NCBI GenBank assembly: GCA_021787475.1
Contig: JAJYLW010000017.1
Location: forward strand, 1 to 32,730
Reading direction: 5' to 3'
Length of the DNA stretch: 32,730 bases
Source: Actinomycetes bacterium
GTDB lineage: Bacteria; Actinomycetota; Thermoleophilia; BMS3ABIN01
Position numbers and translations under genes: made by a program. The notes under the pieces were generated by a model. It made no database searches. It was not told the origin of the DNA and saw only the letters and a list, made by a program, of their open reading frames with translations. This document shows, piece by piece, positions 1-32,730 of the stretch (within the stretch, counting starts at the first letter, position 1; each line of letters opens with the position of its first letter).

Positions 1-86
1 ATGCTGGTTCACGGGTATACGACCTGTCAACGTATGATAATTACTGCCGGGCGCAGCTGGGATCGTGAGGCGATATCCAGGCATAT

Positions 87-115
87 TTGTCTTTTCTGCA
101 TTTGTGTAACATAAT
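87..115 (+). promoter_or_regulatory. Candidate prfB promoter
   Basis: A -35-like TTGTCT (87-92) and a -10-like CATAAT (110-115) are separated by exactly 17 bases. Transcription would start near 122, leaving a short leader that carries the AGGA ribosome site (129-132) in front of the prfB ATG. The rest of 1-86 shows no gene I can support. The same TTGTCT hexamer occurs in the internal promoter of the sulfur cluster at 11463-11491. Confidence 0.6.
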
Positions 116-138
116 CCATACGACAACTAGGATTTCAA

Positions 139-1288
139 ATGACCAAACCGGGCCAAACACATACGGTTGACGAACTGGAGCAACTGCTTGCCCAAGTGCG
201 GGAAAAGTTCCAGTGGCTGGGTGATTACCTTTGACCCCGCTGCCCTGGAAAAACAGGTATCGGAGCTGGAAGCCCGGATGCAGCAGACCGACTTCTGGTC
301 AGACCCGGCGGCCGCTGCCAGGGTAAGCGGCGAGTACCGCCGCGCCAAACGGCGGCTGGAGCGCTACCAGGGTACCGCTGCCGAAGTCGGGGACGCCGAA
401 GCCATGGTGGAGATGGCGCGGGAGGCCGCGTCCGGCGAAGGAGCGGACGCGGCGGCAGATTTCCTCACCGAAGCTTACCCGGCTCTCGATGCGACCTTCA
501 TTCACCTGGCGCAGCTGGAAGAAGAGCGCCTTTTCAGCGGCGAGTACGACGACGGTGACGCCGTGCTGGTCATCCACCCCGGCGCCGGGGGCACTGAATC
601 CCAGGACTGGGCGGAAATGCTGCTGCGTATGTATCTGCGCTGGGCCGACCGCCGCGGCTTCAAGGCCGAGATCAACGAGGCCACCGCCGGGGACGAGGCG
701 GGTCTAAAGAGCGCCACCGTCACCATCCACGGCGAGAACGCCTACGGTTTGCTGTCGTCGGAGCGCGGCGTCCACCGGCTGGTGCGCATCTCCCCCTTCG
801 ACGCGGCCAAGCGCCGCCACACCAGCTTCACCGCCGTTGAGGTTAGCCCCCTGGTCGAGGACGAGGCCGAGGTCGAGGTCGACGAGAAGGATCTGAAGAT
901 CGACACCTACCGCGCCAGCGGCGCCGGCGGCCAGCATGTCAACAAGACCGACTCGGCGGTGCGCATCACCCACATTCCCACGGGCGTAGTGGTGCAGTGC
1001 CAGAATGAACGTTCCCAGCTGTCGAACAAGAACACTGCCATGAAACTGCTAAAGAGCAAGCTGATCGAGCTGGAGGAGCGCCAGCGCGCCCAGGAAATGG
1101 AGAAGGAGCGCGGCGAGCTGGCCGAGATCGCCTGGGGCAGCCAGATCCGCTCCTACGTGCTCGCCCCCTACCAGATGGTCAAGGATCATCGCACCGGCTT
1201 CGAAGTGGGCAACGCCCAGGGAGTGCTGGACGGCGACATCGACGAGTTTATCCATGCTTATCTGGTGAATCGGGCAGGGAGGGCGTAA
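139..1288 (+). CDS. prfB: Peptide chain release factor 2, expressed by programmed +1 frameshift
   Basis: RF2 recognises UGA and UAA stop codons and triggers peptide release in the ribosome. The gene starts at ATG 139, with AGGA six bases upstream. The first 31 codons are in one frame and end at an in-frame TGA (232-234); the remaining 351 codons are in the +1 frame beginning with GAC at 233, giving about 382 residues. The tripeptide anticodon motif SPF is at about residues 218-220. The peptidyl-hydrolysis motif GGQ is at about 263-265 inside GAGGQHVNKTDSAVRI. Both are diagnostic of RF2, and the coding sequence is otherwise intact. An automated caller would start at GTG or ATG downstream and lose the true N-terminus. 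The gene is followed by a small membrane-protein gene 58 bases later. Confidence 0.97.
220..235 (+). promoter_or_regulatory. prfB programmed +1 frameshift site
   Basis: The slip sequence is CTT TGA C (229-235), the classical RF2 autoregulatory site: low RF2 lets the ribosome slip from CTT to TTT and read GAC. The stimulatory Shine-Dalgarno-like element is not the usual AGGGGG but GGTGAT (220-225), three bases before CTT. GGTGAT pairs with the AUCACC part of the 16S rRNA tail, so the anti-SD contact is shifted toward the 5' side of the rRNA tail sequence. The site is seen directly; the pairing is inferred. Confidence 0.93.
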
Positions 1289-1346
1289 AATCGGAAAAAT
1301 ATGGATTTTTCACTTATCAACTTGTAGCACCGATGGAAGGAGTGCG

Positions 1347-1565
1347 ATGAAACAGTTTAACAAGGCATTGTATATCACCTGCGCTTCTTGCATCGGTGCT
1401 ACTTTGGTGTTGCTTCTAATCAGCATATGGGCGGAAATCAGCAGCAAGACAATGTGGAAGTTTGTCGATTCTGGATTTATCATCATCGCCGCATTCATCA
1501 TGCTTCTCATCAACTTCCTCGTGCTAAAGATCAAAGCCAATCTGAATGGAAAAAAAGATCCCTAA
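1347..1565 (+). CDS. Small two-helix membrane protein, unknown function
   Basis: This 72-residue protein has a short charged N-terminus, a first hydrophobic helix at about residues 8-28, a polar stretch (SSKTMWK) and a second helix at about 40-61, ending in a basic tail (KIKANLNGKKDP). Start choice is supported by a strong GGAAGGAG (1335-1342) five bases before ATG. It overlaps the following CopG-type gene by 20 bases, so the two are probably translationally coupled. I do not recognise the family. Because the partner resembles an antitoxin, a membrane-acting toxin is conceivable, but nothing in the sequence proves it. Confidence 0.75.
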   Translation: MKQFNKALYITCASCIGATLVLLLISIWAEISSKTMWKFVDSGFIIIAAFIMLLINFLVLKIKANLNGKKDP

Positions 1566-1818
1566 ATTCAAATCGGAAAAGGAAGAACAGGAGTTCTGGT
1601 CTTCAGCTGATTCGGCCGAATATATTGACTGGAAAAAAGGCAAACGGACGGTGCTGCCCAACCTGAAGCCTTCGGTCAAAACCATCTCCCTGCGGCTGCC
1701 AGAATCGATGCTCGAAGAGCTGAAGCTGCTGGCAAACAAAAGAGACGTTCCCTATCAATCGTTGCTTAAGATTTTTCTCGCGGAGCGCATTGAAAAAGAG
1801 CTGAAAAAGTCAGCATGA
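1546..1818 (+). CDS. CopG/BrnA-type ribbon-helix-helix antitoxin-like protein
   Basis: A 90-residue protein with an acidic/aromatic N-terminal segment (FKSEKEEQEFWSS, then YIDWKKGKR) followed by a ribbon-helix-helix core at about residues 43-85 containing TISLRLPESMLEELKLLA and the VPYQSLLKIFL helix. This arrangement matches the CopG-type antitoxins of type II modules, which bind DNA as dimers and repress their own operon. The usual BrnT-like toxin gene is not adjacent: the upstream partner is a two-helix membrane protein overlapping by 20 bases, and hisG follows 16 bases downstream. It may be an orphan antitoxin or a regulator of the hisG unit. Confidence 0.85.
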   Translation: MEKKIPKFKSEKEEQEFWSSADSAEYIDWKKGKRTVLPNLKPSVKTISLRLPESMLEELKLLANKRDVPYQSLLKIFLAERIEKELKKSA

Positions 1819-1834
1819 AAACGAGGAGCCATAA

Positions 1835-2707
1835 ATGTTAAGCATCGCCCTGCCCAAAGGCAGCCTCCAGGAGCAGACGCTGAAGCTTTTTACCGAAGCC
1901 GACCTGCCCGTCCAGCGCAGCTCGCGGGAATATACGGTCACGATCGACGACGAGCGCATCGAGGCGGTCAAGATCCTGCGGCCGCAGGAGATCCCCAAAT
2001 ACGTCGAGGAGGGCTATTTCGACCTGGGCATCTCCGGACAGGATTGCATCACCGAAGCCGGAGCCGACGTCGTCGAGGTGGCCGACATGCCCTATGCCAA
2101 GACTGGCGCCGGGGTGATGAAGATGGTAATCGCCGTGCCCGAAGACTCGCCGATCGGCAAGGCCGGTGACATCGAGCCCGGCAGCCGGGTGACCACCGAG
2201 TTCCCCAACATCACCAAAAAGTTTTTCGAGAATCTGGGCATCCAGGTCGACGTTTTCTATTCCTTCGGGGCGACCGAGGCCAAGGTGCCGGAGATCATGG
2301 ACGTCGTCGTCGACCTCACCGAGACCGGCTCCACACTTCGGCGCAATAACCTGAAGATCGTCGAGGTGATCATGGAATCGACCACTCGTCTGATCGCCAA
2401 CAAGGTTTCCTGGGAAGATGCCGGAAAGCGCCGCGCCATCGAGGAGATCCGGACGCTGCTGTTGGGCGTGCTCGATGCCCGCGGCCGGGTGCTGCTGTCG
2501 ATGAACGTCGCCAAGGAGAAGCTGGAGGATGTCGTTGCCGTGTTGCCGGCGATGAAGCGCCCCACGGTGGCGCCGCTCTACAACTCCGATTACTTCGAGA
2601 TCTCCACCGTCGTTGATAAGAACTCTGTAAATATCATCATTCCTCAGCTGAAGGCCAAGGGAGCCGAGGACATCCTCGAGCAGAACATCTCCAAGATTGT
2701 GCGCTGA
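1835..2707 (+). CDS. hisG: ATP phosphoribosyltransferase, long form
   Basis: HisG joins ATP and PRPP to phosphoribosyl-ATP, the first and regulated step of histidine synthesis. The 290-residue length is that of the long form: catalytic core at about 1-210 (starts LSIALPKGSL; TGSTLRRNNLKI around 166-177) plus a C-terminal regulatory domain at about 215-290 (MKRPTVAPLYNS) that normally binds histidine, so no HisZ partner is needed. GAGGAG (1823-1828) lies six bases before the ATG. No other his gene is visible here, so hisG stands apart from the rest of its pathway and shares a probable transcript with the upstream membrane/CopG pair. Confidence 0.96.
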   Translation: MLSIALPKGSLQEQTLKLFTEADLPVQRSSREYTVTIDDERIEAVKILRPQEIPKYVEEGYFDLGISGQDCITEAGADVVEVADMPYAKTGAGVMKMVIAVPEDSPIGKAGDIEPGSRVTTEFPNITKKFFENLGIQVDVFYSFGATEAKVPEIMDVVVDLTETGSTLRRNNLKIVEVIMESTTRLIANKVSWEDAGKRRAIEEIRTLLLGVLDARGRVLLSMNVAKEKLEDVVAVLPAMKRPTVAPLYNSDYFEISTVVDKNSVNIIIPQLKAKGAEDILEQNISKIVR

Positions 2708-2741
2708 GCGGGTTCTCCGCGCCACATGCAGGAAGAGAGAC

Positions 2742-2768
2742 ATGACCGGCGAACGAACTCGTAGATGA
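2742..2768 (+). CDS. Eight-codon mini-ORF coupled to the GlsB-like gene
   Basis: ATG 2742 follows a good ribosome site (AGGAAGAG, 2730-2737) and opens an eight-codon ORF reading MTGERTRR. Its TGA (2766-2768) overlaps the ATG of the next gene in an ATGA arrangement. The GlsB-like gene has no convincing ribosome site of its own, so reinitiation after this mini-ORF is a simple explanation. The peptide is rich in arginine (three of eight). It could be only a ribosome-loading leader. Confidence 0.45.
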   Translation: MTGERTRR

Positions 2769-3025
2769 ATTGGCTTGCCTTCATAATCGTTGGCCTGGTC
2801 GCCGGCTGGCTGGCCGGGGTTGTCACCCGCGCCGGCGGACTCGGCTGCCTGATGGATATCATCATTGGCATCATCGGCGCCGTCCTCGGCAGCTACCTGT
2901 TGTCACTGATCGGCTACAAGCCGGGCAGCTTCCTGGGATGGGTCGGCACTGCCACGGTGGGCGCCGTGCTTTTCCTGCTTGTGCTCAACGCCATCTCCGG
3001 CCGTCCGGTTAACAAGCGTCACTGA
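2765..3025 (+). CDS. GlsB/YeaQ/YmgE family small membrane protein
   Basis: An 86-residue integral membrane protein with three hydrophobic segments (about residues 2-20, 28-50 and 57-77) and the glycine-rich pattern of the transglycosylase-associated/GlsB family: GLVAGWLAG, then MDIIIGIIGAVLGSYLL, then GWVGTATVGAVLFL. Family members are stress-induced inner-membrane proteins of unclear biochemical role. The only start that fits the family is ATG 2765, which lacks its own ribosome site and overlaps the stop of an eight-codon mini-ORF. It follows hisG by 57 bases on the same strand. Confidence 0.88.
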   Translation: MNWLAFIIVGLVAGWLAGVVTRAGGLGCLMDIIIGIIGAVLGSYLLSLIGYKPGSFLGWVGTATVGAVLFLLVLNAISGRPVNKRH

Positions 3026-3145
3026 CTCCTGGTTTGGTCCGTCCGCCGTTACCGCTGGCGACCTGCTGCTTTACACCCTACCCGTTGCGCGCAGCGGGCG
3101 GGTTGAGGAAAGCCTGCTGTCTAAACGGGGTTGATTCATTCTGGT

Positions 3146-3739
3146 TCACCTTCTCCCCCCGGGCCAGCCGGTCACGGACCGGGCGATGGAGCCGGGAGTC
3201 GGAATCAGCAATGGCACGCGCCGCCGATACTCCTCAAACCCGGGTCCGAAGCGCTGCGCCAGATCGCGTTCCTCCAGCCGGGCGACGATAAAGAGCACAA
3301 CTGCGAAGGCGACGGTGTAGTAAAGGGCGTAGCGCGACGCCACCGCCAGCCCGATGCCCAGGGCGCCCGCTATCCCTCCCAGATACATTGGGTTCCTCAC
3401 CAGGCGGTAAAGGCCGCCGGTAAGCAGGCGGTCTCCCCCCGAAGGGAAGAAAAGAGCGGCCTTCAGGGCCACGATACCGGCAAGGATGAGGCAGATGCCG
3501 GGAAGCGCCAGCACCAATCCGGCGAGACGAACCGCCAGCGGCAGGTCGAGGCTGTGGTAATCAACGACGCATAGAAGACCATAAAGCAATATATTGGTCA
3601 ACACGATCACCGCGTGTAGAACTGAGGCGGCGATCCTCACCGCGGCGGGCAGGCGGAAATAGGCGCTGGTCTGATATTTAAGCGCCACCGCCAGGAATGA
3701 GACAGCCATGAAGATGACGATCGCCAGCAATAGTCTCAA
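3146..3739 (-). CDS. Isoprenylcysteine/phospholipid methyltransferase-like membrane protein
   Basis: A 197-residue polytopic membrane protein with about five hydrophobic segments. Its C-terminal half carries the family signature: GLYRLVRNPMYLG (about 120-132) and EERDLAQRFGPGFEEYRRRV (about 155-174), the SAM-binding region of the ICMT/PEMT superfamily. Bacterial members methylate lipids or small lipophilic substrates; the substrate here cannot be told. The start is uncertain: TTG 3739 has no ribosome site, but a strong GAAGGAGG lies further upstream in front of a nine-codon ORF whose TGA overlaps this TTG. Either reinitiation occurs or one base is missing and the true N-terminus is a few residues longer. 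Confidence 0.87.
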   Translation of the reverse strand: MRLLLAIVIFMAVSFLAVALKYQTSAYFRLPAAVRIAASVLHAVIVLTNILLYGLLCVVDYHSLDLPLAVRLAGLVLALPGICLILAGIVALKAALFFPSGGDRLLTGGLYRLVRNPMYLGGIAGALGIGLAVASRYALYYTVAFAVVLFIVARLEERDLAQRFGPGFEEYRRRVPLLIPTPGSIARSVTGWPGGRR

Positions 3740-3765
3740 AGGATTTCAATCTGCAGTATATTCAT
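3736..3765 (-). CDS. Nine-codon mini-ORF in front of the ICMT-like gene
   Basis: On the minus strand GGAGG (3777-3773) sits seven bases before ATG (3765-3763). This ORF reads MNILQIEIL and stops at TGA (3738-3736), which overlaps the TTG start of the methyltransferase (TTGA). The peptide is hydrophobic and would fuse naturally to the hydrophobic start RLLLAIV of the downstream protein if the frame were changed by one base. It is therefore either a coupling leader or the true N-terminus cut off by a frameshift or sequencing error. Confidence 0.45.
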   Translation of the reverse strand: MNILQIEIL

Positions 3766-4030
3766 TGATTGCCCTCCTTCCCCAGTGCTCAGCCCAGAGC
3801 CCGCCACGGTATCCTTTATCCTCGATTTACTCTTGGACTGAACAGCTGACACCTTGTTCCCCAGAAATCCTTATTTGATAGAGTATGAGTCCTGCGGAAG
3901 GGCTGCAAGGGGTGCGGCGGCGCGTTATGCTTGTAGTACATGTTAGCAGCAAGTAATGCCAGGCTGGCAAGGATCGGCTAAGGCTACGCGCAGCACGGAA
4001 AGTCATAAAAACGAGCCACAAACAATCGAA

Positions 4031-4810
4031 ATGCCTCACGAATTTGACGGCAGAAAATACGAACAGGCCTCCGTGGGGCTGCAGTGGGAGTGGGGCGCGA
4101 AGCTGATCGCCGAGCTGGGGCTGGAGGGTGGCGAGCGCGTGCTCGACCTGGGCTGCGGCGACGGCGCCCTGACACTCCGCATCGCCGGGCTGCTGCCGCG
4201 CGGCAGCGTTCTCGGCGTCGACGCTTCGACGGGAATGATCGAGGCCGCCCGGTCCAAGGCCAGGGATAATCTTGAGTTTCGGCTGGCCGACATCAACGAG
4301 ATCGATTTTGACAGCGAGTTCGACGCTGTCTTCTCTAACGCGACACTACACTGGATCAAGGATCACCGCGCCCTGCTCACCCGCGTGCGCCGCGCTCTTG
4401 GCGACGGTGGCCGCCTGCGCTTTAATTTCGGCGGCGACGGCAACTGCGCCACCTTCATCCGCGTCGTCCGCGAAGCAATGACGCTGCCCGAGTACAATGC
4501 TGCTTTCGCCGCCTTTGAGTGGCCCTGGTACATGCCATCCGTAGAAGAATATTCCGCTCTGGCTGAAACCAGCGGACTTAACAGCGTGCGAGTCTGGGGC
4601 GAGAACGCCGACAGGTTCTTCCCGGATACGGAGGCGATGATCAGGTGGATAGATCAGCCCAGCCTGGTTCCCTTCCTGCCTCACCTGCCCGCCGCTCAGC
4701 GGGAAAGCTTCCGCGGTTTTGTAATCGCCAGGATGGTCGCGGAAACCAGGCAGGCCGGCGGCCGCTGCTTCGAAAGCTTCCGCCGCATCAATCTGGCGGC
4801 GCGGAAATAG
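4031..4810 (+). CDS. Class I SAM methyltransferase, trans-aconitate methyltransferase-like
   Basis: A 259-residue soluble methyltransferase. Motif I is VLDLGCGDGALTLRIAG (about 38-54), followed by the acidic post-I residue in VLGVDAST. Motif IV/post-motif is FDAVFSNATLHWIKDH, and the C-terminal half (EWPWYMPSVEEYSAL, then FFPDTEAMIRWI) resembles the Tam family, which methylates trans-aconitate or related acids. I chose ATG 4031 because the conserved N-terminus (FDGRKYEQAS) begins there; an in-frame ATG at 3956 would add residues with no similarity. Neither has a strong ribosome site. The 291 bases upstream separate it from the divergent ICMT-like gene. Confidence 0.88.
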   Translation: MPHEFDGRKYEQASVGLQWEWGAKLIAELGLEGGERVLDLGCGDGALTLRIAGLLPRGSVLGVDASTGMIEAARSKARDNLEFRLADINEIDFDSEFDAVFSNATLHWIKDHRALLTRVRRALGDGGRLRFNFGGDGNCATFIRVVREAMTLPEYNAAFAAFEWPWYMPSVEEYSALAETSGLNSVRVWGENADRFFPDTEAMIRWIDQPSLVPFLPHLPAAQRESFRGFVIARMVAETRQAGGRCFESFRRINLAARK

Positions 4811-4879
4811 ACAAACCGCCGCGGCCTGCCACACCCTAACCGAGGTCTGGCAGTCCAGCGCAACTCAGAGGGGGTTAAC

Positions 4880-5463
4880 TTGCTCAACTCCATATTTCTT
4901 AAAATTCTGAACCGCGAGGCGGCGGCGCCTCGGAGCGCGGCCGGCGAGATTATTGACCGCCTCGGGCTCCGGGAGGGGTTGGCGATCGCGGATGTGGGCT
5001 CGGGCGGCGGCTTCTTCACGGTCAAGTTTGCCCGGCGGGTGGGTGAAACCGGCAGGGTTTACGCCATTGAAACAAGCCGCGGAATCTGAACTTCATCAGG
5101 AAACTGGCCGGTCGAGCAGGCCTGACAAACATTGATTTCGTCGCGGCGCCCGGCAGTGGCTCCCTGCATCTGCCGGAATCGGGACTAGACCTGATCTTTG
5201 CCCGGAACGTGTTTCATCATCTGCCCCAACCGTCCGCTTACTTTAAGGATCTGAAGCGGTTCCTGAAGCCAGGCGGGCGGGTCGCCATCAGCGAACCCAA
5301 ACCCAAGCGCGGCTTCAGTTTCATGGCGATGTTCAAACACCACACCTCCGGGGAACAAATAACGGAGGAGGTGGAGGCGGCCGGCTATTTTCCGGCACAG
5401 ACTTATGACTTCCTCCCGGACCAGTCATTCAATGAATTCGTGGTGAACGAGTTTGGATCATAA
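4880..5463 (+). pseudogene. SAM methyltransferase (UbiE-like) interrupted by one frameshift
   Basis: The N-terminal part (TTG 4880, ribosome site AGAGGGGG at 4868-4875) encodes motif I as IADVGSGGGFFTVKFA and stops at TGA 5087-5089. From about 5083 the reading continues in the -1 frame without interruption through LNFIRKLAGRAGL, DLIFARNVFHHLPQP and FLKPGGRVAISEPKP to TAA 5461-5463. All core class I methyltransferase motifs are present across the two frames, so a single missing base near 5080-5090 would restore a protein of about 194 residues. It may be a recent lesion or an assembly error. The C-terminus overlaps the start of the His-rich gene by 11 bases, which suggests an operon. Confidence 0.82.
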
Positions 5464-5749
5464 CCATCAGCACGGCCAGGTTCGCGGACAGGCGGAGGGC
5501 CACGGCTATGATCACGGCCACACGTACAGTCAGAGCCAGGGTCGTGGGCATCCGCACGGGCATAGTCACGGCCACCCACACGACCCCGGCGACGGGCATC
5601 ATCACGGCAGTGCCGGGGCCGCGCGCGCCAACTGGCGCGGATCCGATCTGCCCCTCGGGCAGAAGCTGAAGCTTGCCGGGCGCAATACCTGGATCAAGAT
5701 CAGCAGGCGCCAGGCCTGCTGTGGCCACCCGGGCGAGCCCGGCTGCTGA
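5453..5749 (+). CDS. Histidine-rich small protein with CCGHPGEPGC tail
   Basis: A 98-residue protein starting at TTG 5453 inside the end of the preceding methyltransferase. Residues 1-52 are dominated by His, Gly, Asp and Gln (DHNHQHG, GHPHGHSHGHPHD, GDGHHHG), a typical low-complexity metal-binding segment for Ni, Zn or Co. The C-terminal part is different and ordered: DLPLGQKLKLAGRNTWIKI, then RRQACCGHPGEPGC, giving three cysteines in CCGHPGEPGC. I have the impression that short proteins ending in CCGxxGxPGC recur in other uncultured bacteria, but I know no assigned function. Metal storage, delivery or sensing is an inference. No metal transporter is adjacent. Confidence 0.7.
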   Translation: MDHNHQHGQVRGQAEGHGYDHGHTYSQSQGRGHPHGHSHGHPHDPGDGHHHGSAGAARANWRGSDLPLGQKLKLAGRNTWIKISRRQACCGHPGEPGC

Positions 5750-5866
5750 CAGCCGGCTCCTGAGTCCCGGGAGGATCTCCATTAAAAGCCTTCCCGGTAG
5801 GTGTACCCTGCTGCGGCCCGCTGCAAAAGCCATAAAAGCAGATGCTGGGCCAACTTTCTCACGTTC

Positions 5867-5895
5867 TTGCACCTCAAACCGATTCATTAGATAAT
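5867..5895 (+). promoter_or_regulatory. Candidate transketolase promoter
   Basis: TTGCAC (5867-5872), a 17-base spacer and GATAAT (5890-5895). A start near 5902 would give a leader of about 20 bases that contains the GGGGAGG ribosome site (5904-5910) of the transketolase N-terminal subunit. Confidence 0.55.
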
Positions 5896-5922
5896 CTTCA
5901 GCCGGGGAGGTTGCCGCCCGCA

Positions 5923-6831
5923 ATGCTTCAGTCGCCAAAAACGCGCCGCGGCGCGCTTGGTTTTTTTTCCGAAAGGCTCAGCCCGCTGGAAACCCAAAAA
6001 CTTGGAAAAAAGGCAAATCTGCTGCGCCGGGACATTATCCGCATGGTCGCCGCCGCCGGTTCCGGACATCCGGGCGGGTCGCTGTCTGCTGCCGATATAA
6101 TCGCGGCGCTTTATTTCCGGGTGCTCAGACAAAAGCCGGATGACCCCCGGTGGCCCGAGCGCGACCGCTTCATTCTCAGCAAGGGCCACGCCGCCCCCGC
6201 CCTTTATGCCGCCCTTGCCCGCAGCGACTTTTTCCCCGCCAGCGACCTGGTCAACCTGCGCAAGATTGACTGCCACCTGCAGGGGCATCCGGACATGCAC
6301 AAAACTCCTGGCGTGGAGATCTCTTCCGGCTCCCTGGGGCAAGGGCTTTCCATGTCGATTGGCATGGCGCTGGCAATGCGCCTGGACAGGCTCCCCGGCC
6401 ATGTTTATACCCTGCTCGGCGACGGAGAATCCCAGGAGGGAGAGGTATGGGAGGCCGCGATGGCGGCCGCCCATTTTAAGCTGCAAAACCTGACAGCCAT
6501 CGTTGACGTCAATGGCCTTCAGATTGACGGATTCACCAAAGATGTCATGAACGTCGAGCCCCTCGTTGAAAAATACACAGCATTCGGCTGGCACAGCCGC
6601 GCCATCGATGGCCATGACATGGAAGAGATCATCGCAGCCCTGGAGTGGAGCCGTACCATCCCGGGCCCGGCGGCCATTATCGCAAAAACAGTCAAGGGCA
6701 AGGGCGTCTCCTTTATGGAGAATAATGCCGGCTGGCACGGGAAGGCTCCCTCTGCCAGGGAGGCGGAGCAGGCGCTGGCCGAGTTGGAGGGAAAAAAAGT
6801 TCCGGGAGAGGGAGAGCCCGTTGGCCGCTGA
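5923..6831 (+). CDS. Transketolase, N-terminal subunit (split type)
   Basis: This 302-residue subunit carries the thiamine-diphosphate pyrophosphate-binding half of transketolase: RRDIIRMVAAAGSGHPGGSL (about 30-49), FILSKGHAAPALYA, and the TPP motif starting GDGESQEGEVWEA with the downstream NGLQIDG. Transketolase moves two-carbon units between sugar phosphates in the pentose phosphate pathway. The start is ATG 5923, 12 bases after GGGGAGG; earlier in-frame ATGs (from 5842) would add an unconserved tail. The stop overlaps the start of the C-terminal subunit by 11 bases, so the two halves are coupled. The split form is common in Actinomycetota, Firmicutes and archaea. Confidence 0.93.
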   Translation: MLQSPKTRRGALGFFSERLSPLETQKLGKKANLLRRDIIRMVAAAGSGHPGGSLSAADIIAALYFRVLRQKPDDPRWPERDRFILSKGHAAPALYAALARSDFFPASDLVNLRKIDCHLQGHPDMHKTPGVEISSGSLGQGLSMSIGMALAMRLDRLPGHVYTLLGDGESQEGEVWEAAMAAAHFKLQNLTAIVDVNGLQIDGFTKDVMNVEPLVEKYTAFGWHSRAIDGHDMEEIIAALEWSRTIPGPAAIIAKTVKGKGVSFMENNAGWHGKAPSAREAEQALAELEGKKVPGEGEPVGR

Positions 6832-7777
6832 GCTTCCCAAACCGAGAGCAACCCGGGAAGCTTACGGCGACGCCCTGCTGAAGCTGGGCGGGCTGCATGA
6901 AGACATAGTTGCACTGGACGCAGACCTGTCCGGCTCCACCAAAAGCGGCAAATTTGGCGGCGCCTTCCCCGACCGTTTTTTCAACGTCGGCATAGCCGAA
7001 GCCAACATGATGAATATGGCGGCAGGTCTTGCCGTTGGCGGCAAGATACCTTACGCTTCCACATTTGCCGTCTTTGCCACTGGCAGAGCATTTGACCAGG
7101 TCAGGCAGAGCATCGCCCAGCCAAACCTGCCGGTAAGGATCTGCGCCAGCCACGGGGGCATCACCGTGGGAGAAGACGGCTGCTCGCATCAGTCGGTTGA
7201 GGACATAGGGCTGATGCGGATGCTCCCCAACATGCGGGTAGTGGTCCCCGCCGATTACAACCAGGCCTACGCCGCCGTCATGGAAAGCTACGTGCTGCCT
7301 GGGCCGATTTATATCCGGATGGGCAGGCCGGTGGTGCCGCCTCTTTATGAAAATACGCCGTCGGGACTGGGAAGCGGCGCCGATATTCTCCGGCCGGGAT
7401 CGGACATCTCCCTTTTTGCCTGCGGCATAATGGCGGCCAAGGCGCTTGCAGCGGCGGATGAGCTTAAAAAAAGGGATATAAGCGCGGAAGTGGTAAACAT
7501 AAGTGTACTAAAACCAATCGATGAAGAAACGGTTGTGGACAGCCTTTCAAGGACCGGCTGCGCCGTGACCGCCGAAGAGCACAGCATCATCGGCGGACTT
7601 GGGGGCGCCATCTCACAGGTGGCCTCCGAGCACATTCCCGTCAGGATTGGCCGGCTGGGACTCAGGGATGTTTTTGGCAAATCGGGTCTTCCGGACCAGC
7701 TGCTGGAGGAATTCCATCTGACCGCCAGGCACCTGGCGGAGCTGTCCGGTTTGGTATTGCAAAGCAAGGGTTGCTAA
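6821..7777 (+). CDS. Transketolase, C-terminal subunit (split type)
   Basis: A 318-residue subunit with the pyrimidine-binding and C-terminal transketolase domains: RATREAYGDALLKL at the start, then FFNVGIAEANMMNMAAGLA (binding of the thiamine pyrimidine ring, with the conserved Glu), ASHGGITVGEDG, and PIYIRMGRP. The start is TTG 6821, preceded by a purine-rich GGGAGAGGGAGA (6804-6815), and lies inside the last codons of the N-terminal subunit. It should assemble with that subunit into an active enzyme. The 136 bases after the stop contain an imperfect GC hairpin (7811-7832) but no U-run. Confidence 0.93.
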   Translation: MAAELPKPRATREAYGDALLKLGGLHEDIVALDADLSGSTKSGKFGGAFPDRFFNVGIAEANMMNMAAGLAVGGKIPYASTFAVFATGRAFDQVRQSIAQPNLPVRICASHGGITVGEDGCSHQSVEDIGLMRMLPNMRVVVPADYNQAYAAVMESYVLPGPIYIRMGRPVVPPLYENTPSGLGSGADILRPGSDISLFACGIMAAKALAAADELKKRDISAEVVNISVLKPIDEETVVDSLSRTGCAVTAEEHSIIGGLGGAISQVASEHIPVRIGRLGLRDVFGKSGLPDQLLEEFHLTARHLAELSGLVLQSKGC

Positions 7778-7913
7778 AGTAATAAGGCGCAAACGCAAAC
7801 TAATGTGACGCGGCCGGCAGGAACTGCGGCCGTCCGGTTCCCCCAGCAGGCCGCCCACAAATCTCCTTTAAATAAATGAGGCTTGGCGCGGCTGATTACG
7901 CGCGGAGCAATAA

Positions 7914-8591
7914 TTGATCCGATTTGAAAACGTAACCAAGACGTATGACCCGAATATTGTCGGGCTTAAGGATGTCAACGTTCATATTGAGCGCGGCGAG
8001 TTCGCCTTCCTGGTGGGTCACAGCGGGTCGGGCAAGTCGACCTTCATCCGGCTGCTGCTCAAGGAGTTTGAGCCAACCAAAGGCAGCATTGCCGTCGCCG
8101 GCCGCAATCTTGGCCGCATGCGCCGCGCTGCCGTGCCTCATCACCGGCGCAGCATCGGCTGCGTCTTCCAGGATTTCAAGCTGCTCCCCAACCGCTCTGT
8201 CGCTGAAAACGTGGCTTATGCGCTCAGGGTGACGGGGCAGCCGGTCCGCTCCATCCGGAGAAAGGTGCCGGAAATCCTCCAACTGGTGGGGCTGGGCGAG
8301 AAAATGAACAATCTGCCGGATGAGCTATCCGCCGGCGAGCAGCAGCGCGTCAGCGTTGCCCGCGCTTTTGTAAACCACCCTTCGCTGCTGGTTGCCGACG
8401 AACCGACCGGCAACCTCGACCCTGACACGTCGGTGGGCATCATGCAGCTCCTCTACCGGATAAACCGCACCGGCACGACGGTGCTGATGGCCACCCACGA
8501 CCGGGAGATGGTTGACAAAATGCGCAAGCGCGTCATCGCCCTTGAAGAAGGCAGCGTTGTCCGGGACGAGGACAAGGGGCTGTACCGGTAA
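7914..8591 (+). CDS. ftsE: Cell division ATP-binding protein FtsE
   Basis: A 225-residue ABC ATPase that pairs with FtsX at the division septum and drives periplasmic cell-wall hydrolases rather than transport. Walker A is GHSGSGKST (about 35-43), the Q-loop is in CVFQDFKLL, the ABC signature is LSAGEQQRV (about 139-147), and Walker B is [15 protein letters not shown] 7914 is preceded by GGAG (7904-7907). The stop TAA shares its last base with the ftsX ATG (TAATG), so the two are translationally coupled. Confidence 0.96.
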
Positions 8592-9703
8592 TGAAGCTCA
8601 GATTTTTTTTAAGCGAAGCTCTCGACTCGCTCGTCCGCAATTGGGTGATGAGCGTGGCCGCAATTGTAACGGTACTTGTCTCCATGTTCGTGCTGGGAAT
8701 CGGCGCCGTAATTTTTGTCAACCTTGAGCAGGCGTCCAGCAGCGTCCGTAGCAAGCTCGAGATCGAGGTGTTCATGAAAAACACGGCTTCGCCGGACCAG
8801 ATCAGTCAGCTGGGCGACCAGATCCGGGCCATGCCCGAGGTCAGGGTTGTCAATTACGTCAGCAAGGAAGAGGCGATGAACCGGCTGCGCGAGAGTATGA
8901 AAGGCCATGAGGACGTGCTGGCGGCCCTCTCGGGCAACCCGCTGCCGCCGTCTTACGAGATCTACCTGAAAGATCCGAGCCTGATCGACAGCGTCGCCAG
9001 CCGCTTTTACGACAATCCTAACGTCGATAATGACTCCATCGCCCACCTGGGAGCCAACATGAGCCCGGACGCCACCACGCTGAAGTTTTCCACGGGAGAC
9101 CCCTCCAAGCTTGCCGCAATTGCCGCAAATATGTACCTTATCGTCGACAATGAGGTGATGAAGGCCTCGGGAGACCCGTCCGGCAATAATGTCAGCGTCA
9201 TCCGCGCCCAGGCGGGAACCACGGCGGCGGCCCATAATGCCAACGCCGAGGTTTACAACACCGACGGCGTCAAGACCGGTGGCAATACCAGTGACCGCGT
9301 CATTACCGTCACACATTATATTGAAATGGGCGGAGCCGGCTTCGTGGCGCTGCTGGCGGTGGCTTCAATCCTGCTCATCTCCAACACCATCCGCCTGTCC
9401 ATCTTTGCCCGCCGCCGCGAGGTTGAGATCATGAGGCTCGTCGGCGCCACCAGCTGGTTCATCCGCTGGCCGTTCATCATGGAGGGCATCTTCACCGGGC
9501 TGGTGGGGGCCACCGGCGCCATGGTGCTGTTCCTGCTCGTGCAAAAGTATTTTATCGATAAAATCATTTCCCAGATGCCCTTTATGGGCATGGGCGTTGA
9601 CACGGTTTCCACTTTTTGGCTGATATTGTCGATCATCGGCGGCGGTTGCCTGCTCGGCTCACTTGGGAGCAGCCTGGCGCTGAGGCGGTTCCTGAAAATT
9701 TGA
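8591..9703 (+). CDS. ftsX: Cell division membrane protein FtsX with an enlarged extracellular loop
   Basis: FtsX is the four-helix membrane partner of FtsE. The first helix is at about residues 21-43, the extracellular domain follows, and three further helices start at about 248, 294 and 336; the signature IFARRREVEIMRLVGAT is present. At 370 residues it is clearly longer than the usual 290-310. The extra length is in the extracellular loop: about residues 152-235 (from ANMSPDATTL to DGVKTGGNTSDR) form a polar, Asn/Thr/Ala-rich insertion just before the second helix. The FtsX loop is where hydrolases and adaptors dock, so the insertion could change partner choice. That is an inference. Confidence 0.94.
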   Translation: MKLRFFLSEALDSLVRNWVMSVAAIVTVLVSMFVLGIGAVIFVNLEQASSSVRSKLEIEVFMKNTASPDQISQLGDQIRAMPEVRVVNYVSKEEAMNRLRESMKGHEDVLAALSGNPLPPSYEIYLKDPSLIDSVASRFYDNPNVDNDSIAHLGANMSPDATTLKFSTGDPSKLAAIAANMYLIVDNEVMKASGDPSGNNVSVIRAQAGTTAAAHNANAEVYNTDGVKTGGNTSDRVITVTHYIEMGGAGFVALLAVASILLISNTIRLSIFARRREVEIMRLVGATSWFIRWPFIMEGIFTGLVGATGAMVLFLLVQKYFIDKIISQMPFMGMGVDTVSTFWLILSIIGGGCLLGSLGSSLALRRFLKI

Positions 9704-10119
9704 CAGCGGGCAGGCGCTTGATATCATGGCTGGCGGTGCTGGCATGGGCGGCGCTCATTTTTTATCTTTCCGCGCAGCCAAACCTGACTATCACCCGTCA
9801 CGGAATTCTGGATTTTATCCTGCGCAAGTCTGCCCACATGGCGGCGTTTGGCGTGCTCTACGTCTTTCTCTGGAATGCACTCAGCCGGCATGGCGCCCGG
9901 AACCGGCCCGCAATCGCGGCTGGCGGCCTGTTGACTCTGGCCTACGCCGCTTCCGATGAATATCACCAGAGCTTCGTTCGTGGACGCGGAGCCGAGCTCT
10001 CGGACGTCTTTATCGATTTTGCCGGCGCCGTTATTGCCGCCATTGTCATTCAAGCAATTCAGCGGCGGCGGGAAGCTCGCGGGAGCCGCAATTCCGCCGG
10101 GATACCCGGGAGACCTTGA
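9700..10119 (+). CDS. VanZ-like membrane protein
   Basis: A 139-residue protein of the VanZ family with four hydrophobic segments and the hallmark residues RKSAHMAAFGVLY (about 44-56) and SDEYHQSFVRGRGAELSDV (about 87-105). Members occur next to cell-wall genes; one confers low-level teicoplanin resistance, but most have unknown function. TTG 9700 overlaps the ftsX stop (TTGA), which favours coupling; TTG 9718 is an alternative. The adjacent ftsEX genes fit a cell-envelope role. Confidence 0.87.
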   Translation: MTAGRRLISWLAVLAWAALIFYLSAQPNLTITRHGILDFILRKSAHMAAFGVLYVFLWNALSRHGARNRPAIAAGGLLTLAYAASDEYHQSFVRGRGAELSDVFIDFAGAVIAAIVIQAIQRRREARGSRNSAGIPGRP

Positions 10120-10142
10120 TAACACACCTTTGCCGGTTCGGT

Positions 10143-10171
10143 TTGCCAAAAAACCCGTTCTGGCTTATTAT
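10143..10171 (+). promoter_or_regulatory. Promoter of cold-shock gene 1
   Basis: TTGCCA (10143-10148), 17 bases, TATTAT (10166-10171). A start near 10178 would place a GC hairpin (CCGCC/GGCGG, 10180-10190) at the very 5' end of the mRNA, followed by a leader of about 80 bases before the TTG start. The same arrangement is found at the second cold-shock gene. Confidence 0.65.
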
Positions 10172-10272
10172 TATGAAGTCCGCCGGGCGGGCAGGAAAAA
10201 GGTAAGTGATACTGGACTGCAGCTTTTGGCAAGGTTCGAGTGCACTGCCACGGAAACGAAGGGAGGAAGACC

Positions 10273-10473
10273 TTGCCAGAAGGAACAGTCAAATGGTTCT
10301 CCGATCAAAAAGGTTACGGCTTCATCGAGCAGGAGAATGGCAGCGACCTGTTCGTGCACTTTTCTGAGATCCAGGGTGACGGGTTTAAAACCCTTGCCGA
10401 GGGCCAGAAGGTGAGCTTCGAAGCTACGGAGGGACCAAAAGGCCCGCAGGCAACCAACGTCCGGGTCCTTTAA
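10273..10473 (+). CDS. CspA-family cold-shock protein 1
   Basis: A 66-residue single OB-fold protein. RNP1 is KGYGFIE (about 14-20) and RNP2 is DLFVHFSEI (about 25-33), so it should bind single-stranded RNA and act as an RNA chaperone. The start is TTG 10273 with GGGAGG (10261-10266) upstream. The paralogue at 27472-27675 shares nearly the whole protein, the ribosome site and the TTG start. It is monocistronic: own promoter at 10143-10171 and a perfect terminator at 10511-10533. Confidence 0.96.
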
Positions 10474-10510
10474 ATCTTAACGAAGCACGCGTGCGCAAAC
10501 CGAAAATAAA

Positions 10511-10533
10511 GGCCCTCGATTGAGGGCCTTTTT
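10511..10533 (+). terminator. Intrinsic terminator, probably bidirectional
   Basis: Perfect 7-bp stem GGCCCTC/GAGGGCC with a four-base loop, followed by TTTTT on the plus strand. On the minus strand the same stem is followed by TTTATTTT (complement of 10503-10510). It therefore ends both cold-shock gene 1 and the converging sulfur cluster. Confidence 0.9.
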
Positions 10534-10577
10534 GCTGCAGTTCTTGCCGCCAAACGGACGGCGTTTATTACTTTTAT

Positions 10578-10751
10578 TTACCAGGTGTAAACCTGATCGC
10601 TGGCGAAAATGAGGTCGACCAGCTTGGCGTAGTCCTTGTTTTCCTTAAGCCGGAATATCGTGACCTCATTATCGGGGGCTTCCTGATCCTCGATGATCGT
10701 ATCCACGTTTCCAGTTTCGGTAAATTCCTTGATGATATGCAGTATCTTCAT
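10578..10751 (-). CDS. Short DsrH/TusB-like sulfur-relay protein (57 residues)
   Basis: This ORF is short enough to be missed by common length cutoffs. It starts at ATG (10751-10749) with GAGG five bases upstream and ends at TAA (10580-10578). The sequence begins MKILHIIKEF and ends YAKLVDLIFASDQVYTW; the terminal DLIFxxDxVxxW pattern is that of DsrH/TusB proteins, which form the heterohexameric sulfur carrier with DsrE and DsrF. It is about 40 residues shorter than typical TusB and has no cysteine, so it could only be structural. Its position as last gene after DsrE-like and DsrF-like supports the assignment. Confidence 0.72.
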   Translation of the reverse strand: MKILHIIKEFTETGNVDTIIEDQEAPDNEVTIFRLKENKDYAKLVDLIFASDQVYTW

Positions 10752-10800
10752 GACAACCTCACAATCCTGATGCGGTCATTTTTTGACATATCCCCTATCT

Positions 10801-11082
10801 TTAGTAGGGGGCAACGTGATCGTATTCAAGCAGCTTCTGAGGAACGTTCTGCATCGTCATCTGCTCGAAACCTTCATCGGCTGCATTAACTGAGTAGCGG
10901 CCGCAGTCAAGATCTCCCAGGGTCTCTACGTTAAGATCATTGTCGCCGTGATGATCGATTGGCTCACCGAGGTTGAAAACAGAAACCTCGTCGCCTTCCA
11001 GCGTCAGGCCCACAGCCATCCGCAGGGCCTCGTCCTGCCGGTCCCGGATGATAACGGCAATTTTTTTGGGATCGTCGCCCAT
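10801..11082 (-). CDS. DsrE/DsrF-like family protein
   Basis: A 93-residue protein with the DsrE-fold pattern: KKIAVIIRDRQDEALRMAVG at about 6-25 (first strand and helix) and EGDEVSVFNLG (second strand). A single cysteine occurs in GDLDCGRYS. The ATG shares its first base with the stop of the DsrE-like gene (TGATG), and the DsrH-like gene follows 49 bases downstream. By position it is the DsrF partner. Its function as a sulfur carrier is inferred from the cluster; direct proof of the catalytic cysteine is lacking. Confidence 0.8.
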   Translation of the reverse strand: MGDDPKKIAVIIRDRQDEALRMAVGLTLEGDEVSVFNLGEPIDHHGDNDLNVETLGDLDCGRYSVNAADEGFEQMTMQNVPQKLLEYDHVAPY

Positions 11083-11369
11083 CAGAACACCACCACCTTG
11101 TCGGCTTCGTGCATCATGACCGCGTTCTGGTACTGGCTCCCTGAGGTCGCGCCCTCAACATCGGAAACCTGCCGCAGTGAAGCGCTGTGCTCGCAGTATG
11201 TCAGTTGGGCCTCGCCGCTGAGCCGGTCGCACAGGTCCTGGGCCAGCAAGGTGCCGTCATCCATCATGAAAATTGTGACATCATGGCCGACCGCTTTTGC
11301 CGCCTCCGTGACGCCGACGATGTCCTCGAGGTACTTGTCAGTATTTACGAGAATTCCCAGTTTGCTCAT
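11082..11369 (-). CDS. DsrE-like sulfurtransferase subunit
   Basis: A 95-residue DsrE-family protein beginning SKLGILVNTDKYLEDIVGV and containing HDVTIFMMDDGTLLA. A cysteine at about position 66 (LTYCEHSASL) lies where DsrE/TusD carries its persulfide-forming cysteine. I chose ATG 11369 because GGAGG (11381-11377) is seven bases upstream; the longer ATG 11396 would give an unconserved extension. The region before the start contains a near-duplicate ATGGAGGTNGC pair, so the ribosome site is repeated. It has its own strong promoter at 11463-11491 besides read-through from tusA. Confidence 0.85.
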   Translation of the reverse strand: MSKLGILVNTDKYLEDIVGVTEAAKAVGHDVTIFMMDDGTLLAQDLCDRLSGEAQLTYCEHSASLRQVSDVEGATSGSQYQNAVMMHEADKVVVF

Positions 11370-11462
11370 GTGGCAACCTCCATTTGCTACCTCCATCCGG
11401 TTTTTGTTAAAAACCCACCCTCTGGCCTAGCCGCGGTTCATGTGAAGGACGTCTGGAGTGTG

Positions 11463-11491
11463 ATTATATTATTGCCGTTTGCATAAGACAA
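11463..11491 (-). promoter_or_regulatory. Internal promoter of the dsrE-F-H-like genes
   Basis: On the minus strand TTGTCT (11491-11486), 17 bases, then a consensus TATAAT (11468-11463). Transcription would start near 11456, giving a leader of about 87 bases before dsrE. This lets the three carrier genes be expressed separately from yeeE-tusA. Confidence 0.7.
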
Positions 11492-11498
11492 GAAATCA

Positions 11499-11546
11499 CA
11501 AGGCGCAGGCCCCACAGGACTTGGCTCCTGTAATTCCCGCGCCTTG
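11499..11546 (-). other. Two-level hairpin between tusA and dsrE-like gene
   Basis: An outer 8-bp stem CAAGGCGC/GCGCCTTG (11499-11506 with 11539-11546) encloses an inner 6-bp stem ACAGGA/TCCTGT (11514-11519 with 11526-11531). It lies 30 bases after the tusA stop and just upstream of the internal promoter. On the minus strand the flank is only weakly U-rich (TGATTTCTTGTC), so it may be a leaky terminator or an mRNA-stabilising processing element. Confidence 0.6.
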
Positions 11547-11575
11547 CCAGGTTCAAACCAGGAAACTGTTTGTTC

Positions 11576-11821
11576 CTATTTCTGGATCTTCAAAGCCGTG
11601 ACGCCGGCTTTTGGATTTGCCTTTTCCAGGATCGCATAACCCTTGCCGTTGCAGGCCTGGGTCACCGACTCCACTGAAGATGGATTGTCAATCAGGACAT
11701 CCAGCTCCATGCCGTCTTCCAGCTTTTCCATGCACTTGAGAGTGTAGAGTTGCGGATGCGGGCAGACATAGCCGGTTACGTCCAGCTCGTACTTGCCGTC
11801 TTCAAGCTTGTTAAACTTCAA
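11576..11821 (-). CDS. tusA: TusA/SirA/YeeD family sulfur carrier
   Basis: An 81-residue protein with the defining CPxP motif at about residues 20-23 (VTGYVCPHPQLYTLKCME). The first Cys carries sulfane sulfur as a persulfide. In E. coli the homologous YeeD sits beside the thiosulfate transporter YeeE and handles the imported sulfur; here the gene also follows a YeeE-type transporter. TTG 11821 is preceded by a full AGGAGGTGA. The gap to yeeE is 46 bases, so they are cotranscribed. Confidence 0.92.
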   Translation of the reverse strand: MKFNKLEDGKYELDVTGYVCPHPQLYTLKCMEKLEDGMELDVLIDNPSSVESVTQACNGKGYAILEKANPKAGVTALKIQK

Positions 11822-11867
11822 CCCGTTTCACCTCCTGTTTGTCACCAATGCTTTCCAGAATATTCAA

Positions 11868-13355
11868 TTACAGCTTGATATCAAAATCCATGTCATCCGA
11901 CGCCATCTTGCGGTTGGCAAAAAAGTTGATATATCTTGCCGAGATGGCGGCCCCCAAGAACAGGCCGACGAAGAAGACCCAGGCGCTGGGGTTACCGAAT
12001 GCCGCCGGCCCGTAAAAGGCGCCAATGTTGCAGCCGAGGCCGATGCGGGCGCCGATGCCCATCAGGGTGCCGCCGCCGACGGCGTAGGCCCATTGCGCCT
12101 TGGAGTGCGGGAATTTCCACTTGAACTCCCGCGCCGTCAAGGATTTAAACGCAGCTCCCAGTATCAGCCCGATGGAAAGCAGCAAGGCCGGGCTCAGCCA
12201 GGGATTGGGCAGGCCGTTATCCATGCCGAAGTAAGAGTTGTTCGACATGGAAAAGCCGATATGGCGCAGCACCCAGCCGCCAAACATGGCCTCCTGGGTG
12301 GTGATGTACCAGTAGCCGGGATCAAAGACCGTATTGTTATGCGATACATCCGGGTAAGCCGCGTGCGTTCCCGGCCAACTGGAGGGCACCGTCGGTGAAA
12401 CCTTGCTGCCATTGGGCAGCGGCGCCCCGACTGCCGGCTTTCCAGCCAGCACCTGGCCGAAGTTGGTGAAATTATAATGGTTCTGGAGCCAGGCCAGCGA
12501 GAAGATCTGGGCTCCGGCGACGATGCCGATCAGGATGGCGGCGATCGAGGTGCGGCGGGAGGCGCTAATCATTGACCAGAAGCCGGCAAGCTCATCCTTG
12601 AAACCGGTCTTGGCAGTGCCGCCATCGGCGGTGGCGCCGGCGGTGACGGCAATCTGGCGGGCGCGGCGCTTGAGGAAGGGCTTGCGCACCACGAAGATAT
12701 AAACGCCGATCAACAGCAGCAGCCCGACGAGAACCGCATTAACCAGGGTGTCCCCCACAAGATGTTGCCAGAAGGAATATTTTGCAGCGTGGTTGCCAAT
12801 GCCACCGAACAGCAACTTGGTCAAGCCAACGTCATTGAGGGTCTTGCCCTGGATGAAATGCCGGCTGAACCAGTCAAACGCAGTCGCCTGAAAGATGGCC
12901 TGGGAAAAGGCAAGCGACATGAGCACCGCGAACGAGATCATGTTGCCTTCCCCGGTCTTGTACAGGCTTCCGGTGGCGCAACCTCCGGCGAAGACCATCC
13001 CGATGCCAAATATGAGGCCGCCTAACAGTCCATGGAAGCCTATCGACTCGATGATGTACTTATCAGGATAAACCGAAACGATATATGAGTTGACAATGCT
13101 CAGCATTATCAAGCCGATGATGATGCCGACAAACATGCGCGGCACCTTGACCATGATCAGGTCGCGGAAAGCGGAGGCAAAGCAAAACCTGCCGTACTGC
13201 TGCAGGATGCCGAAAATGAAGCCGAACCACATATAGGCAATGATATAAATGTACACCGGTGCCGAAAAGTAGTACAGAACCGACAGGATCGCCACAAAGC
13301 CAAGCACGCCGATGGCGTAAATCTTATGTCTGGAACTCGCGATGGCATCCGCCAT
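11868..13355 (-). CDS. yeeE: YeeE/TsuA-type thiosulfate (sulfur) transporter
   Basis: A 495-residue polytopic membrane protein with the YeeE/YedE cysteine motifs: GRFCFASAFRD (about 55-65), GGCATGSLYKTGEG (about 123-136) and GLGCNIGAFYG (about 444-454). These cysteines relay thiosulfate across the membrane by transient hydrogen bonding in the characterised transporter. The protein is about 140 residues longer than E. coli YeeE. The extra parts are a central basic cytoplasmic linker (about 225-265) and a long polar loop rich in Pro, Asn and Tyr (about 295-375). AAGGAGG precedes ATG 13355. It is the first gene of the cluster and has a structured leader of about 265 bases. Confidence 0.93.
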   Translation of the reverse strand: MADAIASSRHKIYAIGVLGFVAILSVLYYFSAPVYIYIIAYMWFGFIFGILQQYGRFCFASAFRDLIMVKVPRMFVGIIIGLIMLSIVNSYIVSVYPDKYIIESIGFHGLLGGLIFGIGMVFAGGCATGSLYKTGEGNMISFAVLMSLAFSQAIFQATAFDWFSRHFIQGKTLNDVGLTKLLFGGIGNHAAKYSFWQHLVGDTLVNAVLVGLLLLIGVYIFVVRKPFLKRRARQIAVTAGATADGGTAKTGFKDELAGFWSMISASRRTSIAAILIGIVAGAQIFSLAWLQNHYNFTNFGQVLAGKPAVGAPLPNGSKVSPTVPSSWPGTHAAYPDVSHNNTVFDPGYWYITTQEAMFGGWVLRHIGFSMSNNSYFGMDNGLPNPWLSPALLLSIGLILGAAFKSLTAREFKWKFPHSKAQWAYAVGGGTLMGIGARIGLGCNIGAFYGPAAFGNPSAWVFFVGLFLGAAISARYINFFANRKMASDDMDFDIKL

Positions 13356-13517
13356 ATCCCATCCTCCTTAAGTGTCTCAATATGCAAGGTCTTTTCGGGC
13401 AGCCAGCCGGGAGAGTCCGGCAGTTTACCCGTTAAAAAAGAGATAAATGGGGAGTGTACCTCTTCTCCATGCCCTGTCAGCGCGCCAGGCTTCCAACGTT
13501 TCCCGCTGTCTTGAGCA

Positions 13518-13593
13518 GGAAAAAGAAGACTGAAGATCAAAACCCTGACCCCAAAAACACCCGATCCGGCTCCGGCAGCCTCCGGATCTTCAG
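13518..13593 (-). promoter_or_regulatory. Structured yeeE leader with competing hairpins
   Basis: On the minus strand segment A (from 13593) reads CTGAAGATCCGG. GATCCGG can pair with CCGGATC (stem 13588-13582 with 13569-13563). CTGAAGATC can instead pair with GATCTTCAG (13593-13585 with 13538-13530). The two pairings share GATC and compete at that point. The second stem is followed by TCTTCTTTTT (13529-13520), which resembles a terminator tail. This is the layout of an attenuator or ligand-responsive leader. No known riboswitch consensus (for example SAM-I) was recognised. Confidence 0.5.
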
Positions 13594-13628
13594 GGAAGCG
13601 CATCATACCTTTAAGACAGCAATAATAT

Positions 13629-13656
13629 TTAATACCCGACCGCCCGGAGTTGTCAA
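13629..13656 (-). promoter_or_regulatory. Candidate promoter of the sulfur cluster
   Basis: On the minus strand a consensus TTGACA (13656-13651), 16 bases, then TATTAA (13634-13629). A start near 13622 gives a leader of about 267 bases containing the competing hairpins. The TTGACA overlaps TTGTCA on the plus strand, so a divergent ctpA promoter may use the same site, although no good plus-strand -10 box is seen. Confidence 0.5.
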
Positions 13657-13688
13657 GACTGCCGGCGCAGGCTGTTTGCACTCCCCGA

Positions 13689-13708
13689 GCAAAGCAGCTA
13701 CGCTTTGC
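13689..13708 (+). other. Hairpin directly before the ctpA start codon
   Basis: A perfect 7-bp stem GCAAAGC/GCTTTGC with a six-base loop ends three bases before ATG 13712, where a ribosome site should be. No Shine-Dalgarno sequence is visible. The structure could limit or regulate translation of the protease. Confidence 0.6.
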
Positions 13709-13711
13709 CCT

Positions 13712-14908
13712 ATGCCGCGCGGTTTGAAGGTACTTGTTATTGCTCTTGCCGTCTGGATTGCGTTCCTGGCCGGGACCTTTCTGGGCATCTGGGTGGGCGG
13801 CCATTATTCCCGGGTGGCGCCTCTCGTCAGCTTGGCTCCTCAAAGCATCCGCTCATTCTTCTTCCCCGGGGATAGCCTCCTTCAGCTCGAGAGCCAAATC
13901 GAGGGCGTTCTGGAAGAGGGTTATTACAAGCCCGTCGACAAAACCAGCCTGGAAAACAACGCCATCGACGGCATGGTCAAAAGTCTGAACGATCCCTACT
14001 CTGAGTATCTAAACCCGGCAGCCTACCAGCAGTTTGAAGAACATTCCCAGGGGACTTTTACCGGCATCGGCGTCTCGCTCGAGCCGAAAAACGGACAGTT
14101 GCTGGTAGTCAGCGTCATCTCGGGCTCCCCGGCCCAGGAAGCAGACATCAGAAGCGGCGACCTGATTGTTTCCGTAAACGGCCAGTCTCTGGCGGGCAAG
14201 ACCCCGGAAGAAGCAACGGCTTTGATTAAAGGCAACGCCGGAACAACCGTGGCCCTGCGAATCAAACGCGGCAGCCAGGAGCTGGATAAACCAGTGGTGC
14301 GCAAGGAGCTGGAGCTGCCGATTGTCACCGACAAGATGCTACAGCACAACGGCAAGAAAATTGGCTACATCCGGCTGGAACAGTTCTCATCCGAAGCCGG
14401 CGCCGAGGTGAAGGGCTCCCTGGACAGGCTGGCGGGACAGGGAGCCCAGGGAATCATCCTCGATCTTCGGGACAATGGCGGCGGGCTGCTGGACGAGGCG
14501 GTAAACGTGGCCAGCGATTTCATCCCGAGCGGCACGATTGTCTCCGTTGTGGACCGCAACTCGGACAGGCAAACGTATACCGCCAAGGGAGACGCCAACG
14601 CCTCGATGCCATTGGTTGTGCTGGTCAACGACTACACAGCCAGCGCCTCGGAGATCGTCGCCGGCGCGGTCAAGGATGACAGCCGGGGCAAGTTGATTGG
14701 TACGAAGACTTTTGGCAAGGGCGTGGTGCAAACTCTGGATCTGCTGCCCAATGGCGGCGCGATTAAATTCACCTCGGGAACCTACTTTACGCCAAAAGGG
14801 ATAAATATCAACAAGGTTGGCATTCAGCCCGACATTCCGGCGGTTGACAATCCCAATACCCCGGCTGATGAAGTGGTGGACCGGGCCCTGGCTGTGCTGG
14901 CGCCTTGA
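13712..14908 (+). CDS. ctpA: C-terminal processing protease, S41 family
   Basis: A 398-residue membrane-anchored serine protease. An N-terminal signal-anchor is at about residues 5-28, a PDZ domain at about 115-190 (FTGIGVSLEP, then VISGSPAQEADIRSGDLIVS), and the S41 core runs to the end. The catalytic serine is in DYTASASEIVAGA (about 307-319), probably Ser311 or Ser313, and the general-base lysine is in TKTFGKGVVQ (Lys336). Such proteases trim secreted or membrane proteins from the C-terminus. I start at ATG 13712, because the sequence further upstream in this frame is unlike a protein. No ribosome site is visible and a hairpin occupies its place. The sulfur cluster diverges from the same intergenic region. 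Confidence 0.94.
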   Translation: MPRGLKVLVIALAVWIAFLAGTFLGIWVGGHYSRVAPLVSLAPQSIRSFFFPGDSLLQLESQIEGVLEEGYYKPVDKTSLENNAIDGMVKSLNDPYSEYLNPAAYQQFEEHSQGTFTGIGVSLEPKNGQLLVVSVISGSPAQEADIRSGDLIVSVNGQSLAGKTPEEATALIKGNAGTTVALRIKRGSQELDKPVVRKELELPIVTDKMLQHNGKKIGYIRLEQFSSEAGAEVKGSLDRLAGQGAQGIILDLRDNGGGLLDEAVNVASDFIPSGTIVSVVDRNSDRQTYTAKGDANASMPLVVLVNDYTASASEIVAGAVKDDSRGKLIGTKTFGKGVVQTLDLLPNGGAIKFTSGTYFTPKGININKVGIQPDIPAVDNPNTPADEVVDRALAVLAP

Positions 14909-14974
14909 GATCGGGAGCCGGCCTTTCCCCGACCCCGGATACAATATGCTTCCTGTAACCGGAAAAAGCCAGTG

Positions 14975-16822
14975 ATGGCGCACGGTCCCGCCGTCCCCGA
15001 CTTCCCTACTGTGGCGGTGCTGGCCAAAAGGGGCAAGGTTTACGAGGCAAGCTCAGCCTTTGGCGAAGAGAAAAGCGTGTTTGTGGGCCGCAAGGCCCTC
15101 CACGGCGCCAGGGCAGGCGACCTGGTATTGCTCCAGCGCGCCGGACGCGGCAGTGGCGAGGTCACCCGGGTTCTGGGCAGGGCTACATCTCTGGCGGCGA
15201 TCATGGAGGCCATTCTCGCTTGGCTGGGCGTGCCGCGCGGCTTTTCCACCAAGGCGCGCGGGCAGGCGGAGAAGGCAACCCTGCCGGCAGTCCGCGAAGA
15301 CAGGGGCCGGCGCGACCTGACCGGGCTCGACGCGGTCACCATTGACCCGGACGAAGCCAGGGACTTCGACGATGCCATCTCGCTGATTGAGGGTCCGGGT
15401 GAAGACGAAGTTACGCTCTTTGTCCATATCGCTGACGTCAGTTACTTTGTCAAAGAGGGCTCGGCGCTGGACCGTGATGCCGCTCGAAAAGGAGTGAGCG
15501 TATACCTGCCTGTCGCCGTCGAGCCGATGCTGCCCGAAGTGCTATCCAATGACGTTTGCAGCCTCAGGCCAGACGCCGTGCGAAAGTGCGTCACGGTGGA
15601 AATGGTTTTCCGGTTGGCTGGCGGGCAAGTTGCCGGCGCCAGGCCGGAAGCGAACACTCCCATTCTGGCGAAGACCACTTTCTACCGCAGCCTGATCCGC
15701 AGCCGGGCGCGGCTCACCTACAACCTGGTTGACGATTTCTTCGCGCCGGCCGGCGGCGCCGGCGCGGCGCTGCCCTTCGCGGCTTGGAGCGCGACGATTG
15801 CTGAAACCGACGGCGCCGTAGCCGAAATTCCGGCCCCTGTCCGGAAGCTTCTCGAACGCTGCCGCAGCCTGGCGGCGCTGCTGCGCGATGCCCGCCACAA
15901 GCGCGGCGCCCTGACCATCAGCACCTTTGAGCCGGAGTTCCGCCTGTCAGCCACGGGCGAGATAACAGGTGCCCGGCCGCGGCCGCAGTCTGAATCGCAT
16001 GCCCTGGTGGAGGAATTCATGATTGCCGCCAATGAAGCGGTGGCGCGGTTTCTGGAGCAGCGCCAGTCGCAGTGCATCTACCGCGTGCACGAAGAACCCG
16101 ACGCGGCCGCTGTCCAGGCTCTTTTTGACACGCTTGACGATCTGGGCATTCCCGCTCCTCCTTTTTCTCTGGAGAAAGGATCGCCGGCCAGCGCTGCGCG
16201 TGCCATCCGCAAGCTTTTAGAGTCATTGCCTCAAGTTTTAAGCCAGAAGCAGGCCGGCAGCTCGGCGTTTGGCGAACTGGTGCTCCGCTCCCTGAAGCAG
16301 GCGCGCTACCTGGAGGACAACCTCGGTCATTTCGGCCTGGCAGCACCGGCCTACCTTCACTTCACTTCCCCGATCCGCCGCTACCCTGACCTGGTCGTTC
16401 ATCGCGCTCTGCTTAAGGAACTGCATCTGGAGGAGCACGGCTGCAGCCGCCTTAAGCTAACTGATATTGCCGAAAAGTGCTCACAGGCGGAGCGCCGCGC
16501 CGCGGCAGCCGAGCATCTGGGGGATGATGTCGTCCTTGCCCGGCTGCTGGACGACTACCTGTTTGAGGAAGGCTGGGACGTCGGCTTAGAGGGCGAGATT
16601 ATCGGCGTCATTTCCTCTGGCGTCTTCGTTCGCTTCGGAAGTGTTTATGAAGGCTATCTGCCTGCCCGGAGCCTGCCTGGCGATTATTTTGCCCTCAGCG
16701 GCAAGGGCGGCTCCCTAGTTGGACGCCGGCGCGGGCGTGTCTGGAGGCTCGGCGACCGCATCGGCGTGCGCGTGTCCAGGATCGACAGGCTGCGCGGCAA
16801 AATCGAGCTGGGAAAAGGGTAA
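14975..16822 (+). CDS. rnr: Ribonuclease R (RNB family 3'-5' exoribonuclease)
   Basis: A 615-residue RNase II/R family protein. The N-terminal cold-shock OB segment is short (about 1-95). The RNB catalytic domain begins near DAVTIDPDEARDFDDAIS, with the metal-binding aspartates, and includes YLHFTSPIRRYPDLVVHR. A C-terminal S1 domain follows (LEGEIIGVISSGVFVRFG). It lacks the N-terminal helix-turn-helix and long basic tail of enterobacterial RNase R (about 813 residues). RNase R degrades structured and rescued mRNAs, and its gene is often next to smpB, as here. ATG 14975 (or GTG 14972 directly before it) is the likely start; the ribosome site is weak. Confidence 0.94.
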   Translation: MAHGPAVPDFPTVAVLAKRGKVYEASSAFGEEKSVFVGRKALHGARAGDLVLLQRAGRGSGEVTRVLGRATSLAAIMEAILAWLGVPRGFSTKARGQAEKATLPAVREDRGRRDLTGLDAVTIDPDEARDFDDAISLIEGPGEDEVTLFVHIADVSYFVKEGSALDRDAARKGVSVYLPVAVEPMLPEVLSNDVCSLRPDAVRKCVTVEMVFRLAGGQVAGARPEANTPILAKTTFYRSLIRSRARLTYNLVDDFFAPAGGAGAALPFAAWSATIAETDGAVAEIPAPVRKLLERCRSLAALLRDARHKRGALTISTFEPEFRLSATGEITGARPRPQSESHALVEEFMIAANEAVARFLEQRQSQCIYRVHEEPDAAAVQALFDTLDDLGIPAPPFSLEKGSPASAARAIRKLLESLPQVLSQKQAGSSAFGELVLRSLKQARYLEDNLGHFGLAAPAYLHFTSPIRRYPDLVVHRALLKELHLEEHGCSRLKLTDIAEKCSQAERRAAAAEHLGDDVVLARLLDDYLFEEGWDVGLEGEIIGVISSGVFVRFGSVYEGYLPARSLPGDYFALSGKGGSLVGRRRGRVWRLGDRIGVRVSRIDRLRGKIELGKG

Positions 16823-16927
16823 AACCGGATTCTGGATGCCGGGTACTGAATGCCGGATAAACAATAAAACAAGAACAAACCAAAAGTTGCTTGACAAATC
16901 GCCGTAAACAATAGTTCTCTTGGATTT

Positions 16928-17395
16928 ATGAAAGATATTAAACCAGTCGCCACAAACCGCAAGGCGTTTCATGACTACTTTATTGATGAGGCCTATGAGG
17001 CCGGGATCGAGCTGACCGGCACCGAGGTCAAGTCTCTGCGCGCCGGACGCGCAAACCTAAAGGACAGTTACGCCACCATCAGAGGTGAAGAGGCCTTTGC
17101 CGTTGGTGTCCACATCAGCCCGTACGAGCAAGGAGGCATTGACAATGTCGATCCCGACCGCACCAGGAAGCTGCTTATGCACAAGCGTGAAATTCGCTCG
17201 TTGATCGGCAAGACGCGTGAGAAGGGCTACACGCTTATACCGACAAAGCTGTATTTTCGCGGGCCTCGCGCCAAGCTTGAGCTTGGCCTGGCGCGGGGCA
17301 AGAAGCTGTACGATAAACGCCGGCAGGTGGCGGAAAGGGAAGCCCGGCGCGAAATGGAACGCGGCATTGCAGACAGGCGCCACCGGCAGCGTTAA
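16928..17395 (+). CDS. smpB: SsrA-binding protein SmpB
   Basis: A 155-residue protein with all SmpB landmarks: ATNRKAFHDYFIDEAYEAGI near the N-terminus, ELTGTEVKSLRAGRANLKDS (about 28-47), FAVGVHISPYEQGG, and a basic C-terminal tail (KLYDKRRQVAEREARREM) that enters the ribosomal mRNA channel. It delivers tmRNA to stalled ribosomes. The ribosome site is weak (GGA six bases before ATG). A perfect TTGACA lies at 16891-16896 but has no good -10 partner. The ssrA gene is not visible downstream. The 105-base gap after rnr contains two near-repeats of ATGCCGG. Confidence 0.97.
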   Translation: MKDIKPVATNRKAFHDYFIDEAYEAGIELTGTEVKSLRAGRANLKDSYATIRGEEAFAVGVHISPYEQGGIDNVDPDRTRKLLMHKREIRSLIGKTREKGYTLIPTKLYFRGPRAKLELGLARGKKLYDKRRQVAEREARREMERGIADRRHRQR

Positions 17396-17578
17396 ATCCA
17401 ATTATTTTTATTTGAAAATGAAACATCTTGATGATCATTTATCAGCTAATTGGTTAATTTGCATCATGGACAGCCATGGTTATTGAAACTAATATGCAAA
17501 CTAACATCATTTTCTTAGTGGCATGGGCATTTCGCCCCCCTTGGAAGGCCCCGATATCTCAGTCGGGGCTTTCTCTTT
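17396..17578 (+). other. AT-rich 3' region of smpB ending in an intrinsic terminator
   Basis: About 150 bases of AT-rich sequence separate the smpB stop from a clear terminator: GCCCCGA (17548-17554), an 8-base loop, TCGGGGC (17563-17569), then TTTCTCTTTT. No tmRNA-like ends or tag ORF were found. A 22-codon ORF from ATG 17418 exists, but without a convincing ribosome site. The stretch could be a long 3' UTR or yield a small RNA. Confidence 0.5.
17548..17578 (+). terminator. Intrinsic terminator downstream of smpB
   Basis: Perfect 7-bp stem GCCCCGA/TCGGGGC with an 8-base loop, followed by a T-rich run from 17570. It closes the ctpA-rnr-smpB direction of transcription. Confidence 0.85.
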
Positions 17579-17634
17579 TGGAGAGTCCTTTGCGCCCGCC
17601 TGCTTTCGCCGCCGGAGCAATTATTCTTGAGAGA

Positions 17635-17682
17635 GCCTATCCCGGCAGGTAATTCGTGGCCGCAGCAGAATACGGGATAGGC
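17635..17682 (-). terminator. Hairpin immediately after the cytochrome b stop
   Basis: A perfect 10-bp stem GCCTATCCCG/CGGGATAGGC (17635-17644 with 17673-17682) with a 28-base loop begins two bases beyond the TAA of the cytochrome b gene. On the minus strand it is followed by TCTCTCAAGAATAATT, only moderately U-rich. It is probably a terminator or 3'-end stabiliser of the qcr operon. Confidence 0.6.
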
Positions 17683-17684
17683 CC

Positions 17685-18986
17685 TTATGCGGCCGCCTGC
17701 CGGTCTCGCCCGGCCAGACGGCAGATGAAATAAGTGACGCCGGCGGCGATCAAGGGAGCAGCAATAACGAGCACCCTGAGGGTCGTCCTGACCGAGGCCA
17801 CCGAGTCCCGTGCTGCCACGGCAATCACGTCCTGCCCCCCGGCGATGGTAAGAACCAGGAAAAAAGTCAAGGCTGCGGCGCCGATGGAGGTGCGGACCGG
17901 GCTCAAGGCCGGCGGCTGGAGCACGTGGTGGACGCCGCGGTCGCCGGTGGCCCGCGCTTCCAGAAAAGGCCAGAAGTACAAAACACCAAAAAAGATAAGG
18001 GGCATCAAGACGCCCGGCAGGAAAATGCCGGGAACCAGATGGCCGGCGACGTGAAAGTCAAGCGACGGGAACAGGCGCAGGACTCCTTCAAGCCAGAGGA
18101 CATACCAGTCGGGCTGCGAGCCACTGGAAACCGCCGCGGCGTTAAAGGGGCCGTAAAGCCAGATTGGGTTTATCTGAACCAGCCCCGCGAGCGCCGCCAG
18201 GGCGGCAAACACGAAAAAGAAAAGCCCGAGCGACTTGGCGGCGTAAGTCGGCCAGAGCCTCGATCCTACGATCGACTCGTTGGAACGGCCCGGTCCGGGG
18301 CAGTTGGTGTGCTTCTGGCGGACAAGCACCAGCAGGTGCAAAGACACCAGGCCCAGAATCAGGAACGGCACGACAATGTGCATCCCGTAAAGCCGGGAAA
18401 TTGTCACCTGCGAAGGCGCATTGCCGCCAAAGAAAATAAAAGCAAGCCAGTCCCCGATAAACGGGATCGACAGCATCACGGAATAGGCTATCCTGAGGCC
18501 GGTCCCGGAGAGCAGGTCGTCGGGAACGGAATAGCCGGTGAAGCCGTTGAACATCCCCAGCAGCAACAGGGTCAGGCCGATGATCCAGTTGATCTCGCGC
18601 GGACGCCGGAAGGCTCCGGTAAAAAAGATTCGCATCAAATGAATGGCAACGGCGCCAATAAACACCAGGGCCGCCCAGTGATGAATCTGGCGCACGAGCA
18701 GGCCGGCGGGAACGTCGAAGCTGATGTTGAGCGTCGATTGATAAGCGGCTGACATTTCCACGCCTTTGAGCGCCTGATAAGAGCCTTCATAAACAGTTTT
18801 TGTCTCGCTGGCGTTAAAGAACATCGCCAGGAAGATGCCGGTGCCCACCAGAATGATGAGTGAGAAAAGCGCTATCTCGCCCAGCATGAACGACCAGTGA
18901 TCCGGGAAGACCTTGTTGATCGTCAGCCGCGTCAACGAAGCGGCGCCAAGGCGGTCGTCAAACCAGCGCGCCAGCCGCGAGATCAT
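17685..18986 (-). CDS. qcrB: Cytochrome bc complex, cytochrome b subunit (QcrB type)
   Basis: A 433-residue membrane protein oxidising quinol in the bc complex. The heme ligand pairs have the correct 14-residue spacing: His102 and His116 (RQIHHWAALVFIGAVAIHL), and His203 and His217 (LYGMHIVVPFLILGLVSLHL). The quinol-site PEWY motif appears as PDWY at 292-295, as in many actinobacteria. The N-terminal and C-terminal domains are fused into one chain. The start overlaps the Rieske stop by four bases (ATGA). The final 60 residues form an additional hydrophobic helix region and a basic tail. Confidence 0.95.
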   Translation of the reverse strand: MISRLARWFDDRLGAASLTRLTINKVFPDHWSFMLGEIALFSLIILVGTGIFLAMFFNASETKTVYEGSYQALKGVEMSAAYQSTLNISFDVPAGLLVRQIHHWAALVFIGAVAIHLMRIFFTGAFRRPREINWIIGLTLLLLGMFNGFTGYSVPDDLLSGTGLRIAYSVMLSIPFIGDWLAFIFFGGNAPSQVTISRLYGMHIVVPFLILGLVSLHLLVLVRQKHTNCPGPGRSNESIVGSRLWPTYAAKSLGLFFFVFAALAALAGLVQINPIWLYGPFNAAAVSSGSQPDWYVLWLEGVLRLFPSLDFHVAGHLVPGIFLPGVLMPLIFFGVLYFWPFLEARATGDRGVHHVLQPPALSPVRTSIGAAALTFFLVLTIAGGQDVIAVAARDSVASVRTTLRVLVIAAPLIAAGVTYFICRLAGRDRQAAA

Positions 18987-19852
18987 GATCTTAAGCTCCA
19001 GAAGCCGGGGCCGGGGTGGCTGGAAAAATCACCCCGGGCTCTGAGGAATCCCTGCTGATCCACATAGAGGGGCAGCTGTGGCAGAGGCCTCCCGGCGGGG
19101 CCGCCCACCGGCACGGCGCCCCTAAGGATGTCAAAGGAGGACTGGTGACACGGGCAGAGCAGGATATTGACGTTCTTCTCGTACTGGGCTACAGGGCAGC
19201 CGGCATGAGTGCAGATCTTGGAAAAAGCGATAAACCCCATCGGCGTCCAGCTTTCCCTTCCGGGGGGCAGCCTTAGCTTTGCCTCATCAACGCGAAGCAG
19301 GAGCGTCTGCGAGGTGATCGAGTCCGTTTCGCCCTCGGGAAACACTGTCAGGATGTCACCGGGCTGAACGGCTGCAGTTACCGGGCGGCCGTCAAAAGTT
19401 ACCAGGCGGGCGCCTTTTGTCCATGCAGTCTGGTAAAGGACCGGCAGCGGGCTTTTTCCCATTGAGCGCAGCAAGGAGACCGAGTCAAGGGCCAGCAGCC
19501 CCATAACGCCACCGGCCAGCAGCCCCAGCAGCCGGCGGCGGCCGATTCGGTGCTCACCGGAAACAAAGCTCTCCCGAAACTGTTCCTTTTCCTCGTCGCT
19601 CGATGGCAGCGGCTCGCGCTTGCTGCTCACTTCCTCATCGGGCATCAGTCCGTGCGACCAGACAACGAGGCCGGCGCCCATGCCCGCCATGGCCAGGGCG
19701 AGCGACACTCCCATGCCAGCGGTGCCCCCGTCAGTCCAGTAGAAATAAAAGAAGGCGGCGGCCCCGGCCAGCCCGGCCAGGAACGCGAGCGCCGCTGCTA
19801 CCAGCGCCGACAGGCGGCGGGACGTTCCTCTATCCCCGGAGTCCCGACTCAT
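18983..19852 (-). CDS. qcrA: Rieske iron-sulfur subunit (QcrA type)
   Basis: A 289-residue protein with three predicted membrane helices (about 15-38, 45-66 and 107-126), the first two being the extra pair typical of actinobacterial QcrA. The 2Fe-2S ligands are in CTHAGC (214-219) and CPCHQSS (233-239). RRR before the third helix (105-107) could serve as a twin-arginine-like signal. It passes electrons from quinol to the cytochrome c subunit. It overlaps qcrC and qcrB by four bases each, so all three are coupled. Confidence 0.95.
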   Translation of the reverse strand: MSRDSGDRGTSRRLSALVAAALAFLAGLAGAAAFFYFYWTDGGTAGMGVSLALAMAGMGAGLVVWSHGLMPDEEVSSKREPLPSSDEEKEQFRESFVSGEHRIGRRRLLGLLAGGVMGLLALDSVSLLRSMGKSPLPVLYQTAWTKGARLVTFDGRPVTAAVQPGDILTVFPEGETDSITSQTLLLRVDEAKLRLPPGRESWTPMGFIAFSKICTHAGCPVAQYEKNVNILLCPCHQSSFDILRGAVPVGGPAGRPLPQLPLYVDQQGFLRARGDFSSHPGPGFWSLRS

Positions 19853-20601
19853 CCCCGTCCCCTTCTTTCAATCCAGACAGTGACCAGGAGCAGCACCGCC
19901 AGCGCTCCTGCCCCCGCCAGCGCCTCGGTTACCGGTCCCCGGTAGCCGAGCGGCTGCCCGCCCGGATGGTCCGGCTCTTTCAGTGTTTCGACGAAATCGA
20001 CAAGCGAAGCCAGATCGTGCTGATCGACGATCGCTTTCGAAAAAGAAGGCATCGGACCGGGTCCGAAGATGATGGCCGTGGCGACCTCGGCGGGCGAAAA
20101 ACCGGTCAGCGCCGGCGCATTGAGGCCGACGCTCACCAGGGCGCCGCCGCGGCCGGTTGCGCCGTGGCAGCCAGCGCAGTCAAGCCGGTAGAGGCTGCCG
20201 CCCCGGCTGAGAGTGCCGCCGGCAAGCGAAATCGTGCTGGTGCTGGCGATATATTCCGCCACTGCCCCTATTTCCGCACCGGAAAGCCTGGCGGCGAAGC
20301 TGGGCATTGGCCCTTTGCCCGATCTGACGACCCGCTCAACCAGCGACGAATCGTTTACCGCTTTTAGTGTGGGCCCAATTTCCGTGCCGCTCGCGTCCGG
20401 CCCGTGGCAGCCGGCGCAGTTTTCCTTGAAAATGAGGGCGCCCGGCGATGCCGGCTCAGCAGCGTCATCCCGCCGGGCTGATGATGCAGCAGTGAGTCCG
20501 GAGCCGGCGCTTAAGGCCCGGTCCGCTCGCCCTGCCGCGGCGATGGCGGCAATGATAATCGCGGCCAGAAGAATGATTATGACACGCCTGCGGTCTGGCA
20601 T
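19849..20601 (-). CDS. qcrC: Diheme cytochrome c subunit (QcrC type)
   Basis: A 250-residue membrane-bound cytochrome with an N-terminal signal/anchor (about 5-24), two c-type heme sites CAGCH at 62-66 and 142-146, two GPMPSF segments supplying axial methionines, and a C-terminal membrane helix (about 225-245). Fused diheme cytochrome c is the actinobacterial replacement for a monoheme c1 plus soluble c. I chose ATG 20601 because it places a normal signal sequence at the N-terminus; an in-frame ATG at 20679 is possible, and neither has a strong ribosome site. No cytochrome oxidase genes are in the window. Confidence 0.92.
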   Translation of the reverse strand: MPDRRRVIIILLAAIIIAAIAAAGRADRALSAGSGLTAASSARRDDAAEPASPGALIFKENCAGCHGPDASGTEIGPTLKAVNDSSLVERVVRSGKGPMPSFAARLSGAEIGAVAEYIASTSTISLAGGTLSRGGSLYRLDCAGCHGATGRGGALVSVGLNAPALTGFSPAEVATAIIFGPGPMPSFSKAIVDQHDLASLVDFVETLKEPDHPGGQPLGYRGPVTEALAGAGALAVLLLVTVWIERRGRG

Positions 20602-20657
20602 CGGCGCTTCTTTATTCAGGCTAAGCCGAAAAAGCAGGCCAATATGCATCCACCCCG

Positions 20658-20701
20658 CCGTGTTCCTTTTGCATCGCAAAAAAGGAAGGCTTCAAACACG
20701 G
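20658..20701 (-). terminator. Long hairpin at the end of the DUF488 gene
   Basis: CCGTGTT/AACACGG (20658-20664 with 20695-20701) plus an inner TTCCTTTT/AAAAGGAA (20663-20670 with 20680-20687) overlaps the last codons and stop of the DUF488 gene on the minus strand. It lies upstream of qcrC and could terminate or attenuate transcription entering the qcr operon. Confidence 0.5.
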
Positions 20702-21048
20702 CGCTTCTTTTTCTCCAGGTATTCTTTCAGGGCAACGGCATTGTTGTGTTCCGTGTCCCGGGCGCCATAAAGAAAGATGACTTTCTTCTGTCGCTCCCTG
20801 TCGCGGATAAAGTCTATTTCTTCTTTCCTGCCCTTAAGTTCCTGGAAATAGCGCTGCTTAAACTCTGCCCACCTGTCCGGGTTGTGGCCGAACCATTGGC
20901 GCAGGCCGCTGCTGGGGGCAATGTCGCGCAGCCACAGGTCCGGCTTCACCACTTCCTTCTTCAGCCCCCGCGGCCAGAGGTGGTCCACCAGCACCCGGTA
21001 GCCGCCGCTGCGCCGCTTTTCGTCATAGACTCTTCTGAGCTCGATCAC
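20692..21048 (-). CDS. DUF488 family protein
   Basis: A 118-residue small soluble protein of the DUF488 family: RVLVDHLWPRGLKKE (about 18-32), LRDIAPSSGLRQWFGHNPDRW, and VIFLYGARDTEHNNAVAL near the end. The family is widespread and has no firm biochemical role. GTG 21048 is preceded by AGGAGG with an eight-base gap. It is transcribed toward the qcr operon but is separated from it by about 90 bases and a hairpin. Confidence 0.92.
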   Translation of the reverse strand: MIELRRVYDEKRRSGGYRVLVDHLWPRGLKKEVVKPDLWLRDIAPSSGLRQWFGHNPDRWAEFKQRYFQELKGRKEEIDFIRDRERQKKVIFLYGARDTEHNNAVALKEYLEKKKRRV

Positions 21049-21080
21049 CTTGCCCGCCTCCTAATCTCGAGATAAATTCT

Positions 21081-21107
21081 GTTATACCGCGCAAGTTAAA
21101 CTGTCAA
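21081..21107 (-). promoter_or_regulatory. Candidate promoter of the DUF488 gene
   Basis: On the minus strand TTGACA (21107-21102) and TATAAC (21086-21081), with a short 15-base spacer. The hexamers are near consensus, but the spacing is less than ideal. Confidence 0.4.
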
Positions 21108-21198
21108 ACTAAATAAAAAATGTGGAGGCTGGCTCAGGCTTCCAATTATGACCTGGATCTTTTGACCCGGGAAACCGTTGTGCAGGAAAAGGAGAGAA

Positions 21199-21792
21199 TT
21201 GGCCAGGCTGCAGCGAACTTTTTTTGAAAGGCCCGCGGCGGAGGTGGCGCGCGGCCTGCTGGGAAAACGGCTTGTCAGAAAGACCGGACCGGGAATTATC
21301 TCCGGCAGGATCGTGGAGACGGAAGCTTATATTGGCGAGGATGACCTGGCCTCGCACGCCAGGTTCGGCAAAACGGCGAGAAACCGGATCATGTACGGCC
21401 GCGGCGGCTTTGTTTATATCTATCTGATTTATGGCATTTACTACAACCTGAACATCGTCGCCGCCACCGAGGGCGTTCCCGAAGCCGTGCTGATCAGGTC
21501 ACTGGAGCCGGTGGCGGGGCAAAAACTGGCAAAGGCAAACCTGGAGAAATTCGGCCGAGTTCGCGCCAACCGGGATCTGATGAAGGGGCCGGGCAAGCTC
21601 TGCGTCGCACTTGGCCTTGACAAGAGTTTCTATGGCGAGGACCTGATCAGCTCGAAGCGCATCTGGGTTGAGGATGCGGGTGAAACACCGCAGATTGATG
21701 CCTCAACCAGAATTGGCATTGATTACGCCGGTCATTACCGGGACAAGCCGTGGCGGTTTACGGTGCGGGGAAGCAAATATGTCTCAAAGTGA
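21199..21792 (+). CDS. mpg: 3-methyladenine (alkyladenine) DNA glycosylase, AAG/MPG family
   Basis: A 197-residue base-excision-repair glycosylase removing alkylated purines. Family motifs are FFERPAAEVARGLLGKRLV near the N-terminus, GRIVETEAYIGEDDLASHA with the catalytic Glu and following Asp/His residues (about 37-55), MYGRGGFVYIYLIYGIYYNLN (about 66 onward), GPGKLCVALGL and DASTRIGIDYAG. The start is TTG 21199 just after AAAGGAGAG; TTG 21178 is less well placed. The last nine bases overlap the 3' end of the convergent MFS gene. Confidence 0.93.
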   Translation: MARLQRTFFERPAAEVARGLLGKRLVRKTGPGIISGRIVETEAYIGEDDLASHARFGKTARNRIMYGRGGFVYIYLIYGIYYNLNIVAATEGVPEAVLIRSLEPVAGQKLAKANLEKFGRVRANRDLMKGPGKLCVALGLDKSFYGEDLISSKRIWVEDAGETPQIDASTRIGIDYAGHYRDKPWRFTVRGSKYVSK

Positions 21793-23037
21793 CCGCTCTT
21801 CCGCCTCGGCCGCAACGGCGCCGGTTTCTGCCCGACCCGGAGCGGGTAATGTATGCCTGCGCAAGGCGAGGAAGCCATAGGCGGCCGCAGTCAGGGCGGC
21901 CAGCCCGCCGGCCGCCATTGCCCAGCGGGGGCTGGAGTACTCTCCGATCCAGCCGATCACGGGGCTTCCCACCGGGGTCGAGCCCAGGAAGGCGACTGTC
22001 CAGAGCGACATCACCCGGCTGCGCATCTGGGGCGCGCTTTCCAGCTGCAGGGTGGCGTTACTGAGCGAGGTGAAGCTGATGGAACAGGCCCCGACAGCCA
22101 CCATCGCCGCCACCGCCAAGGGCAGGGTTGGCGACATGGCGGCGAGCAGTATTGCCGCGCCGAAAGCCAGCGCCGCGCTGGCGATGCCAAACGGGGAGCG
22201 CCTGCGCCTGCCGGCCGTTGCCAAGCCGCCAAGCACGGCGCCGATGCCCATTGCCGAGGTCAGTATGGCGTATGCGTTGGCGCTGCCGTGGAAGGTGAAC
22301 TTGGCGATCAGCGGCAACGTTACCTGGAACTCATAAGTCAGCGTGCCAATAATTCCCATCATTATCAAAACATCCCTCAGCAGCGGCGTCCGGCGCACGT
22401 AACGGAATCCCTGGCGCAACTGGCCTTTCAGGCGTTTAATCGGGTCTGTGCGGTGAAGCTCGTCTCCGCGCATCAGAAACAGGCAGACGAGGACCGCCAT
22501 AAATGACGCCGAGTTAATGAAAAAGCAGGGAGCGAAACCGATGCCGGCAATCAGAACGCCGGCAATCGCCGGCCCGATCACGCGCGTCAGATTGATCTCG
22601 GTTGAATTGAGGGTGACGGCGTTCCTGAGCGCATCGCGGCCGACAAGCTCCAGCACGAACGACTGGCGGGTGGGGTTGTCAACCGTATTGGTTAGCCCGT
22701 ACGAGATGGCCAGGATGTAAATCATCCACAACCTGATGGCGCCCGTGGCCACCAGGACCGCCAGCGCCAGCGCCAGTGTGGCGGCCACAGATTGGGTGAT
22801 GAAGAGAATCCTGCGCTTGGAAAAACGGTCTGCGATCACGCCGGCGGCGGGAGCGAGGAGCAGCACCGGCAGAAACTGAAGCGCCGTTACCAGGCCGAGC
22901 GCAGTGCCCGACCCGGTCAGGGTCAGCACCAGCCAGGCCTGGCCGATTGATTGCATCCAGGTGCCCGACAGCGAGATTCCCTGCCCGATGAAATAAAGGC
23001 GGTAGTTGCGGATATGGAGCGATGAGAACGTGCTCAA
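21784..23037 (-). CDS. MFS exporter of the EntS/MFS_3 type
   Basis: A 417-residue major facilitator protein with 10-12 predicted helices. The N-terminal signature LHIRNYRLYFIGQGISLSGT and the loop 2-3 motif GVIADRFSKRRIL (about 65-77) fit the enterobactin-exporter-like MFS_3 group. DNPTRQSFVLELV is also typical of it. The substrate is unknown. TTG 23037 has no ribosome site, and the frame stays open upstream (RALRKYG), so the true start is uncertain. It ends tail-to-tail with the glycosylase gene, overlapping by nine bases. Confidence 0.88.
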   Translation of the reverse strand: MSTFSSLHIRNYRLYFIGQGISLSGTWMQSIGQAWLVLTLTGSGTALGLVTALQFLPVLLLAPAAGVIADRFSKRRILFITQSVAATLALALAVLVATGAIRLWMIYILAISYGLTNTVDNPTRQSFVLELVGRDALRNAVTLNSTEINLTRVIGPAIAGVLIAGIGFAPCFFINSASFMAVLVCLFLMRGDELHRTDPIKRLKGQLRQGFRYVRRTPLLRDVLIMMGIIGTLTYEFQVTLPLIAKFTFHGSANAYAILTSAMGIGAVLGGLATAGRRRRSPFGIASAALAFGAAILLAAMSPTLPLAVAAMVAVGACSISFTSLSNATLQLESAPQMRSRVMSLWTVAFLGSTPVGSPVIGWIGEYSSPRWAMAAGGLAALTAAAYGFLALRRHTLPAPGRAETGAVAAEAEERSL

Positions 23038-23271
23038 GCCGTATTTTCTCAGTGCTCTAACTATCGTCCATCCGCTTTCAAAAAAGCCGCCTGAAAAAAC
23101 CAGGCAAAGTTAAACAAGAATGTGGATTGTTGCTCAGACTGCGGAAGTTTCAGCCTTATGATGCATAAGCAAATATCATAGATCAGCCCGGCAGCGATGT
23201 AAAAACGCCGGAGGAGAATATTGGTTAGCCGCTTTTTTAAAGCAACGCGGCGGAGCGTTCGCCGATATGTC

Positions 23272-23420
23272 CTAGAGATTTGCGTCCCAGCGGAACCACT
23301 TGATGCCGATCCAACAGAAAACAAGGATGTAGCCGGCGCTTGCCTGCGGATCGAGGCCGACGGTGGGCTCGTCCAGCATCACCAGGGGCGGGTTATGCAA
23401 ATGTCGCTGAGGCCGCGTAT
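23272..23420 (-). pseudogene. ABC-2 exporter remnant: ATPase fragment fused to permease tail
   Basis: On the minus strand one frame encodes LHNPPLVMLDEPTVGLDPQ (Walker B and D-loop of a DrrA-type ATPase), followed within two residues by AGYILVFCWIGIKWFRWDAN and a TAG stop (23274-23272). The second part is the last helix and C-terminus of an ABC-2 permease. An in-frame deletion joining two adjacent genes explains this. Walker A, the signature motif and most of the permease are gone, so no transporter can be made. Confidence 0.75.
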
Positions 23421-23530
23421 CTCCGTTTGGGGGTTACGGTTTTGCCGCCATCCGCTTTTTCCCTTTTTACTGCCTTCCGATCTTCAAGTGCAAGGCTAAA
23501 ATAATTGCAAGCGCCCTCGCTGGCAACTGA

Positions 23531-23888
23531 CTATTCGCCTCTTTCAATGACGGCCCGAAGACAAGCAGGGCCGTCGATGATTCTTGCCTGCTCTTCCTCT
23601 GAAGCCGACCTGACCCGCGACACCAGCGGCGCATAGATATCCGTCTTGGCATTTTTGACATAACGATTCACTTTTTCATCGAGAGAAATGCGGGTGATGC
23701 GGCGGTCGGCGGCGTCGCCTGAACGCCGGACAATTCCGCCGCTCAAGCCTATCGACGATGCCCGAGACGGTGCTGTGAGAAAGGCTCATTCTCGCGCTGA
23801 GCGATTTCAGGCTGAGGCCGTCGTACGGGTCAGCTCCAGCACCAGCAGTTGCTAGACGACGCATATTTGATAGCTGGGTCCAGATCAA
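23531..23888 (-). pseudogene. MarR-family regulator, broken
   Basis: The winged-helix core is visible: SLKSLSARMSLSHSTVSGIV and DRLERR in one frame, then IVRRSGDAADRRITRISLDE (the wing) in another, so a frameshift lies near 23720-23750. Upstream, the helix expected before the core reads QLLVLELT in a third frame just after an in-frame TAG. At least two lesions make this a true pseudogene. It precedes the ABC-2 remnant on the same strand, as in MarR-controlled efflux operons. Confidence 0.78.
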
Positions 23889-23936
23889 TATGACATACCG
23901 GGGAAAAGACCAAGATATCCCTCTTGAATGGGAAGC

Positions 23937-24350
23937 TCAGGGTGAAGGATGAGCAGTTGCCTCCACGGCTTCTGCGGTCAACCCGTCGAGCGATTCCAGC
24001 ACCAGATCCGCAGCCGCAAGAGCGTCCGGTTCAGGCGGCAGCGCCCGGTTGGGAATGGCAATCACCTTCATCGCCGCCGCCACAGCGGCGCGGATGCCGT
24101 TGCCGGAGTCCTCGATGGCGACACACCCGGCGGCACTGGCGCCCAGCCTGCGGGCCGCCTCCAGGTAAACGTCCGGGCTGGGCTTTCCCCGGGCCACTTT
24201 CTCCGAGGAGACGACCGCCTGGAAAAAGTTCCTCATTTTGGCAAGATCAAGCACCAGGCCAATCAGCTCCCTGTTGGATTAGGAAGCGAGTAATCTCGGG
24301 AGGCCGGCCGCAGCCAATTTCTCATGTTTAAAAATCCACGCAGCGGAAAA
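23937..24350 (-). pseudogene. HAD-superfamily phosphatase/phosphoglucomutase-like, 5'-truncated with a stop
   Basis: The C-terminal two thirds of a beta-phosphoglucomutase-like HAD protein are clear: KPSPDVYLEAARRLG and VAIEDSGNGIRAAVAAAMKV, with the motif IV acidic residues. Upstream the frame continues with HEKLAAAGLPRLLAS, then a TAA (24281-24279), then SNRELIGLVLDLAKMRNFF, which is where family members have a serine or threonine. The N-terminal DxD nucleophile and the cap domain are missing. Nothing indicates a functional start. Confidence 0.75.
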
Positions 24351-24360
24351 ACCGCCTTAA

Positions 24361-25185
24361 ATGCAGCTAATCAAACAACAAATAAATAAAACTTCGGCCA
24401 CCCGCCTGCGCGGCGGCAATCTGATGCCGCCTTTTGGCCTGGGCACCTGGCTGCTCACTTCTGACACCGCCGCAACCGTCGCTTACGCCCTTGAGCTTGG
24501 TTATCCCATGATTGACACTTCCAGCGACTACCGCACCCAGCCCGGCATCGGCGCCGCCCTCAGGATGACGGGGATCCGGCGCGAAAATATTTTCATATCA
24601 ACCAAGGTGGAAGAGGCTGACGACGCCTACGCCCGGACAAAGAACGATTTAAAGGAGTTGGGGCTTCAGTTTGCCGACTTGATGCTGATCCACCGGCCGC
24701 CGCTTGCCGGCGCTGGCGAGCGCCTGTGGGAAGGCCTGATCCGGGCGAGGGATGAAGGGCTTGCCCGCGATATCGGCGTCAGCAACTACTCGCCGGCGCT
24801 AATCGATGAGCTTGTCGACGCATCCGGAGAAATCCCCGCTGTCAACCAGATCGAATGGAGTCCTTTTGGCCACAGCGAAAAAATGAGGCGCTACTGCCTG
24901 GAGAAGAATATTGTTATCCAGGCATACAGCCCGCTGACGAGGGCCACGCGCCTCAATGACGCCGCCCTGATGCAGTTGGCGCAAAAATATCGCAAAACCG
25001 CGGCCCAGATTCTGATCCGCTGGAATATCCAGCAGGGAACGGTGCCAATTCCCAAGGCAAACCAAAAACATCACCTGGAAGAGAACATCAATGTCTTTGA
25101 TTTTGAGATCGGCAAGGACGACATTAAGCTGCTCAACGGCCTGAATGAAGGCTACTCATCGCTAGGATATCTGCCTTATATCTAG
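24361..25185 (+). CDS. Aldo/keto reductase
   Basis: A 274-residue NADPH-dependent oxidoreductase with the catalytic tetrad Asp52 and Tyr57 (MIDTSSDYR), Lys82 (ISTKVEE) and His111 (LMLIHRP). The start of the barrel is MPPFGLGTWLL. The cofactor region is GTVPIPKANQKHHLEENINV near 225-244, with the lysine that selects NADPH. It reduces aldehydes or ketones; the substrate is not predictable. ATG 24361 has no good ribosome site, and the next in-frame ATG (24424) would still keep the barrel start. It begins just beside the truncated end of the HAD pseudogene. Confidence 0.93.
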   Translation: MQLIKQQINKTSATRLRGGNLMPPFGLGTWLLTSDTAATVAYALELGYPMIDTSSDYRTQPGIGAALRMTGIRRENIFISTKVEEADDAYARTKNDLKELGLQFADLMLIHRPPLAGAGERLWEGLIRARDEGLARDIGVSNYSPALIDELVDASGEIPAVNQIEWSPFGHSEKMRRYCLEKNIVIQAYSPLTRATRLNDAALMQLAQKYRKTAAQILIRWNIQQGTVPIPKANQKHHLEENINVFDFEIGKDDIKLLNGLNEGYSSLGYLPYI

Positions 25186-25278
25186 CCGCCGCCAAACCCC
25201 TTTCAAAGAACAACCAGAGGCAGGCGCCCCCGGGGTGCCAACCGAATTGACGCCAGACGCGAGCTGGCCAAAATGCCG

Positions 25279-25307
25279 TTTTGATAATACGATTACTCAG
25301 TTATAAT
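25279..25307 (+). promoter_or_regulatory. Promoter of the two-component pair
   Basis: TTTTGA (25279-25284), 17 bases, and a consensus TATAAT (25302-25307). A transcript starting near 25314 would begin inside the listed TTG start codon (25310) of the kinase, which would favour GTG 25349 or ATG 25358 as the real start. Confidence 0.5.
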
Positions 25308-25309
25308 TA

Positions 25310-26518
25310 TTGAAAAAGTTTCTAAAAACTGGCACTGACAACTCTCTCGTGAACGACATGGCGCTGCAGCAACTGGAAAATACGCTAAAGGAGCGCGAGG
25401 AAGAGCTCGCCACCATCTATGAGAACGTGCCCATCCTGATGCTGATGGTGGACGAAGAGCGCCGGGTCCACAAGGTTAACCGGACTACAGAAATGTTCAC
25501 CGGCCGCCCCTTTGCCGAGCTTTCCGGCCTCCGGGGCGGCGAGGCGCTTGGTTGCGTTCACGCTGATGATGACCCCGCCGGATGCGGGTTTGGGCCCGAC
25601 TGCCGGGATTGCCCCGTACGTCTGACCATCTTAGATACGTTTCATACTGACGTCAACCACGACCAGGTGGAGGCAAGCCGGACGCTCAGGGTCAACGGAG
25701 AGGCGCAGGACTTGACCTTCCTTCTATCCACCACCAAACTGAAGATCAAGGGCGAGCCCAGGGTTCTGGTAACGCTTCAGGAGATCACCGCCCTCAAGCG
25801 CAATGAGGTCCGGCTCAAAGAAACCATGGCCAGGCTGAAGCGGTCCAATGAAGACCTTGAGCAGTTTGCTTTTGTCGCCTCGCACGACTTACAAGAGCCG
25901 CTCCGGATGATCGCCAGCTACGTAGATCTTCTGGCCGAGCGGTACAAGGACAAGCTCGACGACGATGCGCGGGAGTTTATGGGCTTCGCCTCGGAGGGCG
26001 CTGCGCGGATGCAGGCGCTGATCGATGATCTGCTGCGATACTCGCGGCTCGGCAGCAGCGGCAAGGGGAATAAGCTCATCGACCCGGGAAAGTGCCTCGA
26101 CGCCGCCCTGGGCAATCTGCTTCTCAATATTGAGGAGACCGGGGCGGAAGTGACCCGGGGCGAGCTTCCCAAAATCATGGCAAACGGCTCTCACCTGACG
26201 CAGCTCTTCCAGAACCTGATCGGCAACGCCATCAATTTCCGCGGCGAGGAGCCGCCGCGGATTTATGTCAGCGCCAGCGAAACTGCCGCTGAATGGGAAT
26301 TTTCTGTCGCTGACAATGGCATCGGCATCAGGCCCGAGCAGCAGGAGCGCATCTTTCTTATCTTCCAGCGGCTTCATCCGCGCGGCACGTACCCAGGCAA
26401 CGGCATCGGCCTGGCCACTTCCAAACGAATTGCCGAGCAGCATGGCGGCCGCATCCGGGTCGAGTCCGAGCCCGGAAAGGGCAGCAAGTTCTTCTTCACT
26501 ATCGCCAAGGAGCTTTAA
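25310..26518 (+). CDS. PAS-domain histidine kinase with a four-cysteine cluster
   Basis: Up to 402 residues, with no membrane segment. A coiled-coil lead (about 18-37) precedes a PAS domain (about 36-160). It is interrupted by CVHADDDPAGCGFGPDCRDC with cysteines at 82, 92, 98 and 101, which could bind metal, an Fe-S cluster or form redox disulfides. The H-box is FVASHDLQEPLRMIASYVDL with His192, followed by the ATPase domain with N, G1 (VADNGIGIRP) and G2 (GNGIGLATSK) boxes. The type resembles kinases paired with Rcp1-like single-domain regulators, which follows here. TTG 25310 is only three bases from a TATAAT, so the start may be 25349 or 25358. Confidence 0.92.
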   Translation: MKKFLKTGTDNSLVNDMALQQLENTLKEREEELATIYENVPILMLMVDEERRVHKVNRTTEMFTGRPFAELSGLRGGEALGCVHADDDPAGCGFGPDCRDCPVRLTILDTFHTDVNHDQVEASRTLRVNGEAQDLTFLLSTTKLKIKGEPRVLVTLQEITALKRNEVRLKETMARLKRSNEDLEQFAFVASHDLQEPLRMIASYVDLLAERYKDKLDDDAREFMGFASEGAARMQALIDDLLRYSRLGSSGKGNKLIDPGKCLDAALGNLLLNIEETGAEVTRGELPKIMANGSHLTQLFQNLIGNAINFRGEEPPRIYVSASETAAEWEFSVADNGIGIRPEQQERIFLIFQRLHPRGTYPGNGIGLATSKRIAEQHGGRIRVESEPGKGSKFFFTIAKEL

Positions 26519-26521
26519 CAA

Positions 26522-26962
26522 ATGGAAGCAGCGAGTCCGGTTAGCATCCTCCTGGTTGAGGATAATCCCGCTGACGTGCGCCTCACCCGCGAGGCCCTAA
26601 AACAATGCCGGTTGATCAACACCCTTGATGTTGTCATGGACGGCGAGGCGGCGATGCGCTTCCTGAGGCACGAGGATGAGCACAGGGGGGCGGCCCGCCC
26701 TGATCTGATCCTGCTTGACCTAAACCTGCCGCTCAAGAGCGGCCAGGAGGTGCTGGCGGAGATCCGGGCAGACGAACTGCTGAAGATAATTCCGGTGGTG
26801 GTCCTTACCAGCTCAAAGTCCGGGGAGGACATCCTCGGCAGCTACCGCCTGAGCTGCAACTGCTACGTTGTTAAGCCAGTCAGGTTCGATCAATTTTCAG
26901 AAGTTGTCAGGGCAATAGAGGAATTCTGGTTCACTGTCGCGAAACTGCCAAAACTCAACTAA
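26522..26962 (+). CDS. Rcp1-like single-domain response regulator
   Basis: A 146-residue receiver domain without an output domain. Acidic pocket in [10 protein letters not shown] (Glu13/Asp14), phosphorylation site Asp66 in LILLDLNLP, conserved Thr/Ser in VVVLTSSKS and Lys in [10 protein letters not shown]. The [19 protein letters not shown] start is typical of the Rcp1 group that receives phosphate from phytochrome-type kinases. AAGGAG (26508-26513) lies within the end of the kinase gene, three bases separate the genes, and they are clearly coupled. The downstream partner of the phosphate relay is unknown. Confidence 0.95.
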
Positions 26963-27337
26963 TTTGACAGAAAGCTATTCCCGCCTGGTCATGCCATCAA
27001 CTGGTTGATGAAAAAGCAGCCGGCAAAACCGGTCATCACCAGCCGGCAATCATTAGTCCGCGGCTCTGGAGTTCGTTATAAAAATTATTTCATATCAATC
27101 TCCGCCTGAACCTGAAAGACGAGTGAAATCAGGACGCTTGTGGGAACTTTAAACCTTCCACAAGTTTTTACTCTATCACATGTCAACCACGGTAACGTCG
27201 AAGCAAGAAGTTGATTTTGCCTGGGGCGCAATCGGGCACCTAACGCCGCACGACGAACGTCTACCACGCGGTCGCCTGCCGCCGGCGATAGTCACGATGA
27301 TCTAGAAGAATCTTCTTACACTCTCGACTCTATCTCC
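26963..27337. other. Intergenic region with hairpins
   Basis: No gene is supported here. It holds a short CATCAAC/GTTGATG palindrome (26995-27010), a GCCGGC/GCCGGC stem (27019-27047) and the terminator at 27137-27170. The rest, up to the promoter of the second cold-shock gene, shows no recognisable structure. Confidence 0.5.
27137..27170 (+). terminator. Intrinsic terminator after the two-component genes
   Basis: CTTGTGG plus AA (one bulged G) pairs with TTCCACAAG (27156-27164) and is followed by TTTTT. It lies about 175 bases beyond the response-regulator stop. Confidence 0.65.
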
Positions 27338-27366
27338 TTGTTTTCCTGCTTAAACTCGACTATAGT
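27338..27366 (+). promoter_or_regulatory. Promoter of cold-shock gene 2
   Basis: TTGTTT (27338-27343), 17 bases, TATAGT (27361-27366). A start near 27373 places a CTCGC/GCGAG hairpin (27375-27389) at the 5' end, with a leader of about 100 bases. This mirrors the arrangement at the first cold-shock gene. Confidence 0.65.
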
Positions 27367-27471
27367 TAATGAGGCTCGCAAAGAGCGAGTGAGAATTGGT
27401 TTTAGTACTTGCTGTTCTTATCTGCTGGATTTCAAGTACTTTTGCCCGGGTCGGTGAGAGGAGGAAGAATC

Positions 27472-27675
27472 TTGCCAGAAGGAACAGTCAAATGGTTCTC
27501 AGATCAGAAAGGCTTCGGCTTTATTGAGCGTGAGAACGGCAGTGATCTGTTTGTACACTTTTCTGAGATCAAGAGCGAGGGTTTCAAGACTCTAGCCGAA
27601 GGTCAGAAAGTGACGTTCGAAGCCGGTGAGGGCCCCAAAGGGCCACAGGCGACGAACGTACAGATCGTTTCGTAA
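27472..27675 (+). CDS. CspA-family cold-shock protein 2
   Basis: A 67-residue OB-fold protein with RNP1 KGFGFIE and RNP2 DLFVHFSEI, differing from the protein at 10273-10473 at about ten positions. The start is TTG 27472 with GAGGAGGAAG upstream, and the first codons are almost identical in DNA to the other copy. It should bind single-stranded RNA. Own promoter and terminator make it monocistronic. The two copies probably arose by duplication and are kept under separate control. Confidence 0.96.
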
Positions 27676-27700
27676 TTGCCATCACAGCTATGAGCATAAA

Positions 27701-27728
27701 GCCCTCCCTCTTTCGGGAGGGCTTTTTT
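27701..27728 (+). terminator. Terminator of cold-shock gene 2
   Basis: Perfect 8-bp stem GCCCTCCC/GGGAGGGC with a six-base loop, followed by TTTTTT. Confidence 0.92.
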
Positions 27729-27797
27729 GTGCGCGCATGAACTCGACATCCTCGAATCCCTCCGTCTCATACATTCTTTGCTGTCATCGATACAAGA

Positions 27798-27826
27798 AGC
27801 AAAAAAATGGCTCAACCCAGCCATTT
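27798..27826 (-). terminator. Minus-strand intrinsic terminator
   Basis: On the minus strand AAATGGCT (27826-27819), loop GGGTTG, AGCCATTT (27812-27805) and then a T-run. It is placed to end transcription of the hydrolase and the small ORF at 27945-28073. Confidence 0.75.
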
Positions 27827-27944
27827 CAGGTCAACAAATGTGGACTCTGTAGTGCGTTATCCGAACTTTTATGTTCTAAATCAGCTCGGGGAAGCGGTAA
27901 AGAAGATTTCTGCATAACCACTTGCTAACACTCTAAATCATCCA

Positions 27945-28073
27945 TTAGGCCTCTTCAGTGGTCATAAGAAAAAATGGATAAGCAAAGAACAGACTTATAA
28001 TCCAGTAGGGATGCTGACGCAACCAGTCCCAAAAGTCAGAGTAAACTTGCCCAGTGGTTTTATCGACTCTCAT
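27945..28073 (-). CDS. Small single-helix membrane protein (42 residues), unknown
   Basis: This ORF is too short for usual callers. It starts at ATG (28073-28071), four bases after GGAAGG, and ends at TAA. It begins MRVDKTTGQVYSDFWDW and has one hydrophobic helix of about 16 residues (YWIISLFFAYPFFLMT) before a short acidic end. It lies 51 bases after the hydrolase stop on the same strand and before a minus-strand terminator. I do not recognise it. Confidence 0.5.
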   Translation of the reverse strand: MRVDKTTGQVYSDFWDWLRQHPYWIISLFFAYPFFLMTTEEA

Positions 28074-28124
28074 TGAACCTTCCAATCATCATAATCTAAT
28101 CATGCTTTCGATCATTCCCTTTTA

Positions 28125-28832
28125 TTACTGTTGTTCCTCTAGGAATTTTTTAACTTCACTGATAAACTCTTTCACTTTCCAAATCGGGAATAGATGGCCA
28201 TCGTCAAAACCGACCATTTTTGATACTTTAATACCGGCGTGCATTTCCTCGGCAATTGTATATGGAGCAATCTTATCCTTCCTTCCATGCAGAATGAGCG
28301 TCGGCACTTCGATCTTCTCCAGGCTTCCCGTACGGTCATAACTACGTGAGGCTTCAAGTTGCCGTGCTTTCGCGAAATCAGGCTGAGGATACTTACTTTT
28401 GAAAACCGGCAGTCTGGATAATGCATTTAGAAATTTGAATCGACCTGTCTTGACGGCCCTGCATCCAGTTGATGCAAGTATCAGCCTTTTTACTGTGCCC
28501 GGATGTTGCAGAGCCAGTGCCAGAGCAATTCTGCCTCCCATGGATATAATACCCAAGACGTTTGCCTGCTTGATCCCACATGCCTCCATAAGCTTCGCGG
28601 TGTCATCTGCCATCACTTCAATCGAATATGGGATATCGGGTTTATCGCTCCTGCCTGCTCCGCGATTATCAAACGCCAAAACTTTGTAGCTTTCCGAAAG
28701 CCTGGGAATCCATTTCACCATTTTTCCAGCCGATATCGTAAACACCATGGGGGATTCGAACTTTCTGCATCCGGCCTTGATATAACAAATACAGTATAGT
28801 ATTAATATGATATGTGGGAAGTATATGAGCAC
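28125..28832 (-). CDS. Alpha/beta hydrolase with a damaged or truncated N-terminus
   Basis: The fold and catalytic triad are present: nucleophile Ser in GIISMGGRIAL, acid Asp in LHGRKDKIAP and His in DDGHLFP. YKVLAFDNRGAGRSDKP is also typical. The N-terminal part, however, should contain an HG oxyanion-hole motif. Here the region reads YIKAG, then PMVFTISAGKMVKW, with that motif missing. The first 14 residues from GTG 28832 are AT-rich and unlike the family, and overlap the toxin gene by 21 bases. The real start may be ATG 28748, or the gene may have lost its 5' end. DNA here is AT-richer than in neighbouring regions. Confidence 0.72.
   Translation of the reverse strand: MLIYFPHIILILYCICYIKAGCRKFESPMVFTISAGKMVKWIPRLSESYKVLAFDNRGAGRSDKPDIPYSIEVMADDTAKLMEACGIKQANVLGIISMGGRIALALALQHPGTVKRLILASTGCRAVKTGRFKFLNALSRLPVFKSKYPQPDFAKARQLEASRSYDRTGSLEKIEVPTLILHGRKDKIAPYTIAEEMHAGIKVSKMVGFDDGHLFPIWKVKEFISEVKKFLEEQQ
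28777..28805 (+). promoter_or_regulatory. Toxin-antitoxin promoter and possible operator
   Basis: TTGATA (28777-28782), 17 bases, TATTAA (28800-28805). The -10 box is inside the palindrome TATTAATA (28800-28807), a possible autorepression site. The expected start, about 28812, coincides with the toxin ATG, so the mRNA may be leaderless. Confidence 0.6.
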
Positions 28833-29096
28833 CGACGGGCCGATAAATCTCTTAAAAAAGCGCCAGGCGAAGTCTTAAAACGCTACGAGAAATGGAAAGA
28901 CATCGTCAAGGTCTCCGGTCCTTCGGGTTTACGTAAAATCAAAGGTTTTCACGACGAGAATCTGAAGGGAGAGTGGAGAAGCCACAGATCTTCAAGGCTG
29001 AGCCTTGGCTTCAGAGTTATTTACCGTATAGAGGCACAACAAGTCTTGGTCGAAGTTGTCGATTTAACGGCGCATGATTACCGGAGGAAAAAATGA
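28812..29096 (+). CDS. RelE/HigB-like toxin
   Basis: A 94-residue protein of the RelE/ParE superfamily. Conserved features are a basic helix (HRRADKSLKKAP), LRKIKGFHDENLKGEWRSHR, and the C-terminal strand SLGFRVIYRIEAQQVLVEVV with the arginine and tyrosine expected of ribosome-dependent mRNA interferases. The antitoxin follows with a four-base overlap (ATGA); the toxin-first order is that of HigBA modules. No ribosome site precedes ATG 28812, and a promoter places +1 at about this base. Confidence 0.9.
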   Translation: MWEVYEHRRADKSLKKAPGEVLKRYEKWKDIVKVSGPSGLRKIKGFHDENLKGEWRSHRSSRLSLGFRVIYRIEAQQVLVEVVDLTAHDYRRKK

Positions 29097-29353
29097 AGAA
29101 CTATCAGAAGGCAATAAAGAGGATAGAGGTTTCGGTGGGAGAATCCGTGAGGATAATTCGAGAGCTTCAGGGCTTTAGTCAGAACCGGCTTTCCGAACTG
29201 ACCGGCATTCCTCAGTCGACCCTGTCTGCTATAGAGAACGATAGAGTGAGGCTAGGAGTGGAGAGAGCAAAAGTTCTCGCCCGCGCCCTGGATTGCCATC
29301 CCGCCGTTCTGGTGTTTCCAGGCTGGGATGTTGACGAAGAAGCAGCGGCATGA
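29093..29353 (+). CDS. XRE-family antitoxin (HigA-like)
   Basis: An 86-residue helix-turn-helix protein. The HTH is at about 18-72: IIRELQGFSQNRLSELTGIP then STLSAIENDRVRLGVERA. It should neutralise the preceding toxin and repress the shared promoter. GGAGGAAAAA (29080-29089) provides a ribosome site inside the end of the toxin gene. Confidence 0.92.
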   Translation: MKNYQKAIKRIEVSVGESVRIIRELQGFSQNRLSELTGIPQSTLSAIENDRVRLGVERAKVLARALDCHPAVLVFPGWDVDEEAAA

Positions 29354-29708
29354 CCCAAGACGACGTCAGGCTGATGGACTAAGACGAACCCGCCGCGACG
29401 AGGTCATTCAGAGCCAAAAGCTCGAATTGCATCCCATCAGGTCCACCAAATCAAGTAGTTGATAAAATGCTATAGGGTATAAGGATGTGCAATGCGTGGA
29501 CCACTTTTAACCCGCCAAGCTTCATCCCCTTTTCAAGCATCCTGATGCTTGGTTGATCCATTAATGATTTGTGATTACAATCTCCGCCTCGTCTCGCTTG
29601 CTAGCCCAATAATTACGGAACAGCTAGAGGATGCCGTCCCAGAATAATCACCCAACTCTGATAAAGCTTAGAGCTTAGAAAGCCAATAACAAAAGAGAGT
29701 GGGTAGAC
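29354..29708. other. Intergenic region upstream of the repeat protein
   Basis: No gene is supported. It contains a perfect CAAGCATC/GATGCTTG hairpin (29534-29551) and a promoter (29553-29581) for the large repeat gene. The first 100 bases after the antitoxin show only short, unconvincing ORFs. Confidence 0.5.
29553..29581 (+). promoter_or_regulatory. Promoter of the repeat-protein gene
   Basis: TTGATC (29553-29558), 17 bases, TACAAT (29576-29581), giving a leader of about 120 bases. A hairpin (29534-29551) ends directly before the -35 box and could be an operator. Confidence 0.55.
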
Positions 29709-32426
29709 TTGAAGGTTTTCAACAAACAGGCTAACTTTAAAAAACGCCCAGGCAACAAAAAGAAAATCATTGCCGGCAGGGCCGCCCTGGCAGTGACGGT
29801 GGCAGCGGTATCTGCCGCATTGTTATTGTTGCCTCAAACAGGGCTGGCCGGGACAAATCAGTGGACTACCAATGGCCCTTACGGCGGTGATGTTAACTCC
29901 CTGGCCATCTCGCCTGACTTCGCCAGCGACCACACCCTCTTTACCGGCACCTTTGGCGGCGGCGTCTTTGTCTCCACCAACGGCGGCGGCGGCTGGAGCG
30001 CGGCAAACAACGGGATTCCGGCCAACACGATTGTTAACTCTCTGACCATCTCGCCCGGCTACGCCGCCGACCATGCTATCTTTGCCGGCACCGGTGGCGG
30101 CGTCTTTGATTCAACCAACGGCGGGGCGAGCTGGAGCGCCGCAAATACGGGGCTAACCAGCACTTCTGTTAGCTCCCTGGCCGTATCGCCTGACTTTGCC
30201 AGCGACCAGACCCTCTTTGCCGGCACCTCCGGCGGCGGCGTCTTTGTCTCCACCAACGGCGGGGCGAGCTGGAGCGTAGTTAACACGGGGCTTTCCAGCA
30301 CTAATGTTTCCTCCCTGGCCATCTCGCCTGACTTTGCCAGCGACCAGACCCTCTTTGCCGGCACTTATGGCGGCGTCTTTGAATCAACCAACGCCGGGGC
30401 CAGCTGGAGCGCTGCAAATACGGGGCTTACCAGCACGTTTGTTAACTCCCTGGCCATCTCGCCCGGCTACGCCGCCGACCAGACTATCTTTGCCGGCACC
30501 GAGGGCGGCGGCGTCTTTGTCTCCACCAACGGCGGGGCGAGCTGGAGCGCGGCAAGCATGGGACTTACCGCTGCTGATGTTAACTCCCTGGCCATCTCGC
30601 CCGGCTTTGCCTCCGACCAGACTATCTTTGCCGGCACCGAGGGCGGCGGCGTCTTTGTCTCTGCCAACGGCGGGGCGAGCTGGAGCGTAGTTAACACGGG
30701 GCTTGGCTACTATGATGTTTACTCCTTGGCCATCTCGCCCGGCTACGCCGCCGACCATGCTATCTTTGCCGGCACCGGTGGCGGCGTCTTTGAGTCAACC
30801 AACGGCGGGAGCAGCTGGAGCGCCGCAAATACGGGGCTTACCAGCACTGATGTTAGGTCTCTGGCCGTATCGCCCGGCTTTGCCAGCGACCACACCCTCT
30901 TTGCCGGCACCGGCGGGGGCGCTTTTAGTTATACATTTGATACGACGCCTCCTGTAGTCACCAATATTCAGCCTACCGGCACCATCAGCACAACTTCAAC
31001 CACCGTGAGCGCCGACTACGCCGACAACGCCGGCGGCTCGGGCATAAACGCCGCCTCGGTGGCTGTTTATCTGGACGGGTCTTCCCTTTCCGGCTGCAGC
31101 GTGGCAGCAACTTCGGTAAGCTGCCCGGTCACTGGCCTTACCAATGGGCCCCATACCATATCCGGCTCGGTCTCCGATAACGCCGGCAACAGAGCCCAGA
31201 TAAGCGGCTCCTTTACGGTTGCTTTAGCCCGCAGTTACTTCTGGACCTGGTACGACAACATCGGCATGAAGAACTGGGTGCTTCTGGCCAACCCGGCCGC
31301 CGCCCCGGCCAACCTTCAGTTCAGCCTAACCGTTGCCGGAAAGAGTTTAAGCCCGGGCAACCTGGGGGCCGGGCCAGGAGTGGTGCCTCCGGGCCGGTCG
31401 CTTACCCCCACCTTCGCGGGTCTGATGGGCGGCCCGGTTCAGGCAAACTCGCTTTCCGGAGGAGGCGCAATCGTCAGCCAAAGAAGCCTGTTGGGCAGCT
31501 CAATGGAAGAGGTGCCCGGAGTTGAGGGCGCAAAGCTTTCCGATCACTTCTGGTGGACCTGGTACGACCAGGAGAGCCCGGGCTACAGGAACTGGGTGCT
31601 TATCTCCAACCCGGCCGGCATCAACCCGGGGGCCGTCTACTACCAGGTGACCATTGCCGGTAAGAATCCTGGGCCAGGCGGGGCCGGGCAGGTTGCCAGC
31701 GGCCAGAACGTAAACCTGACCTTCCCGGGGAAGATGGGCGGCCCGGTTGAGGTAAAGGCCTGGTCCGACAGGGTGGGCGGCTCGGTCCCGGCAGATGTGA
31801 TGGCCTCCCAGCGGGTGCTTTCAAATGGTGGCGCGGCCTTTAACGAAGTTCCGGGAACAAGAGACCAGGATCTGGGGAGCGACTACCACTGGACCTGGTA
31901 TGACAATGCCAGCCCCGGGGCCACCGACTGGGTGCTTGTGGCAAATCCGAATAGTTCTCCGGTTTCCTACCAGATCAGGGTAGCCGGCTCGCTCGTTTCC
32001 TCCGGGCTCCTGGGCCCCGGCCAGCGGATAACTCCCACCTTCCCGGGGAAGATGGGGGGGCCGGTTGAGGTATCAGCCTCCGGCAGGGTGATTGCCTCGC
32101 AGCGGAGCGTCTTTGGCCCCTCGTTTGAAGAGGTGCCGGGCCTGGGCGCCCTGACAAGCTCGTACAACTGGACCTGGTACGACAATGCCAGCCCCGGGAT
32201 GACCAACTGGGTGCTTATCGCCAACCCCACTTCAAGCCCGCTTACCGCTACCATCAAGGTGGGCGGCGCAACCCTGGGGACCTACAGCATCGCCCCGGGC
32301 GCCAACGTCACCCCCACCTTCCCGGGAAAGATAGGCGGCCCGGTTGCCGTATCAGCCACCGCCAACGTGATTGCCTCCCAGCGGGTGCTTTACAACGGCT
32401 ACTTTAACGAGGTGCTGGGGCAGTAG
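29709..32426 (+). CDS. Secreted repeat protein: BNR-like repeats, Ig-like linker and WTWYD modules
   Basis: A 905-residue exported protein starting at TTG 29709. The basic N-terminus and hydrophobic segment (about 18-46) form a signal peptide or anchor. Residues 62-410 are eight repeats of about 44-46 residues of the form SLAISPDFASDQTLFAGT then FVSTNGGASWS, with the Asp-box pattern of sialidase/VPS10-type beta-propellers. Residues 411-505 form an Ig-like segment (TPPVVTNIQPTG, then SVSDNAGNRAQISGSF). Residues about 508-905 are four modules beginning WTWYDN and NWVLIANP and ending near FPGKMGGPVEV, VIASQRVL and FNEVPG. No enzyme active site, sortase signal or SLH domain is seen. The closest reading is a surface or secreted adhesin or structural protein. 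Confidence 0.82.
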   Translation: MKVFNKQANFKKRPGNKKKIIAGRAALAVTVAAVSAALLLLPQTGLAGTNQWTTNGPYGGDVNSLAISPDFASDHTLFTGTFGGGVFVSTNGGGGWSAANNGIPANTIVNSLTISPGYAADHAIFAGTGGGVFDSTNGGASWSAANTGLTSTSVSSLAVSPDFASDQTLFAGTSGGGVFVSTNGGASWSVVNTGLSSTNVSSLAISPDFASDQTLFAGTYGGVFESTNAGASWSAANTGLTSTFVNSLAISPGYAADQTIFAGTEGGGVFVSTNGGASWSAASMGLTAADVNSLAISPGFASDQTIFAGTEGGGVFVSANGGASWSVVNTGLGYYDVYSLAISPGYAADHAIFAGTGGGVFESTNGGSSWSAANTGLTSTDVRSLAVSPGFASDHTLFAGTGGGAFSYTFDTTPPVVTNIQPTGTISTTSTTVSADYADNAGGSGINAASVAVYLDGSSLSGCSVAATSVSCPVTGLTNGPHTISGSVSDNAGNRAQISGSFTVALARSYFWTWYDNIGMKNWVLLANPAAAPANLQFSLTVAGKSLSPGNLGAGPGVVPPGRSLTPTFAGLMGGPVQANSLSGGGAIVSQRSLLGSSMEEVPGVEGAKLSDHFWWTWYDQESPGYRNWVLISNPAGINPGAVYYQVTIAGKNPGPGGAGQVASGQNVNLTFPGKMGGPVEVKAWSDRVGGSVPADVMASQRVLSNGGAAFNEVPGTRDQDLGSDYHWTWYDNASPGATDWVLVANPNSSPVSYQIRVAGSLVSSGLLGPGQRITPTFPGKMGGPVEVSASGRVIASQRSVFGPSFEEVPGLGALTSSYNWTWYDNASPGMTNWVLIANPTSSPLTATIKVGGATLGTYSIAPGANVTPTFPGKIGGPVAVSATANVIASQRVLYNGYFNEVLGQ
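29892..30938 (+). repeat. Eight tandem BNR-like coding repeats
   Basis: Units of about 132-138 bases with long stretches of identical DNA. Conserved cores include GGCGGCGTCTTTG and GGGGCGAGCTGGAGCG. Variants alternate between DFASDQTLF and GYAADHAIF types, suggesting recombination or duplication in pairs. Such an array can expand and contract. Confidence 0.9.
31234..32423 (+). repeat. Four tandem WTWYD-type modules
   Basis: Modules of about 90-115 residues begin near 31234, 31540, 31882 and 32158. Each has a tryptophan/tyrosine-rich start, a short beta-rich body and a conserved end. TGGACCTGGTACGA is nearly identical in DNA in all four. I do not know a named domain for this unit. Confidence 0.85.
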
Positions 32427-32482
32427 CGGCCCTGAGGGATAACGGGCCCTAAAAGAAGTTAAACAAGTGTCCCCTAAATCTG

Positions 32483-32516
32483 GGGAAGGCCCATGTCGGG
32501 CCTTCCCTTTTTTTTT
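32483..32516 (+). terminator. Terminator of the repeat-protein gene
   Basis: Perfect 10-bp stem GGGAAGGCCC/GGGCCTTCCC with a five-base loop, then nine T residues. Confidence 0.95.
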
Positions 32517-32603
32517 GAACTAGGTCCGGGTTATGGACATCAACTTGAGAAGAAGGTGAGGTTTGAGGGATCAAAAGTGATCTACGCATTACCTACCAGC
32601 CCC

Positions 32604-32730
32604 TGTCACTGACGATGCAAAAATGACCCTCTAGTGCCGGTTTAAAATTGACCCCCCTGCGAAACAGGGATAGCTTCCAGGCAGATCTAAAGCCTGGGAG
32701 GTCGAGAGGTGATTAAACTGGAAGAGTGGG
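32604..32730 (+). mobile_element. IS21-family insertion sequence, left end (cut by window edge)
   Basis: From TGTCACTGACGATGCAAAAA (starting 32604) the sequence has the layout of an IS21 left end. Two related internal repeats (AAAAATGACCC, then TTTAAAATTGACCCC) serve as transposase-binding sites. They are followed by the start of istA. The right end lies outside the window. Confidence 0.75.
32709..32730 (+). CDS. istA: IstA transposase, first seven codons only
   Basis: GTG 32709, preceded by GGGAGG (32696-32701), opens the sequence (V/M)IKLEEW, the usual N-terminus of IS21-family IstA. The frame runs off the window, so the gene is partial here and its integrity is unknown. Confidence 0.65.

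Follow-up and report, generated by a model that had tools for sequence, protein, structure and literature searches.

The yeeE-tusA-dsrEFH locus

To which acceptor would sulfur be passed by a transporter, a sulfur carrier and three small Dsr-like proteins that are encoded together with no dsrAB beside them? This question is raised by five genes, yeeE, tusA, dsrE, dsrF and dsrH, that lie head to tail at 10578-13355 of the window, the whole 32,730-nucleotide stretch of actinobacterial DNA analysed here. An earlier note had placed five genes in one direction at this site, and all five ORFs were indeed found on the minus strand. The start of dsrF overlaps the stop of dsrE. The flanking genes are unrelated; a cold-shock gene is convergent with dsrH and an S41 peptidase gene is divergent from yeeE. 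The features are as follows.

11868-13355, minus strand: yeeE, 495 aa; Pfam Sulf_transp, 138 bits
11576-11821, minus strand: tusA, 81 aa; Pfam TusA, 59 bits; TTG start behind AGGAGGTG
11498-11547, minus strand: terminator-like hairpin between tusA and dsrE
11462-11491, minus strand: promoter-like block TTGTCT-N17-TATAAT, 5' of dsrE, after the hairpin
11366-11383, minus strand: possible 5-codon leader ORF (MEVAT, then stop); its stop overlaps the dsrE start (ATGA)
11082-11369, minus strand: dsrE type II, 95 aa; active-site Cys59
10801-11082, minus strand: dsrF type II, 93 aa; conserved in 37 sequences
10578-10751, minus strand: dsrH type II, 57 aa, no Cys
10508-10531, minus strand: terminator-like hairpin between the convergent dsrH and cold-shock genes

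YeeE was searched in 149 relatives of the host. Matches were obtained in 18/149, all within the host's family, with YeeE identity down to about 50-57%. The search of genomes for the same five-gene order, which the earlier note had proposed as a check, showed that 18/18 of the yeeE-bearing family genomes share the order of the window (yeeE is truncated by the contig end in 2 of these 18 loci). Because the same five genes recur in the same order, the window ORFs are real genes. G014, the sole family genome without a YeeE match, is a draft assembly with about 200 contigs. DsrA scored over the cut-off in 18/149 relatives, only in the host's family; yeeE and dsrA are each present in 18 genomes of the family and in 0/130 other genomes of the wider kin.

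A wider YeeE scan yielded 79 named loci, the nearest of which belong to Actinobacteria/Thermoleophilia MAGs (B_ACT_02 at 92%), so that the host is placed in this group as an uncultured member. Outside the family, profiles seeded with the window proteins found homologues of DsrE and DsrH near the YeeE-TusA pair in 41/66 loci. These loci span Nitrospirota, Rokubacteria, Proteobacteria and Desulfobulbaceae and have other gene orders, F-E-H and F-H-E. The same profiles reach the E, F and H proteins of one Desulfobulbaceae locus (L082) and the F and H proteins of another locus (L110). The Desulfobulbaceae, with the E-F-H set of L082, are the group of the experimentally tested type II proteins. DsrA was over the cut-off in 40/48 sampled cluster-bearing genomes vs 0/14 controls. 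The genes yeeE, tusA and three small dsrEFH-II genes are thus syntenic in the family, with homologous sets in other phyla, and usually co-occur with dsrAB. The locus is an actinobacterial copy of the yeeE-tusA-dsrEFH type II (YTD) cluster, a kind already published. Passages of PMC13293266 already describe the cluster together with its cysteine and in vitro function, and record it from Actinomycetota.

Small subunits assigned to type II

YeeE and TusA score over their Pfam cut-offs. DsrE falls 0.2 bits short of its own (22.5 vs 22.7). Its homology is nevertheless apparent in profile comparisons. The best PDB match of the DsrE profile was A. vinosum DsrE (2hy5_A, E = 0.0027), with Cys59 on Cys78; set against the type I DsrE of the host itself, the profile gave 97.9% and 3.7e-13, again with Cys59 on Cys78. 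Cys59 is invariant in 41 sequences, where it stands in the motif CEHSA/CDHSA, and corresponds to Cys67 of the cable-bacterial protein, so that DsrE-II has the conserved transfer cysteine. The cysteine had previously been put near position 66. It is Cys59, or Cys68 if dsrE is read as 104 aa from an upstream ATG. The 95-aa reading with a start at 11369 is favoured because of a GGAGG just upstream and because of the relatives.

DsrF and DsrH of the window had no Pfam or NCBIfam match. DsrE also lacked an NCBIfam match, and none of the three was recognized by the type I models TIGR03012, TIGR03010 and TIGR03011, all of which are passed by a separate type I set encoded elsewhere in the host. A DsrE tree parts type I from type II with 97/95 support, although the type I side has only 3 rows and includes one long branch. 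In profile comparisons with the type I subunits of the host, window DsrF gave no match and window DsrH a weak one. DsrF is predicted to adopt an alpha/beta fold (pLDDT 92.9) and DsrH a beta-alpha-beta-alpha-beta unit (pLDDT 81.7). Fold searches returned no significant match for either protein; for DsrF-II, 2pd2 tied as the best by TM-score among those shown (TM 0.61, E 0.15). 2pd2 is ST0148, a DsrE-like protein.

The earlier note had counted on matches of the small proteins to DsrE/F/H profiles and on their co-occurrence with yeeE in relatives. DsrF and DsrH failed the DsrF and DsrH profiles, yet within the family they accompany yeeE without exception. This failure is already known for type II subunits. 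According to passages of PMC13293266 and PMC13047784 (BMC Genomics), both of 2026, DsrF and DsrH of type II are without sequence likeness to type I and were bridged to it through structure predictions set against 2HY5. Three subtypes of type II have been published, and the type II HMMs in the literature use a threshold of 80 bits. The names DsrF and DsrH for the window proteins accordingly follow synteny and this published work (PMC13293266, PMC13047784) and are best read as putative. The short DsrH without cysteine, correctly described before, is no oddity of this locus. Across phyla, 48 aligned homologues measure 55-58 aa and mostly lack cysteine, so its small size is normal and is a trait of the protein family.

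Transporter and carrier

YeeE has Cys58, Cys126 and Cys442 in alignment with the three TsuA cysteines of S. thermophila (6leo), and these residues are invariant in 12 family members. The enlarged loop seen earlier in the transporter is present, and it too is a family trait and not peculiar to the window; an enlarged middle region is common to the YeeE proteins of the cluster, which are roughly 450-510 aa in most loci. TusA was rightly taken for a CPxP sulfur carrier. It carries a CPHP motif with Cys20, and C20, P21 and P23 are invariant. Among NCBIfam models the window set had only matches under the cut-off (YedE/FdhT, TsuA, YedF, TusA). YeeE scored 134 bits against YedE/FdhT (cut-off 350) and 102.7 bits against TsuA (cut-off 400), and TusA scored 50 bits against YedF (cut-off 79) and 22.5 bits against TsuB (cut-off 147.5).

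Candidate acceptor genes lie on other contigs

The absence of dsrAB near the cluster is correct within the window. Elsewhere in the genome dsrAB is present, with the YTD cluster and the dsr genes on different contigs. Contig C12 carries two dsrAB sets and dsrC (27704-28021). Its gene order is dsrC, a DsrK-like gene, a 115-aa ORF with haem-binding-like motifs, dsrA1, dsrB1, an 81-aa ORF, a DsrL-like gene, dsrA2, dsrB2, a second DsrL-like gene, and then the type I dsrE, dsrF and dsrH. The 81-aa ORF, at the place of dsrD, had no NCBIfam or Pfam match. DsrC ends in ...ACKIAGLPKPTGCV, with both functional C-terminal cysteines present. Contig C15 carries sat, aprBA and qmoABC-like genes. The host family has the full genes of sulfate reduction together with a second, classical (type I) dsrEFH relay. 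For the final acceptor, which had been left open, the genome offers DsrC with both cysteines and two DsrAB sets, and the question of a missing acceptor is closed.

In the DsrA tree, dsrA1 groups with Nitrospirota and Desulfobacterota and dsrA2 with Proteobacteria, with full support. This grouping agrees with set 1 belonging to the reductive and set 2 to the oxidative side of the tree, but because long branches meet in the tree the placement of dsrA2 alone is no strict proof. Passages on the near relatives ACT_02/ACT_11 (PMC9326234) and SURF_19 (PMC7596348, PMC10591310) agree with the two-sided result. Type I DsrF was over the cut-off in 19/19 family genomes vs 9/44 other cluster-bearing genomes; the host's family therefore regularly holds both relay types.

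A hairpin and a promoter-like block part yeeE-tusA from dsrEFH

The gap between tusA and dsrE is 206 nt and had no Rfam match. The hairpin at 11498-11547 is more stable than shuffled sequences (z = -4.1). In 12 genomes, 8/12 counted pairs show changes on both sides, and 98.5% of cells are paired vs a maximum of 59% after shifting the arms against each other. The relatives have a tusA-dsrE hairpin near the same place. Downstream of it, the core of the promoter-like block, TTG-N17-TAATATAATC, is found with the same spacing in 18/18 family genomes. The possible leader ORF sits in a tandem ribosome-binding region, in which 18/18 genomes have ATGG(A/G)GGT, always exactly 14 nt upstream of the ATG of dsrE.

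Because the hairpin shows compensatory changes and the promoter-like block is conserved, yeeE-tusA and dsrEFH probably form two transcription units. From these sequence features we infer that the hairpin ends at least some of the transcription of yeeE-tusA and that dsrEFH is read from a promoter of its own. This probable division by hairpin and block is new anatomy. The block has a single perfect match in the host genome. A sulfur regulon defined by it was considered and rejected, since other matches with 2-3 mismatches were no commoner than in a reversed control.

Proposed pathway and alternatives

YeeE would let sulfane sulfur, either as polysulfide or from thiosulfate, through a channel with three cysteines, and Cys20 of TusA would take the sulfur as a persulfide. 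TusA would hand it to Cys59 of DsrE within a DsrEFH heterotrimer. This complex would persulfidate DsrC, which would feed DsrAB for oxidation of the sulfur to sulfite, and AprAB and Sat would convert sulfite to sulfate. Judged from sequence and from analogy with the published system, we give this path, from import by YeeE through TusA, DsrEFH-II and DsrC to oxidation by DsrAB, a probability of about 0.72. What we infer within it includes the substrate, the in vivo direction, the DsrAB copy served and the separate transcription of yeeE-tusA and dsrEFH. Import and relay through TusA to a DsrEFH-like complex had been suggested before, and this part agrees with the sequence tests and with cable-bacterial biochemistry. 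In passages of PMC13293266, transfer from TusA to DsrE-II and from DsrEFH-II to DsrC was shown in vitro, with a Cys67 mutant. Among the YTD criteria given in the published passages are a 1:1:1 complex and TusA-DsrE-DsrC sulfur transfer. Thiosulfate, the substrate first suggested, is one candidate only. It did not persulfidate TusA, DsrEFH-II or DsrC of the cable-bacterial system, for which polysulfide is the proposed substrate (passages of PMC13293266).

The same genes might instead serve sulfur disproportionation, with imported thiosulfate or S0 split so that one sulfur becomes sulfide through the reductive DsrAB and one becomes sulfate. The YTD cluster was first proposed as a disproportionation marker, and in Desulfolithobacter the YTD proteins were more abundant under disproportionation vs sulfate reduction (both from passages of PMC13047784); the host also has a reductive dsrAB set and sat-apr-qmo. 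However, dsrEFH type II occurs in only 25/63 known disproportionators, and many sulfate reducers that do not disproportionate carry it (passages of PMC13293266), which leaves disproportionation a possible but doubtful function. A relay that leads to an sHdr/LbpA-type pathway or to biosynthesis, and not to DsrC/DsrAB, was suggested by parts on C15, where a third DsrEFH-like set lies with TusA and a GcvH/LbpA-like protein. The same contig has a DsrE3-like/TusA pair accompanied by another LbpA-like protein, as well as lipoate-ligase and radical-SAM genes. These sets have their own TusA partners, though, and since only three CCG-domain proteins were found in the genome (DsrK, a membrane fusion of 688 aa and a protein of 344 aa) there is no full sHdr set. 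With too few CCG proteins this acceptor is improbable and was set aside.

It is quite improbable that the YeeE-TusA pair is an assimilatory thiosulfate-uptake system (TsuA-TsuB) with accessory DsrE-like proteins. The match to the TsuA family and the three conserved TsuA cysteines point that way, but the TsuA and TsuB scores are far under the cut-offs, the cluster is restricted to dsr-bearing genomes and the relay subunits are present. A selenium uptake pair of the YedE-YedF type, with dsrEFH as an unrelated neighbour, would fit the best NCBIfam matches of the two proteins and the presence in the host of SelD with an in-frame TGA. Those scores are likewise far under the curated cut-offs, SelD over the cut-off is absent in 11/44 other cluster-bearing genomes, and the YeeE-TusA pair tracks genomes with dsrEFH and dsrAB, not selD. 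A selenium role is very improbable and was rejected.

The preferred oxidation path does not readily explain what a second relay is for, because the host also has type I dsrEFH beside the oxidative-side dsrAB. We speculate that the family runs two separate relays, type I with the oxidative-side DsrAB-DsrL and type II with YeeE-TusA under its own conserved promoter, and that the choice of relay, set by transcription, might help to decide which DsrAB, oxidative or reductive, receives sulfur from DsrC. The literature passages do not take up, for this family, the presence in one genome of both relay types with both kinds of DsrAB. DsrEFH type II was proposed in 2026 as a marker of sulfur-oxidising ability in sulfate reducers, and both relay types beside two opposing sulfite reductases make this organism a test case for the choice of direction. 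Since both relay types and both DsrAB types occur in one organism, expression data could test relay against direction, and metatranscriptomes of the genus, from Cueva de la Mora, exist according to passages of PMC9326234.

Comparison with known systems

The window set resembles the published YTD cluster in its five genes, its YeeE-TusA pair, the one conserved catalytic Cys of DsrE, the small size of F and H and their failure to match DsrF/DsrH profiles, and co-occurrence with dsrAB. It differs in being actinobacterial, in the hairpin and promoter-like block between tusA and dsrEFH, and in a host that also has type I dsrEFH and two dsrAB. In E. aureum, by comparison, tusA and dsrEFH are in one operon (passages of PMC13293266). 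Type I DsrEFH of A. vinosum (PDB 2HY5) shares DsrE homology, the alignment of the active cysteines and a presumed role as donor to DsrC. The window subunits are shorter (95/93/57 aa) and are not encoded beside dsrAB, and the host's own type I F and H cannot be aligned by profile with those of the window.

TsuA-TsuB (YeeE-YeeD) of S. thermophila and E. coli, and SoxT1, have in common with the window pair the transporter family, the three channel cysteines and a TusA-like partner. Window YeeE is 495 aa vs 330-350 aa, is far under the TsuA cut-off and is linked to dsrEFH. Also close are members of the same family, the Thermoleophilia MAGs ACT_02/ACT_11 (PMC9326234) and Gaiellales SURF_19 (PMC7596348, PMC10591310), for which passages of these papers describe reductive and oxidative dsrAB in each genome, the latter with type I dsrEFH next to it. 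Those passages do not mention a type II locus with yeeE and tusA, and it was found here in the genomes of ACT_02/ACT_11 and SURF_19.

Possible translational control of dsrE and a candidate electron-transfer complex

The leader of dsrE (11366-11461) carries ATGG(A/G)GGT at exactly 14 nt 5' of the dsrE ATG in 18/18 genomes of the family. The motif yields a possible ORF of 5 codons, with a stop codon that overlaps the dsrE start; translational control is possible. Another gene set lies in the window:

17685-20679, minus strand: genes for a cytochrome b, a Rieske protein and a two-domain cytochrome c

They make up a bc-type complex, which could accept or donate quinone electrons in the sulfur pathway.

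The host selD is on contig C16:

G000:C16:35112-36044: selD, one in-frame TGA read through

The single read-through TGA is found in the host and 16 family members. Its presence in frame suggests a selenocysteine-containing SelD and a selenoprotein trait.

Cluster neighbourhoods and additional Dsr-like genes

Outside Actinobacteria the cluster has a wider shared neighbourhood:

L072:3334-11669: shared neighbourhood, similar in loci L069, L090, L111, L062 and L067

A PMT_2-like membrane protein of ~580 aa with the motif DDNRLTSWQWVF is common to these neighbourhoods, which also hold a universal stress protein, an FAD amine-oxidase-like protein and a B12-binding radical-SAM protein; some include a rhodanese-domain protein. 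Archaeal loci L062-L068 and L070 (Hydrothermarchaeota, Pyrohabitans) carry the YeeE-TusA pair; no DsrE, DsrF or DsrH was found in their fetched DNA.

Host contig C15 contains two further sets:

L028:352-2263 (C15 about 96351-98262): third DsrEFH-like set (Pfam DsrE, DsrE, DsrH)
L026:9993-13615: DsrE_2/DsrE3-like gene adjoining another TusA

Downstream of the third set are its own TusA, then a GcvH/LbpA-like protein; lipoate-ligase and radical-SAM proteins and a 688-aa membrane CCG protein are encoded nearby. The DsrE3-like/TusA pair has a second GcvH/LbpA-like gene in its vicinity, along with one more short DsrE-like ORF. The L026 genes are components of an sHdr-type sulfur route and fall short of a full sHdr set.
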